Source: Pseudanabaena sp. ABRG5-3
GTDB taxonomy: Bacteria > Cyanobacteriota > Cyanobacteriia > Pseudanabaenales > Pseudanabaenaceae
DNA length: 64,000 bases
Direction: 5' to 3'
NCBI RefSeq assembly: GCF_003967015.1
Contig: NZ_AP017560.1
Span: 2,046,001 to 2,110,000, forward strand
A program made the position numbers and the translations under genes. The notes below the pieces were generated by a model that saw only the letters and a list, made by a program, of their open reading frames with translations, was not told the DNA's origin and did no database searches. Shown here piece by piece: positions 1 through 64,000 of the stretch. Positions within the stretch are counted from its first letter, which is position 1, and each line of letters starts with the position of its first letter.

Positions 1-474
1 ATCCATCCTCAACTTGTGGCAATTGGAGATATCATATCGGCGGTTATCTACGATCTTCAGCCCATTTTAGAAAAAGAAGATGCAACGGTAGTGGTACAAA
101 TAGAGCCTGAGTTGAATCCTATTTGGGTCGATGCGGCTCATATCTATAGAGTCTTCCAAAACCTGATTGTTAATGCCATCAAACATAACCCACCTAACCT
201 CAAGCTAACGATTTCGGCAAATAACCATACTGAGAACATGATCCTGTGCGAAGTTATTGATAATGGAGTAGGCATGACGCATGAACAGAGCGAAATCCTG
301 TTTGAACTATATGCTCAAGGTAATGCTCAAAACAAACTTAATCGGCGATCGCTTAGTCTCGGTTTAGGCTTGTATATCTGTCGCCAAATTGTGCAAGCTC
401 ATGGTGGTGCGATCGGCGCAATTGGCGAACTAAATGTCGGCTCTCGTTTTTGGTTTACCTTAGCCAATTCCTAA
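1..474 (+). CDS. Sensor histidine kinase, C-terminal part (5' end outside window)
   Basis: The frame is open from base 1, so the gene starts upstream of the window. What remains is a GHKL/HATPase_c catalytic domain, which binds ATP and phosphorylates the kinase's own histidine. The N box reads FQNLIVNAIKHNPP, the G1 box VIDNGVGM and the G2 region LGLGLYICRQIVQAHGG, followed by the usual SRFWFTL ending. The sensor and the phosphoacceptor histidine domain are not visible, so the signal is unknown. A lone receiver-domain protein lies about 1.6 kb downstream on the same strand, but an opposite-strand gene separates them, so partnership is only a guess. Confidence 0.88.
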   Translation: MHPQLVAIGDIISAVIYDLQPILEKEDATVVVQIEPELNPIWVDAAHIYRVFQNLIVNAIKHNPPNLKLTISANNHTENMILCEVIDNGVGMTHEQSEILFELYAQGNAQNKLNRRSLSLGLGLYICRQIVQAHGGAIGAIGELNVGSRFWFTLANS

Positions 475-480
475 CATAAT

Positions 481-585
481 AACGTGAGTTCGACGAAGGT
501 GGAAAATGGTAAAAATCGCTAAGCGATTTTTACCATTTTCCGCCATTTACGCCGTGCTTTGCATAGCGCAAATGGCGATCACGTT
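481..585. repeat. MITE-like element, family 1 copy 1
   Basis: Left end AACGTGAGTTCG, right end GATCACGTT, so the outer 7 bases are inverted repeats. Inside is a perfect hairpin at 501-541 (arms about 20 bp, apex GCTAAGC). A second, looser palindrome (GCCATTTACGCC against GCGCAAATGGCG) fills the rest. Related elements lie near 1854, 29387, 31468 and 35113. Confidence 0.6.
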
Positions 586-675
586 TATAGCAGTAGCCGA
601 GACAAACTCAAAAGAGAATTGCGGCACTTAGTGCCGCAATTCTCTTTTGAGTTTATCCTAACTTGCCTTAGCTAT
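586..675. repeat. MITE-like element with long hairpin, family 3
   Basis: The outer ends TATAGCAG and TTAGCTATA are inverted. They enclose a near-perfect palindrome at 604-654 with an apex of GCACTTAGTGC. It ends right at the stop codon of the NERD gene, so the hairpin may also act as its terminator. The outer sequence resembles the elements at 31.3 and 31.7 kb. Confidence 0.5.
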
Positions 676-676
676 A

Positions 677-1756
677 TTACGTAGAAGAATTTGTATGGAA
701 CAGTCGTGATGTACTGCATTTGCCACACTCAGTAAAAAACTGCAAACCACTCTTCCGAAGCTTTTCGCGATCGCCACAGCTTGAACAAATATTTTTAATC
801 GCCGTATTTTTATCGCAGTCGTTACATTTAAAAAAGTAACTATGCACATACAAAATTGACAGATTTGAACTTTGACAATGGGCGCAAATATTTTGAGAAC
901 TTAGATTGATTTTTACACCTGATTTTACGACTGGTTTATGATTAATATCTGCTTTTTGGGGCAATTCTGAGGTAGTAGAAATAATTTTCTTTCGAGATAA
1001 ATCTGGTTTTACTTTTGCGATCGATTTCAAGGTTGGGTCAGATCCAACACTTGTCTGAGGAACATTAGAAAATATGGGTGCGCTATCATCTTTCACAACT
1101 CTAGCCTTTGTTGGTCTATGTTGTGCTAGTAAGAACTGGCTAATTCTTAGGACTTCATCTTTAGCCAAATCATAGGGAATTTCTAAACTAAGATTGAATA
1201 AACTATCTTTTTTGCGATAGTCTGCCACAAGCGCCTGCACCCTTACAGATACTTGATCGGCTTTGCAGACAATATCAAGCTTGTCATTCTTCGGACGATT
1301 AATAATGCCAGAATCTGAAATTGCTACTAACACATTGATCGGCATTCTTGTAAAGTGAACCTGTCTGCCAATAATTGTCTTATTGAGAAGATCTCCAACA
1401 TGATCCTCCAAATAGTCTTTGAGAAATTTCCCCTGTCGTTGCGCTTGCAAAATTGGTGATGGCATTCCTTGCCAAGCATTGTTAAACCAACGTTTCCATT
1501 CACCGAGTTCATTTACTTCTACACGAGTTGTAACGCTCTTACTTTCAATGATGACCATTCCATAACGATGTAATAGCAAATGATCGATCTGACAGGCATC
1601 ACCATCTTTTTCCAACCGTAAATTATTGAAAACTAGTATTTGGGGATCGTCTTTAAATTCCCTTTTTAAATAAAAAGCTAGTTGAGATTCAGCATGATAT
1701 CCAGCCTGTCCAAATTTATCGGTTGCTTCTATGTGATCTAGTTCTTTAATAATCAT
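677..1756 (-). CDS. NERD-domain nuclease-related protein with C-terminal zinc ribbons
   Basis: 359 aa. The N-terminal half fits the nuclease-related (NERD) domain, a PD-(D/E)XK-fold module: a helix with GYHAESQLAFYL, then QIDHLLL (D58), then VIIESKSV (E71 and K73), and the typical PSPILQAQRQ helix. The C-terminal third carries two Cys4 zinc-ribbon signatures, CAHC...CNDC and CSSC...CGKC, which usually contact nucleic acid or protein. Residues from about 215 to 285 between them are poorly conserved in appearance. The substrate is unknown; DNA processing is inferred from the fold only. It is a single gene, convergent with the kinase fragment. Confidence 0.82.
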   Translation of the reverse strand: MIIKELDHIEATDKFGQAGYHAESQLAFYLKREFKDDPQILVFNNLRLEKDGDACQIDHLLLHRYGMVIIESKSVTTRVEVNELGEWKRWFNNAWQGMPSPILQAQRQGKFLKDYLEDHVGDLLNKTIIGRQVHFTRMPINVLVAISDSGIINRPKNDKLDIVCKADQVSVRVQALVADYRKKDSLFNLSLEIPYDLAKDEVLRISQFLLAQHRPTKARVVKDDSAPIFSNVPQTSVGSDPTLKSIAKVKPDLSRKKIISTTSELPQKADINHKPVVKSGVKINLSSQNICAHCQSSNLSILYVHSYFFKCNDCDKNTAIKNICSSCGDREKLRKSGLQFFTECGKCSTSRLFHTNSST

Positions 1757-1853
1757 TGCTTTTATAAACCCCCAAACATTTTTTAATTTTTATCTCAGCA
1801 GATGTAGAAGCCCTTAATCATTCACTCTAGGATGATTTTTTAGTCCTTAAAAA

Positions 1854-1925
1854 AACGTGAGTTCGATAACGCCATTTGCGCGGCGCGAAGCGCCGCGCAA
1901 ATGGCGGAAAACGGCAAAAAAATAA
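1854..1925. repeat. MITE-like element, family 1 copy 2 (right end missing)
   Basis: Begins AACGTGAGTTCG like the copy at 481. It contains a strong palindrome at 1870-1906 (CGCCATTTGCGCGGCG, loop CGAAG, and its complement). No matching right terminal repeat is seen, so it is probably truncated. It sits just upstream of the receiver-domain gene and may affect its expression. Confidence 0.5.
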
Positions 1926-2057
1926 TCATTTAGATTGGGATTTTGTGAAATCCTGTATCGATCTCTTTGCCTCAGATTATCTTCACTTTTATTCTCTAAT
2001 ATTGGCTACAAAGATACAACCCCATGATTACGAAGTAAAATTTTACTTCCAAACCAA

Positions 2058-2441
2058 ATGACAATAGAATCTCAAAAAAATATTGTATTGATCGACGATG
2101 ATGAACATATTTGCGAAGTTGTGCAGTTTTGTGTAGAAATATTCAGCAAATGGAAAGTGATAACTGCTAGAACGGGGCAAGAGGGATTAGCCGCGATCGC
2201 ATTAGTCAGACCTGACGCGATTTTATTGGATATACAAATGCCAGAAATGGATGGTTTTGCTGTTCTCGAAGAACTACAGGCTAATCCTCATCTTTTTAAT
2301 ATCCCTGTGGTGTTATTGACTGCTCTAGTCGAACTAACCGAACCCCAAAATATTGATCGTTTAAGAGTCCGAGGAGCGATCTCTAAACCTTGTCATCCCA
2401 CCCAAATTTCTTCTCAAATTTCTCAGATTCTCGGTTGGTAA
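2058..2441 (+). CDS. Single-domain response regulator (receiver domain)
   Basis: 127 aa, only a CheY-like receiver domain with no output domain. The acidic pocket is LIDDDE (D13, D14), the phosphoacceptor is D58 in LLDIQMPEMDG, the switch threonine is T88 in LLTAL, and the conserved lysine is K110 in ISKP. It would be phosphorylated by a histidine kinase and act through protein contact. The C-terminal QISQILGW is normal for the family. The partner kinase cannot be assigned from sequence; the kinase fragment at the window start is one candidate. Confidence 0.88.
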   Translation: MTIESQKNIVLIDDDEHICEVVQFCVEIFSKWKVITARTGQEGLAAIALVRPDAILLDIQMPEMDGFAVLEELQANPHLFNIPVVLLTALVELTEPQNIDRLRVRGAISKPCHPTQISSQISQILGW

Positions 2442-2483
2442 AATAGCGATCGCTTGATACTCACCTTCTTACTCCCTTCCCAG

Positions 2484-2530
2484 CCAAGAAATAGCGGTGC
2501 AGGGCAAATCCCTGCACCGCTATTTCTTGG
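2484..2530. repeat. Long perfect hairpin downstream of the receiver gene
   Basis: Arms CCAAGAAATAGCGGTGCAGG and complement flank the apex GCAAAT. There is no clear T-run, so it may be a repeat element rather than a strong terminator. Confidence 0.55.
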
Positions 2531-2561
2531 TTTTATATGTCTATGTCTCTAGAGGTAAAAC

Positions 2562-2596
2562 AAAAAAGAGGATGTGCAAAGCACATCCTCTTTTTT
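2562..2596. terminator. Bidirectional rho-independent terminator
   Basis: AAAAAAGAGGATGTGC-AAA-GCACATCCTCTTTTTT is a perfect stem with A and T tracts on either side. It lies between the convergent receiver gene and desA, so it can serve both. Confidence 0.8.
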
Positions 2597-2609
2597 ATTG
2601 AGTAATTAA

Positions 2610-3650
2610 CTAAACTGCTTTATTCGCAGTATCGACTTCAGCGAAAGTTTTGTAGCATTTCTCAGAGTCGTAGATATGACAGCGATCGCCAATATCCTTC
2701 ATCAACTCCCATGAGAACTTAGTCTTATACATATACTGTCCCCAATTTTCATCTAGAGACTTGTGTGCTAAGCGTAAGTTGTAGGAAGGAATGCCAGTAG
2801 AAACATGGTGAGGAACGTGAACATTAATGTCGTGACATAGCCATTCCACCCAAGCTGGATAGTCGCAATGTACAGTTCCAGTTAGCTGATCAGTTGCAGC
2901 GTGCCATTTGTCTGGACTCTTAAACTGAATATCTGGCATCGTGTGGTGAACAAGGGTGAAGGTACTCATCCAGAAGTGATAAACCAACCAAGGCATCAAA
3001 AAGAAATTGATAAATCCTAAGAAACCTGTGGTGTAAATCAAAGCAGGAATAGCGATCGCACCAAACACGATCACTAAGCGGTAGGAGAACTTCACTTGTT
3101 CTTGTTGACGCTCAGGATAGAGACTGGCATCGAAGTGCAAATTTGCCCAATGTAAAATCGATCCCAACCACCAAAAATTGGTGCGAATCATGCGATAAAC
3201 ATTAGAAATTAAACCTTTGCCTTCTTCGTACTGTTCGACAGTGAAGGGATACCAAGCATTATCTTCACCCATTTTATTGGTATGCAGGTGATGGTGATCA
3301 TGCTTGAAACGCCAACCGTGAAACGGGTATAGCAGTGGCAAAAAGGCAATATGCCCAACGAGGTCATTCACCCAGCTTTTGTTAGAAAAAGAGCGATGTC
3401 CACAATCATGACCAATTACGAACCAGCCTGTCAGTGCAGTACCAGTAAAAATCCAAGCGAAAGGTAACAGATACCAAGGAGAAAAGGCGATGCTGGCATA
3501 ACCAAGCGCGGCGGCTGTTACGGAAAACAATACACCTAACCAAGCTCTGAGAGGCTTTTTCTCAAAGTATTCGGATGGGATAGTTTTAATGATGTCGCGG
3601 AGGGTGGTCTCAGGCGTAAGAGTGTGTGAGGAGTTTTGTATGGCAACCAC
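2610..3650 (-). CDS. desA: Delta-12 acyl-lipid fatty acid desaturase (DesA type)
   Basis: 346 aa membrane di-iron desaturase that introduces the delta-12 double bond into membrane-lipid acyl chains, using ferredoxin as electron donor in cyanobacteria. The three histidine boxes are visible: HDCGH (81-85), HDHHH (117-121) and HVPHH (278-282), with hydrophobic spans around 40-80 and 190-235. [18 protein letters not shown] favours DesA over the omega-3 enzyme DesB. The start is GTG, overlapping the preceding small gene's stop by one base (TAGTG), which indicates translational coupling. Delta-12 specificity is inferred from overall resemblance. Confidence 0.85.
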
Positions 3651-3832
3651 TACTGAGCACTCCCTGCGGTGGTCAATCTTTGACGGCTCAAGCTTTGTAG
3701 TTGCTGAAAAAGAACATCGATGTCGGATTGCAATTCCGCTAGTTCAGCTTGAACTTCTTCGGAATATAACTTTTTGGCGGTTACGTTCAATGTAGAAATC
3801 TCTTTTGTTGGGGCTTCAGTTTGTTTGCTCAT
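3650..3832 (-). CDS. Small coiled-coil protein coupled to desA
   Basis: 60 aa, not recognised as a named family. The middle (about 22-50) is a charged heptad-like helix, [20 protein letters not shown]. Its stop codon shares one base with the GTG start of desA, so the two are almost certainly one transcript with coupled translation. It may be a small accessory or regulatory peptide for the desaturase, but that is inferred from position only. An A/T-rich inverted repeat (TTTAAAACG-TTTTTAAAACG) lies directly upstream at about 3840-3860. Confidence 0.6.
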
Positions 3833-4084
3833 ACTTTCCTTTAAAACGTTTTTAAAACGTTGCGATCACACCACAAAAATATTTATGACTCAGATTCTAG
3901 CCTATGTTATGTGTATTTTTGTATACCCATAAACATATCTAATGAGTAATTATACGGATATGGATAATTTCCTCTGTCACTTGCGCCACACTTATACCTA
4001 GAGATAAGTTGTAGCTAAAACAGACAGGTTTCAGAAAACTATTGTTCCTCTAGTTATTTAGGTGGTTGCAAACTATGATAAGCC

Positions 4085-4480
4085 TTAGTATTTAGTGCCA
4101 AGAGGTGTATCAGCAAACAGAATGGGGGCGATCGCAGCGGCTGATCCCAAGCGATCATCAAGATATTCTTCGAGACTGTAGTACTGATCCATGCGATCGC
4201 ATAATCCTTCTGGGCTAAGGCTTTGGATATTGTGGCTAATGATATAGCTTTGGGCTGCCGAACCACGAAAGGCAGCAAAGGCTTCTTCGCAATAGGCTTG
4301 TTTGGAGTCATGGGAGGCTGAGATCCAATCAGAGCCGTGCATATTACCACTAAGAATCGGTTGACCATTGGCTGGAATCACGGGACGACGTTCTGCGGCG
4401 ATCGCTGGATTCGATGTCATGCAGAAGATCGCCGTAAGAATTAAGCAGAAATTAATCAGGATACCTAAAATTTTGTTCAT
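4085..4480 (-). CDS. Secreted protein of unknown function
   Basis: 131 aa. The N-terminus has a clear Sec signal peptide: MNK, a hydrophobic core to about residue 25, then the type-I cleavage motif AIA-AE around 29. The mature part contains paired cysteines (YCEEAF and GLCDRM) that could form a disulfide in the periplasm. No catalytic signature is seen. It looks like one of the short conserved exported proteins of cyanobacteria. It is monocistronic, with its own 3' flank. Confidence 0.65.
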   Translation of the reverse strand: MNKILGILINFCLILTAIFCMTSNPAIAAERRPVIPANGQPILSGNMHGSDWISASHDSKQAYCEEAFAAFRGSAAQSYIISHNIQSLSPEGLCDRMDQYYSLEEYLDDRLGSAAAIAPILFADTPLGTKY

Positions 4481-4926
4481 AATTCATTCAAAAGTTAATC
4501 AAAAATCAATCAAAAGGCTTTGCTAAAAAACAGATTTAATATTGATACAAGTCTTATTCATCAAGGATTTGCCAAGGTCTAGCGCTAGAATTTTCGATCA
4601 TAATCTTGAAGAATTTGAAAATTTTTTGGAGTTAACTGATCCCAGCGCACAGGTCATTAAGGTTTGATAACAATTACTGATTAATCGCACTAACCATATC
4701 AAAATGGTAATTGCAATGCTATCGAATAGGTTGTGCAATCAAATTTCTAGGGATTTTTAAAATTTTTCTTAAAAGCTTAGTTATGATGATTTCATTAAAC
4801 TGGTGTTGTATACGATACAGAAAAAATTCATTTCTTCAAAAGGATTTTGTGCTTAGATAAAGTCTTGTGCTTTTCCTCGGATAACTCTCCAAGAACATTA
4901 ATTTATTACATTCCCAAGTCCGCCCA
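4481..4926. other. Gene-free AT-rich region upstream of pipX
   Basis: 446 bp between divergent genes. No supported ORF or RNA. A short inverted repeat, TGTAT-ACG-ATACA, lies at 4807-4819, about 110 bp before pipX. No good GTA-N8-TAC NtcA site was found. The pipX and secreted-protein promoters must lie here. Confidence 0.4.
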
Positions 4927-5196
4927 ATGTCCGAACATTATCTAAATCATCCTACTTTTGGCTTGCTATCTCGCCTATGTAGGGTAGATGAGTTTCGTAG
5001 TTTATTTACTACACTCTATGCACAAAGGTTATTCTTCCTGATTACCAATAGTCCTGAAGGTATTCAATTTGAGCCTGTCTCGCGAGCAGATGCTAAGCTC
5101 ATGGTTGAGAATCAGATGCGATCGCTACGTCGCCTTGGCTCTGATACAGATCAAAAAAATCTCCAACATATTTACAAACGCACTTTTTCCCAATGA
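4927..5196 (+). CDS. pipX: PII-interacting protein X, NtcA co-activator
   Basis: 89 aa, the usual PipX length. The N-terminal Tudor-like body MSEHYLNHPTFGLLSRLCRV and TLYAQRLFFLIT, followed by the two C-terminal helices ADAKLMVENQMRSLRRLG, are diagnostic. PipX binds NtcA as co-activator at high 2-oxoglutarate and is sequestered by PII (GlnB) at low 2-oxoglutarate, so it links carbon/nitrogen status to transcription. It overlaps the start of ispE by four bases (ATGA), implying coupled translation. Confidence 0.92.
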   Translation: MSEHYLNHPTFGLLSRLCRVDEFRSLFTTLYAQRLFFLITNSPEGIQFEPVSRADAKLMVENQMRSLRRLGSDTDQKNLQHIYKRTFSQ

Positions 5197-6101
5197 CCTC
5201 GCGTATTTCTCTCAAGGCTGCGGCAAAAATTAATCTTTACCTAGAGATTACGGGCAATCGACCTGATGGATATCACGATTTGGTGATGATCTTGCAGAGT
5301 ATTGATCTATGTGATCGCGTCGATCTTCGGAAAATTGGTACAGATGAAATTCAAGTAACTTGTACTAATCCTGAAGTACCTTGCGATCGCAGTAACCTTG
5401 CATATAAAGCCGCCGCCTTGATGCAGAGTAACTTTCCAGAAATTGGAGGAGTCGAAATTGCGATCGACAAGCAAATTCCGATGGGAGCAGGTTTAGCTGG
5501 GGGATCAGCAAATGCGGCGGCAGTTTTAGTGGGGATCGATCGCCTGTGGAATTTGGGACTTACCCAGTCACAGATTTGTGATCTTGCGGCGCAGTTAGGT
5601 TCTGATATTCCCTTTTGTGTAGTCGGTGGTACGGCTTTGGCGACAGGTCGTGGGGAGATTTTGTCACCGTTGCCCGATCTCAAGGATTTAGTTCTAGTAA
5701 TTTGCAAGCCACGCCATATTTCGATCTCCACCGTCTGGGCATATCAAACCTTCCGATCGCAGAGTTTGCTGACAAACAATCCCACTAAACATGAGGCTCT
5801 CTCTAGTCACATGGTTGCCGTGATCGCGGCGGCTGAAGAATCTACACCAGCAAAAATCGGGCGGTTGCTGTATAACGATTTAGAACGAGCGGTATTGCCT
5901 GAGTATTCTGAACTTGTAGATCTAAAAAATAAATTGCTGGAACAGGAATGTCTCGGTGCAATGATGTCAGGTTCGGGATCAACGATGTTTGCGATCGCCG
6001 CAGATTTAGATCGCGCCCATCAAATTGCGGAAGCAGTCCGAACCGATGATATTGATGTATGGGTTGTGAAGAGTTTAGTTAGATCGATTTTTGATGCTTA
6101 A
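5193..6101 (+). CDS. ispE: 4-diphosphocytidyl-2-C-methyl-D-erythritol kinase
   Basis: 302 aa GHMP-family kinase of the MEP isoprenoid pathway: ATP phosphorylates CDP-ME to CDP-ME 2-phosphate, feeding carotenoid, phytol and quinone synthesis. Visible: substrate-binding AKINLYLEITGNRPDGYHDL (11-30), the GHMP phosphate loop PMGAGLAGGSANAAA (96-110), LGSDIPF with the catalytic aspartate D138, and the C-terminal glycine motif SGSGSTMF. Length is normal. Translation is coupled to pipX by an ATGA overlap. Confidence 0.95.
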   Translation: MTSRISLKAAAKINLYLEITGNRPDGYHDLVMILQSIDLCDRVDLRKIGTDEIQVTCTNPEVPCDRSNLAYKAAALMQSNFPEIGGVEIAIDKQIPMGAGLAGGSANAAAVLVGIDRLWNLGLTQSQICDLAAQLGSDIPFCVVGGTALATGRGEILSPLPDLKDLVLVICKPRHISISTVWAYQTFRSQSLLTNNPTKHEALSSHMVAVIAAAEESTPAKIGRLLYNDLERAVLPEYSELVDLKNKLLEQECLGAMMSGSGSTMFAIAADLDRAHQIAEAVRTDDIDVWVVKSLVRSIFDA

Positions 6102-6103
6102 CA

Positions 6104-6139
6104 ATCACAGAAAATAGGCTGAAGCCTATTTTCTGTGAT
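6104..6139. terminator. Hairpin between convergent ispE and the Crp-type regulator
   Basis: ATCACAGAAAATAGGC-TGAA-GCCTATTTTCTGTGAT is a perfect palindrome just after the ispE stop; its last bases reach the stop codon of the opposing gene. It probably terminates both transcripts, although there is no U-tract. Confidence 0.6.
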
Positions 6140-6834
6140 CAATCACTTGTGTCTTGTAAGCGATCACGATCTAGTAACTCAATCTGTGAACCATTGATGG
6201 CGATTAAGCCTTCACTACTGAGCCGATATAAAGCCCTAGATAGAGTTGCGGGAATTGTTCCTAAAGTGGCAGCTAGTTGAGTTTTGGTGACATCTAAATT
6301 GATGATATGCGCTTGATGAGAGCGATCGCTTAAATCCAATAAGTAAGAAGCTAATCTCTGCGGTACGTCTTTGCATGACAGTTCCTCAACCATATGCGCC
6401 AGTTTGCGCGAATGTGTAGCCAGACTCATCAACATATTGATGGCGATCGCAGGATATTGATGGAGCAGTTCTAGAAAAGCTAACCGAGGGAAAAAGATTA
6501 ATTCTGTATATTCCAAAGCGATCGCGGATGCGGGGAAGCATTTCCCATCGAGGGCAGGAACTTCGGCAAAGTAATCACGCACACCTAGCAAATGCATGAT
6601 TTGTTCTTTACCGTTAGATGCCATTTTAAATACCTTGACTCTCCCCTCTTGCACCACAAAAAATCCTGTCGCTTCACTGTCTTGGATAAAAATCATTTCT
6701 CCCTTTTGAAACTTTTGTAGTTGCGAAATTTGGACTAGTGGCTCAAGTTGCTCTAGGGATAATCCTTGAAAAATTAGAGTTGTTTGTAACCAGTTACTAA
6801 ATTCGGATTTATTCACTTCTTTCCTGTATTTCAT
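6139..6834 (-). CDS. Crp/Fnr-family regulator, DNR/NNR-like, beside glbN-ric
   Basis: 231 aa. An N-terminal cyclic-nucleotide-binding-like beta barrel (about 17-125) carries no cysteine cluster of the FNR type, then a dimer helix (about 125-155) and a winged helix-turn-helix (about 155-220). The recognition helix is IPATLSRAL (194-202). The Ser-Arg of FNR/DNR proteins is present, but the usual Glu three residues before the Ser is Ala196. It is divergent from glbN and ric, genes for NO/oxygen chemistry and Fe-S repair, with an FNR-type operator between them. An NO- or redox-responsive activator is therefore the likely role (inference). No cAMP-binding signature is obvious. Confidence 0.8.
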   Translation of the reverse strand: MKYRKEVNKSEFSNWLQTTLIFQGLSLEQLEPLVQISQLQKFQKGEMIFIQDSEATGFFVVQEGRVKVFKMASNGKEQIMHLLGVRDYFAEVPALDGKCFPASAIALEYTELIFFPRLAFLELLHQYPAIAINMLMSLATHSRKLAHMVEELSCKDVPQRLASYLLDLSDRSHQAHIINLDVTKTQLAATLGTIPATLSRALYRLSSEGLIAINGSQIELLDRDRLQDTSD

Positions 6835-6860
6835 GAAGCGTAAAGCTTTGGATTTATCTT

Positions 6861-6874
6861 TTGACTTAAATCAA
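6861..6874 (+). promoter_or_regulatory. FNR/DNR-type operator in the glbN promoter
   Basis: TTGAC-TTAA-ATCAA matches the FNR/DNR consensus TTGAT-N4-ATCAA except for one base. Its centre is 6867.5. A -10-like TATGCT at 6897-6902 would place transcription start near 6909, putting the operator at about -41.5, the standard class II activator position. Confidence 0.65.
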
Positions 6875-6928
6875 AGGATTTTAGTGGATATGCTCCTATG
6901 CTGTCCTCATAAGACAGAAGGAAATCCC

Positions 6929-7303
6929 ATGACAACATTGTTTGAAAAACTTGGTGGTGCTGAGGCTGTTGACCTAGCAGTAGATCGATTCTATGAAAGA
7001 GTATTACAAGATGATCGCATCAAACACTTTTTTGCGAATACCGATATGGCAAAACAGCGATCGCACCAAAAAGCCTTTCTCACCTACGCCTTCGGTGGTA
7101 CGGACAAATACGACGGTCGCTATATGCGCGAAGCTCACAAGGAACTAGTAGAAAAGCAGGGCTTAAACAGTAGTCACTTTGAAGCGGTTGCCGAAGATTT
7201 GATGATTACGCTCAAGGATATGGGAGTTGCCGATGAACTCTTGGCAGAAGTGGCGGCAGTAGCGGCGGCTCCACAACATAAAAAAGATGTTTTGAACGGC
7301 TAA
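6929..7303 (+). CDS. glbN: Group I truncated hemoglobin (GlbN type)
   Basis: I start it at the ATG at 6929, preceded by GAAGGA, rather than at the upstream in-frame codon at 6833, which lies within the promoter. This gives 124 aa, the same length as Synechocystis GlbN. The key histidines fall at the same numbers as in that protein: His46 (distal), His70 (proximal, MREAHKELV) and His117 (APQHKKD), the residue that links covalently to a heme vinyl. The protein likely scavenges NO or reactive nitrogen species in the cytoplasm. It is followed by ric and probably activated by the divergent Crp-type regulator. Confidence 0.9.
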   Translation: MTTLFEKLGGAEAVDLAVDRFYERVLQDDRIKHFFANTDMAKQRSHQKAFLTYAFGGTDKYDGRYMREAHKELVEKQGLNSSHFEAVAEDLMITLKDMGVADELLAEVAAVAAAPQHKKDVLNG

Positions 7304-7310
7304 ATATTTG

Positions 7311-7339
7311 CCAAGATTTCGGCTTTGCCGAAATCTTGG
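7311..7339. repeat. Hairpin between glbN and ric
   Basis: CCAAGATTTCGGC-TTT-GCCGAAATCTTGG is a perfect 13-bp stem with no T-run. It could be an intercistronic stabiliser or attenuator that sets the glbN:ric ratio. Confidence 0.6.
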
Positions 7340-7365
7340 TACAGATAAAAAAGGAGATTAAAGAT

Positions 7366-8082
7366 ATGACAACTTTTCAAATCAGTGACACCGTAGGCGA
7401 CATCGTTCGCGATCGTCCTTCCCTTTCACGATTGTTTGAGCAAGCCAAGGTTGACTATTGCTGTGGTGGTAAGAAAACGCTCGATGAAGCATGTCGTAAA
7501 CAAGGGATTGATCCTCAAGTATTTCTCACACAGTTAGAAGCGATCGCTACCTCAAGTCAGGAACCAGAACTAAACATCACAACTTTATCTCTGACAGAAT
7601 TAGCTGATCACATCGAGCAAACCCACCATGCTTACCTCCATACAGAACTTCCTCGTTTGGAACGAATGGTCACAAAAATTGCGGCGGTACATGGCGATCG
7701 GGAACCACGTCTACATCAAATTAAGGATATCTTTTTAGCTGTATCCCAAGAGTTAGCAACACATTTGCAGAAAGAAGAACGGATTTTATTCCCAATGATT
7801 CGGCAGTTAGAAGCTAGTACAACAACTCCACAATTCCACTGTGGCACGATTGCGAATCCTGTACGTCAAATGGAATTTGAACATGATGATGCGGGTGTTG
7901 CACTGGGTCAATTGCGGCAACTCACTGACAATTACATTCCCCCTGACTGGGCTTGCAACACCTATCGCGCCATGCTGGATGGATTACTGAACTTTGAGCA
8001 GGATATGCACCAACATATTCATAAGGAAAACAATGTGCTGTTTCCTAAGGCGATCGCTCTAGAACAATCCAAAGCTAATTAG
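7366..8082 (+). CDS. ric: Iron-sulfur cluster repair protein (RIC/YtfE/ScdA)
   Basis: The ATG at 7366 has an AAGGAG box nine bases upstream and gives 238 aa; the in-frame upstream start reads through the intercistronic hairpin. The N-terminal ScdA_N domain has the CC motif VDYCCGGKKTL (Cys32-Cys33). The rest is a hemerythrin-like di-iron domain with THHAYLH, HLQKEERILFP, MEFEHDDAG and HIHKENNVLFP. RIC proteins restore Fe-S clusters damaged by NO or oxidants. Pairing with glbN under an FNR-type regulator makes a nitrosative-stress operon. Confidence 0.92.
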   Translation: MTTFQISDTVGDIVRDRPSLSRLFEQAKVDYCCGGKKTLDEACRKQGIDPQVFLTQLEAIATSSQEPELNITTLSLTELADHIEQTHHAYLHTELPRLERMVTKIAAVHGDREPRLHQIKDIFLAVSQELATHLQKEERILFPMIRQLEASTTTPQFHCGTIANPVRQMEFEHDDAGVALGQLRQLTDNYIPPDWACNTYRAMLDGLLNFEQDMHQHIHKENNVLFPKAIALEQSKAN

Positions 8083-8135
8083 AGACTAAGCGATTAAGGA
8101 ACATCGGAATTAGCTAATGTGATCCCTTAATAAGA

Positions 8136-8165
8136 AAGACCTTCCTGCGTAAGCAGGAAGGTCTT
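8136..8165. terminator. Terminator between convergent ric and murA
   Basis: AAGACCTTCCTGC-GTAA-GCAGGAAGGTCTT followed by TTATTT; A-rich on the other side, so likely bidirectional. Confidence 0.75.
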
Positions 8166-8173
8166 TTATTTAT

Positions 8174-9553
8174 CTAGGCATTTACTGTTTCTGTAGTGCG
8201 ATAGAGCTTCGCGCCAACATTGCGTAACTTCTCTTCAATGCGATCATAACCGCGATCAAGATGATGTAAGCCCATGACTGTAGTTTCACCATCTGCTGCT
8301 AGTCCTGCGATAACCAGTGCAGCAGAGGCGCGTAAATCTGTCGCCATCACAGGAGCGCCTGATAATTGAGGTACACCTGTCACTACCGCCACATTATTCT
8401 TGAGACGAATATTTGCACCCATGCGATTGAGTTCCGCAACGTGCTGCAAGCGATTTTCAAATACAGTCTCAGTAACTACGCCATTACCTTCGCAGATAGT
8501 CAGCAAAGCCATGAACTGCGCCTGCATATCGGTAGGAAATCCAGGGTAAGGCAGCGTTTCGATGTCAACAGCACGATAGCGATCGCCACCAATAACGGTG
8601 AGCGTATCTGGGGAATCAATCCGCACAGTCACACCGATATCTTGCAATTTAGAAATGGCGGCGGTGAGGTGCGCGGGAATGACTGGGGACATTGATAAGG
8701 TCGATCGTGTAATGGCGGCAGCAACCATGAAAGTTGCGGCTTCAATGCGATCGGGAATGGCGGTGAAGTCAGCAAAATGGAGCCTATCGACACCGTCAAT
8801 GATGATGGTATTTGTACCAGCACCATGAATTTTTGCCCCCATCGCAATGCAAAGATCCGCAAGATCGATCACTTCAGGTTCTTGGGCAGCATTTTCAATA
8901 ATCGTTTGACCTTCGGCTAATGTTGCCGCCATCATCAAGGTTTCGGTCGCGCCAACACTGGGGCAATCGAGATAAATTTTTGCACCTTGCAAACGTCCAT
9001 TACGGCTCTTGGCATGGGCAATCACGATGCCATGCTCAATTTGGACATCCGCCCCCAAAGCTTGTAAACCGCGAACATGCAATTCCACAGGACGCGCCCC
9101 AATCGCACAACCTCCGGGGAGAGGCATTTTTGCTGAACCTAATCTTGCTAGTAGTGAACCTAGGGCAAAGAAACTCGCTCGCATTTTGCTGACCAATTCG
9201 TAGGGCGCAGAGTTGGTGGTCAGGTTGCTAGTGTCGAGATCGAGGACTTCACCATTGCGAGAAATTTTGACACCGAGGGTTTCGAGAATGTCGCTCATCC
9301 GCTCTACATCAGCGAGGTTGGGGACATTGCGAATACGGCAGCCTTCGGAGGATAAGAGTGTGCCTGCCATGAGGGCAAGGATCGAATTTTTTGCACCGCT
9401 AATGGGGACATGACCAGATAAAGGGGCTTTACCGATGATGCGGAGGACTGGGGAGTTGGGTTCAATTTGTGGCATTTGCGAAGATTCGAGCGTGGTTGAT
9501 GCTAATGGCTCAATAATTTGTGAAGCTGTGCCGAGATCCATCGTCGATTGCAT
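8174..9553 (-). CDS. murA: UDP-N-acetylglucosamine 1-carboxyvinyltransferase
   Basis: 459 aa EPSP-synthase-fold enzyme catalysing the first committed step of peptidoglycan synthesis, transfer of enolpyruvate from PEP to UDP-GlcNAc. The substrate-binding SGAKN is at 52-56 and the catalytic cysteine is C149 in [11 protein letters not shown] (Cys115 in E. coli). Since it is Cys and not Asp, fosfomycin sensitivity would be expected. About 30 extra N-terminal residues precede the conserved [11 protein letters not shown]. If they are not made, the Met27 codon (MPQIEP) is an alternative start. Monocistronic. Confidence 0.95.
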
Positions 9554-9857
9554 AGGCTGTAATGTTGGCTGTAGAGTGCTTGTACCTGCATTGGTTGAAC
9601 GGTTTGTAGAAATGATCGCCTTATCCTCCTCACATCAGAATTAACGTGGCTAAGAGTCTAGCGGAGTATATCCGATAAACTGTTAACTTTTGTACAGTAA
9701 GTGTATTTACTCATTATTAGCGATTAAGCCGTATATGGCTATAGCTGTTGACAATTAGCTATTGGCTGTTGACAAAAAGCTTTTAGCTTTTGGCAATAAG
9801 CTTTTTGGAAGGCACTATGATGTCATCGGTTTGCCAATTTAGCAATACGCTTCTTCT
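9554..9857. other. Intergenic region with degenerate AGCTTTTGGC-type repeats
   Basis: Between divergent murA and the dipeptidase gene. At about 9737-9806 short units such as AGCTATTGGC, AGCTTTTAGC and AGCTTTTTGG repeat imperfectly with two TTGACA boxes in between. This resembles the short heptamer-like repeats found between cyanobacterial genes. Both promoters must be here; no ORF is supported. Confidence 0.4.
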
Positions 9858-10556
9858 ATGAAACCTTATCAACACATTTCCATTGCCGATTGTCATGAGC
9901 CACTGGTCGCACTCTCCTCTGATCTCGACTCTGGCATCATAACAATCGATCCGCATCCATATATGTCTTTAGGCGCACCATATGGCGATCGCTCTCCTTT
10001 TTTTGTCCGCCAAGGAATTTTAGAAAGATTACAAAAATCCCAAGCCTATTTGCAAACCCTTCGCCCCTATTGGAAAATTGCGGTTTTTGATGCCTATCGC
10101 CCGATTCCTGTGCAGCAGTTTATGGTGAATTACAGTTTTGCTCAGTTAGCGGCAAGTAAGGGCTTAGAAATAGATTCTCTTTCTGAAGATCAAAAAAATT
10201 CACTTAATGCTGAAGTAATGAAGTTTTGGGCAATTCCTAGCCATGATCCGAAAACCCCGCCTCCTCACAGTACTGGTGCAGCGATCGATGTGACTCTGTT
10301 TGATTCCGAGCTTCTGGAAGTAAATATGGGTTCGCCAATTGATGAAATTAGCGATCGCTCTTTGCCAGATTATTTTGCAAGTTTCCGTAATGCTCAAGCC
10401 GTAGAATTTCATCGCGATCGCCAATTATTAAACGAAGTAATGAACCATAGCGGCTTTGTGAGACATCCCAATGAATGGTGGCATTTCTCCTATGGCGATC
10501 AACTTTGGGCATGGATTAGTCATGAGAAACTCGCAATTTATGGAGGATTTATATAG
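9858..10556 (+). CDS. D-alanyl-D-alanine dipeptidase (VanX/DdpX type, M15D)
   Basis: 232 aa zinc peptidase that splits D-Ala-D-Ala. The family signatures are in order: FDAYRP with Arg81, PHSTGAAID with zinc ligands His137 and Asp144, and EWWHFSYGD with catalytic Glu206 and zinc ligand His209. No signal peptide is seen, so it is cytoplasmic. No vanR/S/H/A genes are nearby, so a role in peptidoglycan or D-Ala recycling is more likely than glycopeptide resistance. Confidence 0.9.
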   Translation: MKPYQHISIADCHEPLVALSSDLDSGIITIDPHPYMSLGAPYGDRSPFFVRQGILERLQKSQAYLQTLRPYWKIAVFDAYRPIPVQQFMVNYSFAQLAASKGLEIDSLSEDQKNSLNAEVMKFWAIPSHDPKTPPPHSTGAAIDVTLFDSELLEVNMGSPIDEISDRSLPDYFASFRNAQAVEFHRDRQLLNEVMNHSGFVRHPNEWWHFSYGDQLWAWISHEKLAIYGGFI

Positions 10557-10615
10557 ATAGTTACTGCTAAGTCTCAATATCCTAATCAGAGAGAAATCGC
10601 CAATTCAAGGATGAA

Positions 10616-10849
10616 ATGCAATGCCTAGAGATCTTTGCAGAGAACGAAAATCTAATGTATGAAGGTCTCCACAACAATTGTCCTGATTGGCTTGAAAGTA
10701 AAGGAGACAAGACTCAACAGGAAGTTTTTTTACAAAGTCAAGTTTTAATAGAAATTTATGAAAGATTTAGCTTGGAACTCGATCCACCATTTATAGGATT
10801 TCTTATTCCTGACACTAAAACTACAAGCTTGCAGGATTTTGAGCTATAG
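10616..10849 (+). CDS. Small hypothetical protein
   Basis: 77 aa, acidic and soluble, not recognised. GATGAA lies just before the start but no clear Shine-Dalgarno is present. Composition is plausible for a protein (EVFLQSQVLIEIYERFSLEL), with a helix at about 35-55. It lies 60 bp after the dipeptidase on the same strand. It could be real or chance. Confidence 0.3.
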   Translation: MQCLEIFAENENLMYEGLHNNCPDWLESKGDKTQQEVFLQSQVLIEIYERFSLELDPPFIGFLIPDTKTTSLQDFEL

Positions 10850-10980
10850 CTAGAAAAATTGTCGTAATAGTGGTCGGATGAATTTTTTTCTTACTAATTT
10901 GATGGATTACGCGATCGCACAACTCTAAAAAGTCTTAGCGATCTTTAAATCTAACCCACGTAGCTTTATCTTTAAGGCGA

Positions 10981-11544
10981 TCATCTGTCTGCCATAACCT
11001 GATTTATCGACAAGCTTAGCTTAGCAAAAACATTAGAAATAATTTGCTCATTCTCTTGATAAACCTTCTCAATATAAGTTCCATTTACTAAACTAAGCAC
11101 CGAAAAAGTACCTAACAGAAAATCTACAATCCAATATTCAGGGATACCAAATTGAGCATATTCTTCGCGCTTTTCTATAGTATCCACAGTACGACAAGTT
11201 GGGCTAACAATCTCAATTACCAATAGGCAAGGCTCATGCAACATATCAGGCTGATTACCTAATCCCCGTTTCTGCTCTAAAGTCATCACCAATACATCAG
11301 GTCAGCGCGTGCGTTTACCATTAAATATTTCAGTGCTATTAACACGTACACAGTAAGGTAATTGATATTGCTGTACTGCTGACTGTAAAAAAAATGCCAA
11401 GCACATCATCACATCGTTATGCAAAACCGTTGCTGGAGTCACTTCAATTAGTTCTCCATCATTAAAGTCATAACGCTTATCAGTGCCGTCATCATAGGTC
11501 AGATATTCTTCAAAGGTAATTTTCTTAGTAGTGGTAACAGTCAT
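10981..11544 (-). pseudogene. Uma2-family (DUF820) endonuclease-like gene with in-frame stop
   Basis: The upstream part (11302-11544) reads ITFEEYLTYDDGTDKRYDF...RVNSTEIFNGKRTR and stops at TGA. The same frame continues directly as PDVLVMTLEQKRG, LLVIEIVSPTCRTVD, KREEYAQFGIPEYWIVD to a stop at 10981. Together they give a normal-sized Uma2 protein of about 187 codons with the expected PD...E-I-V-SP and K...EYWIVD motifs. One nonsense change at the TGA (11302-11304) is the only lesion, so it is a recent pseudogene unless the stop is read through. Confidence 0.8.
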
Positions 11545-11569
11545 CAGTTTGTAACCTCTCTGACGATAT

Positions 11570-14500
11570 TTAATCTTGATCGCTATTGTAACAAAGCAAA
11601 TCTAAGCCACGCTCAAAAATCTCATCGATCGCCAGCATCTCTCCATCAGTCGTCATGAACTTATGATCCTTAGTAGCTTTAATGCGATCGCCATTTTCTA
11701 ACTCATATTCAAATACTTCCTGATTACCGCGATCGTGCCATTGAGCAATGGTTTGCGTATAGACAAAGCCATGCTCATCGACACTGTAAACCTGACATTC
11801 GATTTGATGCTCCACGATTTTACCGATGGGGATTAAGCCATATTCCACAGTTCGCACCAAAGTATCGTAACTGAGGCAATACTCCGCAAATAGAACCATC
11901 TGATCAAAGAGGTCATTAGAAATTTCTTTTCTAATTCCATTCTTCGCGCAACCATCAAGGAAAATGGAACGCTGTTTTTCCATTTCTTCAGGTTTCTTTT
12001 TACCCATCGCTCGACGCAACAAGTCCGCAGCACCGAGGGAATAGCCTGCTAATTCCTGCGCCATTTTCATGATCTGCTCTTGATAGCAGTTATGTGTAAC
12101 GACTCCATTGGCTAGAAAATAGGGAGAACTTTGATCTACCATTTCAATATCAAAACATTCAGCAGTCCCGCAATCTTCTACCGATATTACAAATACTGGA
12201 CGAGCATCCTGTAAATATGTCTCGGTATAAATTTTTTGATAGGCTTCAGTCCAACCTGTAATTTTGGTTGCATATTGCGATCGCACAGGTTTAACCATTA
12301 CTCCTGCTTGCAGAGAACGCTTTGCGGTTTTACGACTTTCTCGATCTGTTGTAGCGATCGCCTCTTCTAACTCTTCCTTCATTCTTAAAGATGGAATAGG
12401 AACAAAGTTATTCTTTTTCTCTCCTATCAGTTTATTGGGTAATCTTGGCTCTCCAATTAGCTGATAAAAACGGGCAATGTCCGTAATCATTACATGGGTT
12501 GAATGTAATGAATAGGAGATTTTTAGGCTGCTTAGCAATTGTCCTACTTGTTTGATTAGTTGCTTAGAAATACTACGGAAATAAGGATTTTGAGTATAGG
12601 AACCATCGCTATCCCATAGACCTCGCAAAACATCAATGCGATCACATTCCTGATAATCAACTATGTCAACAGGTAAGTGCTTATCTTTAGAATTGACTTT
12701 CCAAGTTCTACCACCATATATTTTATCCATGAAAATAGTTAATGGTGTTGGCTGCGGTTGAGTGTTGAACTTTGCATAGGCATACCAACAACGGGTATGA
12801 AAATAATGCTTCGGTTCACCTTTCCATGTCTCAGCAATCAAATTAGCAACCCAAATAGCAGTTTCTTCACTAGAGCAAGCAATATTCGGAGAACTAGAGG
12901 TTAAGTGTCCATCACCAACTAATAAACCTAATAGATAGGCTTCATTGGGTTTAAGTGATTTATTGTTTTGAGAAATTTGCCAAGTTTCATAAATGATTGA
13001 GCCATTGACATGAGCATTCTTGATATTGCCCAATGGCTTTAATTCATAGGCAAACTGATCGCCTTCTGGTGTGAGAAAGCGATGCTCTGGAGTGCAGAAA
13101 ATTTCTGTACCTGTTGAGAGCGTAATTTTAACAATTGACTTAATGCCGCTTTGCCATTGTTTCGCGACTTTCGCTGACCATACGAGCTTTCCATCGGATG
13201 AGAGAACGATATCGCCTTTGCGAATATTCTCAATAGGAGTACTTGTGCCATCGGGTCTAGCAATTAAAGTTCCTTTCGCAAGACATAACACACCATAGGT
13301 GTTATTTAATATAGATTCCAGCAACTGATGCTGATATTCGATCGCTTCTCGTCCATGCTTACGATTAATGAACTTAGGGATTAGTCCTGCATCCAAAGGT
13401 CCGGGACGATAAAGCGCCAGAATCGAGGAAATATCTTCAATATTGGAAGGCTTGAGATCCTTAACGATCTGCTTCATGCCTGAAGATTCTAATTGGAAGA
13501 CACCTTCGAGATCGCCTTTTTCTAATAGCTTATAGGTTTTTTGATTTGCCTCGGTGGACATATCGGGGGCGATCGCATCGATATGAAAATTAGGATCTTG
13601 ATTACTGCGAATTAATTCACTAGTATGCTCAATCGTGGTTAAGTTCCGCAATCCCAAAAAGTCCATTTTCAATAGACCGAGGGATTCCAAATCTTCCATT
13701 GTGTATTGCGTGACCACCTGACCTTCGTTGCTGCGCTGCAATGGCACAACTTCATCCAATGGGAATGGTGAAATCACCACACCTGCTGCGTGAACGCCTG
13801 AGCTTTTGTTTACACCTTCGATCCGCATTGCCATATCGAGCCATTCGTAAACCTTGGCATCATTTTTGTAGCGATCGCGAAATTCGGGTGCAGGCGACTC
13901 CTCAGAAATCATTACCTTTAACTTCGCAGGCTTGCCACGCGATACGGGAATCATCTTCGCCATCTTATCGGCTTCGCTGTAGGACACATCTAGCACCCGT
14001 CCCACATCTTTGAGAACTGCCTTAGAAGTCAAACGGTTGAAGGTGACAATCTGGGCGACCCGTTCCTGTCCATAGCGTTCTGTTACATATTCAATTAATT
14101 CACCACGGTGATCGATGCAGAAGTCGGTATCAATATCAGGCATCGACTTCCGCTCTGGATTGAGAAATCGCTCAAAGAGAAGTCCATGATGAATGGGATC
14201 GATATTGGTAATTCCCAAAGAATAAGCAACGAGAGAACCTGCTGCGCTACCACGACCTGGCCCGACAGGAATCTTTTTGTCTCTGGCATATTTGATATAG
14301 TCCCATACCACCAGAAAGTAAGTGGCAAAGCCCATTTGCATAATAATTCCCAATTCAAAACGCAAGCGTTCTTGATAATTTTGAGGGATCTCGGCATGGG
14401 TTTTGACATTAAATCTTTGCAGTAAGCCTTGCCATGTCACTTCTTCAAAATAGGTATCCGCAGTATGTCCTTCAGGAATCGGATAGTCCGCCGCACGGGG

Positions 14501-15373
14501 ATCGCGCATCAGGTCATAGGGCTTGACCTTATTGGCGGCATGGAGGGTATTTGCGAGGGCTTCCTCAATTAACTCATCCTCCAAATGATCGCGAAATAAC
14601 TGCTTCATCTCATCGTAGGATTTGAGATATTCCATACCGCTATAACGCAGACGCTTCTCATCAGAAATGAGCTTTCCTGTTTGGATACAGAGCAGTGCGT
14701 CATGGGCTTCCACATCGGAGCAGGAGGTGAAGTGAGAGTCATTGGTGGCGATTACGCGAATATCCAATTCCCTTGCAATCTTGAAAATCTCCACATTCAC
14801 AATCCGATCTTCAGGATAGCCATGATCTTGAATCTCTAAATAATAATCATCTCCAAAATGTTCTTTATACCAAGCAGCTACCCGTCGCGCTTCCTCAGGA
14901 TCTCCCTTCATGATCGCCTGTGGGACTTCTCCTGCTAAACATCCCGAAGTAAGCATCAAACCTTCTTTGTATTGCAGAAGATAATCTTTGCTGATGCAAG
15001 GACGCGCAAAAATCCCTTTCCCCTGAAAACCTTGTAAATGGGAAATGGAAGTTAATTTAACGAGATTGCGATAGCCCTGTGTATCTTTAGCGAGAACGCA
15101 TTGGTGATATTTTTTGCCGTCTTTGTCTCCTTTCTTATATTGCTTAGTAATATCCCCATTCAGAACATACATTTCATTGCCAATGATTGGCTTAATTCCC
15201 TTAGATTTGCAAGTTTTGATCAGTTCGATCGCTCCATACATCACACCATGATCGGTTAAGGCGATCGCAGGCATCCCCAAATCCGCCGCACGGCTAACTA
15301 GATCAGGAATTTGGCTTGCCCCATCAAGCAGGCTGTACTCGGTATGAACGTGCAATCCAACAAATCCAGTCAT
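11570..15373 (-). CDS. dnaE: DNA polymerase III alpha subunit, N-terminal half, with a cis-splicing intein and a split-intein N-fragment
   Basis: 1267 codons. Residues 1-280 are the PHP domain ([18 protein letters not shown]). The polymerase active site follows, with PDIDTDF (412-418), [10 protein letters not shown] (371-380) and [11 protein letters not shown] (653-663). Two inteins interrupt it. Residues 697-1095 are a complete intein with endonuclease motifs, followed by the extein [19 protein letters not shown]. Residues 1166-1267 are the N-fragment of the classic cyanobacterial split DnaE intein, after extein FAEY. The mature polymerase needs cis splicing here plus trans splicing with a dnaE-C gene that is not in this window. 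The start ATG gives the standard [14 protein letters not shown]. Confidence 0.95.
11573..11878 (-). other. Split intein N-fragment (DnaE-N)
   Basis: 102 residues from Cys1166 ([14 protein letters not shown]) to the stop. [26 protein letters not shown] and [20 protein letters not shown] match the well-known Npu/Ssp DnaE N-inteins. It would associate with the short C-intein on dnaE-C elsewhere in the genome and join the two polymerase halves. Confidence 0.93.
12089..13285 (-). other. DnaE cis-splicing intein with DOD homing endonuclease
   Basis: 399 residues from Cys697 to Asn1095 of the dnaE product, between exteins TYGVL and CYQEQ. Block A starts CLAKGTLI, block B is TPEHRFLT (761-768), the dodecapeptide motifs are [11 protein letters not shown] (814-824) and [11 protein letters not shown] (916-926), block F is [14 protein letters not shown], and block G is VVTHN followed by Cys+1. 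All splicing residues and both LAGLIDADG-type acidic residues are present, so it should both splice and cut. Confidence 0.9.
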
Positions 15374-15467
15374 AGCGCTCTACAAATCAAATCTAAGTAG
15401 CTAGATTAGCACGATCTTAAGCTTGGTTAGGCTATGCAAAACATTACAAACTTCTAAACTAAAAACC

Positions 15468-15518
15468 AAAACCAGAGCGTGGGTCGCCTGCTACACGGGC
15501 GACCCACGCTCTGGTTTT
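15468..15518. terminator. Long hairpin between dnaE and the helicase gene
   Basis: Arms AAAACCAGAGCGTGGGTCGC and complement around 15468-15518, with T-run TTTTTA. On the minus strand it follows the helicase stop, so it most likely ends that transcript before the dnaE promoter. Confidence 0.7.
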
Positions 15519-15522
15519 TAGG

Positions 15523-17097
15523 TTACTGACGTTTGTATTTACGAGAGACATCGATCTTTTGGCGCTTAGGTGGAAACCACGATCGCCAAACCCAAACCAG
15601 AATATTTTCGAGCATTTCCGCTAGCTCGATCGCGGCTTTACTTACCTTTTGCAGAGGTGATAATTGACGGGTTGGGCGGCTTGATCGACCTGTTGAGGAT
15701 ACCTTTCGAGATGGACGATTAGCAACCTTGCGGTTTGGAGTCGCCTGACGTGGCTGGGTTTGAGGAGATTCTAATGGAGATCGCGGCAATCTATTTGCAA
15801 TAGGGCTTGATTGAGTAGGTTGACGATAGGTTTGTTGAGCCAGATGGGTTTCAAGTTCGGTATGGGTGGGGATGTTATAGAAATCGGCATCGGTTTCATA
15901 AATCTCGACACGACGCTTGGGAAAATTGGGTAAGTCGATTGGTGTTTTTGCAATAATGGGGATAGGTTGTTCGGCAAAGACTTCTGAAACTGGTTCTAGT
16001 TCAGGAACTTCTTCTGCTAGTCCCTGCAATGTCCAATTCCGTTCTGCCTTGGCTCCACCTAAACGTAAACAGTTACCTGCGTGATCGATAACTAATGCTT
16101 TGCGTCCACCTTTGGGACGTAAGCCTCGACCGAGCATTTGCAAATGCAGAGCCACTGACTTAGTGGGGCGACAAAGCTGAATTACTTCGATTTCGGGAAC
16201 ATCAAAGCCTTCAGTGAACAAATTGACATTGCAGAGCACGTTAGTTTCGCCAGAACGAAAGCGTTCGAGGATCGCTTGACGCTCTTTGGGGACAGTTTCA
16301 CCATCGATATGTTCGGCGGCAATACCTGCGCTTCGGTAGCGTTCGGCGATCGCTTTGGAATGGTCTAAATTAATCGCAAATACCACACAGCGCTTTGAGT
16401 GGGCATGACGCAAATATGCATCGACAGCACAACCAGCTACATAGCGACGATCAATGCGCTCTGCTAAGTCGGCTGAATTAAAATCACCCCCTGCAATCCG
16501 AATCCCTTCTTCGGTAGGTAAAAAGCTTTCGGGAGCAAGCACATCATAATCGGCGAGAAATCCGCGCCAAATTAATTCGGATACGGAGGGGCCAACGACC
16601 AATGCTTCGTAAAGGCGATCGAATCCTCTACCATCCAGTCTCGAAGGTGTAGCTGTTACGCCCAAAATCAAAGCTTCGGGAAAGTAACTCAAAATTTTTA
16701 AATAACTTGGGGCAAGGGAAAGGTGAGCTTCGTCAACAATCACGAGAGCGATCGCACCTAAATCTATTTCTTGTTTTTCAAGGCGTTTCACTAAGGTTTG
16801 CACGGAGGCACATTGCACAGGATGCTCTAGGTGCATGGGCTGCTCGGCTTTGATGATGCCAACAGGCGATCGCAAAGTTTTTTCTAAGGTGTTTTTCGCT
16901 TGCCAGAGCAGTTCTTCTCGATGAACTAATAGGAGAACACGCTGATGGCGATCGTAAAAATGTTTGGCGAGTTCGCTAAAGGTGCGGGTTTTACCTGAGC
17001 CTGTGGGCATGGCTAACAAGATCGCCCGCTTGCCCATTCGCCAAGTTGCATAAATCTCGTCGATGACCCGTTTTTGATAGTCTCGTAACTCCGACAT
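15523..17097 (-). CDS. DEAD/DEAH-box superfamily II helicase
   Basis: I start at the ATG at 17097 (MSELRDYQKRVIDEIY), preceded by a GAGG box; an upstream in-frame ATG at 17157 would add 20 residues with no family character. 524 aa. Walker A is MPTGSGKT (30-37), the DEAH box is LVIVDEAHLS (119-128), motif III is GVTATPSRLDG, and the second RecA-like lobe has CRPTKSVALHLQMLGRGLRP. This is the ATP-dependent translocase type of SSL2/restriction-like helicases. The last 130 residues are low-complexity, rich in Pro, Arg, Gln and Ser, and end in a basic tail. Its substrate is unknown. Confidence 0.85.
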   Translation of the reverse strand: MSELRDYQKRVIDEIYATWRMGKRAILLAMPTGSGKTRTFSELAKHFYDRHQRVLLLVHREELLWQAKNTLEKTLRSPVGIIKAEQPMHLEHPVQCASVQTLVKRLEKQEIDLGAIALVIVDEAHLSLAPSYLKILSYFPEALILGVTATPSRLDGRGFDRLYEALVVGPSVSELIWRGFLADYDVLAPESFLPTEEGIRIAGGDFNSADLAERIDRRYVAGCAVDAYLRHAHSKRCVVFAINLDHSKAIAERYRSAGIAAEHIDGETVPKERQAILERFRSGETNVLCNVNLFTEGFDVPEIEVIQLCRPTKSVALHLQMLGRGLRPKGGRKALVIDHAGNCLRLGGAKAERNWTLQGLAEEVPELEPVSEVFAEQPIPIIAKTPIDLPNFPKRRVEIYETDADFYNIPTHTELETHLAQQTYRQPTQSSPIANRLPRSPLESPQTQPRQATPNRKVANRPSRKVSSTGRSSRPTRQLSPLQKVSKAAIELAEMLENILVWVWRSWFPPKRQKIDVSRKYKRQ

Positions 17098-17272
17098 CGC
17101 ACGCCTCAAAAAAATCCCCAGTATTATGCCAGAAGTTTTCCAAAACGTATCAAGCAAATCAAAACATGAAATATATAGGATTGGCTAGATATTATTTAGA
17201 TTCTTTGGCTATGCGATTGATATTTACCTGAGAGATTGAGTGTAAAATCAAGTTATTAAAGAGGTAATTGCT

Positions 17273-17476
17273 ATGAGTCAATATGTTTTACTTCGCATTC
17301 AGTCTCTTCAAGAAGAGCTTGAAAGTTTAAAAAAGATTGTCAGTCATCAACTGTTACAAAGCCCTCGCAAACCAACGTATATCAAGGGCTTATGGAAAGA
17401 ATTGGAGATAACTGATGATGATTTTGCTAATGCTAAAAAAGCTGTTTTTAAGGATGTTACTAATTGGAATTATTAG
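17273..17476 (+). CDS. Antitoxin-like partner of the PIN-domain protein
   Basis: 67 aa with AGAGG upstream. The N-terminal part is a helical segment, RIQSLQEELESLKKIVSHQL. The C-terminal part contains YIKGLWKELEITDDDFANAKK, the kind of tail found in small antitoxins encoded before VapC genes. It lies 7 bp before the PIN-domain gene. By position it should bind and neutralise that toxin and repress the pair. Confidence 0.65.
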   Translation: MSQYVLLRIQSLQEELESLKKIVSHQLLQSPRKPTYIKGLWKELEITDDDFANAKKAVFKDVTNWNY

Positions 17477-17483
17477 AAATTAG

Positions 17484-17879
17484 ATGGATACTTATTTGGT
17501 TGATACTCATGCTCTAGCTTGGTTTATTGCCGCAGATAAGCGATTATCAGCTTTGGCTGAGCATATTCTTAATCAGGCACAAGAGGGTGAGGTTCAAATT
17601 CTAATTCCAACTTTAGTTTTAGCTGAACTTACTCATATTGCTGAAAAGGGGAAAGTAAAAGTCTCGGTTGAGGAGATTTTGCAACAAATTAATCGAGGAG
17701 ATGGGTTTATGGTAGTGGCTTTTGATTTTTCTGTTTTTCAAGCGATGCTTTCTTTACCGAAAGAGTGGGATATTCATGATCGCGTTATTGCGGCGACGGC
17801 TAGTTATTATCAAACAACACTGATCACAAGAGATGAGATGTTGAGGGAGTCATCTAAAATCAAAACTCTCTGGGATTGA
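17484..17879 (+). CDS. vapC: PIN-domain ribonuclease toxin (VapC family)
   Basis: 131 aa, the normal length. The acidic metal-binding residues of a PIN nuclease are visible: Asp7 in YLVDTHALAWF, Glu48 in LVLAELTH, Asp99 in WDIHDRVIAAT and Asp117 in LITRDEML. These proteins cleave tRNA or rRNA when the antitoxin is degraded. It forms a type II toxin-antitoxin pair with the preceding small gene. Confidence 0.85.
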   Translation: MDTYLVDTHALAWFIAADKRLSALAEHILNQAQEGEVQILIPTLVLAELTHIAEKGKVKVSVEEILQQINRGDGFMVVAFDFSVFQAMLSLPKEWDIHDRVIAATASYYQTTLITRDEMLRESSKIKTLWD

Positions 17880-18079
17880 AAACATTACCTTATCTAATCT
17901 AGCATTCTCACTGACCAGAAATTGTGTGTAACATTGCAGAAATCGAATTTCTGAAAATCAGCCTAATGTTGACCATCACGCGCCGCAGATAAAATTGAAT
18001 ACTCACTAGACAACCTCTGTCGTTTGGATAGGAATTTTTAGGCTGCTATTCCTAGTTTAAAAAATTCATGAACTGTATA

Positions 18080-19084
18080 TTAGTATGGAGGAATTCTAGT
18101 TCCGTAGCTATAGTCAAATGGATGTTCATCTGCAAAAAACAAAGGAAACCCTTCAGATACATTCTGATAAGCAGCACGAACGTCATTATAGATGTCTGAC
18201 TTATTTGCTTCAATAATTCCAATCCATGCTGGAGTATAGTAGCGAGCAAGCGAAGATGCAATGTAAACTACTATTACATCCATCAATAATTCTGTGAGTT
18301 TCCAGACCATTCCTTCGTTAGTGCCAATTAGCCATTCTTTGACATCAGGATAATCATCTAAATACTTATCCTTATTAAAGTTACATAGTTTATCTAGTGA
18401 AACTTTCTCTGTAAACAAAGGTTTTGGGTTGTCCAGCAAAATATATGGATCATCCATCGCTTCATGGTGCAGTCTAAATTGGCTAAACAATGTTGTCCAG
18501 CCTGATACTGTGAGAGCATCAACATAGAATGGAAAATCACCTGCCGATCCAATTTGGACTCTACATTTATTTCTTGCCCAATTTTTATCAAAGTCCCAAC
18601 CTTCTGAATCGTTAGTTATAGATAGACCATGTCCTCGACTACCTATTAACCGACGACGAACAATGTTTAAGCAGATAAAGTCAAGAAAATACATTGATCC
18701 GTAGTAATAGAGAATTGGTTTGATTTCCTCTGTAACTACATTAGCTTGCTCAAAAAAATAGCGAGATTTTTTCAGTTGTGCTGAGGTTTCTATAGCAGCT
18801 TTATTAATTTGTTCTTCTGTTTCAATAGCTTCAAGATAATCTTGTGATCTTCCTCTACCTTCTCCAAGCAATAGAGTTGTCTTTGTAGGAATAAATTCTG
18901 CATATGGAGATATCTCAACCCCGATAACGTCCTTGTGAATAGCATGAGTTAGCGCACGCCTTACAAATGCAGAGCTTTCACATCGGGAATAGTTTGATAT
19001 GGGAGAAAGAGCGCGACGTATAGCATTTACTCCTACTCCTGAAGCTAAAAATTTCGTTGTTATCGTCGATAAATTTCGAGGCAT
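18080..19084 (-). CDS. Protein of unknown function, possibly YaaC-like
   Basis: 334 aa. I do not recognise it firmly. The helical stretch YYYGSMYFLDFICLNIVRRR followed by GHGLSI is reminiscent of YaaC-family proteins, in which a Tyr-rich helix precedes an L.GHG motif. There is no signal peptide; one mildly hydrophobic helix lies around 283-300. It lies in a small accessory patch with a VapC pair on one side and decayed gene remnants on the other, which suggests horizontally acquired DNA. Confidence 0.55.
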   Translation of the reverse strand: MPRNLSTITTKFLASGVGVNAIRRALSPISNYSRCESSAFVRRALTHAIHKDVIGVEISPYAEFIPTKTTLLLGEGRGRSQDYLEAIETEEQINKAAIETSAQLKKSRYFFEQANVVTEEIKPILYYYGSMYFLDFICLNIVRRRLIGSRGHGLSITNDSEGWDFDKNWARNKCRVQIGSAGDFPFYVDALTVSGWTTLFSQFRLHHEAMDDPYILLDNPKPLFTEKVSLDKLCNFNKDKYLDDYPDVKEWLIGTNEGMVWKLTELLMDVIVVYIASSLARYYTPAWIGIIEANKSDIYNDVRAAYQNVSEGFPLFFADEHPFDYSYGTRIPPY

Positions 19085-19188
19085 GGAAAACTTTACTCGA
19101 TTTAATTAAGTCAGATTATAAAATTTAGCAGTCACTGTAATGACCTAGCATAATTTTAGGTGCAAAGTTTAGCTGCATTATTACTCAT

Positions 19189-19360
19189 TTAGAATAGGCT
19201 ACCTTTTATAAGCAAAAAAGCTTGAATATCTACAAAAATAATATCTAGATAATTGCGAGGAGCCTCATCTATACTCCAACCTTGATCAAACAGTATCGAT
19301 AATTAATTCAACAGCGAGATGATTACTTTTGATTATGGGCTTAACTAAGACTTTAAAGTT
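19189..19360 (-). pseudogene. Remnant of a DUF433 antitoxin-like gene
   Basis: Reading the minus strand from about 19360, one frame gives VKPIIKSNHLAVELIIDTV then a stop. The next frame continues DQGWSIDEAPRNYLDI. Joined by one frameshift these match the DUF433 pattern GKPxIxGTRLAVELIIDxLxxGWSxxxxxxNYP. The Gly-Thr-Arg of the family is lost (SNH here). It is a decayed gene, possibly from a lost toxin-antitoxin pair. Confidence 0.5.
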
Positions 19361-19537
19361 AAGCCTAATTATATTCAGTCCATAGGAGCATTTGGTTTAA
19401 GCTACTGACTGCATTTTCTAATTTGTAGACTTGTAGTAATCCAAATAAATATAGTAATCCAATAATCATGTATTTTTATCGTAAATCCCACTTTGCAATC
19501 AGATTGCTATGGACTTAGAGATAATCTTTACAGACTA

Positions 19538-19699
19538 TTATTTTAATCTTGAGGTAAGTTTGTCGTCATTCTGAATTTTTTCATCTAAGTGGATCATTGG
19601 ACTAGACATAACAACCAATTTAAAATCCTCCCAAAAATCCTTCATCTGTTCGGTAGCGCACCAATTAGCATCATGCGCTACATCATGAATGATCGCCAT
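19538..19699 (-). CDS. Possible small ORF or gene fragment (53 aa)
   Basis: An ATG at 19699 opens 53 codons with protein-like composition (MAIIHDVAHDANWCATEQM, KDFWEDFKLVVMSSPMIHLD). The frame stays open nine codons upstream of the ATG to a TAG, with no obvious ribosome site. It resembles the end of a larger decayed gene next to the DUF433 remnant rather than an intact gene. It ends close to where the carB promoter must begin. Confidence 0.3.
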   Translation of the reverse strand: MAIIHDVAHDANWCATEQMKDFWEDFKLVVMSSPMIHLDEKIQNDDKLTSRLK

Positions 19700-19745
19700 G
19701 AGGCTATAAAATGTATTGCGAGTTACCTAAGAAATACAAGATTAT

Positions 19746-22700
19746 ATGCCCCGCCGTAATGACATCCAAAAGATTTTGTTGATTGGGGCTGGTCCGATCG
19801 TGATCGGGCAAGCCTGCGAATTTGACTATTCGGGAACCCAAGCCTGTAAGGTTCTACGGGACGAGGGCTATTACGTGATCCTAGTTAACTCCAATCCCGC
19901 TACGATCATGACCGATCCCGCCACAGCCGATCGCACCTATATTGAGCCAATTACCCCCGAAGTTGTTGCCCAAATTATTGAAAAAGAAAGACCTGATGCA
20001 CTACTCCCCACAATGGGTGGACAGACAGCGCTAAATACTGCCGTAGCCCTCGCTAAGAATGGTGTTTTAGAAAAGTATGGCGTTGAACTAATCGGTGCAA
20101 AACTAGACGCGATCGAAATGGCAGAGGATCGCAAACTGTTTAAAGAGGCGATGGAACGGATCGGCGTTGCCATGTGTCCATCTGGCTTAGGGACGACCAT
20201 GGAAGAATCCCGTACGATCGCCCAAGAAATCGGTACTTATCCCCTAATCATTCGTCCTGCCTTCACAATGGGCGGTACGGGCGGCGGGATCGCCTACAAC
20301 CAAGAGGAGTTTGAAGAAATTTGTGCCTCTGGTCTCGAAGCAAGCCCTGTGTCGCAAATCCTAATCGAGCGATCGCTAATTGGTTGGAAAGAGTACGAGC
20401 TAGAGGTGATGCGCGATCTCGCCGATAACGTGGTGATCATTTGCAGCATTGAAAATATTGATCCGATGGGTATCCATACGGGTGACTCGATTACGGTTGC
20501 ACCTGCTCAAACCCTGACGGATAAGGAATATCAGCGTCTACGGGACTACGCAATTAAGATCATTCGCGAGATCGGTGTTGAAACTGGCGGCTCGAATATC
20601 CAATTCTCGATCAATCCTGAAAATGGCGAAGTGGTCGTCATCGAGATGAATCCTCGCGTTTCTCGCAGTTCCGCCCTCGCATCGAAAGCTACAGGTTTCC
20701 CGATCGCTAAATTTGCGGCGAAATTAGCGGTCGGCTACACCCTTGATGAAATCTCTAACGATATCACCAAGAAAACCCCTGCAAGTTTCGAGCCTACCAT
20801 CGATTATGTCGTTACCAAAATTCCGCGCTTTGCCTTCGAGAAATTCCCTGGATCTGAGCCAATTCTCACCACTCAAATGAAATCTGTCGGTGAAGCAATG
20901 GCAATCGGTCGCACCTTCCAAGAGTCATTCCAAAAAGCTTTGCGATCACTGGAAGTTGGTCGCTTTGGCTTTGGTGGTGATCGCGAAGAGACTCTGCCCG
21001 ATCTCGACAAAATTAAATATAGTCTGCGGACTCCTAACCCTGATCGCATTTTCTCGATCCGTGACGGATTCCTCTCAGGGCTATCAGTTCAAGCCATTTT
21101 TGAGTTAACCAATATCGATCCTTGGTTCCTCCAAAAAATGCGTGAGATTACCGATGTAGAACTCTCGATCAAGGGTCGGAAGCTGGACAGCATTCTCAAT
21201 GATGAGATGCTGGAAACGAAACGTCTGGGCTTTAGCGATCGCCAAATCGCCTATCTCACAGGCACAAACGAGGATGCAGTGCGTACCTATCGCAAATCCC
21301 TTGGGGTCATTCCCTCTTACAAAACCGTTGATACCTGTGCTGCTGAGTTTGAAGCCCTCACTCCCTATCACTACTCCACCTACGAAGAAGAATCGGAAGT
21401 TTTACCTTCGACTAAGCGCAAGGTGATGATTCTCGGTGGCGGTCCAAATCGGATTGGACAGGGGATTGAATTTGACTACTGTTGTTGTCATGCCAGCTAT
21501 GCCTTACGCGCCGCAGGTTTTGAGACGATCATGGTTAACTCTAATCCTGAAACCGTTTCCACGGATTACGACACTAGCGATCGCCTCTATTTCGAGCCAT
21601 TGACTCGCGAAGATGTGCTGAACATCATCGAAGCGGAAAATCCTGAAGGTGTGATCATTCAGTTTGGTGGACAAACGCCCCTCAAGCTTTCTGTGCCACT
21701 TTTGCGCTATTTAGAAGAGAATAATTCTACAACTAAGATTTGGGGAACTTCTCCCGATTCTATTGATACTGCCGAGGATCGGGAACGCTTTGAGGCAATC
21801 TGCCAAAAGTTGGGAATCTTGCAACCTAATAATGGCTTAGCCCGTTCCGAGGAAGAAGCGATCGCTGTGGCTCAGCGCGTCAGCTATCCCGTCGTCGTGC
21901 GTCCTAGCTATGTTCTGGGTGGTCGCGGGATGGAAGTGGTTTACTCCGATGCCGAGCTTGAAGACTATATGCGTCGTGCGATTATCATCGAGCCTGAACA
22001 CCCCGTACTCATCGACCAATTCCTTGAAGGTGCGATCGAGGTGGATGTGGATGCGATCGCCGATCAACTTGGTAATGTCACCATCGGCGGGATCATGGAG
22101 CATATTGAAGAGGCAGGAATTCACTCAGGTGACTCCGCTTGTTCTATCCCCACATTCTCCTTACCACCAGAAGTTCTCAAGACGATTCGAGAATGGACAA
22201 TTAGCCTCGCTAAAGCTCTAAACGTAATTGGCTTGATGAATATTCAATATGCGGTGCAGTTGAATAATAGCAATCCTAAGGCAAGCAAGGTCTTTATTCT
22301 TGAAGCCAATCCTCGTGCTTCACGCACCGTTCCCTATGTCAGTAAAGCAATTAACGTTCCCCTCGTGAACTATGCTTCGCGCATTATGTCTGGTGCAACT
22401 CTTGCCGAACTAGGTTTAACGGAAGAGGTAATTCCCAAGCATATCTCGATCAAGGAAGCGGTGCTACCCTTTGCCAAGTTTGCAGGAACCGATACGATTT
22501 TGGGCCCTGAAATGCGATCAACGGGCGAAGTTATGGGTATTGACACCGAGTTTGGTCGGGCCTTTGCGAAAGCACAAATTGCCGCAGGAACGCATTTACC
22601 ACTAGAGGGAACTGTATTTCTCTCAGTCAACGATCGCGATAAAAGCGGTATTCCTGCCGTCGCCGAAGCCTTTGTTGAGCTTGGATTTAAAATCGTGGCA

Positions 22701-22997
22701 ACTGAAGGAACCTATAAAATCCTCCGTCGCAACAATATCGAATCAAAGCAGGTTCTCAAAGTCCATGAAGGTCGTCCCCACATTGGCGACTCAATGAAAA
22801 ATGGTCAAATTCAATTGATCGTTAATTCACCGAGCGGTGAGGAGGCAAAAACCGATGGCAAGATGATTCGCCGCACGGCTTTAGCCTACAAAATCCCTGT
22901 AATTACCACCCTTGCAGGGGCAAAAGCAGCGATCGCTGCCATTCGTTCTCTCCAATCTGGAGCAATTTCTGTAACCGCACTTCAAGATTATGCTTAG
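19746..22997 (+). CDS. carB: Carbamoyl-phosphate synthase large subunit
   Basis: 1083 aa, normal length. Two homologous ATP-grasp halves are visible. The first begins [22 protein letters not shown] with [12 protein letters not shown] and [20 protein letters not shown]. The second begins [22 protein letters not shown] with [15 protein letters not shown] and [16 protein letters not shown]. The allosteric MGS-like domain forms the last 140 residues. With CarA (not in the window) it makes carbamoyl phosphate for arginine and pyrimidine synthesis. Confidence 0.97.
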
Positions 22998-23000
22998 AAG

Positions 23001-23065
23001 ATAACGGACGGCGCTTTGCGTCGTCCGTTATTATGCTGAGCGACGCAAAGCATCGCTCAGCATAA
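23001..23065. terminator. Two back-to-back hairpins between carB and glcF
   Basis: First stem ATAACGGACG...CGTCCGTTAT (23001-23031), second TTATGCTGAGCGA...TCGCTCAGCATAA (23031-23065). They share the apex type GCAAAGC/GCTTTGC, separate convergent genes and probably terminate both. Confidence 0.6.
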
Positions 23066-23082
23066 GCTGTAGATATTTAGGA

Positions 23083-24462
23083 CTATCGAATTTTTTTGCC
23101 GCGAATAGAATAATCTAAAAGTTCCATTGGGTGCATCAATAAAACATTTTTATTCTGCAACTTCAAATGCTTACGAATTTGGGTAATACATCCCACATTC
23201 GCTGAAGCAATTACTTCTGCGCCAGTATCCGTGAGATTGGTTACCTTCATTTCGCCCAACTCATGACCCACTTCTGGTTGCAAAATATTATAAATTCCTG
23301 CACTACCACAACAAAGAGAAGCATCAATAGATTCCCTTAACTGGACATTGGGAATCTGACGCAATAGGCGGCGAGGTTCAAGGCTGATTTTTTGTCCATG
23401 CAGCATGTGGCAAGCATCTTGATAAGCGATCGCTAAAGGTGCATCTTGTAACGGTGATAACTTTGCCGTCAAACCAACATTATCTAGAAACTCCTGCACA
23501 TCCTTAACTTGACCAGAGAATGCTTGCGCTTTTTCGGCATAGTGAGGATCATTTTTGAGAATATGTCCGTATTCCTTCAGTGTATGTCCACAACCTGATG
23601 CGTTAATTAACACTGCATCCAAATTCAAATCTGCAAATACATCGATAGTTTGTTTCGCTAATTCTAGGGTTTGTGTCTCCTGTCCTTGGTGATGGGACAA
23701 AGCACCACAACAACCTTGCAGTTTAGGAATCACAACTTCGCAACCATTGGCAGTTAATACGCGAACCGTCGCATTATTCACCTCTGGCAAAAATACACGC
23801 TGTACACAGCCTAAAATCATGCCTACGCGATAGCGCTTTTCTCCCTTTGCAGGAATTATTTCGGGCAAATTATCTTTAAAAGCATCGGCGGTTAGTTCTG
23901 GTAATACCGACTCCATAGCGGCAACTTGCTCAGGCAGAAACTTCTCTAGCCAACCCGTCGATCGCAATAGTTTTTGTACACCTAATTTCTGATAAGCCAG
24001 TAGGGGGGCAAGCAGAACGCGGAGACGATTGGGGTAGGGGAATGTGGCAAAGATAAACTTCCGTAATAATTGCTCAGGTAGCGATCGCGGATAATTTCTA
24101 TCGACTTGGGCGCGAGTTGCCTCAATGAGTTGATCATACTGCACACCAGAGGGGCAAGTGGTCACACAGGCTAAGCAACCTAAACAAGTATCAAAATGCT
24201 GCGCGATCGCTGGGGATAGAGGAATATCGCCTTCATTAATTCCATCCATCAAATAGATTCTACCCCTTGGGGAATCCGTCTCTTTGCCAATCACTCTGTA
24301 GCTAGGACAAGTGGACAGGCAGAAGCCACAATGCACACAAGCATCAATTAATTCAGGGCTTGGAGGATTTTTGCTGTCAAAGGTTTCAGAAAAAATTGAA
24401 TTAGGTGAATTAGTCAAATTTGTGGCTATATTGTCAGAATTAGGCTTGTCAGAAACTTGCAT
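23083..24462 (-). CDS. glcF: Glycolate dehydrogenase iron-sulfur subunit
   Basis: 459 aa. Two 4Fe-4S motifs lie near the N-terminus: CVHCGFCLSTCP (Cys42, 45, 48, 52) and CLGCLACVTTCP (Cys93, 96, 99, 103). Two CCG-type domains follow, containing CCGALSHHQG and CCGSAG. It passes electrons from the flavin subunits during oxidation of photorespiratory glycolate to glyoxylate. It lies 47 bp behind glcE on the same strand. The FAD/glycolate subunit glcD is not in this window. Confidence 0.9.
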   Translation of the reverse strand: MQVSDKPNSDNIATNLTNSPNSIFSETFDSKNPPSPELIDACVHCGFCLSTCPSYRVIGKETDSPRGRIYLMDGINEGDIPLSPAIAQHFDTCLGCLACVTTCPSGVQYDQLIEATRAQVDRNYPRSLPEQLLRKFIFATFPYPNRLRVLLAPLLAYQKLGVQKLLRSTGWLEKFLPEQVAAMESVLPELTADAFKDNLPEIIPAKGEKRYRVGMILGCVQRVFLPEVNNATVRVLTANGCEVVIPKLQGCCGALSHHQGQETQTLELAKQTIDVFADLNLDAVLINASGCGHTLKEYGHILKNDPHYAEKAQAFSGQVKDVQEFLDNVGLTAKLSPLQDAPLAIAYQDACHMLHGQKISLEPRRLLRQIPNVQLRESIDASLCCGSAGIYNILQPEVGHELGEMKVTNLTDTGAEVIASANVGCITQIRKHLKLQNKNVLLMHPMELLDYSIRGKKIR

Positions 24463-24509
24463 ATGGATAGTTAGTGATGAAAAAACTGATTAGAGAATTG
24501 TGATTAATG

Positions 24510-25901
24510 TCAAAAAAGTCGCGCAGGGCTGAATAATCCTCTGGGATCAAACTGTTGTTGAATTTTAACCATCAGGTCGCGAGCATTGCCTCTATATCCC
24601 CAAACATCACTCAAAATACTGTTAAATTTCAAATTTTGAGGTGCTTCGAGAATCGTCAAAAATCCACTCTGAGATTCTGCAATAGTTCTGACTTGTGCTA
24701 GCTGTTCATCTATATCTTGTCCATTTTCTACTCGCAACAGTCCTAAACCGCTACCAGCATGAATTTGGAGATAACATTCTTGATTGCTAAAAATTTTTTC
24801 GCATTGCTCAACTAGCGACACACTAGACGATGGCAAGATACCTAGTTTACAAACAACATGATTACTTACTGATTGTGCCGAATTACGAAGTTCACTTTGC
24901 CAAATTAGATTATTTAGTGATCGCCAAAAATTAGAAATTTCATCGATAATCTGAACTTGTAGATTCAATGCTTTGGCAAGAGATGCAATGCGATCGCCTT
25001 GTTCGATCACACTAACTTTCAGGCTTGAGAATTGCACCACTAATCCAACACCTTCTCCTAAACCTAATTTCGTAATTACTGAAGCTGATAACAAATCGCA
25101 AACTGTTGGAGTCAATACGGATTTACTAATTTGCTGCTGCAATTGGGCGATCGCGACTGCTTCACCCGTTACTAAAGCAATTTGTGTAAATTCTGGTAAG
25201 GGATAGAGTCTAAAGGTAATCGTTGAGGCAATGCCCAATGTGCCATAGGAACCTGTTAATAATTTCATCAGGTCATAGCCAGCCACATTTTTTACGACGC
25301 GCCCCCCTGCCTTTACCACTTCCCCATCGGAGCGTACAAACTCAAGACCCAAGCACATATCACGCACACTGTTATAACGATGCCGTAAGGAACCTGCACT
25401 ACCCGTTGCTAAAATCCCCCCAATCGTCGCATCTGTCTCATAGGGTGGATCGATCGCTAAAAATTGTCCTTCCTTCGCTAAGATTGCTTGTAAATCCTGA
25501 TATTTCACTCCCGCTTGCACCGTCACCGTCAGATCGCCCACACAATGCTCAATGACTTGATTTAACTGCGCTGTACTGATCACCACATCAGCTCGATTGA
25601 CCAAACCACCCCAGTCTAATTTTGTGGCACTGCCGCAAGGTAATACTCGTAATCGATGTTCATAGGCTAAGGCGATCGCCTGAGATAGCTCATCAATACT
25701 TTGGGGATAAATTACACAGGCAGGCGGGAGGCTATCAGGTGTAAGACTCTGCACGATTCGATCATGCAAATGGGATTTGAGGCTAGCAAAAGCGATAACT
25801 TGATCATTTCCCAAAAGCTCTGTAAACAGTGCAACCAATTGATTATCTGTAAGTCTCACAAGGTTAATATCCGTACATACACATCCCAGTTTAGTTGGCA
25901 C
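24510..25901 (-). CDS. glcE: Glycolate dehydrogenase FAD-binding subunit
   Basis: 463 aa. A PCMH-type FAD-binding domain is visible: IYPQSIDELSQAIALAYEHRLRVLPCGSATKLDWGG, then TVQAGVKYQDLQAIL, the ATIGGILATGSAGSLRHRYN segment and KNVAGYDLMKLLTGSYGTLG. These match GlcE-type, shorter relatives of GlcD. The C-terminus ends FDPRGLFSPARLF, typical of the family. It forms an operon with the downstream glcF. Confidence 0.87.
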   Translation of the reverse strand: MPTKLGCVCTDINLVRLTDNQLVALFTELLGNDQVIAFASLKSHLHDRIVQSLTPDSLPPACVIYPQSIDELSQAIALAYEHRLRVLPCGSATKLDWGGLVNRADVVISTAQLNQVIEHCVGDLTVTVQAGVKYQDLQAILAKEGQFLAIDPPYETDATIGGILATGSAGSLRHRYNSVRDMCLGLEFVRSDGEVVKAGGRVVKNVAGYDLMKLLTGSYGTLGIASTITFRLYPLPEFTQIALVTGEAVAIAQLQQQISKSVLTPTVCDLLSASVITKLGLGEGVGLVVQFSSLKVSVIEQGDRIASLAKALNLQVQIIDEISNFWRSLNNLIWQSELRNSAQSVSNHVVCKLGILPSSSVSLVEQCEKIFSNQECYLQIHAGSGLGLLRVENGQDIDEQLAQVRTIAESQSGFLTILEAPQNLKFNSILSDVWGYRGNARDLMVKIQQQFDPRGLFSPARLF

Positions 25902-25934
25902 TTTGCACCAGCTAAAATATTTTTAAAATAAACT

Positions 25935-27635
25935 TTAAAATAAGCGCTTACTACCATCAGGGCGAATTGTCCCCCAATTAGTTTTTGCCTGAGCTAGCTG
26001 CTCATCGGAGATTTTTGCCCCCTTTAAATCTGCTCCACAAAGATTTGTGCCATTGAGATTTGCTTGGCTAAGATAGGCTCCCTTTAAGTTTGCCCCGCTT
26101 AGATTTGCTCCCGATAAGTCAGCTTTGCTCATATAGGCTGATTGTAAATTAGCTTCACGCAGATCCGCCAAGATCATCGAAGCACTACCAAGATCCGACT
26201 TAATCAAGATGGCACGTTGCATTTTTGCTTCTCGTAAATTCGCACTATTGAGTTTTGCCTGAGATAGGTTTGCGCCTTGGAAGCTTGCACCTACTAAATC
26301 GCTATGGCAAAAATCTGCCTCAACTAACTTGGATCGGCTCATTACAATCCCTGAAAGGGTTGCACTACCAAAGGCAGCCTTAGAATAGTCTTGGTTTGCA
26401 AAGTTACGTTTGCCTTGACTATATTCAACAATGACTTTGCGTCCACCTTTGAGTTCACCACTGAGACGACTAGCACGGGTATTGCCTGCTGTGAGCATAC
26501 CGCTATTATCCCATTGCGTTCCCTGTGTGCCACTGCCGTACTTTGGTGTTTGAATACGCGAGTTGGGCATTGGTGTGTTAGCAGCCCTCATACTTACCGA
26601 TGAGGGCGCAGACGACACATTGTTAGTAACCACTGGAGCAACAGTTTTTGGCGCTTCTTCGGTGATACCACCAGATTCCAATGCTTTCAATGCTTCTTCA
26701 GCAGAGCGGAAACGTTGAGATACTGATTGTTGCAGCAGTTTCTCAAACACAAATCTCATGCGATCGCTGAGTTTAACTTGAGATTTCCAATTAATCTCTC
26801 CTGTATAAGGATCATGGGGTAAGTCCTTAGGCGATCGCCCTGTCATTAAGTACAGACAACTCATCGCTGTCGCATACAAATCACTAGAATAGACAGGACG
26901 CATTGCCATCTGTTCTGGTGGCGCAAACCCTGGAGTCCCGATCGCAAAATTGGTTAATAAGCCACTGGGATCATCATCTGCGGAAGGTTTATTTAGTTGG
27001 CTAGACACTGCACCAAAGTCAATTAGCACCAACTGACCATCCTGTTTGCGACGCATTATATTGGCAGGCTTAATGTCACGGTGGATTACTCCATTTTGGT
27101 GCATGAAACCAAGGGCTGGAAAAATTTCTGCAAGCACTTTCCGAATTTCAATTTCGCTAAAGGCTCCACGACGTTCAAATTCTTGTTTTAAAGTTTCCCC
27201 ATCGACAAATTCTTGAACTAGGTAAAAATTACCATCTTCTTCAAAATAATCTAGTAAACGGGGGATTTGGGGATGACTACCGATCTTGCCAAGGGTATAG
27301 GCTTCACGCTCAAATAATTCCCTTGCCATTTTCATCACACTAGGGGATTGGGTATTTGGACGTAATTGCTTGACTACACAGGAGGGAAATCCAGGAAGTC
27401 CTTCGTCGGCAGCAAGAAATGTTGCGCCAAATCCACCCTTACCCAGTGGACGACTTGCTCGATAACGATTTCGCAGCTTTAAATTAGAACCACAGGTCGC
27501 GCAATTAGGAGCGAATGGTTCATTATTTGGATTAGCACAGTTCGGATTAACGCAATAACTCACGGTTGATCGAAAGCCCAAGTGATGGTTGATCAAATAA
27601 ATCTGTAAGGCTTTAACGACATTTTGCTTTGTCAT
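25935..27635 (-). CDS. spkB: Ser/Thr protein kinase with pentapeptide repeats (SpkB type)
   Basis: 566 aa from the ATG at 27635, which has AAGG just upstream. An in-frame GTG at 27563 would give the usual family start (M)SYCVNPNC and 542 aa, so the true start is open. An N-terminal Cys4 motif (CVNPNCANPNN...CATC) precedes the kinase: glycine loop LGKGGFGATF, VVKQL lysine, catalytic HRDIKPANI and LIDFGAVS. After a Ser/Pro linker, about 28 pentapeptide-like repeats (A-D/N-L-x-x) form a right-handed beta helix to the C-terminus. Synechocystis SpkB has this layout and acts in motility and oxidative-stress signalling. Confidence 0.87.
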   Translation of the reverse strand: MTKQNVVKALQIYLINHHLGFRSTVSYCVNPNCANPNNEPFAPNCATCGSNLKLRNRYRASRPLGKGGFGATFLAADEGLPGFPSCVVKQLRPNTQSPSVMKMARELFEREAYTLGKIGSHPQIPRLLDYFEEDGNFYLVQEFVDGETLKQEFERRGAFSEIEIRKVLAEIFPALGFMHQNGVIHRDIKPANIMRRKQDGQLVLIDFGAVSSQLNKPSADDDPSGLLTNFAIGTPGFAPPEQMAMRPVYSSDLYATAMSCLYLMTGRSPKDLPHDPYTGEINWKSQVKLSDRMRFVFEKLLQQSVSQRFRSAEEALKALESGGITEEAPKTVAPVVTNNVSSAPSSVSMRAANTPMPNSRIQTPKYGSGTQGTQWDNSGMLTAGNTRASRLSGELKGGRKVIVEYSQGKRNFANQDYSKAAFGSATLSGIVMSRSKLVEADFCHSDLVGASFQGANLSQAKLNSANLREAKMQRAILIKSDLGSASMILADLREANLQSAYMSKADLSGANLSGANLKGAYLSQANLNGTNLCGADLKGAKISDEQLAQAKTNWGTIRPDGSKRLF

Positions 27636-27894
27636 TTACCTTACATAGACTTCTAGCTTAAATCAATTTTAAAGATTCTTTCAAAGATTCTATAGCAATA
27701 ATTCATGATTTGGAGCTTTGAAGGCGGCTATTGCCATATACCAATGGTATAACCATCACAAATCTTTAGGATTAATTTAAGTAGATGTCTGGAAAATCAA
27801 ACAAATAGATTTAGTAAATCTCGGTAAATGCCAATAATGAAATGTCAAAGATAGAGCTAAGCCACAAACTTGAGATTAACTCTAGCAAATAAAT

Positions 27895-28638
27895 TTAAAA
27901 ATCGTCAGTATCGGAAATTTCAGTATTTGGATAGGATGGACGAGTTGATGGTCTACGTCTGCGTCCAGATGTAACATTGTCCTTGCTAGATGGCTCGCTA
28001 TTGGTAAAACCATCAGTTTCACTATTGCGATTTCTAGGACGGTCGCCATTGGCATTATCACCACTAGGACGTGGACGACGCTTGGGACTTACAGGACGAA
28101 TATCGCTTTCGTCGATATCAATAACCGAATCGCTACTACTATTACCAGTACTCCGTTTAGGGCGACGTGACCGACGCTCATCGGTAGTATCTCCCCTAAG
28201 TTCACTGGCTTCTGCACTATTGGAGATAGAACCACGCATCCGTCGTGCAGAATCGCGATCACGACGGGGAGCAATTTCGCGAGTGGGATCAATTTCCACT
28301 CGATAGTCAGATCCAATGGGTTCTTCGTCATCAACCAATGGGCTGGATGGCGCTCTACGTGCCTGATTAGCTAAAGCTTGACGCAGTACTAAAGATTCCA
28401 CTGCGAACCAACCAGCAAATCCGACTACCAGAACCTGTGCTAGCTGAGTAGTAATTTCCATCCGAAAATTAAAAGCTAGCAGAATAATCCCATAAACCAA
28501 AGCGATCGCTGAGAAAAATATGTCATGGTCGCGGGCTAATTCGGGTCGAAAATTTCGCACAAAATATAAACCCACACCTCCTAAAGCGGCAACGATTGCC
28601 AAAAGAATCATTAGCGGGTTGCCACCGATGTTGATCAT
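27895..28638 (-). CDS. ycf66: Ycf66 family protein
   Basis: 247 aa. The first 95 residues form three hydrophobic segments (LMILLAIVAALGGVGLYFVRNFRPELARDHD, then a second and third span ending FAVESLVLRQALANQ), the Ycf66 membrane domain found in cyanobacteria and some plastids. The remaining 150 residues are a polar tail rich in Arg, Ser and Asp. Function is unknown; the association with psbX suggests the thylakoid. Confidence 0.82.
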   Translation of the reverse strand: MINIGGNPLMILLAIVAALGGVGLYFVRNFRPELARDHDIFFSAIALVYGIILLAFNFRMEITTQLAQVLVVGFAGWFAVESLVLRQALANQARRAPSSPLVDDEEPIGSDYRVEIDPTREIAPRRDRDSARRMRGSISNSAEASELRGDTTDERRSRRPKRSTGNSSSDSVIDIDESDIRPVSPKRRPRPSGDNANGDRPRNRNSETDGFTNSEPSSKDNVTSGRRRRPSTRPSYPNTEISDTDDF

Positions 28639-28709
28639 GGTTCTATATTTCTCCTAAAGAATTGCTTTTTTTATGGCTATTTGGGTCGCTATTTTCCCAC
28701 CAAACTAAT

Positions 28710-28814
28710 ACCAACTCTCAAAGTGGCATTGCTATTTTGAGAATCTAAAAACCTTAAATGTTTTGTTGTTAGTTCTTTAAAATGCGGTTACAGCTCAAAG
28801 AGTTGGAATCAATA
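28710..28814. repeat. Possible inverted-repeat element upstream of ycf66
   Basis: ATACCAACTCTCAAAG at the left and CTCAAAGAGTTGGAATC at the right are inverted over about 100 bp. No strong internal hairpin is seen. It may be a decayed MITE-like element. Confidence 0.3.
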
Positions 28815-28888
28815 GGCGGTGAAGTAGATAAACTTTACCACTCAGTATAGCAAGACAGCGCTATTGATCGACTGAGGTAGACTATCTC

Positions 28889-28919
28889 TAAAAAAGCCCC
28901 GCAAAGCGAGGCTTTTTTT
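28889..28919 (-). terminator. psbX terminator
   Basis: AAAAAAGCC-CCGC-AAA-GCGA-GGCTTTTTT, a stem with one mismatch and a long T-run, directly after the psbX stop on the minus strand. Confidence 0.75.
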
Positions 28920-28935
28920 TGGTTACAAGCTTATA

Positions 28936-29055
28936 TTAACCACGACGGATAACTTTGTCCTTTTGGCTAACAACATACAATGCTGCGAAAATGAGACCAA
29001 GAACTACAGCACCTGCAACAAGGCTGCCTAGAAAGTTAGTTAAAGATTGTGTCAT
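28936..29055 (-). CDS. psbX: Photosystem II protein PsbX
   Basis: 39 aa, too short for routine ORF lists. The minus strand from 29055 reads MTQSLTNFLGSLVAGAVVL, one membrane helix, then VVSQKDKVIRRG. The MTxSLxNFL start, single transmembrane span and SQKDKV-RR end are the PsbX signature. It is a small subunit at the edge of photosystem II near cytochrome b559 and affects QB-site function. Position next to ycf66 matches other cyanobacteria. Confidence 0.88.
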   Translation of the reverse strand: MTQSLTNFLGSLVAGAVVLGLIFAALYVVSQKDKVIRRG

Positions 29056-29144
29056 ATAGGTTTGTAGGTAAAGTTGATATGTTACAGATTAAATACTTAG
29101 CACAATTTTAACATCAGGCAGCATCAGGTATCGCAACTACTCAC

Positions 29145-29234
29145 ATAGCAATCCTAAATGGTTTGTGGAAGCGCACCCCTAAAGGGGTGCGCTTCCACAA
29201 ACCCAAAAATCTACAAGTGATTTAGGACTGCTAT
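29145..29234. repeat. MITE-like element, family 2 copy 1
   Basis: Terminal inverted repeats ATAGCAATCCTAAAT and (inverted) ATAGCAGTCCTAAAT enclose a perfect hairpin at 29162-29201 with core GGAAGCGCACCCC. Copies with the same core are at 40354 and 45765. Confidence 0.75.
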
Positions 29235-29248
29235 ATACCAATATTGCG

Positions 29249-29345
29249 GGAGCATCTCACTTTGGCGTAGTCCCAATTTTCCTAAGCCTAGAACAAGGGG
29301 CTTAAGCCCCTTGTCTTTGCCAAATGTTCCAAAGTGAGATGCTCC
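29249..29345. mobile_element. 97-bp MITE with 10-bp target duplication
   Basis: Ends GGAGCATCTCACTTTGG and its inverted copy. Inside is the palindrome CAAGGGGCTTAAGCCCCTTG. CAATATTGCG occurs directly on both sides (29239-29248 and 29346-29355), a target-site duplication. It has no coding capacity, so it would be mobilised by a transposase elsewhere. Confidence 0.75.
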
Positions 29346-29386
29346 CAATATTGCGTGACGCTGGATGCTTCATCCATACTTCAATA

Positions 29387-29488
29387 AACGTGAGCTTTTG
29401 CGTCGCACAAAACACAGCACAAATGGCAGAAAATGGGAAAAATCGCTTGGCGATTCTTCCCATTTTCTGCTTTCGTCGAACTGACGTT
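29387..29488. repeat. MITE-like element, family 1 copy 3
   Basis: AACGTGAGCTTT at the left and TCGAACTGACGTT at the right are inverted ends. The internal hairpin GCAGAAAATGGGAAAAATCGC/GCGATTCTTCCCATTTTCTGC has the apex GCTTGGC. Confidence 0.65.
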
Positions 29489-29528
29489 AAATAAGTAGAA
29501 GTGCGAAGCGTCACACCTCTACTTATTT
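29489..29528 (-). terminator. Imperfect hairpin after the PsiE-like gene
   Basis: AAATAAGTAGAAGTG and CACCTCTACTTATTT-like arms with a few mismatches lie 20 bp past the stop codon of the minus-strand gene. Confidence 0.5.
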
Positions 29529-29546
29529 ACTTCTGGTTATTAAGTA

Positions 29547-30020
29547 TTAATGCTTACGAGATTGATTTTGACTACGGACAATCCAGTAGCTAATGGAAAG
29601 AGATAGAACCGCGATCGCTAAGCCAGTTAAGTCTCCCTCGCTTTTACTGTCAAAAATAACGATCTTCCGAGCAACTGCAGTTAAGGCCGTAATAATTACC
29701 AACTCTAGCTGAATGACATGCTGACGTAGGTAAGCCGTGACATTTTCCATTAGTTCCAAGGCAATCAGCACATTGAGGAACATGCCAAAGATCTTCAGGA
29801 GAGGTGCGGTAAATACTCCTTTGGGATCAGTAATGAACAAGTCAATCGTCAAAAGCTTCAGTAGGTCAAAAAGGGCAATAAAGATCACGACTATTAGAGC
29901 GATCGCCAATATTTTGGAAACAATATTTTCAATTTTGCTGATGGCGTTTAAAAAGTTCTCATCCTTAAAGCTAATCGCGAAATAGCGTAATAAATTTGTA
30001 ATTTGTTGCCTAAATCTCAT
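29547..30020 (-). CDS. PsiE-family membrane protein
   Basis: 157 aa with four predicted membrane helices (about 36-56, 72-90, 102-120 and 130-148). The pattern of ENIVSKILAIALIVVIFIAL, LLKIFGMFLNVLIALELMENV and LRQHVIQLELVIITALTAVARKIVIFD matches the phosphate-starvation-inducible PsiE family of inner-membrane proteins. Biochemical function is unknown. Confidence 0.8.
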   Translation of the reverse strand: MRFRQQITNLLRYFAISFKDENFLNAISKIENIVSKILAIALIVVIFIALFDLLKLLTIDLFITDPKGVFTAPLLKIFGMFLNVLIALELMENVTAYLRQHVIQLELVIITALTAVARKIVIFDSKSEGDLTGLAIAVLSLSISYWIVRSQNQSRKH

Positions 30021-30175
30021 TGTGAAGCCCTAATTTAAAATCTTAACGTTTATCTGCTGAAGGTAGGAATACAAGCTGATACTTCATGGGAATGTAAAAA
30101 CGCTATAGGTGATTATATAAACCAAATACATAGAATAAAAATATATATTAATGCTAAAATCATAGAATATAGTCT

Positions 30176-31141
30176 ATGATTTTGCCACCTACTATGAGTT
30201 ACCGCCTATCCGATTCTCAATTAGCAAGCCACATTACGTTGCACCAGCTACAAGTTTTTGAAGTGGCAGCTCGGCATGGTAGCTATACTCGCGCCGCAGA
30301 GGAGCTATTTCTCACACAGCCAACGGTTTCCATGCAAATCAAGCATCTTACTAAGGCAATTGGAATGCCTTTATTTGAGCAGGTTGGAAAAAGGCTATTT
30401 CTCACTCAGGCTGGTAATGAGTTGTTTACGACCTGTCAAGAAATATTTGGTCGCATATCACAATTTGAAATGAGTGTTGCCGATATGAAGGGGTTAAAGC
30501 AGGGATATTTAAAAATTACTGTGGTAACGACAGCAAAATATGTAATTCCTCGGTTGCTAGGTCCTTTTTGTCAGCGCTATCCAGGGGTGGAAATATCGCT
30601 GAAAGTGACAAACCATAGTGGTATTTTAGAAAGATTATCTGAGAATAAAGATGATTTATATATTCTCAGTCAAGTGCCTGATGAGCCAGATGTGAAATCC
30701 CATCCATTTTTGGCAAATCCCCTAGTTGTACTTGCTAACCATGATCATCCTTTAGCCCATGAAAAAAATATTCCTATTCAAAAGTTAGCCGATCAACCTT
30801 TTATCACCAGAGAATCTGGCTCAGGGACAAGAGGATATGTGCAGAAGCTATTTGATGCCCATAAAATTACGCCCAAAGTCAAGATGGAACTAGCCAGCAA
30901 TGAGGCAATTAAACAGGCGATCGCAGGTGGTTTAGGAATTTCGATCCTATCGCGACATACGATTGCCTTAGAGGGGGCTTCAGGACAGATTGCTATTTTA
31001 GATGTCGAACATTTCCCAATTCCTTGCAATTGGTATGTGATACATCTTGCTGGTAAACAGCTATCAGTAGTGGCACAGGCTTTTTTAGAATATCTGCAAA
31101 CTGAAGGCAAACAAATTGCTGAGGATACCTCAGCATGGTAA
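30176..31141 (+). CDS. LysR-type regulator, RbcR/CmpR group
   Basis: 321 aa. The N-terminal HTH is HQLQVFEVAARHGSYTRAAE followed by LTQPTVSMQIKHLTKAIGMPLFEQ. The effector-binding domain starts after about residue 100 and contains ESGSGTRGYV and ISILSRHTIALE. This closely resembles the cyanobacterial CbbR relatives RbcR, CmpR and NdhR, which control carbon-fixation and inorganic-carbon genes. Which one it is cannot be decided from context, since no rbc, cmp or ndhF3 genes are adjacent. Start: ATG at 30176; a second ATG at 30194 is possible. Confidence 0.83.
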   Translation: MILPPTMSYRLSDSQLASHITLHQLQVFEVAARHGSYTRAAEELFLTQPTVSMQIKHLTKAIGMPLFEQVGKRLFLTQAGNELFTTCQEIFGRISQFEMSVADMKGLKQGYLKITVVTTAKYVIPRLLGPFCQRYPGVEISLKVTNHSGILERLSENKDDLYILSQVPDEPDVKSHPFLANPLVVLANHDHPLAHEKNIPIQKLADQPFITRESGSGTRGYVQKLFDAHKITPKVKMELASNEAIKQAIAGGLGISILSRHTIALEGASGQIAILDVEHFPIPCNWYVIHLAGKQLSVVAQAFLEYLQTEGKQIAEDTSAW

Positions 31142-31142
31142 T

Positions 31143-31179
31143 AAAAAAAGACTGGTTGCCTTGCAACCAGTCTTTTTTT
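31143..31179 (+). terminator. Rho-independent terminator of the LysR gene
   Basis: AAAAAAAGACTGGTTGC-CTT-GCAACCAGTCTTTTTTT, a perfect stem with a T-run, two bases after the stop codon. It also faces the end of the convergent tRNA-Cys. Confidence 0.85.
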
Positions 31180-31184
31180 ATTTA

Positions 31185-31255
31185 AGGCGGCACCCAGATT
31201 TGAACTGGGGGTGAGAGTTTTGCAGACTCCTGCCTTACCACTTGGCTATGCCGCC
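31185..31255 (-). tRNA. trnC: tRNA-Cys (GCA)
   Basis: Minus-strand cloverleaf of 71 nt: acceptor GGCGGCA/TGCCGCC, anticodon stem GGAGT/ACTCT around the loop CTGCAAA with anticodon GCA, T-arm loop GTTCAAAT, discriminator U as expected for tRNA-Cys. CCA is not encoded. Confidence 0.93.
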
Positions 31256-31325
31256 GAACGGATATTCACTATAACAAATTAGGTCACTAGTTGCAAACAA
31301 CCCAAAATATTTTTATCTCACACAG

Positions 31326-31449
31326 CATATATGGCAATGTAAGGTTTGCTTAGGACATAAAATCCAAATAAGTGAAGGCGGCACGAAGTGCCGCCTTCAC
31401 TTATTTGGATTTTGATTTGTCCTAGCTATCTCTTACATTGCTATATATG
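31326..31449. repeat. MITE-like element, family 3, long terminal inverted repeats
   Basis: Left ATATATGGCAATGTAAG, right CTTACATTGCTATATAT, then a second matched block (AGGACA...TGTCCT), then the hairpin AATCCAAATAAGTGAAGGCGG...CGAAG...CCGCCTTCACTTATTTGGATT. Over 45 bp of each arm pair with a few mismatches. Confidence 0.7.
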
Positions 31450-31467
31450 CTGGGCGCAGTTAAATAT

Positions 31468-31614
31468 AACGTCAGTTCGGGTTAAGCTGGCAAATTTTAA
31501 AAGACCAAAAGTAAAAGCCTTGCTAAGCAAGGCTTTTACTTTTGGTCTTTGAGAGAGGGTTTGCGTAGCAAACCCTCTCTCAAAGACCGTTTCAAATTAT
31601 CCCGAACTCGCGTT
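31468..31614. repeat. MITE-like element, family 1 copy 4, with two internal hairpins
   Basis: Ends AACGTCAGTTCGGG and CCCGAACTCGCGTT are inverted. Inside are AAGACCAAAAGTAAAAGCCT plus complement (31500-31548, apex GCTAAGC) and GAGAGAGGGTTTGC-GTA-GCAAACCCTCTCTC (31549-31580). Confidence 0.7.
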
Positions 31615-31627
31615 AAATATAAAACCA

Positions 31628-31668
31628 CCAAATCTATAGCGCACAAGTAGCGTGCGCTATAGATTTGG
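31628..31668. repeat. Perfect hairpin
   Basis: CCAAATCTATAGCGCAC, short loop AAGTAGC, then the complement. It lies between two MITE-like elements and probably belongs to a further one. Confidence 0.5.
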
Positions 31669-31678
31669 GTTCTGTTTT

Positions 31679-31793
31679 TATAGCAATGCCAGAAATAGCT
31701 AGGACAAATCAGAGCCCCAAGGATAAGTGGTGACGCTTTGCGTCACCACTTATCCTTGGGGCTTAAGTTCTAAGCAAAACTTAGATTGCTATA
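31679..31793. repeat. MITE-like element, family 3, near the cysW end
   Basis: Left TATAGCAATGCCAGAAATAGC-TAGGACAAATC, right CTAAGCAAAACTTAGATTGCTATA. The central hairpin AGCCCCAAGGATAAGTGGTG...CTTTG...complement is perfect. Its 3' end is 24 bp from the cysW stop, so it may also terminate the sulfate operon. Confidence 0.65.
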
Positions 31794-31816
31794 AGACAAA
31801 AATATTTTGGGAGAGA

Positions 31817-32566
31817 TCAGCTTTTTTTCTTATGAGTTCTGCGTTCGAGAATTTCCTTAAGAATCAAAGTAACAACAGCCAAGAGAGCAAGGAGAACAGC
31901 AGCCGAATAAGCCACCTCCGTTTCATATTGTTTGTAAGACTCCTCAACAAAGAGAGGCAAACTCTGAGTCTTAGCGGCAATATTACCAGAGACCACAGAT
32001 ACCGCACCAAACTCACCCATAGCACGAGCATTAGTCAAAACCAAACCATAGAGAAGCCCCCAACGAATATTAGGTAGAACAACCTTCCAGAAAATCTGCC
32101 AATCACTTGCGCCAAGAGTGCGAGCCGCCTCCTCTTGATCCGTCCCCATTTCATCAAGAACAGGAATTACTTCACGAGCAATAAAAGGCATACTGACAAA
32201 AATCGTGGCAAGTAACATACCAGGAAAAGCAAATACTACTTTAATATCATTAGCCTCTAACCAAGAGCCAAACCAACCAAGTCGGCCGTACAGCAAAACA
32301 ATCATCAAACCCGCAACCACAGGAGAGATCGAGAAAGGAAGATCGATGATACTAAGTAAAAGAGCCTTGCCCGGAAACTTATTACGAGCGATCGCCCAAG
32401 CAGCACTTAAGCCAAAAATAGTATTTAGAGGCAAAGCAATAACAGCCAGAGAAACAGTTAGCTTGATCGCATTTTGGAAATCAGGACGTTTCATCGCTTC
32501 AAGAATCGGACTAAAGCCTTTGCTAAAAGCAGTGACAAATACATTAGCCGCAGGTAGAAGCAGCAC
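31817..32566 (-). CDS. cysW: Sulfate ABC transporter permease CysW
   Basis: 249 aa from a GTG at 32566. It is a membrane permease with the cytoplasmic EAA loop EEAARTLGASDWQIFWKVVLP, pairing with CysT to import sulfate. The annotated start looks too late: the frame continues upstream as KKSFAPAILIAIAFLYLGL, which completes the first membrane helix in the usual CysW way. However, no ATG, GTG or TTG lies between the in-frame cysT stop and this GTG. A non-standard start (for example ATC at 32632) is a possibility. It is third in the sbpA-cysT-cysW operon; cysA is absent here. Confidence 0.87.
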   Translation of the reverse strand: MLLLPAANVFVTAFSKGFSPILEAMKRPDFQNAIKLTVSLAVIALPLNTIFGLSAAWAIARNKFPGKALLLSIIDLPFSISPVVAGLMIVLLYGRLGWFGSWLEANDIKVVFAFPGMLLATIFVSMPFIAREVIPVLDEMGTDQEEAARTLGASDWQIFWKVVLPNIRWGLLYGLVLTNARAMGEFGAVSVVSGNIAAKTQSLPLFVEESYKQYETEVAYSAAVLLALLAVVTLILKEILERRTHKKKS

Positions 32567-32651
32567 CAGTCCAAGATAAAGAAAAGCGATCGCAATTAAG
32601 ATTGCAGGAGCAAAGCTTTTCTTCTGAGGGATTTTAGTTGGTTGCGATGAA

Positions 32652-32677
32652 TTTTGAGAGTGATCGCTCTCAAAATT
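32652..32677. repeat. Hairpin in the cysT-cysW junction
   Basis: ATTTTGAGAG-TGATCG-CTCTCAAAAT is a perfect 10-bp stem about 12 bp after the cysT stop. It could be a partial attenuator or processing site between the two permease genes. Confidence 0.55.
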
Positions 32678-32689
32678 ATTTACAGAAAA

Positions 32690-33544
32690 TTAGCCATATC
32701 GTTTACTCCAAGCCTGTAAGAGATTAATAGCGAGGAGACTCACAAAGGATATAGCTAACATCACTACCCCAATTACCGTTGCTCCTACATAGTCATACTG
32801 TTCCAAACGTTGAAAGATCAAAATAGGGGTGATTAGATCCCTAAACGGAGTATTAGATGCAATAATCACCGTTGAGCCATATTCACCAACAGCACGTGAA
32901 AACCCAAGAGCTACCCCTGTCAAGATTGCAGGTGTTAGCGGAGGCAGAATTACTTGGATAAAAGTCTGGATTTTTGATGCGCCAAGAGACCAAGCCGCTT
33001 CTTCGATTTCTTTTTCTAGCTCAGTGAGAACAGGTTGAACAGTTCTGACGATGAAGGGTAGAGAGATAAACATCATGGCGATCCAAACGCCGATACGAGT
33101 AAAGGCAATCTTGATGCCCATCGGCGCAAATAGTGACCCAATCCAGCCTTTCTCGCTATAGACTGTGGCTAGGGTTAGTCCTGCCACAGCAGTGGGTAGA
33201 GCAAAGGGTAAATCGACAACCGCTTCGAGAAATCGTTTACCGAAGAATTCATACCTTACGAGCACCCATGCGATTAAGGTTCCAAATACTCCGTTGATGG
33301 CGGCGGCGGCGAAGGCGGTGACGAAAGTGATTTCGTAACTAGATAGGGCGATGGGGCTGGTGGCGGTTTTCCAGAAGCTCTCGAAGGGTTCGCTGGATGC
33401 TTTGGTGAGCATGGCGGCGATTGGTAGTATCAGTAGCAAGGCTAGATAGACGATGGTGATGATCCATGTCCAAGGGATTTTCGATAGAATTTTTAGTATA
33501 GGGTTATTGTTCTTCTTTGGTGAGGGAGGTTTGATCGTTACCAT
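32690..33544 (-). CDS. cysT: Sulfate ABC transporter permease CysT
   Basis: 284 aa with six membrane spans. The family motif DLPFALPTAVAGLTLATVYSEKGW and the EAA loop EEAAWSLGASKIQTFIQVILP, followed by GFSRAVGEYGS, identify CysT (CysU). It forms the inner-membrane channel with CysW. It is 178 bp behind sbpA; this gap contains the direct repeat GTTCTAT in three forms at about 33590-33632. Confidence 0.93.
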   Translation of the reverse strand: MVTIKPPSPKKNNNPILKILSKIPWTWIITIVYLALLLILPIAAMLTKASSEPFESFWKTATSPIALSSYEITFVTAFAAAAINGVFGTLIAWVLVRYEFFGKRFLEAVVDLPFALPTAVAGLTLATVYSEKGWIGSLFAPMGIKIAFTRIGVWIAMMFISLPFIVRTVQPVLTELEKEIEEAAWSLGASKIQTFIQVILPPLTPAILTGVALGFSRAVGEYGSTVIIASNTPFRDLITPILIFQRLEQYDYVGATVIGVVMLAISFVSLLAINLLQAWSKRYG

Positions 33545-33722
33545 ATGGTCTTAAATAAAGTTTTGGGCTTGGGTATGGGACAAAATACAAAGTTCTATGA
33601 AAAATCTCTGAAGTTCTATAAATTGTTCTATAAGGGACGTACAGAAAAATAAGTAACCGATTTTTTATGGTGCAGCAAAACTGTGACACAAAAAATTTAG
33701 TTTGTTATTCAATCGCAGAACC

Positions 33723-34892
33723 TTAACGCTTGATTTTTGATTGAATTTTGTCAAAGGCTGCACCATCTGCAAAAAACTTTTTATTGATTTCATCCCAGCC
33801 GCCAAAGTCTTTCACGGTTGCGAGTTCTTTAACTTTGGGATAAAGATCGGCAAATTGCTTCTCTTGAGCTACAGTCTGCTCAACGGGACGAAACCCAAGT
33901 TTAGCAAACTCAATTTGTGCTTCTGGTGTATATAAAAATTGGACAAATGCTTCAGCGACTTCCTTTGTCCCATGCTTTGCAGCATTCTTGTCCACCACCG
34001 CAATGGGATTATCAATTGAAACATTTACATCAGGAATAACATAGCTGACCTTCTGTCCTTTTTGGGAAGCAAGAACAACCTCATTTTCATAGTTAATTAA
34101 TACATCCCCTTGACCTTGCTTGAAGAAGGCATCAGTCGCTTCACGAGCATCTTTGGTCAAAATTGGTACATTCTTAAATACTTTAACTAGCGCTTCTTCA
34201 GCTTTTGTATCATTCCCGCCTTTCTTGAATTCAGCATTCCATAGAGCAAGAAAATTCCAACGAGCCACTCCAGAAGTTTTAGGATCAGCAGTAATCAGGC
34301 TAACACCATCTTTTTCTAAGTCTGCCCAATCCTTAATACCTTTGGGATTGCCTTCACGGGTTACTAGTGCTGCAACAGATTTAGAAACAATCGACTCATT
34401 TGGAAATTCTTGTTCCCAACCTTTATCGATCAGTCCTGCTTTTTCAATTTTTGCGGTGTCTGCGGCAAGGGCAAGGTGAACGATATCAGCTTCTAGACCG
34501 TCGATGACGGCACGGGTTTGTGAACCTGAACCACCATAGCTTTGATTAAATACAACCTTTTGATTATGTTCTTTTTGCCACTTTTCTGTGAATTTGGGAA
34601 TAATGGCTGCGTGGGCTTGCTTAGTGACAGCAAAGGAAACGAGGGTTAGTTCAACATCCTTTTGGCTATTTGTATTAGATTTGATGCCTGTGCAAGCTGC
34701 CATAGTGAAGCTAATTAACGCACCCACTAAGAAGAAAGAGACAAATTTACGTCCCCAGTTCTCCCATTTATTCTCCCGCTGATATTTGTAAGCGAATATA
34801 TTTGGGAGATCTACAAATATTCGGACAAATATTCGAGCGATCGCCTTGGTTAGCAACTTCAAATTGCTGAAAGGATTTTGACTTAAACTCAT
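33723..34892 (-). CDS. sbpA: Periplasmic sulfate-binding protein
   Basis: I start at the ATG at 34892 (MSLSQNPFSN, 389 aa); the GTG at 34919 would overlap a palindrome in the promoter. A long N-terminal stretch precedes a membrane helix and the lipobox-like FTMAACTG, so the mature protein may be lipid-anchored at Cys. The binding fold shows VSFAVTKQAHAAIIPKF, QSYGGSGSQTRAVIDGLEADI, LALAADT and TSGVARWNFLALW, which line the sulfate site in CysP/Sbp proteins. First gene of the sulfate operon. Confidence 0.92.
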   Translation of the reverse strand: MSLSQNPFSNLKLLTKAIARIFVRIFVDLPNIFAYKYQRENKWENWGRKFVSFFLVGALISFTMAACTGIKSNTNSQKDVELTLVSFAVTKQAHAAIIPKFTEKWQKEHNQKVVFNQSYGGSGSQTRAVIDGLEADIVHLALAADTAKIEKAGLIDKGWEQEFPNESIVSKSVAALVTREGNPKGIKDWADLEKDGVSLITADPKTSGVARWNFLALWNAEFKKGGNDTKAEEALVKVFKNVPILTKDAREATDAFFKQGQGDVLINYENEVVLASQKGQKVSYVIPDVNVSIDNPIAVVDKNAAKHGTKEVAEAFVQFLYTPEAQIEFAKLGFRPVEQTVAQEKQFADLYPKVKELATVKDFGGWDEINKKFFADGAAFDKIQSKIKR

Positions 34893-34917
34893 GAGCGCAT
34901 CTCTAAGAAAATAATCC

Positions 34918-34963
34918 ACGGTATTGCTGCGGGAATACCGTACTTAAATACCATACAGTATTT
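34918..34963 (-). promoter_or_regulatory. Two tandem palindromes in front of sbpA
   Basis: ACGGTATT-N8-AATACCGT at 34918-34941 and AAATAC-N6-GTATTT at 34946-34963, both sharing a GTAT/ATAC core. They lie just upstream of the chosen start and are candidate operators for a sulfur-responsive regulator. Confidence 0.45.
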
Positions 34964-35017
34964 TTCTGTCACATACAAAGAAAATCTGGTAGTCCTAAAA
35001 AGGAAAGGATTTATTAT

Positions 35018-35056
35018 GGTAAGGATGGGCGGCGCTTAGCGCCGCCCATCCTTACC
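35018..35056. repeat. Perfect hairpin upstream of the sulfate operon
   Basis: GGTAAGGATGGGCGGCGC-TTA-GCGCCGCCCATCCTTACC. Flanks (GGTAGTCCTAAA on the left, TTAGCACTACC on the right) form a weak outer inverted repeat. Confidence 0.6.
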
Positions 35057-35112
35057 TATTTAGCACTACCGAAAATCTCAAGAGTGCGATCGCTTTTTGT
35101 GCGCTCTCTATT

Positions 35113-35225
35113 AGCATCAGTTCGGCAAAAGATCAAAACGGGAAGAATCGCTTAGCGATTCTTCCCGTTTTGATCTTTTCACGCAGTACGAAGCACAGTG
35201 CAAATAGCTATATCAAATTCACGTT
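35113..35225. repeat. MITE-like element, family 1 copy 5
   Basis: Left end ATCAGTTCGGC, right end AATTCACGTT. The internal hairpin AAAAGATCAAAACGGGAAGA...GCTTAGC...complement spans 35127-35179. The ends are more diverged than in the copies at 481 and 31468. Confidence 0.55.
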
Positions 35226-35275
35226 TTGCAAATTGAAAAATACACTCAATATATAGTTTTAGAATTGCAAAATGG

Positions 35276-36619
35276 CTATTTTTTGGAGTTGTTTTTGAGA
35301 TCTTCATCTGGTGGTGATATAGGTGGCGATAAATTCACTAACACTTTATCCACTCGATTACCATCCATATCCACAACTTCAAAACGGATTCTCTCCCATG
35401 TGAAATGTTCGCCAACCATAGGAATATGACGGAGATAAGTCATCATCAGTCCACCGAGAGTATGGTAATTGCGTTCCTCTTCATACGGGAGATCTTCGAC
35501 TTCAAGAATCTCTTTGAGCCGATCGCTAGAAATCATTCCATCAATTAGCCAAGAACCATCTTCTCTTTGAATTGCATCGGGATCACCTTGGCGATCGCTT
35601 GATGGCAAATCACCAACGATCGCTTCAAGTAGGTCAGTGAGAGTTACCATTCCCTCCACACCACCATACTCATCAGTCACCATAGCAACGCGATCGCCCG
35701 ACTGTTTAAATTGCTCTAATACGCTTAAAGCACTAGCAGTTTCAGCTACATATAGAGGAGGACTACTAACTTTTAAGAGATCTATAGGCGTTCCGTGAAT
35801 ACTCGCATTTAGAAATTCACGAATATCAACAATTCCTACACAGTCATCGAGATTTTCTCTAGCCACTGGAAATCGCGAATGACCACTCTCTAGGACTTCG
35901 CGTTGTGTTTCTTCAAATGGAGAATCGATGTCAATCCAATCAATCTCAGTGCGCGGAGTCATGAGAGCTTTAATAGGGCGATCGCCTAAACGAAATACCC
36001 GCTCCACCATATCTTGCTCTGCTTCTTCAAACATCCCTGACTCTGCGCCCTGAGCAATCATTACTTTGATTTCTTCTTCAGTGACTTGCGCTTCTTCATT
36101 TGCCTGAATTCCCAATAAGCTGAGTAAAGCTTCAGTAGAAACACTAAGTAAATAAACGATCGGCGTACCAATATTCGCAAGAAATCGCATCGGTGGGGCA
36201 ACACTACAGGCAATGCGCTCAGCATTACTCATCGCCAGTCGTTTTGGTACAAGTTCACCCACAACTAGCGATAGGTAAGTAATAAGCCCCACCACAATCG
36301 CAAAGCTAAGAGATTCGCTATAGGGTTTTACTAGAGGTATAGTCTCTAATACCCTCTCAAGGCTCTTTGCCACGGTTGTGCCACCCAAAGCACCACTCAA
36401 AATTCCGATTAAAGTAATGCCAATTTGGGTGGTTGACAAAAAGTTGTTGGGTGAGCTGATTAGCCTTAAAGCAGCTCTAGCTTTAGCATTTCCTTCTTTT
36501 GCCCATTGTTCTAGGCGTACTTTTCGAGCTGAAACAATGGCTAGCTCAGACATCGAAAATACACCATTGGCAATAATCAGCAAAATAATGAATAAAGCTT
36601 CAAAAGCGAGGGAAGACAT
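35276..36619 (-). CDS. CorC/HlyC-type membrane protein (CNNM domain plus CBS pair)
   Basis: 447 aa. An N-terminal DUF21/CNNM membrane domain with about four helices (1-190) includes NGVFSMSELAIVSARKVRLE and GELVPKRLAM. A linker follows (EEIKVMIAQGAESGMFEEAEQDMVERVF), then a CBS pair (MTPRTEIDWIDID...SRFPVA; VTDEYGGVEGMVTLTDLLEAIVGD) and the C-terminal CorC_HlyC domain. These proteins are linked to Mg/Co or Na transport; the hemolysin name is historical. Confidence 0.88.
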   Translation of the reverse strand: MSSLAFEALFIILLIIANGVFSMSELAIVSARKVRLEQWAKEGNAKARAALRLISSPNNFLSTTQIGITLIGILSGALGGTTVAKSLERVLETIPLVKPYSESLSFAIVVGLITYLSLVVGELVPKRLAMSNAERIACSVAPPMRFLANIGTPIVYLLSVSTEALLSLLGIQANEEAQVTEEEIKVMIAQGAESGMFEEAEQDMVERVFRLGDRPIKALMTPRTEIDWIDIDSPFEETQREVLESGHSRFPVARENLDDCVGIVDIREFLNASIHGTPIDLLKVSSPPLYVAETASALSVLEQFKQSGDRVAMVTDEYGGVEGMVTLTDLLEAIVGDLPSSDRQGDPDAIQREDGSWLIDGMISSDRLKEILEVEDLPYEEERNYHTLGGLMMTYLRHIPMVGEHFTWERIRFEVVDMDGNRVDKVLVNLSPPISPPDEDLKNNSKK

Positions 36620-36720
36620 TGTTTTTAGAGCAGAACGACCTTATGGGAATCGTTTGAGAAATTTGTTAATGATAGTTATATATTCTCATACCAAATTTTG
36701 TGTCAAGTTTCCCAAGACTC

Positions 36721-36757
36721 AAAAAAGGTGTGACACTTCGTGTCACACCTTTTTTTT
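36721..36757. terminator. Terminator after malQ
   Basis: AAAAAAGGTGTGACAC-TTCG-TGTCACACCTTTTTTTT, a perfect stem with both A and T tracts. It overlaps the malQ stop codon (36756) and serves the minus-strand transcript. Confidence 0.8.
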
Positions 36758-38291
36758 AACGGCTATAAAGTTGGGTAACATCTAGCAAGCGATCGCTAAG
36801 ATCTTGATTCAGTAAATCGGGATCGCTATAGCGCCAGCCCCAATTGCCTGTAGCTGTACCCGGGACATTCATCCGCGCACTGTTGTCTAAACCGAGAACA
36901 TCCTGTAAAGGAACGATCGCAATTACAGCTACTGATGCCATTGCCATGCGGATTAATGCCCAGTTAATCGGCTCCCCTGTGGCGAAACCAACTACATATT
37001 TATAAAACAATTGCTTTTCATAACTGCTGGAACGTTGCCACCAACCCACTGCGGTGTCATTATCATGAGTCCCACTGTACACAACACTATTGTGTCTGTA
37101 GTGGTGGGGTAAATGAAAGTTGCCAGAGTCACCACCAAAAGCAAATAGTAGCACCTGCATTCCCGGAAAGCCAAAATCATCCCGTAATTTGATGACTTCA
37201 GGAGTGATCACCCCAAGATCTTCGGCAAGAATTGGCAAATCACCCATTACTTCCTTGAGCTTCGTAAACAACTCATCTCCCAAGGCAAGCTTCCACTCAC
37301 CTTTGATGGCATTCTCCTCACCTGCAGGAACTTGCCAAAATGATTCAAAACCTCGAAAGTGATCGATGCGGATAATATCTACATAGCGATTTAAAAATCG
37401 GAAGCGATCAATCCACCAAGCAAAATTAGTTTCTTGAAGATAATCCCAGTTATAAACAGGATTTCCCCATAGTTGCCCTGTCGCACTAAAATAGTCGGGT
37501 GGGACTCCCGCCATCTGTGTAACTTCGTAGGTTTCAGGATCGAGTGCAAAGTTTTCAGGGTTTGCCCAAACGTCAGCGCTGTTATGAGAGACATAAATGG
37601 GAATATCGCCAATAATCCGAATATTTCGCATATTGGCATATTGTTTGAGTTTCAGCCATTGATCGAAAAAGAGAAACTGCACAAATCTCTGAAACTCGAT
37701 TTGCTCATGCAATTCTTCGCGCTTTTGTTGCAATGCTTGGGGTTCACGTTTGGCGATCGCAGGTTCCCACTGATTCCAAAGGATTTCGGGATTTTCTTCA
37801 TGCAATGCGACAAACAGCACATAGTCTTCGAGCCAGTCAGCCTCTTCATAGCAAAACTTTTTGAACTGCTCTTGGATTAAATACAAATCATGATGATATT
37901 GGGGATCTTGATCGACATAACCCTGTTTGAATCTTGTATAGGCAAGCTCTAATAACTTGCGTTTGTAAGGTATCACTGTCGCAAAATCAACACGATCTTG
38001 ATCAAAATCAGGAATATCTTCCCAATCTTCTTCTTTAAGTAAATATTGCTTCGCTAAAAGCTCTGGACTAATGAGATAGGGATTGCCAGCGATCGCACTA
38101 AAACTCATGTAGGGAGAATTACCATATCCTGTGGGACCAAGGGGCAGCACTTGCCAAAGCTTCTGACCACTACGGGATAAAAACTCAATAAATTGATAAG
38201 CCGTCTCTCCTAAATCCCCAATCCCAAATTTGCTGGGCAATGAGGTTGGATGTAACAAAATACCACTAGCACGTTGAAAAGCCATAGACAA
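36756..38291 (-). CDS. malQ: 4-alpha-glucanotransferase (amylomaltase)
   Basis: 511 aa GH77 enzyme that transfers maltooligosaccharide units during glycogen turnover. Diagnostic segments: RASGILLHPTSLPSKFGIGDLG at the start, LWQVLPLGPTGYGNSPY, IIGDIPIYVSHNSADVW, IRIDHFRGFESFW carrying the catalytic Asp, ILAEDLGVITPEV with the acid/base Glu, and SGTHDNDTAVGW. Normal length. The second ATG (third codon) could also be the start. Confidence 0.94.
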   Translation of the reverse strand: MSMAFQRASGILLHPTSLPSKFGIGDLGETAYQFIEFLSRSGQKLWQVLPLGPTGYGNSPYMSFSAIAGNPYLISPELLAKQYLLKEEDWEDIPDFDQDRVDFATVIPYKRKLLELAYTRFKQGYVDQDPQYHHDLYLIQEQFKKFCYEEADWLEDYVLFVALHEENPEILWNQWEPAIAKREPQALQQKREELHEQIEFQRFVQFLFFDQWLKLKQYANMRNIRIIGDIPIYVSHNSADVWANPENFALDPETYEVTQMAGVPPDYFSATGQLWGNPVYNWDYLQETNFAWWIDRFRFLNRYVDIIRIDHFRGFESFWQVPAGEENAIKGEWKLALGDELFTKLKEVMGDLPILAEDLGVITPEVIKLRDDFGFPGMQVLLFAFGGDSGNFHLPHHYRHNSVVYSGTHDNDTAVGWWQRSSSYEKQLFYKYVVGFATGEPINWALIRMAMASVAVIAIVPLQDVLGLDNSARMNVPGTATGNWGWRYSDPDLLNQDLSDRLLDVTQLYSR

Positions 38292-38348
38292 AATACAAAA
38301 GCTTTTAGATCTGGCTCTACTTTACCGCCTTATGTATCGTCTTAAAGA

Positions 38349-38383
38349 GTTTTGTTTTCCCACCTTCGGCGGGAAAACAAAAC
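38349..38383. repeat. Hairpin between the ComFB gene and malQ
   Basis: GTTTTGTTTTCCC-ACCTTCGGC-GGGAAAACAAAAC. It follows the ComFB-gene stop on the minus strand and may terminate it. Confidence 0.55.
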
Positions 38384-38420
38384 CGCACTTCACTAGACTG
38401 AGAAATACTATTTAAGTAGC

Positions 38421-39677
38421 TCAGATAATTCCGTCTGCTGCCATTTCTTCACGGGTATAACTAACCGTGAAATCTAAAAAAGATGCATAAAGTTCGATCG
38501 CCGCAACCGCAGGAAAAAGTCGCAAAGTACTAATCCCTAAGTTTTTAGGATTATCTGCTAACCAACCAAAAGCAGACTTAGTATGGGTTCGGATAATTAA
38601 TATTTCCCCTTCAGTACTATTGCTAAGTGATAATTCCGCATCCCCAGGTTTCAGATACATTTCACTATAAATCTGTCCTAACATACGCCACTGTTGTCGC
38701 CAATAGGTCATACCTTGACGTTCTTGAGCGATCGCATATTCTGCTAAAGAAGCGAGGTTGCGCCATGTAATATCATCCCGCTGACAGATGAGGCGTAATT
38801 CCCTCATTGCCTGTTCACAATCCTCTTCAAACTTAAGCAATGGTAGCGGATCAGCAAGGCGACGGGGTGTTTTGCTCAAGGTCATCATTGACTGAATTAC
38901 CGTTGATTCAATTTGGCTAGATAACTCCTCTTTCGCTTTCTGAGTTTGCCAAATCACCCCTTGCTCTGTAGTTGCATACATAGGAGGCAAGCGATTCAAC
39001 ACATAAGCAGCAACATCATCAATTCCCACCTTGCGCGGCAACATATTTGCCATATGCACCAATTGGTTTTGGATTTCTTGTTTTACTAGGTCTTCTAAAA
39101 CATTAATAAGGAAATAAGAAGCAGAAATAATATATGAGGTCAGTTCAGGATTGGGTAATTCCACATTAGTATGCCAATCAGCATGACTATGAATATTTTC
39201 TTTCCTGTGTAAATAGCCTTTAATCTCGTGAATACGGCGGCGATCATTAACACTTAAACCCGCATATTCTGGAGTATGGGTAACTAAAGCAAGGGTTTCT
39301 TGAAAAGCTTGAGGTACATCTTGCCATATTAGAGATGGCTTACTAAAAAGACGTTGGAGCTTAGTTAAGACATGTGCAGGAGTTTCGATTTTGCTAGCAG
39401 CAATTTTAGTTACTTGTCGCAAAGAATCACGCTTTACTCCTAGTAGTGCATGTTGGACAGTACTCACAATTTGATGTTTTAAATCATTATGAGCGCGTTT
39501 ACGCTGTTGTAACCAACCTCGACTAGTACTTGCGTAGAGAACTGGCAATCGATTAAGGGCAAAGGCAGTCACCTCACTAAGGTTAATTGCTTCGCGTGCT
39601 TGTTGGTTCAGGTGCTTTAGCTGCTCCTGTACCTCTACGACAACGATTTCCTCAAGGGCATTTTTGAGGCTGGTCAT
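38421..39677 (-). CDS. Protein with two ComFB-like domains
   Basis: 418 aa. Two copies of the ComFB pattern are visible. The first at about 6-85 has NALEEIVVVEVQEQL, then ALNRLPVLYASTSRGW. The second at about 190-275 has NVLEDLVKQEIQNQL, then YVLNRLPPMYATTEQG. The region between and the C-terminal 140 residues are helical and unassigned. Single-domain ComFB proteins of cyanobacteria bind cyclic dinucleotides and affect competence and motility. A tandem version fused to extra domains may integrate such a signal, but its target is unknown. Confidence 0.75.
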   Translation of the reverse strand: MTSLKNALEEIVVVEVQEQLKHLNQQAREAINLSEVTAFALNRLPVLYASTSRGWLQQRKRAHNDLKHQIVSTVQHALLGVKRDSLRQVTKIAASKIETPAHVLTKLQRLFSKPSLIWQDVPQAFQETLALVTHTPEYAGLSVNDRRRIHEIKGYLHRKENIHSHADWHTNVELPNPELTSYIISASYFLINVLEDLVKQEIQNQLVHMANMLPRKVGIDDVAAYVLNRLPPMYATTEQGVIWQTQKAKEELSSQIESTVIQSMMTLSKTPRRLADPLPLLKFEEDCEQAMRELRLICQRDDITWRNLASLAEYAIAQERQGMTYWRQQWRMLGQIYSEMYLKPGDAELSLSNSTEGEILIIRTHTKSAFGWLADNPKNLGISTLRLFPAVAAIELYASFLDFTVSYTREEMAADGII

Positions 39678-39874
39678 AAATTTTTGTCACTAGAAATTCT
39701 GTAGGTACTAACCTGTTTCAATCTTACTGTCAATTTAATATCAATAATCAATACAAAAGAATGATTTTTATTTAACATTATAAAAAATATGTGGATATTT
39801 AATTAATAAAAAGAAGTTGCTAGAAATCGCTTAGATAAAGCTTAAAAAACTAGATAATTTCTAAATCATAATGA

Positions 39875-39948
39875 TGAACACAAGTGGACTCGAACCACCG
39901 ACCCCCACGATGTCAACGTGGTGCTCTAACCAACTGAGCTATGCGTTC
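39875..39948 (-). tRNA. trnV: tRNA-Val (GAC)
   Basis: Minus-strand 74-nt cloverleaf: acceptor GAACGCA/TGTGTTC (one G-U), D-arm AGCTCAGTTGGTTAGAGC, anticodon stem CCACG/CGTGG with loop TTGACAT (anticodon GAC), T-arm GGTTCGAGTCC, discriminator A. CCA is not encoded. Confidence 0.93.
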
Positions 39949-40005
39949 TGACGGATTAATAATATAACATAGTCAAGGTGAATTCAACAAAAAATATCAA
40001 AATCT

Positions 40006-40263
40006 ATGAAATTAATTTTGTATAGCAAGCAAGGTTGTTGTTTATGTGAGGGTTTGCTGACAAAATTACAAGCGGTCAAAAAGGTTTCCTTTGAGTTAGA
40101 GGTTAGGGATATTACCACTAGCTCCGACTGGTTCGATCGCTACCAGTACGAAATTCCTGTCTTGTGTGTACTGAATGATTGTCAACAGGAGCAGGAATTA
40201 CCAAGATTTCCACCGCGATCGCCTGTGACTAAACTTGAGGAATTACTTCAGCGTTATCAATAG
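40006..40263 (+). CDS. Glutaredoxin-like protein (DUF836 type)
   Basis: 85 aa thioredoxin-fold protein. MKLILYSKQGCCLCEGL contains the CxxC redox motif (Cys11 or Cys12 with Cys14). IPVLCVLN carries the cis-proline of the fold. FPPRSPVTKLEELL is the usual C-terminal helix. Likely a small cytoplasmic disulfide reductase, partner unknown. Confidence 0.8.
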   Translation: MKLILYSKQGCCLCEGLLTKLQAVKKVSFELEVRDITTSSDWFDRYQYEIPVLCVLNDCQQEQELPRFPPRSPVTKLEELLQRYQ

Positions 40264-40279
40264 GTCTGGCAATCTCTGG

Positions 40280-40328
40280 CAATTTTGATAGTTGTGCCAC
40301 GCTCCGCGTGGCACAACTATCAAAATTG
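40280..40328. terminator. Long hairpin after the glutaredoxin-like gene
   Basis: CAATTTTGATAGTTGTGCCA plus CG, loop CTC, then the complement. It lies 17 bp after the stop codon; no T-run, so it could also be a repeat element. Confidence 0.55.
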
Positions 40329-40353
40329 CTGGATTCTTTATTAGCCCGAATAT

Positions 40354-40420
40354 ATAGCAATCCTAAATCATTTGTAGATTTTGGGGTTTGTGGAAGCGCA
40401 CCCCTTTGGGGTGCGCTTCC
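40354..40420. repeat. MITE-like element, family 2 copy 2 (right end lost)
   Basis: Starts ATAGCAATCCTAAAT and shares the GGAAGCGCACCCC hairpin (40392-40420) with copies at 29145 and 45765. The right terminal repeat is missing, so it is truncated about 160 bp before cbiM. Confidence 0.6.
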
Positions 40421-40578
40421 AATGTATTGAATTGCCGTGAGGGCATCCGTTTATGGCATTTGCACATCCATCCATTAAATTTTTTGTTGTTTTCGATGCG
40501 AAACCTACACAACATCATTACTATAATTTTCAAGAACCTTGAGAATTTTAGATGTTTTCATTACCCATTCATTTAGCC

Positions 40579-41256
40579 ATGCATATTCCCGATGGCTATC
40601 TCAGCTTGCCAGTGAGTTTAGTGACAGGAGGTATAGCGATCGCTCTTATTTCTCTCTCTCTAAATCATGTGCAATCAGAATACAAAGAACGTACCGTTCC
40701 TTTGATGGGAGTTAGTGCTGCTTTTATTTTTGCCGCCCAGATGGTTAATTTCCCAATTATTGGCGGAACGTCAGGGCATTTGATGGGTGGTACTCTGGCG
40801 GGGATTTTGCTAGGACCTTGGGCTGGTTCGCTAGTGATGTCAGTAGTTTTTATTGTCCAGTCGGTTATGTTTCAGGATGGTGGACTAACGGCTTTAGGGG
40901 CAAATATCACAATTATGGGATTAATTGGAACCTTTGGTGGTTATTATCTCTATCGACTTTTGCGATCACTCATGGGCAGAAATACTTGGCTCGGTATGAG
41001 TGTGGCAACGGCGATCGCTTCATGGTCAAGTGTAGTTGTAGCCTCGGCAGTCTGTGCAGTTCTCTTAGCTCTCTCGGACACTGTTCCCTTAGTATTAGGG
41101 CTAACTGCGATGTTATCTTGGCACTGTATGATTGGTATTGGCGAAGCATTCATTACCCTAGCTGTCATAAGTTTTCTCTGGCGTACTCGTCCTGAACTAA
41201 TTTACGATTCTCCAAATTACAAATCTTCAAGGGTTACTATTGATAAAGATGAATAA
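40579..41256 (+). CDS. cbiM: Co/Ni ECF transporter substrate-binding protein CbiM/NikM
   Basis: I choose the ATG at 40579 so that the protein begins MHIPDGYLS: in CbiM/NikM the N-terminal Met-His end coordinates the metal. An upstream ATG at 40552 would add nine residues and disturb this. 225 aa with about six membrane helices and conserved NFPIIGGTSGHLMGGTLAGILLGPWAG and VQSVMFQDGGLTALGANI, whose His and Gln/Asp belong to the metal site. First gene of cbiM-N-Q-O. Confidence 0.88.
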   Translation: MHIPDGYLSLPVSLVTGGIAIALISLSLNHVQSEYKERTVPLMGVSAAFIFAAQMVNFPIIGGTSGHLMGGTLAGILLGPWAGSLVMSVVFIVQSVMFQDGGLTALGANITIMGLIGTFGGYYLYRLLRSLMGRNTWLGMSVATAIASWSSVVVASAVCAVLLALSDTVPLVLGLTAMLSWHCMIGIGEAFITLAVISFLWRTRPELIYDSPNYKSSRVTIDKDE

Positions 41257-41563
41257 AAATAGTATATGGATAATCTCAGGGCTAGCTTGTGCTCTAGGTA
41301 TTGCTGCATTTCTATCTCCCTTCGCTAGTAAGTCTCCCGATGGACTAGATCGGGTCTCTCAGGATTTAAAATTTGAATCAAAATCTGCTGCGGAACCACC
41401 AACTAAGAAACTTCCATTTGCTCAGATTTTTGAAGAATATTCGATTAAATTTATTCCCAATCAAAAAGTATCCACAGCAATTGCAGGTGTGACAGGTACT
41501 ATGGTTGTATTTGGCTTAGCATGGGGTATTGGCAAACTCGCAACTCGCAAATCTGAATCATAG
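41240..41563 (+). CDS. cbiN: PDGLE-domain (CbiN/NikN-like) ECF transporter component
   Basis: 107 aa with two membrane helices (about 8-26 and 82-100) around a periplasmic loop holding SPDGLDRVSQDLKF, the PDGLE motif of CbiN/NikN. This small subunit is needed with CbiM for metal capture. It overlaps cbiM by 17 bases. The second Met (MNKNSIW) is an alternative start. Confidence 0.82.
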   Translation: MIKMNKNSIWIISGLACALGIAAFLSPFASKSPDGLDRVSQDLKFESKSAAEPPTKKLPFAQIFEEYSIKFIPNQKVSTAIAGVTGTMVVFGLAWGIGKLATRKSES

Positions 41564-41574
41564 TGATAAACCCT

Positions 41575-41614
41575 AAAAGATTATGCTGACCGCCTAGCAG
41601 TCAGCATAATCTTT
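41575..41614. repeat. Intercistronic hairpin between cbiN and cbiQ
   Basis: AAAAGATTATGCTGAC, loop CGCCTAGCA, then the complement ending in TTTT. It may be an attenuator separating the substrate-binding pair from cbiQ and cbiO. Confidence 0.55.
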
Positions 41615-41622
41615 TATATTTT

Positions 41623-42453
41623 GTGAAATCTATGCTGCTACATATTAACCTTGTCGAAACCAATGATCGCCAATCTCTACAACCTAGCGATCGCTTCAAT
41701 ATATGGACGAGTTTGGCAGTACATACCCGTATGTTATGCGTATTCCTACTAGTATTTGCGATCGCCTTAACACCGATGGGTCGATGGTGGACTTGGGCAA
41801 TCTATGCGATCGCGATTGTGCCGATCCTCTATTGGAGCAGTGTTGATTTGGGAATGCTAACTAAACGGATGGCAATTGAATTAGCGTTTATCAGTGTCAT
41901 TCTCTTGGGTACGCTCTTTCGAGGTGGAGGGGAAGTAATCTGGCAATGGCGATGGATGCAGATTACCACTCACGGTTTAACTGTATTAGTAAGTGTCAGC
42001 ATTAAGTCATTTCTATCTCTACTATTATTAAATATCCTCATCCTGAGTACTTCTGTTTCTCTATTGTTGCAGGCACTCGTTACCCTCAAAATACCTCCAC
42101 TATTAGTGAGTATTCTTGCTTCCATGTATCGCTATATTGGTGTATTAACCAATGAATTTAAGGCGATGCGGCGTGCGGCAACTGCCCGAAACTTTGCCCC
42201 AAAAAATCTCTACGATCGCTACAGACAAGATCACGCATGGCAGCGACAGGTATTAGGCAATATGCTCGGTGTATTATTTATTCGCACCTATGATCGCGGC
42301 GATCGCATTTACCAAGCAATGCTGGCACGGGGATACCAAGGCATTCCTGTAGTCAATGAAACAAGCTCTGGACACTGGCGCGATCGCCTTGCGATTGGAT
42401 GCGTTATGATCCTAATTTTAGTCGGTCAAGTTTTTCAAGTTCTTATTATTTAG
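41623..42453 (+). CDS. cbiQ: ECF transporter transmembrane protein CbiQ/EcfT
   Basis: 276 aa from a GTG at 41623; the ATG nine bases further is equally possible. Five to six membrane helices. The two Ala-Arg-Gly-type coupling helices are RAATARNF and QAMLARGYQG, which contact the ATPase. It connects CbiM/N with CbiO. Confidence 0.9.
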   Translation: MKSMLLHINLVETNDRQSLQPSDRFNIWTSLAVHTRMLCVFLLVFAIALTPMGRWWTWAIYAIAIVPILYWSSVDLGMLTKRMAIELAFISVILLGTLFRGGGEVIWQWRWMQITTHGLTVLVSVSIKSFLSLLLLNILILSTSVSLLLQALVTLKIPPLLVSILASMYRYIGVLTNEFKAMRRAATARNFAPKNLYDRYRQDHAWQRQVLGNMLGVLFIRTYDRGDRIYQAMLARGYQGIPVVNETSSGHWRDRLAIGCVMILILVGQVFQVLII

Positions 42454-42481
42454 AGCGCATCGCACTCTAAATAGAATATAT

Positions 42482-43219
42482 ATGCACCATAACCCTATCT
42501 CTATTGAAAACCTCAGTTATGTCTATCCTGATGGTATTCAGGCTTTGAAAGGGATTAGTCTCCAGATTGGGGCAACGGAACGAGTTGCGATTGTGGGGGC
42601 AAATGGCTCTGGCAAATCAACATTATTACTACATCTCAATGGCATTCTCATGCCACAGCAAGGCGACATAGTGATCGGCGAGATGCTATTAATACCAAAT
42701 AATTTGTTAGCAATTAGGAACTTTGTCGGTTTGGTGTTTCAAAATCCTGACGATCAACTATTTATGCCTACGGTTTGGGAAGATGTTGCCTTTGGTCCGA
42801 TGAATCAAGGATTTAAGGGAACTGACTTGAAAACTCTTGTGTCAGAAGCCTTAGTAGCCGTTGGTCTCGATGTCACCAAATACGCGCATCGCCAATCCTA
42901 TAACCTATCTGGTGGCGAAAAGAAACGTGTGGCGATCGCAGGAGTATTAGCGATGCAGCCGCAGGTTTTAGTATTTGATGAACCATCCGCCCAACTCGAT
43001 CCACGATCACGTCGTCAATTAATTCAGCTTTTGCAAACTTTGCCTGAGACTCAGTTAATTGCTACGCACGATCTGGACTTAGTTCTAGAATTATGCGATC
43101 GCACGATCGTGTTGAGTGAAGGCAAAATCGTTTATGACGGCAACACCAAACAGATATTAAGTGATCGCGAATTTTTGCTAGCCCATTCTCTCGAGATGCC
43201 CCTCAGTCTTAACCAATGA
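42482..43219 (+). CDS. cbiO: Co/Ni ECF transporter ATPase CbiO
   Basis: 245 aa ABC ATPase: Walker A GANGSGKST (39-47), Q-loop VFQNPDDQLF, signature NLSGGEKKRVAIAGVLA (141-157), Walker B VFDEPSAQLDP and the switch histidine in IATHDLD. It powers the cbiMNQ importer. It shares ATGA with the next gene. Confidence 0.94.
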   Translation: MHHNPISIENLSYVYPDGIQALKGISLQIGATERVAIVGANGSGKSTLLLHLNGILMPQQGDIVIGEMLLIPNNLLAIRNFVGLVFQNPDDQLFMPTVWEDVAFGPMNQGFKGTDLKTLVSEALVAVGLDVTKYAHRQSYNLSGGEKKRVAIAGVLAMQPQVLVFDEPSAQLDPRSRRQLIQLLQTLPETQLIATHDLDLVLELCDRTIVLSEGKIVYDGNTKQILSDREFLLAHSLEMPLSLNQ

Positions 43220-44379
43220 AACATATTCTTTTTATCTTGCCCTATCTCAATCAAGGTGGTACGGAAAAGCAAGCTCTTAGCCTGATTGAAGGATTGCGTG
43301 ATCGCTACAAAATATCCCTATTAGCTCCCGATGGTAACGGTGCTGCTGCATTTCGAGCGTTACCAATTACCCAAAGAGCATTTACTCAATGGGATCATAA
43401 TTTTTTTAAAGGCTTGCCTGAATTGATGGTGGGTATTAAAGAAATTCAACAGGAACAGGAGATCGATCTTGTGCATATTCATGGAGCCCATGAATTGATG
43501 ATACCTGTGCGCTTGGTATTGGGACGAGTTCCAATTATTTTTACAGTGCATGGCTACCATGAGCCAAATATGCAGCTTAGCTATCAAAGTTCTTGCTGGT
43601 TTAGTAATTGGTTTGCCGATCGCGTAATTAGTGTATGTGCATCGGAATATAACCTCTTGCGCGAATTTGGGCTAAATGAGAAAAAGCTCCATTTAATTTA
43701 TAACGGTGTTAAAGAACCAATTCTGGATCTTGCTAAATCAGCAAGTCTTGCCCGCCAATTCCATCTTGATCCATCAACTCAGATCATCCTTGGTACAGCC
43801 GCCCGTCTTGAGGAAGCTAAAGGTTTAACTTACTTACTCCAAGCCTTTGCCAAGCTCACCCGTCTATCAGTGCCAACTCCTGCTCTGGTTGGACAAGGGA
43901 CAGGTAGTGACTATCAGTCTTTTGGTGAGAGACAAACTAATCTCCGTCTAGTCATTGCAGGTAATGGTGATTTGGAAGCCAGCCTCAAGCAAGAAGCTCA
44001 AGACTTAGGCATCAGCGATCGCGTAATTTTTACAGGCTATCTCCATGACTTACCAAATCTGCTGCAATTGTTTGATATTTTCGTACTGCCATCTTTGCAA
44101 GAAGCTTGTAGCCTTGCCTGTGCTGAGGCAATGTCTCAAAGTAAGCCCGTAGTTGGTACTTGTGTGGGTGGTATTGCTGAACAGGTTAGCGATCGCCAAA
44201 CAGGTTTCATTGTCATGCCCCGCGATCCTGATCATCTAGCGGCAAAACTGACAGAATTAATTACCGATCAAAAACTACGCGATCGCTTTGCTCAAAATGC
44301 CTATAGTCGTTATCAGCAAATGTTTTCCAGCGAAATAATGCTCAATAAAACCGCAGAACTTTACGAGATGTATAGCTGA
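43216..44379 (+). CDS. Glycosyltransferase family 4 protein
   Basis: 387 aa GT-B fold. N-terminal LPYLNQGGTEKQALSLIEGL, acceptor side VHIHGAHELM, and the nucleotide-sugar side LGTAARLEEAKGLTYLLQAF, RLVIAGNGDLEASL, FVLPSLQEACSLACAEAMSQ and PVVGTCVGGIAEQV with the EX7E-like acidic residues. About 25 residues (SVPTPALVGQGTGSDYQSF) are inserted between the LLQAF helix and LRLVIAG compared with typical members. It is translationally coupled to cbiO, although no functional link to metal uptake is known. Confidence 0.85.
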   Translation: MKHILFILPYLNQGGTEKQALSLIEGLRDRYKISLLAPDGNGAAAFRALPITQRAFTQWDHNFFKGLPELMVGIKEIQQEQEIDLVHIHGAHELMIPVRLVLGRVPIIFTVHGYHEPNMQLSYQSSCWFSNWFADRVISVCASEYNLLREFGLNEKKLHLIYNGVKEPILDLAKSASLARQFHLDPSTQIILGTAARLEEAKGLTYLLQAFAKLTRLSVPTPALVGQGTGSDYQSFGERQTNLRLVIAGNGDLEASLKQEAQDLGISDRVIFTGYLHDLPNLLQLFDIFVLPSLQEACSLACAEAMSQSKPVVGTCVGGIAEQVSDRQTGFIVMPRDPDHLAAKLTELITDQKLRDRFAQNAYSRYQQMFSSEIMLNKTAELYEMYS

Positions 44380-44385
44380 CATAAA

Positions 44386-44450
44386 ACCCAAGAAGAGAAT
44401 GGCGGCGCAAAGCGCCGCCATTCTCTTCTTGGGTTTTGATTTTGTCCTGA
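44386..44450. repeat. Long hairpin between convergent genes, family 3 core
   Basis: AAAACCCAAGAAGAGAATGG, GC-rich apex GGCGCAAAGCGCC, then the complement. Flanks GACATAAAA and TTTTGTCCTG match the second block of the element at 31.3 kb. Likely terminator for the glycosyltransferase gene. Confidence 0.6.
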
Positions 44451-44470
44451 TACAAGCGACAGCAGATGTA

Positions 44471-45700
44471 TTAATGCTTCATAGCATCACCGCTAAATAT
44501 TTGACTAGCGATCGCATCGGCTAAGCCTTCGGAACCACCTTTAGTACCAACCCTCTCTAAACCATTTTGTTTGCAGCATTCTAAATAATCGCGATCACCT
44601 AAAGTCCTTTTTACACACCTTGCTGCTTCTCGCAAAATCTCAGGTGTAGCGGATTTTTTGCCAATGGTTTGGACTGATAAACCCAGCAATCGTTGTTGGG
44701 CCTCGGCAAACCGATAGGAAAATTGGGGACCATTTCCCATAATTTGGACAACGGGTTTTCCTAGTCCTACAGCCTGCTCAACGGCGGTTCCTGCCATGCC
44801 GATCGCTAGATCACATTGTTGCAAAATATCAGGAAAGGCATCACTAAAACAAAGGACGCTGATATCTAAATCCCTCTGATGGAGCTTGCCATCGGCATAT
44901 TCCCAACCTGCATTGGTGGCAAGTTCAGGCAACTGCGGCATCAGGCTTGGTACGAGAGCTGCCCGAAACTGAACGGGATTAGGGGCAAATTCTTGGGCGA
45001 TCGCGACACATAGGCGCATTTGCAATACCAAGTTTTCCGCAGCTTCAGGCAAACGACTTCCAGACAATAAAGCGATCATTGGCACATTAGGGATTAAATG
45101 CAGATGCTTGCCCGTTGGTTCCAAAACATCCATGATTGGATAGCCCGCAAAACTAGTATGTGTGTATCCCCCTTGTTGCAGTAGTTCCGCACTATAGGCA
45201 TCGCGTGTCAAAATTTGCCGACACCTTGGCGATCGCATGATCAGTGCTAGTTCCCAACGCGGAGTGAAGCGATTTTCATAAAAACCTGAGGAAGAGACTA
45301 AAAACAGCGCATAGGGTAATCCTGTCAGGTAAGCAAAAATCGCAGGAAGAACATCACCAGTCGCAAACACAAAATCACAGGTTTGACCACATGACTTTGC
45401 GGCTTTAATTTGTTGCCAAGTTAAGCTAACCAACCCCGACTGAAAGTCGGCAATCTGTTTCCGCAAACTCATATAGCCAAACCCCCCCGATGGTAGAGCT
45501 TTGGTTGGTGTCGCAATTTCTACCCCTGCACGACGATAGGCTTTGCCATCTCCCACCAATGGCAATGCGATCGCTTCTACATGAGGATACTTGTGTCGTA
45601 GAGCTTTCAGGACTTCACAAGCATTCAAATCCTCACCGTGACCATTACTGATAAACAGAACTCGTTTTGTTGGCATTAACTGGTTGCATTCAAGAATCAC
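44471..45700 (-). CDS. Lipid-A-disaccharide synthase-related protein
   Basis: 409 aa. KRVLFISNGHGEDLNACEVL at the start and LAIGMAGTAVEQAVGLGKPVVQIMGNGP near the C-terminus are typical of the cyanobacterial LpxB-related GT-B family, which differs from true LpxB and has no proven substrate. The start may be at the ninth codon (MPTKRVLFIS). Convergent with the glycosyltransferase gene. Confidence 0.83.
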   Translation of the reverse strand: MILECNQLMPTKRVLFISNGHGEDLNACEVLKALRHKYPHVEAIALPLVGDGKAYRRAGVEIATPTKALPSGGFGYMSLRKQIADFQSGLVSLTWQQIKAAKSCGQTCDFVFATGDVLPAIFAYLTGLPYALFLVSSSGFYENRFTPRWELALIMRSPRCRQILTRDAYSAELLQQGGYTHTSFAGYPIMDVLEPTGKHLHLIPNVPMIALLSGSRLPEAAENLVLQMRLCVAIAQEFAPNPVQFRAALVPSLMPQLPELATNAGWEYADGKLHQRDLDISVLCFSDAFPDILQQCDLAIGMAGTAVEQAVGLGKPVVQIMGNGPQFSYRFAEAQQRLLGLSVQTIGKKSATPEILREAARCVKRTLGDRDYLECCKQNGLERVGTKGGSEGLADAIASQIFSGDAMKH

Positions 45701-45764
45701 TACTAAACCTAAAACTCTTAAACTCTATAACAAGTGTATCTATAGCTGTCGCAAAGCCTCAAAT

Positions 45765-45845
45765 ATAGCAATCTTAAATGGGTTTGTGGAAGCGCACCCC
45801 GAAGGGGTGCGCTTCCACAATCTACAAATGATTTAGACCTGCTAT
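45765..45845. repeat. MITE-like element, family 2 copy 3
   Basis: ATAGCAATCTTAAAT and the inverted right end ATAGCAGGTCTAAAT enclose the same GGAAGCGCACCCC hairpin as the copy at 29145. Confidence 0.72.
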
Positions 45846-45878
45846 ATGAGATGGGCTGTGACGCAATATATTTCGTAT

Positions 45879-45921
45879 AAAAACAGAGAAAGCCTCGCAT
45901 TGCGAGGCTTTCTCTGTTTTT
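45879..45921 (-). terminator. ndhD terminator
   Basis: AAAAACAGAGAAAGCCTCGC-ATT-complement, with T/A runs on both sides, about 27 bp after the ndhD stop. Confidence 0.8.
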
Positions 45922-45947
45922 ATTATCCAACAAGATTTTTTAATTGG

Positions 45948-47651
45948 TTACTTGTTAGCTAAAACTGCATTTACCTTCGCTTCAGAAAGCATAGGAAAAG
46001 AAGATGGCTGAGCCAAGATTGGTGACTTTTTCGACGATGCTACATCAGCATGGGCTTGACGCATTTGCGAATTAATCACCACCGTGGTCGCATCGTAAAT
46101 ATTGGTTGCCATCTTGGGATAAGCACCGATCGCAATAATTGGTACTAAGAAGCAAACCGCAATAAATACTTCACGAGGTCTCGCATCACTAAAGTCAGAT
46201 TCACTAGGCAAGGCACAACTTGTACCGAAACAAACTACTTCTTGATTGCCTTGTGCTTTGAGACTGATGTCTGAGATATCGCAGGAAGGATTGATATCAC
46301 AGGTAGGATTACCCTCACAGGCGTAGAAAATCTGACGCAACATGGAAAGCAAATAAATCGGAGTGAGAATTACGCCAACTGCGGCGAGGAATACTGTGAC
46401 TGTGCGGAAAGTAGAGCTATAGACATCGCTAGAGGTCATACCCACAAATACAGCAATTTCACTAGCGAAACCACTCATTCCAGGAAGAGCCAAAGATGCC
46501 AATGCCCCAACGGTAAATAGGGCAAATACCTTAGGCATTACCTTACCGATGTAACCCATCTCGTTCAATAACATCGTGTGGGTGCGATCGTAGGTAACAC
46601 CAGCAAGGAAGAACAAGACCGAAGCAATCAATCCATGGGAAAGCATTTGTAACATTGCCCCACTGATTCCCAAGTCAGTGAATGAAGCAATCCCAATCAG
46701 GACAAAGCCCATGTGGGAAACTGAGGAGAAAGCAAGGCGGCGCTTCATATTGGTTTGGGCAAAGGAATTTACCGCCCCGTAAACAATATTGACTACACCT
46801 AACATCGCTAATACGGGTGCGAAGTAAACATGAGCATGTTCAAGCAATCCCATATTTAGACGAATCAGACCATATCCACCCATTTTAAGAAGGACACCAG
46901 CCAAAATCATCGATACAGGTGAAGATGCTTCGCCATGAGCGTCGGGCAACCAAGTATGGAGAGGGAAAATTGCGAGTTTGACACCAAAAGCAATTAACAA
47001 ACCTGCATAGAGGGGAAGCTCTAGGAACAGAGGAAATTCTTTGAGGGCTAGCTCTGCCATGTCAAAGGTGAGGTTATTGCCATAGAGCGCCATTGCTAAG
47101 CCTGCCACCAAGATAAAAATAGAAGCGGCGGCGGTGTAAAGCAAAAACTTAGTTGCTGCATACTGGCGCTTTTGACCGCCCCAGATGGAAACGAGCAAAT
47201 ACACAGGAATTAGTTCTACTTCCCACATGATGAAAAACATCAGGAGATCTTGGGCAACAAATACGCCGATCTGTGCAGAGTACAGCACCAACATGAGGAA
47301 GTAGAACAAGCGAGGTTTGATATTAACTTGCCACGCCGCGAAGATGGATAGCGTAGTAACAAGCCCTGCAAGTAGTACTAAGGGTGCAGAGATGCCATCG
47401 ACCGAGACCGCCCAACTGAGACCTAACTGGGGTATCCATGTGTACTTTTCCGCGAGCTGGAAGGTTGCACTGCTCGGATCATAGTTTTTCCAGAAGGCGT
47501 AGCACATCAAAATAAAGTCAGCGATGCCTACACCTAATGCATACCAACGCACAGTTTTGCCTTCTTTGTCTGGCAATATGGGGATTAGTAAGGAAGCTAT
47601 GAGGGGGAGCAGGACAATCGCGGTAAGCCAAGGAAATTGGTCTAATGTCAT
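45948..47651 (-). CDS. ndhD: NDH-1 subunit 4 (NdhD)
   Basis: 567 aa, about 14 membrane helices; a proton-pumping antiporter-like subunit of the thylakoid NDH-1 complex in respiration and cyclic electron flow. Visible: [12 protein letters not shown] with the key glutamate, [39 protein letters not shown], and [15 protein letters not shown]. Between helices 13 and 14 there is a Cys-rich loop ([14 protein letters not shown]...VVCFGTSC) before ARPREVFIA. This loop and the overall form suggest NdhD1 (NDH-1L), but the paralogue is not certain. Confidence 0.92.
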
Positions 47652-47859
47652 GTCAATGAGAATAAATACTTACCAAGGGAGTGTTAAGTATTGTACTAAA
47701 CTTTACAAAGTTTTAAGCATGATTCTTTTCGATGACTATCATCAAAACAACAAAAATATGTCCCTCACAATATTTCTCAAGCGTAGTCTTTTTTCACTAA
47801 GATGATTTCTGCGATATCTTAATCGAGCATGGACATGCTTTCCAAAATCTTTTATTCGC

Positions 47860-48046
47860 TCAATAAATAGCGATCGCCTATTTCCTCAGACACACTACAT
47901 GTTAAAAATGATCGCCCTCTCATTCCACAAACTAACTATCTCAGCTCATCTCAAATCAAATAGTGCTCGCCTATTTTGTAAGACACACCAAATGGTTAAA
48001 GCGATCGCCTTCTAATTCCACAAGCCCGTGATCGCCACCACATCAC
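47860..48046. repeat. HIP1-bearing repeat, block A
   Basis: About two degenerate copies of the 93-bp unit described for 52240-52600 (for example GCGATCGCCTATTTCCTCAG, then CTCATTCCACAAACTAAC). Together with the ndhD promoter it fills the 395-bp gap between ndhD and the Rpn gene. Confidence 0.6.
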
Positions 48047-48961
48047 TTATAGATGATTGTTAATATTTTCGAGCCAATTGTTTAAATCTTCCAAACTTTC
48101 TAAATCAAACAAGACCTCACTCAATTCATCTAATTGTTCTTGCCCTAGCTGAGGTAACAGAACTTTAATTTCATCGGGTACGTTTCCTAGTTTGCGAGAA
48201 AGCTGTTTTAGCAAAAGCGATCGCATACCTTCTTCTCTTGCTGTTTCTATAACACCTTTCATATCTCGATAGTACTTTAAGCTATTTTCATAAGTATCTC
48301 TTTCCTCTTGAGAAAAGTTCGTTATCTGCGCGACTTCAAACAATTGAATAAATACATTTTCTTGCAAAGGCAAAGGTGGCTCTTCTAGGTCGGGGAGATG
48401 TTTGAGTAAAAATAGCCACTTGTCAAAATGGTCTTTTAATTGATCAATCGTTTTCTTAAACTTTGGTAATTCTACATAAATAAATTTCAACTTTTCATAA
48501 AAAACCTTGCAATCTTGATCTTTTAACTCAACGATATGCACGAAAGTATCATCGTTTTTATCTTCATCAAAAATAAAATCTAAAATGCCGATGGTATAAA
48601 CAGGCATGAGCTTGTAGTTCCAATCTCCTCTTTCTGCTTGTTCTTGGATGGGAAAAGAGGCGTAGTAAATGCTGCGATCTTTAAAGTAGTTATGTTTGGC
48701 TTTCTGCATTTCGACAATAAATTTTTCTCCCTTTTCACTTTGGCAGTAAAGATCGAAGATGGCTTTACGATCGCTTGGGCTATTGCCAAGATTTTCGGTA
48801 CTGCGGTAGGTGAGCTCTTTGACTCGATGTTGGGGTGGCAATATTACATTAAGGAAGTCAATCAATAGGTTTTTATTTGGCTCTGTTCCAAATAGTCGCT
48901 TGAAGCCAAAGTCTGTAAGTGGGTTGATATAGCGATCGCCACTAAGTCGAGGATAAAACAT
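48047..48961 (-). CDS. Rpn-family recombination-promoting nuclease / PD-(D/E)XK transposase-like protein
   Basis: 304 aa. NPLTDFGFKRLFGTEPNKNLLIDFLN opens the domain; the nuclease core is AIFDLYCQSEKGEKFIVEMQK, giving the D...ExQ active site. The C-terminal part holds VIETAREEGM and a helical tail. Rpn-type proteins (PDDEXK family) make DNA breaks and stimulate RecA-independent recombination; they are common, multi-copy and mobile in cyanobacteria. Confidence 0.87.
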   Translation of the reverse strand: MFYPRLSGDRYINPLTDFGFKRLFGTEPNKNLLIDFLNVILPPQHRVKELTYRSTENLGNSPSDRKAIFDLYCQSEKGEKFIVEMQKAKHNYFKDRSIYYASFPIQEQAERGDWNYKLMPVYTIGILDFIFDEDKNDDTFVHIVELKDQDCKVFYEKLKFIYVELPKFKKTIDQLKDHFDKWLFLLKHLPDLEEPPLPLQENVFIQLFEVAQITNFSQEERDTYENSLKYYRDMKGVIETAREEGMRSLLLKQLSRKLGNVPDEIKVLLPQLGQEQLDELSEVLFDLESLEDLNNWLENINNHL

Positions 48962-49017
48962 GGTGTTTTTACTTAACTATTTTTTTACGGGAACTATGGT
49001 TTAAGACTATTTATCAA

Positions 49018-49148
49018 TTGATTTTAACAGATCTCAAAACTCGTGATCGCCCCCTCATTCCACAAACCAACGATCGCAACTCATCTCAAATCAAACAGCG
49101 ATCGCCTATTTTCTCAAACACGCTAAACGTTCAAAGCGATCGCAATAA
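49018..49148. repeat. HIP1-bearing repeat, block B
   Basis: One nearly complete unit: CTCATTCCACAAACCAACGA, CATCTCAAATCAAACAGCGA, CTATTTTCTCAAACACGCTA, each next to a GCGATCGC or ACGATCGC octamer. It ends about 65 bp before the PrlF start. Confidence 0.65.
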
Positions 49149-49213
49149 TAGTGTCAATTATGGTGAAAACTGCTAAGATAATATTGTCGTTATTACGATT
49201 TGTACTAACATCT

Positions 49214-49543
49214 ATGCGTTCCAAAACCTACTCTCTCGCTCCCGCGAAAATTGGCAATTCTTCTGGCTTTAGGCTGCCTGTATCATTTTATCGCGATCAT
49301 CCTCGATTTGCTAATGCGACTGGATGGGTAGAGGTTCTTGCCGATGATACGCTTTTGATTAAGTTCGAGCCAGTTACGAATGAACCAGAAAGCGATGAAG
49401 AAAACAACGAATTAATGCTTAGTTTGTTTTTGGACTTTATCACTAAGGATGCTCTCAAAAATAGCGATCGCCTTGAAGCTTATACGGAAGCGATGGCTCA
49501 AAATGATGATGAACTCCTTGAAGGGGTTGAAATCGATTCATGA
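49214..49543 (+). CDS. PrlF/AbrB-type antitoxin
   Basis: 109 aa from the ATG at 49214 (MRSKTYSLAPAKIGNSSGFR); a longer in-frame start at 49151 would add a hydrophobic stretch that does not fit. The first 50 residues are a swapped-hairpin AbrB-like DNA-binding fold (AKIGNSSGFRLPVSFYR...GWVEVLADDTLLIKF). The acidic C-terminal part should bind the toxin. It overlaps the toxin start by ATGA. Confidence 0.78.
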   Translation: MRSKTYSLAPAKIGNSSGFRLPVSFYRDHPRFANATGWVEVLADDTLLIKFEPVTNEPESDEENNELMLSLFLDFITKDALKNSDRLEAYTEAMAQNDDELLEGVEIDS

Positions 49544-49983
49544 GTGTAATCATTCGCAATGGTTGGGAAATTTACTTCCATCGTAATTTATTTGGTGAAC
49601 AAAGACGGCAACTAAAGGAACAGGTCAAACAACTAAAAGTGAATCTACCGCTTGAAGAGTTTGTTAAACATTCTACGGTTAAATTGCTTGCTGCTGTGAT
49701 GGTGGGGATTAAGGAAAAAATAGTTCTCGATCCGTTTGCTCCTCAATTTGCACTCAAGGGTGCGCTGAGGCATTATGGGCGATTGAAGGGAATGGGATTA
49801 AGTGATCGCTATCGGCTCTTTTTTCGAGCTTTTGAGTCAGGAGGTCGGAAGGTATTAATTGTGCTTTGGTTGGGATTTCCACGAAAGGAAGGCGATAAAT
49901 ATGAGTTTTTTTCTCGGATGGTGCATAATGGCGATTTTCCTGAGAATTTAGAACAAATGCTTTCGGAAACTGATGTTATTTAA
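49540..49983 (+). CDS. yhaV: YhaV-type ribonuclease toxin
   Basis: 147 aa RelE-superfamily toxin. NGWEIYFHRNLFGEQRRQLKEQV, then the core GRLKGMGLSDRYRLFFRAF, LIVLWLGFPRKEGDKYEFF and the C-terminal FPENLEQM match YhaV, which cleaves mRNA on the ribosome. Coupled to the PrlF-like antitoxin. Confidence 0.85.
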   Translation: MSVIIRNGWEIYFHRNLFGEQRRQLKEQVKQLKVNLPLEEFVKHSTVKLLAAVMVGIKEKIVLDPFAPQFALKGALRHYGRLKGMGLSDRYRLFFRAFESGGRKVLIVLWLGFPRKEGDKYEFFSRMVHNGDFPENLEQMLSETDVI

Positions 49984-49989
49984 TCTCTC

Positions 49990-50068
49990 AGTTCATCTTA
50001 TCAAGTAGCGATCGCCCTTCAACAACAAACCAGCGATCGCAACTCATTTCAAATCAAACAGCGTTCAG
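49990..50068. repeat. HIP1-bearing repeat, block C
   Basis: Partial unit (AGCGATCGCCCTTCAACAAC, CATTTCAAATCAAACAGCGT) in the gap between convergent YhaV and YoeB-type toxin genes. Confidence 0.5.
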
Positions 50069-50335
50069 CTATTCATAATGACTCCACATCCGATAGATTC
50101 TAATCAATTTTTCTGATTCAAAGATTTCGTAAACTATCCGATGCTGTTTGTTGATGCGGCGACTGATTAGCCCTTTCATGTCTCCTTTTAAAAATTCATA
50201 ATCTGGCGGATATTGTAATGGGTCTTCTTCAATTATTTTGATGAGTTGCAGAACTTTGGGTTTCAATCCACTGGAAGCAAGCTTTTTGGCATCTTTTTGA
50301 GCTTGTGTCATGAAAATTATTTTGTACATTACCAA
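50069..50335 (-). CDS. yoeB: YoeB/Txe-family toxin
   Basis: 88 aa RelE-fold toxin. MTQAQKDAKKLASSGLKPKV, YPPDYEFLKGDMKGLISRRINKQHRIVYEI and IYRMWSHYE match YoeB, with the catalytic Glu/Arg/His and C-terminal HY. It overlaps its antitoxin gene by 7 bp. Confidence 0.87.
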   Translation of the reverse strand: MVMYKIIFMTQAQKDAKKLASSGLKPKVLQLIKIIEEDPLQYPPDYEFLKGDMKGLISRRINKQHRIVYEIFESEKLIRIYRMWSHYE

Positions 50336-50547
50336 TCCAGTTTATCTAGAGTTATGCCTTGTTCAATGGGTTCAGCACGGGCTGAATTGATACTTTGAAC
50401 CATTCCTTCAATTCCTCTAAGATATTCATCATCACTGATGTAATCGGATTGGTCTAAAATTTTAATTTCGTCTCTAGAGAAGCGATCGAGTAACCATAGA
50501 AATTTGTCGCTAACGCTATCATCAATTTGTAGGGTGATTGTCCGCAT
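50329..50547 (-). CDS. Antitoxin of the YoeB-type pair
   Basis: 72 aa. It starts MRTITLQIDDSVSDKFLWLL, a ribbon-like beta strand, and ends in a helix and acidic tail (SARAEPIEQGITLDKLDW) of the type seen in cyanobacterial antitoxins. It is not of the YefM/Phd sequence family as far as I can see, so it may be a non-standard partner. Precedes and overlaps the toxin gene. Confidence 0.72.
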   Translation of the reverse strand: MRTITLQIDDSVSDKFLWLLDRFSRDEIKILDQSDYISDDEYLRGIEGMVQSINSARAEPIEQGITLDKLDW

Positions 50548-50633
50548 GAGTTAACTCCTAATTTCTCTGTATAAGTCGCTTGTATCTTGAGGTTTATACT
50601 TTGACATCTTATCATTTTTGCTTTGAGTCGCAG

Positions 50634-50689
50634 TAACGGCGATCAAAACTAATCTCAAATCAAACAGCGATCGCCTTCAACAATAACAA
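50634..50689. repeat. HIP1-bearing repeat, block D (partial)
   Basis: CTAATCTCAAATCAAACAGCGATCGCCTT-like segment at the end of the ParE-type toxin gene. Confidence 0.4.
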
Positions 50690-51007
50690 TCATTCAAAAC
50701 TCTCACCTACATAGGATTGATGGCTATGGCGAACATGAAGAATCGCTATGACTTCGTTCTCAACGACAAACAAAACTCTATATTTCTTTCGTTTACCTAT
50801 CAGAAATTGACGAATTTCACGCCCAACTATTGAGGCTTCTGGTGCTATGGGACATCGCTTTGGGAATGTTTGTAGTGAGGCGATCGCGTCTTGAAGTTCG
50901 TAATACCAGTTGTTTGCTACATCGGCGTTTAGGTTGTCGCACATCCAACGATAGGATGTTTCAATTTCTTGAAAAGCAGTAGGTTGAATGAGGATTTGGT
51001 AACTCAT
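50690..51007 (-). CDS. ParE/RelE-family toxin
   Basis: 105 aa. The N-terminal helix AFQEIETSYRWMCDNLNADVANNW, then FPKRCPIAPEA, GREIRQFLIGKRKKYRVLFVV and IAILHVRHSHQSY are the usual plasmid-stabilisation (ParE) pattern. It overlaps its antitoxin gene by 4 bp. Confidence 0.85.
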   Translation of the reverse strand: MSYQILIQPTAFQEIETSYRWMCDNLNADVANNWYYELQDAIASLQTFPKRCPIAPEASIVGREIRQFLIGKRKKYRVLFVVENEVIAILHVRHSHQSYVGESFE

Positions 51008-51270
51008 GGGCGAGGGGGAATGCTAAATTTTTGCTGTAGAGTTGCCAATGCTTGTTCAGCAGGAATTCCCTTCCCTTGGTCAAATTCATCTAGCCCTTTG
51101 CGAATACCTACGATCGCTTCTAGATAATCAATCCGTTCTAAAAGTTCACGGTATGTCCCTAATGGGTTATTTGTAGGCGTTTTGAGTGACTTAAAAATAC
51201 CAAATAGATCTTCTATCTGTTCGTTTGGTGTGCTATTAATTTCTTGTAATAGTAATTCTTTAAGTGTCAT
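51004..51270 (-). CDS. Antitoxin of the ParE-type pair
   Basis: 88 aa helical protein (TLKELLLQEINSTPNEQIED, then AIVGIRKGLDEFDQGKGIPAEQALATL). The IRKGL-E-F-GKG-PAEQAL tail is common in antitoxins placed before ParE/RelE genes in cyanobacteria and wraps the toxin. Confidence 0.75.
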   Translation of the reverse strand: MTLKELLLQEINSTPNEQIEDLFGIFKSLKTPTNNPLGTYRELLERIDYLEAIVGIRKGLDEFDQGKGIPAEQALATLQQKFSIPPRP

Positions 51271-51329
51271 TACAGTTTACAGGTGAGGATTATTTTTCGA
51301 TTATAGCGTTCATATACTGATATTTTTTA

Positions 51330-51575
51330 ATATGAGATCGCAACTCACCTCAACCCAAACAACGATCGCCTATTTTGTTCAGATACGCTAAATTTTCAAA
51401 GCGATCGCCCCCTCATTCCACAAACCAACGATCGCAACTCATTCCACAAACCACAAACTAACGATCGCCTATTTTCTCAGACACGCTAAATTTTCAAAGC
51501 GATCGCCCCCTCATTCCACAAACCAACGATCGCAACTTCCCTCAAATCAAACAGCGATCGCCTCGGCTATGAAAA
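51330..51575. repeat. HIP1-bearing repeat, block E (about 2.5 units)
   Basis: Alternating segments ACGATCGCCTATTTTCTCAG, GACACGCTAAATTTTCAAAG, GCGATCGCCCCCTCATTCCA, CAAACCAACGATCGCAACTC repeat twice almost identically. This accounts for the 321-bp gap between antitoxin and DUF4926 genes. Confidence 0.75.
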
Positions 51576-51591
51576 AACATTTAAACTCAGA

Positions 51592-51855
51592 TCATGCTGT
51601 AACTAATTGAGATTTTGGATTAGGTAATGTTGGCTCGAAACGTAGGATCATAAATTCTTCTGGAGTTAATCCTAGAGATTCGTATGTGCGACCATTGCGA
51701 TCGCTAAATTCGACTTCAAAGGCTTGACCATTGGCAAGTATCTCAACAACTGTACCTACCTGTCCGCGCCATAAATTATCTTGGGGAAGATCGATAGTTA
51801 GAGCTACGACATCTAGAAGTTTTACTGAACTTGTTAACATATTTATCATCTCCAA
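51592..51855 (-). CDS. DUF4926 domain protein
   Basis: 87 aa. LLDVVALTIDLPQDNLWRGQVGTVVEIL and AFEVEFSDRNGRTYESLGL form the small beta-barrel of DUF4926. It follows the DUF6883 gene by 3 bp and probably acts as its immunity/antitoxin partner. The true start may be MLTSSVKLL (codon 6). Confidence 0.8.
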   Translation of the reverse strand: MEMINMLTSSVKLLDVVALTIDLPQDNLWRGQVGTVVEILANGQAFEVEFSDRNGRTYESLGLTPEEFMILRFEPTLPNPKSQLVTA

Positions 51856-51858
51856 TGA

Positions 51859-52191
51859 CTACAGAGGGTAGCAAGTCGTTAGTTTTGGAATATTTGAACT
51901 ATGTTCAATAATCCATCCACTCCGCAGGGTTGCATTTCTATTTTGCCACGTAATCTCAAAATCCATAGTGTATCGTTGCCCAAATTTATCAGATCTGCAT
52001 AATTTAGCTTCATGGGTTTTGATAATCTCTAGCAGAATCAGCCTTAATTCTTCAGCATTTTCTGCTTTCATGCCAAGAATTGAGGAAAACAGTCTGGCTT
52101 TATGTTTACCGTCATCATGTTCTAGATTAAGACAGTAATCCCGTAATTTACGAATATCAACAATGGCGTTGTTGGCGTTGGGAATTAGCAT
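51859..52191 (-). CDS. DUF6883 domain protein
   Basis: 110 aa. NANNAIVDIRKLRDYCLNLEHDDGKHKARLFSSILG is the family signature, and the region later reads RYTMDFEITWQNRNATLRSGWII. DUF6883 proteins occur with DUF4926 as two-gene modules and as toxin-like domains; the activity is unknown. Confidence 0.8.
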   Translation of the reverse strand: MLIPNANNAIVDIRKLRDYCLNLEHDDGKHKARLFSSILGMKAENAEELRLILLEIIKTHEAKLCRSDKFGQRYTMDFEITWQNRNATLRSGWIIEHSSNIPKLTTCYPL

Positions 52192-52239
52192 ATCTAGCTA
52201 TGACAGTAACAATCGTCTTTATTTTGCCATGTTTGATTG

Positions 52240-52600
52240 TTTTATAAATGCGATCGCCACTTCACCCCATCAACCAGCGATCGCCCTCTCATCCCACAAC
52301 CCAACGATCGCAACTCACCGCAAATTAAACAGCGATCGCCTCCAGTGATCGCCCTCTCATCCCACAACCCAACGATCGCAACTCAAATCAAACAACGATC
52401 GCCTATTTCCTCAGACACGCTAAATGCTCAAAGCGATCGCCCTCTCATTTCAAAAACCAACGATCGCAACTCATCTCAAATCAAATCAAACAACGATCGC
52501 CTATTTCCTCAGACACACCAAATGTTTAAAGCGATCGCCATCTCATTCCACAAACCAACGATCGCAACTCATCTCAAATCAAGCAACGATCGCATCATTT
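52240..52600. repeat. HIP1-bearing repeat, block F (about 3.5 tandem units)
   Basis: Best array of the repeat. The unit is about 93 bp: GCGATCGCC-CTCTCATTCCACAAACCA, ACGATCGCAACTCATCTCAA, ATCAAACAACGATCGCCTAT, TTCCTCAGACACGCTAAATG-TTCAAA. Copies differ by substitutions and small deletions. The remaining bases to 52705 hold nothing recognisable. This accounts for the 514-bp gap before the ATPase gene. Confidence 0.8.
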
Positions 52601-52705
52601 GGATTTGCACTCTAAATATTGATGGGAAATTGAAATGACTATTTTATAACAACAAAAATGACAAAACTATCTTAAGTCTGATTTAGTTAAACTAATGTCA
52701 AAGTC

Positions 52706-54478
52706 TCATTCAATTAATTTCTCAATTCTCAATTGTTCAACCATTAAAGGATGGATATCATACCAAGTCTGGCGGTTGCGATATTCAATTATAACACCAT
52801 TATGTAGCAAATCTAGAAATTCTTGATCTTTGGGATCTTCTGGAGCATAGTTATAATACACTTGGAGTAAGATCTGTCGATCTCTCCTGCTAAGAGTAAT
52901 TTTCATATCATTGCGAATATCATCAAAAGCCTCATCCACAATGTAATTATCAATTCGTACATCTTGAATATTTTCTCTATTCCTTAATTTTTTCCGTAGT
53001 CTTATCAAAATTAACCCGCAACATAATTTCGCGATTTTAATTGCTTCTCTCAGCACCCCTCCACTCATCAGCACAATCTTTTCTTCAATACCAGATTCAA
53101 GCAGATCGGGAGTAATACGTCTCATCAGAACTGATTTTAAAACCTGTAATGCGTGAGCATTAGGTTTACCATCAGATTTTCGACTCTCCCCCTTGGGATA
53201 AAGCTTTAACACAGGCATTACAAAAATGTGATTACCTGTTTCATGTTCAACATGTGTTTTCAAATTAATATCGTGAATCATAGAGATAGGTACTGTATAA
53301 ATGACAATGAATTTAGTCTGGAGTAAAGCCTTAAGATTCTTGTGGAAAATATCATTGATTTGAGCCAAATCAGTTTTATCAAGATCGTCAACAATAACTA
53401 ATATTTCTGATTTTGTAGCCAACTTAATTTCAGTCGCAATCGCATTCAAAGTATCAATCAAATCACGGAGATTTTGCATGAACTTAATTTTAATCTCTTC
53501 TCTAGTAATTTGTTCTGCCAAGAGTTTACTTTTAATGGCATCAAGCAAACTTAAACCGTCACTCATATAACCTTTTAGCTCAAAAGCCCCCGTTCTAGTA
53601 ATTTTCTTAAACCAGTCATTAAAAGCTTGCTTTTTATGCTTAGAAATTTTTACATTTTCCTGTTCCGCTTTTTCCATCATCTTAAAAGTGATTGCAAAAA
53701 GAATAGTAATATGGTTGATATCTTGCATCTCAATTAATTCAGCTATTGAGAAAGACACCGTAAAAAAATGTTCCTCCATCTGACGTGCAAAACTGTACAA
53801 TAAAGTAGATTTGCCACAGCCGCGATGTCCAGCAAACAAAAAATGATTTGTGTTTTCGTTACAATCTAAGACCTTCTGTTCTAATATATCAATGCTCTCA
53901 TTGCCATAATCTACCAGAAAATTATCGCGCTCCTCTTTAGTCAAGAGGGGGAACAGTTGTAAGTTGTGTGAAGCTGATTGAAATTTCTCGACTAGATCGC
54001 TATCTGTTCCCTTCGACTTATGGATATTAAACACTTTAAGATCTACTGGTAAAGCATTATCTTTAATTTCTTTTTGCAAGAGTAATTCAGGATTTATTAA
54101 ATTTGAAGATATTTTAGGTGTTTTCTGTAGAATCACTGCACAGTTTACAGATCTAATGTGGTTTCCCCACTGGTTTACAAAAACTATTGTGAGAGAACCA
54201 CTTTTTTCTTCTATATCCGCCTCAAGTAAAAACTTTGCACTTCCATAAGTTCCACAAAACCGATGTAGCATGATCGAAGGTTCACCAACAGATGTAACAG
54301 TAAACAGATTTCTAGCATTCACCATGCAATAAATTAAATACTCTTCCTCCTCATACTGCCAGTCAAACCCAGACTCAGGAATCTGCAAATCGATTTCCAT
54401 CAGATATGTCTTACCAACCTCCGCCTCCTTGGGGTATCTAATCACAGGCTGAATCAATAGCGGTAAAGTATCAGTCAT
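52706..54478 (-). CDS. P-loop ATPase of the CHAT operon, with unassigned N-terminal domain
   Basis: 590 aa. Residues 1-120 are a beta-rich domain (VIRYPKEAEVGKTYLMEIDL, then FGTYGSAKF-like) that I cannot name. The ATPase follows: Walker A GHRGCGKST (217-225), Walker B ILVIVDDLDKTD (359-370), and a sensor region around YTVPISMIHDI, in the manner of KAP/STAND-like regulators. A C-terminal winged-helix-like region (about 520-590) ends HPLMVEQLRIEKL. It overlaps the CHAT gene by 8 bases and is the last gene of the operon. Likely switch or target of the protease (inference). Confidence 0.78.
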   Translation of the reverse strand: MTDTLPLLIQPVIRYPKEAEVGKTYLMEIDLQIPESGFDWQYEEEEYLIYCMVNARNLFTVTSVGEPSIMLHRFCGTYGSAKFLLEADIEEKSGSLTIVFVNQWGNHIRSVNCAVILQKTPKISSNLINPELLLQKEIKDNALPVDLKVFNIHKSKGTDSDLVEKFQSASHNLQLFPLLTKEERDNFLVDYGNESIDILEQKVLDCNENTNHFLFAGHRGCGKSTLLYSFARQMEEHFFTVSFSIAELIEMQDINHITILFAITFKMMEKAEQENVKISKHKKQAFNDWFKKITRTGAFELKGYMSDGLSLLDAIKSKLLAEQITREEIKIKFMQNLRDLIDTLNAIATEIKLATKSEILVIVDDLDKTDLAQINDIFHKNLKALLQTKFIVIYTVPISMIHDINLKTHVEHETGNHIFVMPVLKLYPKGESRKSDGKPNAHALQVLKSVLMRRITPDLLESGIEEKIVLMSGGVLREAIKIAKLCCGLILIRLRKKLRNRENIQDVRIDNYIVDEAFDDIRNDMKITLSRRDRQILLQVYYNYAPEDPKDQEFLDLLHNGVIIEYRNRQTWYDIHPLMVEQLRIEKLIE

Positions 54479-55751
54479 TGGTCTGTCCTCCTGAGGGGGT
54501 AAGTCGGAGTACGGTCATCGGATTACCGTAATAGACATACATAAAAGTGTAGATGAAAGCTAAATGATTGTGTTGAGTTGGCTCTTTTTCTAGATCTGCT
54601 ACCACCTTAGCGCGAATATCTCGTAACAAAGCTGCTACAGATAAACTCGATGAATCCCAACAAGCCTGCATAAGATCTCTAGCAATCCTTGCAGCATAGA
54701 GATCTCCTACACCGCCCAATGTTCCAATTACCCCCTTTGCACCTTTCCTAAAGAAAAGTTCCACAAAACCAACTCGACAGTTTGGAATACGACTATGAGT
54801 TTGATGCTGTCCAGAATGACAAGTATTAAGGAATACAATTCCTCCTGTTTTGAGTGGATTCATATCTAAATCAATCAGCTTGAGTTGCTGCTTTTCATTA
54901 TTCAATACCCCAATTGCAATATCGTCATGATCTTTGCTGAATATGCCATGTGCTGCAATGTAAATAAAGCTAGAATTAGTACTTTTGATTTGCAAATGCC
55001 CATGAAACTTTGCAATGTCATCAAAAATATTAGCCTTGAGTCTCTTTAACACCATAATCTCTTCGCTAACATTGAGTTCTTGATGATTGGTATATGCGAT
55101 GGTATCACCACAACATTCTTCAGGAGCAAATTCTAGGGTTATCTCATCATCACTATCTATATTCTGCCAGCGCACCGTTGTAACTAATGCCCCCAAATAT
55201 TCATAAGGGAAAGATTCAGGACGAAGTTGCAACAATTCCCAAGGGATTTCAAAATTTGTATGGTCAGCAATAACTAGATATTTTTTGCAGTCAGATTTCT
55301 GAATTACTGTATTTAACCATTTACGAAGTACTAAATTATGACGTGAGAAGCATTTTATTGTATGTCGAATTTTTTCTGGAGTTTGTCCCTTTTGCACTAG
55401 TACATCTAACGAAATATCTGGCTTCTCATAGGGTTCTGTTAGCTGTAAAGTTATTTCCGAATTCCCTCCCATCAATCTATAGCGATCCTTTCCATCTGCT
55501 TGAATATAAAGAATCGCCACTTCAGGAGGAATCTGTGCAGTAATATAAACCTTACTTAATGGAAATACTTCCATGTCAGCTTTTTGAGCATCAGCAATAG
55601 CAGATAACCCTGAATGATTAATGATAGTAATCGTATTGTTATTTCCTTGAATAACATTATTCTCCATAGATACTTCTGCTAAAGCGTTACTTTTAGGTAA
55701 TTTAGCGCGATTCTGACTTAGACTAGATGTTACTCTTTGAATTAAGTTCAT
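54471..55751 (-). CDS. CHAT-domain caspase-like protease
   Basis: 426 aa. The N-terminus carries NNVIQGNNNTITIINHSG (31-48), a short Asn-rich repeat often found at the start of conflict-system proteins. The CHAT protease at about 160-410 has WELLQL, the catalytic His268 in FIYIAAHGIF and Cys311 in VFLNTCHSG, and the usual GVIGTLGGV. CHAT proteases cleave partner proteins on activation, as in Craspase (TPR-CHAT). It overlaps the vWA gene and the ATPase gene, so they are one operon. Confidence 0.87.
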   Translation of the reverse strand: MNLIQRVTSSLSQNRAKLPKSNALAEVSMENNVIQGNNNTITIINHSGLSAIADAQKADMEVFPLSKVYITAQIPPEVAILYIQADGKDRYRLMGGNSEITLQLTEPYEKPDISLDVLVQKGQTPEKIRHTIKCFSRHNLVLRKWLNTVIQKSDCKKYLVIADHTNFEIPWELLQLRPESFPYEYLGALVTTVRWQNIDSDDEITLEFAPEECCGDTIAYTNHQELNVSEEIMVLKRLKANIFDDIAKFHGHLQIKSTNSSFIYIAAHGIFSKDHDDIAIGVLNNEKQQLKLIDLDMNPLKTGGIVFLNTCHSGQHQTHSRIPNCRVGFVELFFRKGAKGVIGTLGGVGDLYAARIARDLMQACWDSSSLSVAALLRDIRAKVVADLEKEPTQHNHLAFIYTFMYVYYGNPMTVLRLTPSGGQTND

Positions 55752-57673
55752 GATTCCACCTCCACCAATTCCATCTCTGGAATCACCAACACCCCAGCCC
55801 CCAACTTCTCAGCCAAATGCAAGGGCAAATCAGCATAGATCTTTGGTTGCGGATTGAGCAAATAAGCCTTTACCCCATCCAACTCCCCAATCTGCGCCGC
55901 CACCTGCAAAGCATCCTCAATCCCTTTCTGCTTCACAGGCAAAAACGCTCTAATATCCCCCACCCGACTTGCCTCTAGCGGCACATTCCCCCTTCCATCC
56001 GTAATCACCACTAACACAGCCTGCCTCACCCTACTCCGTCCATGTTGCAAAGCATGACGCAAAGTTTGCAAAGCCAAATCCAAACCATGCGCCAACGGCG
56101 TAGCCCTTCCCCTTCCAGACTCCAAACCAGCATTAATACGCGGCACAAGCACATTCTGAGCCTCAATCCGCACCGCCCGTAACTCATGCTTCGCATCCGC
56201 AGCCCCCACCTGTATCAGGCAAATACAAGCCCGTTCCACATACGCCCAAGTCAAATAGGGTAGCAAAGACTCTTGCCAATTGCGATCGCGCAGACAAGTA
56301 TAGTCCAACACCATCATCAACATTTGCTCAGTAACAGGAGCGCGACGATAACTCCGTAAATCCGTTGGCAAAATCGCAAAACCATTACTTCCATTGGTTG
56401 AACCTGAACGAATACGCTGAAACTTCGCCGCCTCCAAAATCGTACTTACCCAAGCGATATCACGAGCATCCGCAGCCCTCTTGACTCCGATCGCCACACC
56501 TCGCGCCGCATTTGCCGTCCTAAATCTCTGCATCGGCAAACGTAACGAACCCGCCTCTCGTTCTATCGGTGCAGTATCTTCTGGATATGGCTTTGTCGAA
56601 TTGCCAATACCGTCAAGATCAAACGAATCCGAATCTCCAGCATTAATCGTGTCTGATTGATATACAGGTTCTTTAACCTCATTCGTTCCAATATCACGCG
56701 ATGAATTATCCAAACTTCTATCAAAATCGGAATTAGATTGAAAATCTGGAATTGGCGTAGATTTAGGCTCAGTGCGATCGCCCTCGGTTGATGATGAACT
56801 AGGACGCGATCGCAAAGGCTGTAATCCCATCACCTCAGCCGCCCGATCCACTTGCTCGATTGCTACCTCCGTCATCCCATCCAACCGCGCCAAAGCGATC
56901 GCCAATCTTGCCAAAGCCAAATCACGACGAGGACTATAGCGATCCGAAACCGTCACATATTCCAAAATACGATCGCTAGTCTTCCCCGTTAGCTTAGCTC
57001 TCACACCCATTGCCGCCTGTATTTGAGCAATCAGCCCATCAGGTAATTCAACAGAATGCTCCAAATTTCCTGAATTTTGATCGCTACTCAACCAATCCAA
57101 CAATCTCGTTACTTTTGCAGCATCCGTTTCCAAAGTTGGCGCGATCCCACTCCGCAATCGTAAAGACAAGCGATCGAGCAAATGGGTTGACACCATCCCC
57201 ACCTGTTTACTATCACAACCCACTAACCAACACAAATTCGGTTGCCAAGATTGTTGCTGTCCATAGCGCTCTAAATGCCCCACATCCGCAGACATCAGCA
57301 TCACACAAGCCCTAGTCGCCGCCAAACTCAAGCGCGTCAAATCGGGAATCACAACTAAGCGCAAATCACGCTCTCGATTTACCAACAAGCCCGACTGCCA
57401 CTCAAACGGAAATCCATCAGAATTAGCATGAAGCCCTAAATTACCCCACAGGTCATCCTCAGAAGCGATCGCTCCCAACGTCACTTTTTCAACTTTTTGG
57501 CTTGTTATCGCTTCCAACATTTTCGCGATCGCCTCAGCCGCAAATTGCAAGGTTGCGCGATCGGCATCAAATACCAACACACTTCGCAGACTCGGCGCGA
57601 TCGCAGCACAAGCTAATCCCCGCATCAGAGGATCATCAAAAAAATTCGTTACCCTACCTTCAGACTCAGCCAT
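55748..57673 (-). CDS. ChlD/BchD-like vWA protein of the conflict operon
   Basis: 641 aa in the layout of a chelatase D subunit. An N-terminal AAA-like domain (1-200) has lost its P-loop (SVLVFDADRAT replaces GxxGTGKS), followed by an acidic/proline/serine linker (about 270-370). The C-terminal vWA domain has AVLVVITDGRGN and GRATPLAHGL, but the first MIDAS motif is VLDYTCLRD instead of DxSxS. Metal binding is therefore doubtful. It would form rings with the MoxR/ChlI-type ATPase encoded upstream. Codon 1 lies 4 bp after that gene's stop. Confidence 0.82.
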   Translation of the reverse strand: MAESEGRVTNFFDDPLMRGLACAAIAPSLRSVLVFDADRATLQFAAEAIAKMLEAITSQKVEKVTLGAIASEDDLWGNLGLHANSDGFPFEWQSGLLVNRERDLRLVVIPDLTRLSLAATRACVMLMSADVGHLERYGQQQSWQPNLCWLVGCDSKQVGMVSTHLLDRLSLRLRSGIAPTLETDAAKVTRLLDWLSSDQNSGNLEHSVELPDGLIAQIQAAMGVRAKLTGKTSDRILEYVTVSDRYSPRRDLALARLAIALARLDGMTEVAIEQVDRAAEVMGLQPLRSRPSSSSTEGDRTEPKSTPIPDFQSNSDFDRSLDNSSRDIGTNEVKEPVYQSDTINAGDSDSFDLDGIGNSTKPYPEDTAPIEREAGSLRLPMQRFRTANAARGVAIGVKRAADARDIAWVSTILEAAKFQRIRSGSTNGSNGFAILPTDLRSYRRAPVTEQMLMMVLDYTCLRDRNWQESLLPYLTWAYVERACICLIQVGAADAKHELRAVRIEAQNVLVPRINAGLESGRGRATPLAHGLDLALQTLRHALQHGRSRVRQAVLVVITDGRGNVPLEASRVGDIRAFLPVKQKGIEDALQVAAQIGELDGVKAYLLNPQPKIYADLPLHLAEKLGAGVLVIPEMELVEVES

Positions 57674-57676
57674 CCT

Positions 57677-57952
57677 TTAAACTGGTTCTAAACCTAAAAC
57701 TGAAGCAACTTTTTCACTATCCGCATTAGTCCAATTCACCTCATTATCCTGAGATGCTTTAGGAACCCGATGTTGCAACGCCATCGCCGCCACAGATCGA
57801 ACATGATCGTGAGTCACTTGCTTTTCACCATGTAATGCAGCGTAGGCACGAGCCGCCAAAGCCATCACATAGTCACCACGATTACCCTGTACCTGAAACT
57901 CTTTAGTCAACTTCACACAGCTTTCCACAACAGCATCAGGTAACTTCACCTC
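57677..57952 (-). pseudogene. C-terminal fragment of the MoxR/ChlI-type ATPase (split by IS)
   Basis: Reads EVKLPDAVVESCVKLTKEF, QGNRGDYVMALAARAYAAL, VTHDHVRSVAAMALQHRV to the stop: the AAA lid with the arginine-containing sensor 2. Its first codons are the target duplication on this side of the IS. An internal ATG (57949) could still translate the lid alone. Confidence 0.9.
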
Positions 57953-58987
57953 CTAAGTACAGGACAAAAATTTAATGGAGTTAAAAAAGGTAACAGAATT
58001 GAGTTGTAAGTCAAAGATGATATGACGAAGGAAATCAAAACCAAGACGAAAAATACTCTTAGGCAAGCGACCATGCTTTTTCGGCTTGAGAGGATTGAGT
58101 AAGAATTGCCATAAACCAGAAGAAAAACACCAACACAAAGCAAGAGTAAGTAAAGCAATGAGTTTAGAAAGCCGTTGCGAGTCCTGAAGATGTGTGGATT
58201 CTAAACAAAAGCCACGGGATTTAAAACAACCAAATAAAGTCTCAATGCCCCAACGCTTGGCATAGTCAGTAATAGCAGTATAAGGAGCATGGTCAGTAGC
58301 GACAATCAACAAATCGCCATCCTCCAAACGCATGGCAGCCACATACAGCCAATGTCCGAAAATATGTCTGCGTTTAGACAACACCCTAAATTCACCAACT
58401 TGGAGATCTTGAAAACAAATGTCAGCACGTAGTTGTTTTTGTCCATCCTTGAGTACGGTATTTTTACGAATGCGGATTCTAAACGGGGTGCGTGGTTCAC
58501 ACAGCAAATAGTCAAACCACTCTTCTCCCACAAATTCACGGTCTGCGGTCAAAAAGTCGATTTTACGGGCTGCAAATATTTCTAGAAATCGATTCCACAG
58601 TTCACATCGTTCGCGGGTGTTAGAGTTGCCTTTTTTATCCAGCATTATCCATACCAACGGGAAAGCGATTCCATGATGCACTACTCCTAGAGTCAGCACG
58701 TTGAAAACGGTCTTGCCAAACTGCCAATCGGTGCGGTCGATTGAGATTACCCATGGTTCGGGTATTTGCATTACTTTGACGACAGTGAGGGCAATGCTTT
58801 CATAGTCTAATTCAAAGTCTCGGAAGAATCTTTGTAGTCTTTTATAGTGCGATTCTACTTTGGCTTTGCCGCTAAATCCCGTCGCGATTTCGGCTAGGTT
58901 TACTGTCTTTACTCGTATTAGCGCGATCAGAAATGTGCACACAAATGCGAGTCTTGCTGCATTCCATTGCAGATGCTGCTGCAACAT
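57953..58987 (-). CDS. IS4-family transposase
   Basis: 344 aa DDE transposase. VISIDRTDWQFGK carries the first Asp, DFLTADREFVGEEWFDYL the second, and the YAKRWGIETLFGCFKSRG helix the Glu with the YREK-like signature of the IS4 group. RIRIRKNTV is the typical insertion-domain region. No frameshift or stop, so it looks functional. Confidence 0.92.
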   Translation of the reverse strand: MLQQHLQWNAARLAFVCTFLIALIRVKTVNLAEIATGFSGKAKVESHYKRLQRFFRDFELDYESIALTVVKVMQIPEPWVISIDRTDWQFGKTVFNVLTLGVVHHGIAFPLVWIMLDKKGNSNTRERCELWNRFLEIFAARKIDFLTADREFVGEEWFDYLLCEPRTPFRIRIRKNTVLKDGQKQLRADICFQDLQVGEFRVLSKRRHIFGHWLYVAAMRLEDGDLLIVATDHAPYTAITDYAKRWGIETLFGCFKSRGFCLESTHLQDSQRLSKLIALLTLALCWCFSSGLWQFLLNPLKPKKHGRLPKSIFRLGFDFLRHIIFDLQLNSVTFFNSIKFLSCT

Positions 58988-59094
58988 TTCTCGGAATAGG
59001 TTAATCTCTTTGATAGGGGTTTTATGGTTAGATGTGGTTATCTTTTATAAAACCCCTTTCTCTATACTTTGGCAACTTTTTGTCCTGTACCTAG
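57953..59094 (-). mobile_element. IS element (IS4-like), 1142 bp, inserted in the MoxR gene
   Basis: Terminal inverted repeats CTAAGTACAGGACAAAAA (57953-57970) and TTTTTGTCCTGTACCTAG (59077-59094), 18 bp with one mismatch. Nine-base target duplication CTTCACCTC at 57944-57952 and 59095-59103. One transposase gene fills it; its stop codon lies in the terminal repeat. Complete, so it may still move. Confidence 0.95.
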
Positions 59095-59799
59095 CTTCAC
59101 CTCATAAAATTTCTCCTTTGCCTTTACCAGCTTTTGCTTGTAAGCCTCATCTTCCGCTTTAGCTTTTGTCAGCAATTCAGGCAAAGAATCAGATGGGCGA
59201 TCGCGCAACTCAGACCAAACTTCATCAAATGCCAATACCGTATTTAAAATCTCGCGCCGCTTGTCTATCTCTGTTTCTGTGGTTACACCAACCATCAACC
59301 CAAAGCGATCGAGCAACTGAGGACGCAAACCACCTTCTTCTGGGTTCATCGTTCCCACTAACGTAAAAGCTAAAGATACTTCTTCGCTTTTTCCCTCACG
59401 CTGGATCACCAATACGCCCGTTGATGTCACATCCAAAATAATATTGACAATGTGATCGTCCAGCAAATTCACTTCATCAACATAAAGCAATCCTTTGCGA
59501 TCGGCTTCCACCAGCAACCCATCTTGCCATTGTGGTTTACCCTTCATCAACTCATCAATTTTCCAACCACCCACTACCCGATCTTCCGTAGCATTAATCG
59601 GCAAGGTCACAGGCAATTGCCCATGCATCATCTGTGCAAAAGCTCTCACCGCCGTTGACTTACCCGTACCACGCTGACCACTGATCAATACACCACCAAT
59701 ACGCGGCGCAATATAAGCCAGTTCCAAGGCAAGCTTTAATTCCTTCTGACCCACAATCCGCGTGTAAGGCAAAACCTGAATAGTTGATGGCTGACTCAT
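59062..59799 (-). pseudogene. N-terminal fragment of the MoxR/ChlI-type AAA ATPase (split by IS)
   Basis: The native part ends at EKFYEVK; the last codons come from the IS end. Walker A is GQRGTGKST (41-49) and Walker B GLLYVDEVNLL (103-113), with the extra hairpin TSTGVLVIQREGKSEEV and PEEGGLRPQLLDRF, as in magnesium-chelatase subunit I. Joined to the fragment at 57677 it would give a normal 323-residue protein. With the lid missing the ATPase is probably inactive. It overlaps the Trypco1 gene by 4 bp. Confidence 0.9.
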
Positions 59800-60152
59800 G
59801 GCTTCTTATCCGATTTCCACTTCATAGTTACTTCTAACTGCGCTCCCGCACTCACCTTAGCAATTACCGCACCCATCTCAGAGTCCAATTTAATCGCTAA
59901 CTTTAACTCAAACTCATCAGGACGGCTTGCCTCATTAATTGACTTGATCCCCGATACTGCCTTCACCGCACAGCTACGCACCAACTGCATCGCATCACCA
60001 AACGTATCAACTACTGCTTCCACTGCCTTATTCGCTACATCACCACTCCGTAGATCATCGTAGGGACTCGCTGCCGCAGGAAGTTGATCCACCTCAACAT
60101 AAATGGCGATCTCTTCACCATCAATAGTTTCTGTTTTCTTAATAACTGGCAT
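59796..60152 (-). CDS. Trypco1 (CU044_2847-type) domain protein
   Basis: 118 aa, first gene of the operon. Beta strand EEIAIYVEVDQLP, a helix around DVANKAVEAVVDTFGDAMQLVRS, then FELKLAIKLDSEMGAVIAKVSAGAQLEVTMKWK, the diagnostic C-terminal part of the trypsin-co-occurring domain 1. Such small proteins accompany proteases in NTP-dependent conflict systems and are thought to sense or transmit the signal; the ligand is unknown. Its stop overlaps the MoxR start by ATGA. Confidence 0.82.
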   Translation of the reverse strand: MPVIKKTETIDGEEIAIYVEVDQLPAAASPYDDLRSGDVANKAVEAVVDTFGDAMQLVRSCAVKAVSGIKSINEASRPDEFELKLAIKLDSEMGAVIAKVSAGAQLEVTMKWKSDKKP

Positions 60153-60258
60153 AAAGATCTCAAAAATTTTGATCGAATTTTACTCGATAAATACCTTAGA
60201 AAAAACAACTAAAAAAACAACTATAGCTATCGTCACTTAGTCAAAAATCAAACCCCAA

Positions 60259-60295
60259 GAAGCGAATGGCAGTGCTTCGCACTGCCATTCGCTTT
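60259..60295 (-). terminator. Hairpin after the RDD gene
   Basis: AAGCGAATGGCAGTGC-TTC-GCACTGCCATTCGCTT, perfect stem, 20 bp past the RDD-gene stop on the minus strand. It separates it from the conflict operon. Confidence 0.6.
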
Positions 60296-60312
60296 GATAT
60301 AAATCAACACAA

Positions 60313-61212
60313 CTATCTGCGTCTGGGACGACGTGCCGATCGCTTAATTGGTGGTTCATCTTCGTAAGGTTTTTCGTAAGTATTGCCGTAGGACTTAGGG
60401 CGATCGCGCAGATCATCGCGATCGTCATCACGGAAATCATCTTTGTCCCAATCATCAAAACCATCCACATCGCCTTTGTAGACATTTCTAGGTGGATCTA
60501 AAGGCTCAGCATAGGGATCGTTGTAACTATCTTGATAAGAGCGATCAAATTCACTATCTCGATCAAAATTAAAGTCTTGGGGAGGACGGGACTTTGTGCG
60601 GGGGCGGCGCTTAGGTTTGGGGCGAGGAGTGCTATATTCGTCTTCATAAAAATCACGCTCTTGACGACTTTGATAGAGTTTTGTCGCTTGTTGCCCTGCT
60701 TGGTTAAAGAGTTTGCCTAGCTTTTCATCGATCGCAAAGCCCTTTCGAGTTTGAATAGAAATCGTGCCACTAATGCGATCGTGGAAGGCTTGACGCTTTT
60801 CGTTATCGACGATCGCAAAGGCAGCATCGGCAACAAAGGGAATCCATGCAAAGACGATGAGGGTTGAAGTAATAGTTTTAATCAGAAAAATGGCGCAAAC
60901 AAAGACAAAAATCTCCCGCTTCATAAATGCGCCGAGTCCAGCCGTTTTGCCATATTCCGCATCAATCACGCGAATGCTGATCAGCCATCTGCCAAAGCTC
61001 TGTCCCTGTGCGCGTGCAGCGATAAATACGCGAAAGACAAACCATGTCGAGATAAATATAAATAGATGCAGAGGGTTAGCAGGGTCAATCGATAATATCG
61101 AAACGGTTAATTCGGAAATAAACCAACAACTTAAAAAGTCTACGATGAGCGCTCCGAGGCGTTGATTGACCGTAGCAAGGGGATAGCGGCTGTAGGCTGG
61201 CTCGAAGTCCAT
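60313..61212 (-). CDS. RDD-family membrane protein
   Basis: 299 aa. The RDD domain fills the first 155 residues: RLGALIVDFLSCWF, then AQGQSFGRWLISIRVID, then FHDRISGT, with four membrane spans. The rest is a long cytoplasmic tail dominated by Arg and Asp/Glu (RPKPKRRPRTKSRPP, DDDRDDLRDRPKS), probably disordered. Function unknown; some RDD proteins are Na+/H+ antiporters. Confidence 0.82.
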   Translation of the reverse strand: MDFEPAYSRYPLATVNQRLGALIVDFLSCWFISELTVSILSIDPANPLHLFIFISTWFVFRVFIAARAQGQSFGRWLISIRVIDAEYGKTAGLGAFMKREIFVFVCAIFLIKTITSTLIVFAWIPFVADAAFAIVDNEKRQAFHDRISGTISIQTRKGFAIDEKLGKLFNQAGQQATKLYQSRQERDFYEDEYSTPRPKPKRRPRTKSRPPQDFNFDRDSEFDRSYQDSYNDPYAEPLDPPRNVYKGDVDGFDDWDKDDFRDDDRDDLRDRPKSYGNTYEKPYEDEPPIKRSARRPRRR

Positions 61213-61298
61213 TGTGATTGCTTGATTCGTGATGAAGGCACAGAGTTATATTCTATGCCTTTATAATTACACTTACAGCGCAAAGCGCTAAAGCAAAA

Positions 61299-61353
61299 TC
61301 CAAAGAAAGTTTTGAAAGTGCAGCTTTGCGGTACTTTCAAAACTTTCTTTGGA
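61299..61353. repeat. Long hairpin upstream of the DUF29 gene
   Basis: TCCAAAGAAAGTTTTGAAAG plus T, 13-base loop with GCTTTGC, then the exact complement. It lies 27 bp before the DUF29 start and could be a MITE core or affect its expression. Confidence 0.55.
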
Positions 61354-61379
61354 CTTTATGGCAAAGGAGCTAAATCAAA

Positions 61380-61850
61380 ATGACACAGGCTATAACTCGT
61401 AAATCTCCAAATGCCTCTCTATACGAGACAGACTTTTTGCTATGGACTGAAGAAACTGTAGCTAAGCTCAAGGCTAGGGATTTTGACCATGTGGACTTGG
61501 AAAACTTGATAGAGGAGATCGAGAGCTTGGGGAAATCAGATAAAAAGGAAATAAAAAGCCGCCTTACAACCTTGCTTGCCCATTTGCTTAAGCGCATATA
61601 TGTCAATATGCCTCAAGAGTTTAATGGCTGGGAACGGACGATTAGAAATCAAAGAACTGATCTTGAGCTAGCGCTGATGGATTCCCCTAGTTTAAAAACT
61701 ATATGGAATGATGCTTTTGATATTGCTTTTCGGCTTGCATTGCGCGATGTCAGGGATGAGTATGAGCAAAAAGGCTATCACATTCCTGAGCAATGGCAGT
61801 TTAGCCGTGACATTGAGGCGATGTTGAGTGTGAAGTTTTGGGATGATTAA
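61380..61850 (+). CDS. DUF29 domain protein
   Basis: 156 aa. LYETDFLLWTEETVAKLKARDFDHVDLENLIEEIESLGKSDK and LLAHLLKRIY plus WERTIRNQR are the DUF29 signature. These small helical proteins are multi-copy in cyanobacteria; their function is unknown, although a regulatory or toxin-antitoxin role has been considered. It overlaps coaX by 8 bases. Confidence 0.9.
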   Translation: MTQAITRKSPNASLYETDFLLWTEETVAKLKARDFDHVDLENLIEEIESLGKSDKKEIKSRLTTLLAHLLKRIYVNMPQEFNGWERTIRNQRTDLELALMDSPSLKTIWNDAFDIAFRLALRDVRDEYEQKGYHIPEQWQFSRDIEAMLSVKFWDD

Positions 61851-62574
61851 TCCGAATAATTACTTAGTGATCGCCATAGGCAACACCAGAATTAAGGCGG
61901 TTATTTTGAGCAGCGATCGCCAAATTCTTGAGGAATATGCCTTTACCCATGACCAATTACCAATTTTAGAAGCGCAACTTGCGGATCGGGATTTTGCAAA
62001 TATTGCGATCACTTCAGTAGTTCCTGATTTGCTCACCAGTTGGCATCATCTTCCACAAACCCAAATTATTAAAACTGCTGATGTGCCTTTGCAAGGTTTA
62101 TACACAACGATGGGATGCGATCGCGCTTTGGCAGCGTATGGTGCAGGGGAAGTCTATGGCTATCCAGTTTTAGTAATTGATGCAGGGACGGCGATTACTT
62201 TAACGGGAATTGATGCGGATAAGACTTTGGTTGGTGGGGCAATTGTGGCGGGATTGCGATCGCAGTTTTTGAGTTTGTATCAAAATACGGCAGCTTTGCC
62301 CGACGTGCGTATTCCCGAAACCTTGCCAAATCGTTGGGGCATGGATACGTCTAGCTCCATTCAAGGGGGGATTGCTCACATGTTTTTAGCAGGTTTACAA
62401 GCTTATATTGATGATTGGCGATCGCGATTTCCTGATAGCAAAGTGATAATTACTGGAGGAGATGGAGAACATTTAGTGAAATGGGGACTACAAGTAGATA
62501 TAATTGATAAGAATCTAATTTTTTGGGGATTATGGCATTGTCGTGAGTTTCAATCCAAAGCTTTGTCGCAATGA
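61843..62574 (+). CDS. coaX: Type III pantothenate kinase
   Basis: 243 aa ASKHA-fold kinase for the first step of CoA synthesis. YLVIAIGNTRIKAVIL has the phosphate loop (IGNTR replaces the usual DxGNT/S), VLVIDAGTAITLTGID the catalytic Asp, and GGAIVAGL and ITGGDGEHL the adenine/phosphate contacts. No other CoaA-type gene is seen. It overlaps the upstream DUF29 gene and, by 32 bases, the downstream nuclease-ParA gene. Confidence 0.9.
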   Translation: MINPNNYLVIAIGNTRIKAVILSSDRQILEEYAFTHDQLPILEAQLADRDFANIAITSVVPDLLTSWHHLPQTQIIKTADVPLQGLYTTMGCDRALAAYGAGEVYGYPVLVIDAGTAITLTGIDADKTLVGGAIVAGLRSQFLSLYQNTAALPDVRIPETLPNRWGMDTSSSIQGGIAHMFLAGLQAYIDDWRSRFPDSKVIITGGDGEHLVKWGLQVDIIDKNLIFWGLWHCREFQSKALSQ

Positions 62575-63952
62575 AAGCGAAGTAGAAAGTAAATTAATTG
62601 TCCAGTATCTTTTGCCTACGCTTGGTTATGACGCGAGTAAATGGCATCAGGAAGTTGCCTTAGGGAGCATTCGTTTAGATTTTTTAGCTCTGACTTCTCA
62701 GGTGTTTCCTAGTATTACTGACTCTGCGCCCAAGGTTTGTGTGGTGATGGAGGCGAAACACCCGAAGCAAAATCTTGACTCCCATGTGCGGCGGTTGAGT
62801 CGTTATTTAACGCGCTTACATGTTGTGTATGGTGTCTTAACCAATGGTAAGGATTTTCGGATTTATGAGCTTGTGGGCGATCAGGTCAAGCTAAATTTCC
62901 AATGTCAAGGTGCAGAAATTACCGACAAAATCGAAAAAATCAAAGATATTATTGGCAGAGATAAATTAGCTGGCTTTCAAGCAATTCTTGAGACTATCGA
63001 TAAATTTAGTCCACCGACTCCCCAATTAGTTATTCAGCCGCCTCAGTCCCCAGAAGTTTCTCTCTCTTTTTCCAATTACTCAACTAAAACTATGAAAACG
63101 ATCGCAATCTATCACAACAAAGGTGGTGTGGGTAAAACTACGACTACCATTAATCTTGCTGCTGCTATTAGTCGTAAAGGTTTAAAAGTTTTGATTATTG
63201 ATCTCGATAGTCAAGCAAATACTACCTATGCCGCAGGGCTAATGAAGTTTGATACTGAAGAAGAAGATACACTCAAAGATAGCAACATTTACAATGTTGT
63301 CTTCTATCCAAAATCTAACTATATCCCTGAAATTGCACTTAAGAGTACCTTTACTTATCCCCCAGTCGATGTCATTCCCGCCCACATTAATTTAATTTGG
63401 CAAGAGGCAAGATTAGTTGATAAAGATAGTTCTAAAACCCATTTAGTCAAGAAATTAGAACTGGTAAAAGATGACTATGATGTGGTTTTGATCGATACGC
63501 CACCATCTCTGAATCTCTACGCCAAAATTGCGCTGATAGCCTGTGATTATTTAATCATTCCCTCTGACCTCAAGCCTTTTGCCAACGAAGGTTTACGCAA
63601 CGTTAAAAACTTTATTGAAGAAATTGATGAGTTTCGGACTTTTATCAATAAACCTGCGATCGCGGTTTTAGGTGTATTGCCTTCCAAAATCTTAACTAAT
63701 GCCAATTACGTCAAAGCAACTTTGCCTAAACAAGAAAAGGTTGTCGAAGAGCGTTATGGATTCCCAGTGTTAGAAACCAGAATCTTTCAACGTGAAGACT
63801 TATCAAGGGCAATTGATAACTTTACATTTGAAGGCGATCGCCAAATTCCTGACCCTAAGTCTATCTTTGACTTTAAACCAGATTCCATATCTGCTGCTGA
63901 GTTTGAGGAGTTAGCCAATGAAGTTCTTGCAAAAGTAGGATTAAGTGCATGA
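62543..63952 (+). CDS. Fusion of HSDR_N-type PD-(D/E)XK nuclease domain and ParA/MinD ATPase
   Basis: 469 aa from a GTG at 62543 inside the end of coaX. Residues 10-160 match the N-terminal domain of type I restriction R subunits: NESEVESKLIVQYLLPTLGY, then IRLDFLAL (D46) and VVMEAKHP (E70, K72). After a Pro/Gln-rich linker (about 155-180), a complete ParA begins exactly at MKTIAIYHNKGGVGKTTTTINL (184 onward), with IIDLDSQANTT and VLIDTPPSLN. It overlaps the next gene by ATGA. Probably a mobile-element or defence-type protein, not the chromosomal ParA. Confidence 0.85.
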   Translation: MSFNPKLCRNESEVESKLIVQYLLPTLGYDASKWHQEVALGSIRLDFLALTSQVFPSITDSAPKVCVVMEAKHPKQNLDSHVRRLSRYLTRLHVVYGVLTNGKDFRIYELVGDQVKLNFQCQGAEITDKIEKIKDIIGRDKLAGFQAILETIDKFSPPTPQLVIQPPQSPEVSLSFSNYSTKTMKTIAIYHNKGGVGKTTTTINLAAAISRKGLKVLIIDLDSQANTTYAAGLMKFDTEEEDTLKDSNIYNVVFYPKSNYIPEIALKSTFTYPPVDVIPAHINLIWQEARLVDKDSSKTHLVKKLELVKDDYDVVLIDTPPSLNLYAKIALIACDYLIIPSDLKPFANEGLRNVKNFIEEIDEFRTFINKPAIAVLGVLPSKILTNANYVKATLPKQEKVVEERYGFPVLETRIFQREDLSRAIDNFTFEGDRQIPDPKSIFDFKPDSISAAEFEELANEVLAKVGLSA

Positions 63953-64000
63953 GTCTATTAACTTCTTCCATCGACCTAGATACAATCACACCGCCAGCAA
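63949..64000 (+). CDS. Start of a gene coupled to the nuclease-ParA gene (3' end outside window)
   Basis: ATG at 63949 overlaps the ParA stop (ATGA). Visible residues are MSLLTSSIDLDTITPPA. A ParB-like or other partner is possible by position, but the sequence is too short to tell. Confidence 0.6.
   Translation, partial: MSLLTSSIDLDTITPPA

Follow-up and report, generated by a model that had tools for sequence, protein, structure and literature searches.

ParA systems are usually seen as movers of cargo; what, then, would one of them do with a restriction-type nuclease? This question is raised by a gene towards the 3' end of a 64,000-nucleotide stretch of the Pseudanabaena sp. ABRG5-3 genome (hereafter the window), which a first-pass annotation had described as a PD-(D/E)XK domain fused to a complete ParA. 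A family of this kind would combine the positioning and the cutting of DNA in one system. The fusion is real. An HsdR-type domain (HSDR_N_2 in Pfam, residues 17-116, E 7.5e-7, 29.7 bits with a threshold of 25) precedes a complete ParA (AAA_31/ParA, residues 184-363, E 4.5e-53), and the annotation was also right that the ParA part retains both Walker motifs, each of them complete (KGGVGKTT, K193-T200, for Walker A and VVLIDTPPS for Walker B). The nuclease residues D46, E70 and K72 lie where they had been placed and are kept in 78/78 aligned sequences, our own gene included. The predicted ATGA-coupled next gene likewise exists, with its end about 900 bases past the window; reading on into that sequence, as had been advised, completes a gene with a ParB fold (L009:2950-3900). 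This partner gene is present at 78 of 81 loci, the window's own among them, with only its 3' part called at L089, and the fusion and partner genes are separated by -70 to +3 bases in 76 of the 78 cases. At each of the three loci lacking a partner, the contig ends no more than 563 bases from the fusion gene. Because the three catalytic residues are kept throughout and the next gene recurs with such regularity, the fusion is not a product of chance. The features of the locus are collected in Table 1.

Table 1. Positions in the window of the fusion gene, its parts and its neighbours.
Feature	Position	Strand	Basis or remark
Fusion gene, PD-(D/E)XK nuclease domain and ParA, 469 aa, GTG start	62543..63952	+	ORF list, Pfam
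HsdR-N type PD-(D/E)XK domain, residues 1-140	62543..62962	+	HSDR_N_2, AF2 model, structural match
D46 codon, nuclease active site	62678..62680	+	78/78 aligned; type 2 11/11
E70-x-K72 codons, nuclease active site	62750..62758	+	78/78 aligned; type 2 11/11
Variable linker, nuclease to ParA	62963..63091	+	columns of poor conservation
ParA domain, residues 184-469, from Met184 (probable internal start)	63092..63949	+	Met184 77/77
ParB-like partner gene, start portion inside window	63949..64000	+	partner 316 aa, end ~64899
Type III pantothenate kinase (coaX), upstream neighbour	61843..62574	+	32-base overlap with fusion

The fusion is present in a single copy in its own genome (5.66 Mb in 8 contigs, with the window on a 4.8-Mb contig), and coaX adjoins it at 14 of the 19 Pseudanabaena-group loci. 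At the fusion locus promoter-like sites were no commoner than in shuffled sequences, and neither a terminator nor an Rfam match was found.

The identity of the N-terminal domain is supported by structural comparison. An AF2 model of residues 1-165, built on 65 sequences (pLDDT 84.8, pTM 0.80), aligned in VIA-align with the DrdV nuclease (Z 11.9, rmsd 4.9, 139 aligned), HsdR 3h1t (Z 11.6, rmsd 3.4, 126 aligned) and BpuSI (Z 11.0, rmsd 3.5, 135 aligned), against a background in which unrelated rows such as mitoribosome chains score Z 5-7. By Foldseek alone the matches were weak (best E 0.019). The domain thus has fold and catalytic residues in common with HsdR and the type IIG-IIL restriction enzymes, but here the nuclease is joined to ParA rather than to a helicase or methylase. 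A type I restriction-modification system was considered and rejected, as Pfam finds no helicase domain on the fusion chain. In the distant second subfamily described below (type 2), D, E-x-K and Q-x-x-x-Y are each kept in 11/11 sequences, the last being the QxxxY motif of restriction-type nucleases. Across two sets of four intact genes, dN/dS in the nuclease domain is 0.08-0.13. Among curated defence models, PADLOC matches to the fusion are confined to the P-loop region of ParA.

The downstream half of the module recalls ParABS (Soj/Spo0J), in which a gene for a ParB-fold protein likewise follows that of a deviant Walker ParA within the same operon. The deviant Walker A, A' and B positions (K193-T200, D220, D222 and D318-P321) are invariant in 77 rows, and among PDB structures this ParA is closest to Soj (6iub, E 2e-21). 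McdA/McdB carboxysome positioning, likewise a cyanobacterial ParA-type system, was rejected as an identity for the module: among solved structures McdA (6noo) is matched only distantly, at E 6e-8 versus 2e-21 for Soj. McdB is not known to have a ParB fold. Unlike ParABS, the module carries an N-terminal nuclease on its ParA and a probable second start, while its partner lacks the central helix-turn-helix (HTH) and the GERR arginines, has replaceable tails and comes with no parS that we could find.

The N-terminal fold of the partner is that of the ParB/Noc/PadC/sulfiredoxin group (Foldseek to Noc/ParB, E 1.6e-5). Its model (pLDDT 77.9, pTM 0.38) places a long helix after the ParB domain, followed by a region of low confidence and then by a helical tail. 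Family models describe it poorly: PF02195 was above the cut-off in four of seven partners scanned, the window's own falling below it (18.4 versus 26.3 bits), and no HTH family was found in these seven. In the register of the Noc alignment, arginine occupies positions 62, 63 and 65 in 1, 0 and 0 of 76 partners, respectively; letters resembling GHFEYYA stand in the partner at the place of GERRWRA in Noc, so the usual triphosphate-binding arginines are gone. No partner (0/78) has LG[RK]G within its first 40 residues, the region in which we looked for the LGRGL-type, ParA-activating motif of ParB partners. Behind the ParB-fold part lies a coiled coil and then a C-terminal tail, and 94 of 95 tails belong to three types, two of them named by resemblance: HhH-like (77 type-1 and 2 type-2 partners), SAP-like (4 and 4) and 'YWxxPxKxLTWENL' (5 and 2). 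The one tail outside these groups belongs to the type-2 partner of L130. The partner also varies more than the fusion, with a mean column identity of 25% versus 55% and a dN/dS of 0.22-0.30. The first-pass annotation had named an ordinary plasmid ParB with parS sites, together with nuclease residues that vary among homologues, as the finding that would deflate its proposal; neither was found.

As that annotation had recommended, we looked for the fusion elsewhere, and full-length relatives occur across the cyanobacteria, joined by a second subfamily with the same architecture. A peptide scan of 84,980 species genomes returned 131 relatives, from which 80 loci were retained, each cyanobacterial, with Fischerella PCC 9431, Pseudanabaena biceps PCC 7429 and Nostoc sp. 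ATCC 43529 among the carriers. The peptides were drawn from the window's own subfamily, active site included, so other subfamilies may exist outside the cyanobacteria; a profile search of whole genomes was added because the first scan's peptides contained the active site. Identity to the window's fusion is 75-92% in most Pseudanabaena-group loci, 56-61% in three of them and 49-58% in the other relatives. The nuclease profile matched 63 of 386 cyanobacterial genomes, once each, and 48 of the 49 matching genomes examined have ParA in the same or an overlapping frame, the sole exception being L139, a 1265-aa ORF without ParA. Eleven of these 48 form type 2, with identical domain order. Within one Nostocaceae-type family the fusion family is present in 78 of 145 genomes, and in the genus Pseudanabaena 24 of 26 genomes match the nuclease profile, one of them (G502) representing another system, while the ParA part, searched separately, was likewise found in 24 of 26. 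Such patchy occurrence argues against a general chromosome-segregation system. In a phylogeny of 54 ParA domains the Pseudanabaena-group sequences fall at two separate places, which makes some horizontal movement likely.

The 78-row alignment leaves out L001, which duplicates the own gene, L020 and L022, whose nuclease is broken, and L024, which is cut by a contig end; L075 was also dropped from the fusion alignment A1, and L049 and L089 from the partner alignment A2. The comparison of the two types excludes L096 (the same gene as L120) and has 38 type-1 rows, L139 among them, one of which has R at position 15. Plasmid and phage origins were each considered and rejected. Of the best 5000 plasmid records, none has a place that covers 80% of the fusion, and the nuclease domain matches 13 of 72,556 plasmid records, mostly restriction enzymes or methylases, and four phage records, all DNA methylases; none of these carries a ParA annotation. 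A two-pattern scan with the fusion likewise drew no relative from IMG/VR. We found no description of the fusion in the literature on it or on cyanobacterial ParA/ParB (open-licence papers, supplements excluded), and the accessible text of a 2025 survey of the ParB-CTPase fold calls only a ParB-DUF3850 fusion consistently parA-adjacent (PMC12704722). As far as these searches go, the module is conserved and previously undescribed, a ParA/ParB variant with a nuclease as its accessory.

The nuclease has been lost repeatedly while ParA was kept. ParA-only genes with a partner lie beside nuclease remnants in two Nostocaceae-type genera and one Pseudanabaena genome, and these three cases occupy separate places on the tree, so at least three nuclease decays have occurred; three more genomes have the ParA-only arrangement with no remnant detected. 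The ParA-only label accounts for ten rows of the 54-domain tree, two of them second copies (L074b, L180) beside or near a full fusion, and changes six times, at least four of these on well-supported branches. In the two ParA-only genera, represented by three and two genomes, dN/dS is 0.04-0.08 for ParA and 0.22-0.24 for the partner. The reverse loss, of ParA with the nuclease kept, was seen once (L185), and several other copies are broken up by frameshifts, possibly through errors of sequencing. At L180 a full nuclease-ParA/partner pair (784-2957) is followed 9 kb on by a ParA-only/partner pair (11139-12796).

A second line of evidence concerns the start of the ParA part. Met184 is invariant (77/77) at the expected start of a free-standing ParA, while the residues preceding it vary. 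Among the 62 type-1 genes from outside Pseudanabaena, a ribosome-binding motif (AGGA, GGAG, GAGG or AAGG, positions -17 to -4) precedes Met184 in 53 and the inferred long-form start, for which we used whichever start codon lay closest to the aligned N terminus, in 56, compared with five of 355 other internal methionines. Synonymous resampling with the family's codon use predicts 12.9 such motifs at Met184 (maximum of 22 in 500 trials) against the 53 found, and 42 of the 48 arginine codons in the stretch before Met184 are AGG. The motif AAGG, the fixed span and the split by clade were added after an earlier test, in which AGGA, GGAG or GAGG was accepted anywhere in 20 nt and the clades were pooled; by that test a motif preceded 47 of 77 internal starts and 54 of 76 long-form starts, compared with 32 of 435 other methionines. 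Related sequences are non-independent in these counts, and the control is formed by the other methionines of the same genes. The signal is confined to part of the family. In the Pseudanabaena group the motif occurs at 0/16 internal and 0/16 long-form starts (4/79 other methionines), and in the window's own copy none is visible at either start; the same is true of four further type-1 genes. In type 2 the methionine is kept in 10/11 sequences, with the motif before it in 6/11 (6/87 other methionines) and at the long-form start in 0/11.

An invariant methionine with its own ribosome-binding site in most type-1 genes from outside Pseudanabaena indicates that the gene probably also makes ParA alone. 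Dual initiation, giving both nuclease-ParA and ParA alone, is strongly suggested in these relatives by the conserved sequence signals. The long-form start codon is TTG in 60 of the 62 non-Pseudanabaena type-1 genes, from which we infer that ParA alone may be their main product. In the ParA-only genes L175-L177, which belong to one genus, the ribosome-binding motif is followed by a stop codon, which precedes the ATG by two codons and bars any start of ParA further upstream. Together, the natural losses of the nuclease and the probable internal start point to an accessory role of the nuclease beside a ParA/ParB-like core, rather than to the single unit of the first-pass view.

The genomic surroundings bear on which DNA the module might serve. 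No canonical parS with two or fewer mismatches was found in the genome of the window, and sites with three mismatches number 19, against 23 in a reversed control. No exact palindrome is common near the operon, the best occurring at seven of 81 loci; a parS of some different sequence may exist. Canonical ParBs are encoded on five of the smaller contigs of this genome, with none detected on the 4.8-Mb contig; other divergent ParB-like genes may have been missed, since the ParB family model is silent on the window's own partner. The module thus places a ParA/ParB-like pair on a cyanobacterial chromosome on which no canonical ParB was found. Within one family (138 genomes, seven ParA-only genomes left out), carriers have a mean of 2.6 canonical ParBs (n=76) and non-carriers 1.5 (n=62; Mann-Whitney p 6e-4), a comparison uncorrected for genome size and kinship. 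Canonical ParBs are commoner in carriers, not rarer, which disfavours a general anti-plasmid role and, with it, the earlier suggestion of cutting foreign DNA in so far as plasmids were meant. Looked at for signs of a defence island, the neighbouring genes are mostly housekeeping, judged from 115 proteins (one per sequence cluster) at 23 selected loci of the 81 and with no background set; the same holds for their Pfam families among the 25 of 135 listed. PADLOC matched 43 families to these neighbours at E 1e-10, and the 25 that are listed, each in one protein, include many PD-T4-6 models and one restriction fragment (L010). The neighbourhood is partly shared within Pseudanabaena and within Nostocales.

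The partner's domain also occurs in one Anabaena phage and on one phage-like contig. Against 50,697 phage records, the partner from the Nostocales locus L046, the sole partner searched, matched only Anabaena phage A-4L (two records of the one phage), in a 1717-aa virion protein (E 2e-6), and the partner profile matched this protein in the PDB (9k3a_B, E 3.5e-9) better than it matched Noc/ParB. The partner-like domain spans approximately residues 1342-1405 of the 1717 encoded by A4L_27 (L142:5872-6264). Pfam found no family anywhere in the virion protein, which resembles a polyvalent protein with a ParB-like domain. In the accessible portion of a study of polyvalent proteins, their ParB domains are not associated with ParA (PMC5512222); the cellular partner described here, by contrast, accompanies one. 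Searching IMG/VR with L046, the alignment A2 and two single proteins identified a phage-like contig on which a truncated partner, 79% identical to a Chrysosporum host copy, runs into repeats. The same stretch of this contig (IMGVR_UViG_3300042471_001765; L143:4001-4306 / L145) bears a Mu-F-type head gene, cas5 and csd1. These two cases may represent counter-defence, hijacking or chance capture.

We are now able to propose a role for the family, to which we give about an even chance: a chromosomal, non-canonical ParA/ParB-like module for positioning DNA, equipped with an accessory restriction-type nuclease and making two proteins from one gene. Translation from the first start would yield nuclease-ParA of about 52 kDa, and translation from the ATG at the ParA boundary would yield ParA alone, of about 32 kDa. 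On DNA the two products would share ATP-dependent ParA dimers, and the nuclease would thereby be diluted. The ParB-fold partner would bring the complex to its DNA through its coiled coil and replaceable tail, and the PD-(D/E)XK domain would cut when the wrong kind of DNA, or a DNA intermediate, is met. In the absence of the nuclease, the ParA/partner pair would still be useful. The domains, their conserved active sites, the coupling within an operon and the repeated loss of the nuclease, with ParA and partner still under selection, are established at the level of comparative sequence, and handling of the cell's own DNA would fit the pattern of loss best. Positioning and cutting would be united here in an intact, probably optional nuclease on ParA, a blade that was repeatedly lost while its motor was kept.

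Several other explanations have to be weighed against this one. Given the partner's domain in the A-4L virion protein, the module may instead serve in anti-phage defence, a minority possibility: the partner would sense the DNA or a replication complex of a phage, ParA would spread or concentrate the enzyme, the nuclease would cut, and phages would answer with the partner's domain as a decoy. The rapid evolution of the partner, the presence of each of its three tail types in both subfamilies, its domain in phage A-4L and on the phage-like contig, and the patchy distribution all point in this direction. Nonetheless, the neighbours are mostly housekeeping genes, the phage link consists of one phage and one repeat-interrupted fragment, and ParA and partner persist under purifying selection after the nuclease is gone, which a pure effector would not predict. 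A more speculative and rather doubtful reading is ParA-driven DNA surveillance, in which nested starts would, by the ratio of their products, set the dose of the blade, partner tails would pick the DNA, and the cyanophage domain would disarm or hijack the system, perhaps after injection of the virion protein. The A-4L protein provides a concrete phage candidate for interference with a ParA/partner system.

The nuclease fold might also do no more than hold DNA or DNA ends, giving ParA an extra DNA-binding domain; ParA works on DNA, and several lineages do without the nuclease domain. We consider this unlikely, as binding alone would not need the three catalytic residues that are invariant in both subfamilies. 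The joining of a DNA-segregation ATPase to a nuclease is reportedly the arrangement of MksG and Wadjet, and the logic of Wadjet/MksBEFG is common to our module, which suggests a plasmid-exclusion system built on ParA. The rarity of the nuclease domain among plasmid records, and the fusion going unseen among the best 5000, would agree with exclusion, but Wadjet/MksBEFG is an SMC complex, our module is built on ParA and gives no sign of excluding plasmids, carriers have more canonical ParBs (in the uncorrected comparison above), and several of the smaller contigs in the window's own genome bear genes of the ParA and ParB types; this reading is accordingly quite improbable. Least credible of all is the capture by the chromosome of an ordinary plasmid-type ParABS whose extra domain is an unimportant passenger. 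The Soj-like ParA and the ParB fold of the partner would be expected of such a capture, but the nuclease residues are under strong selection, the partner lacks the ParB arginines, HTH and LGRGL motif, parS was not found, and the one partner searched against plasmid records (L046, Nostocales) had no match.

Three further observations concern the surroundings of these genes. Upstream of the fusion, and no more than 6 kb from it, 27 of 62 non-Pseudanabaena loci (among L028-L088) have a divergently oriented ParA gene without a nuclease, and such a gene is also found divergently upstream at three of 11 type-2 loci (L129, L131 and L134); its product is of approximately 294 aa, and it recurs in both subfamilies. 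Elsewhere in the window, on the reverse strand, a transposase-like ORF (57953-58987) seems by eye to split a chelatase-type AAA ATPase gene (57677-57949 and 59062-59799, within 57677-59799). Also on the reverse strand, at 52706-55751, a large NTPase gene overlaps one whose product has a CHAT-like (caspase-type) protease motif, and by eye the two have the look of a CHAT/NTPase pair.
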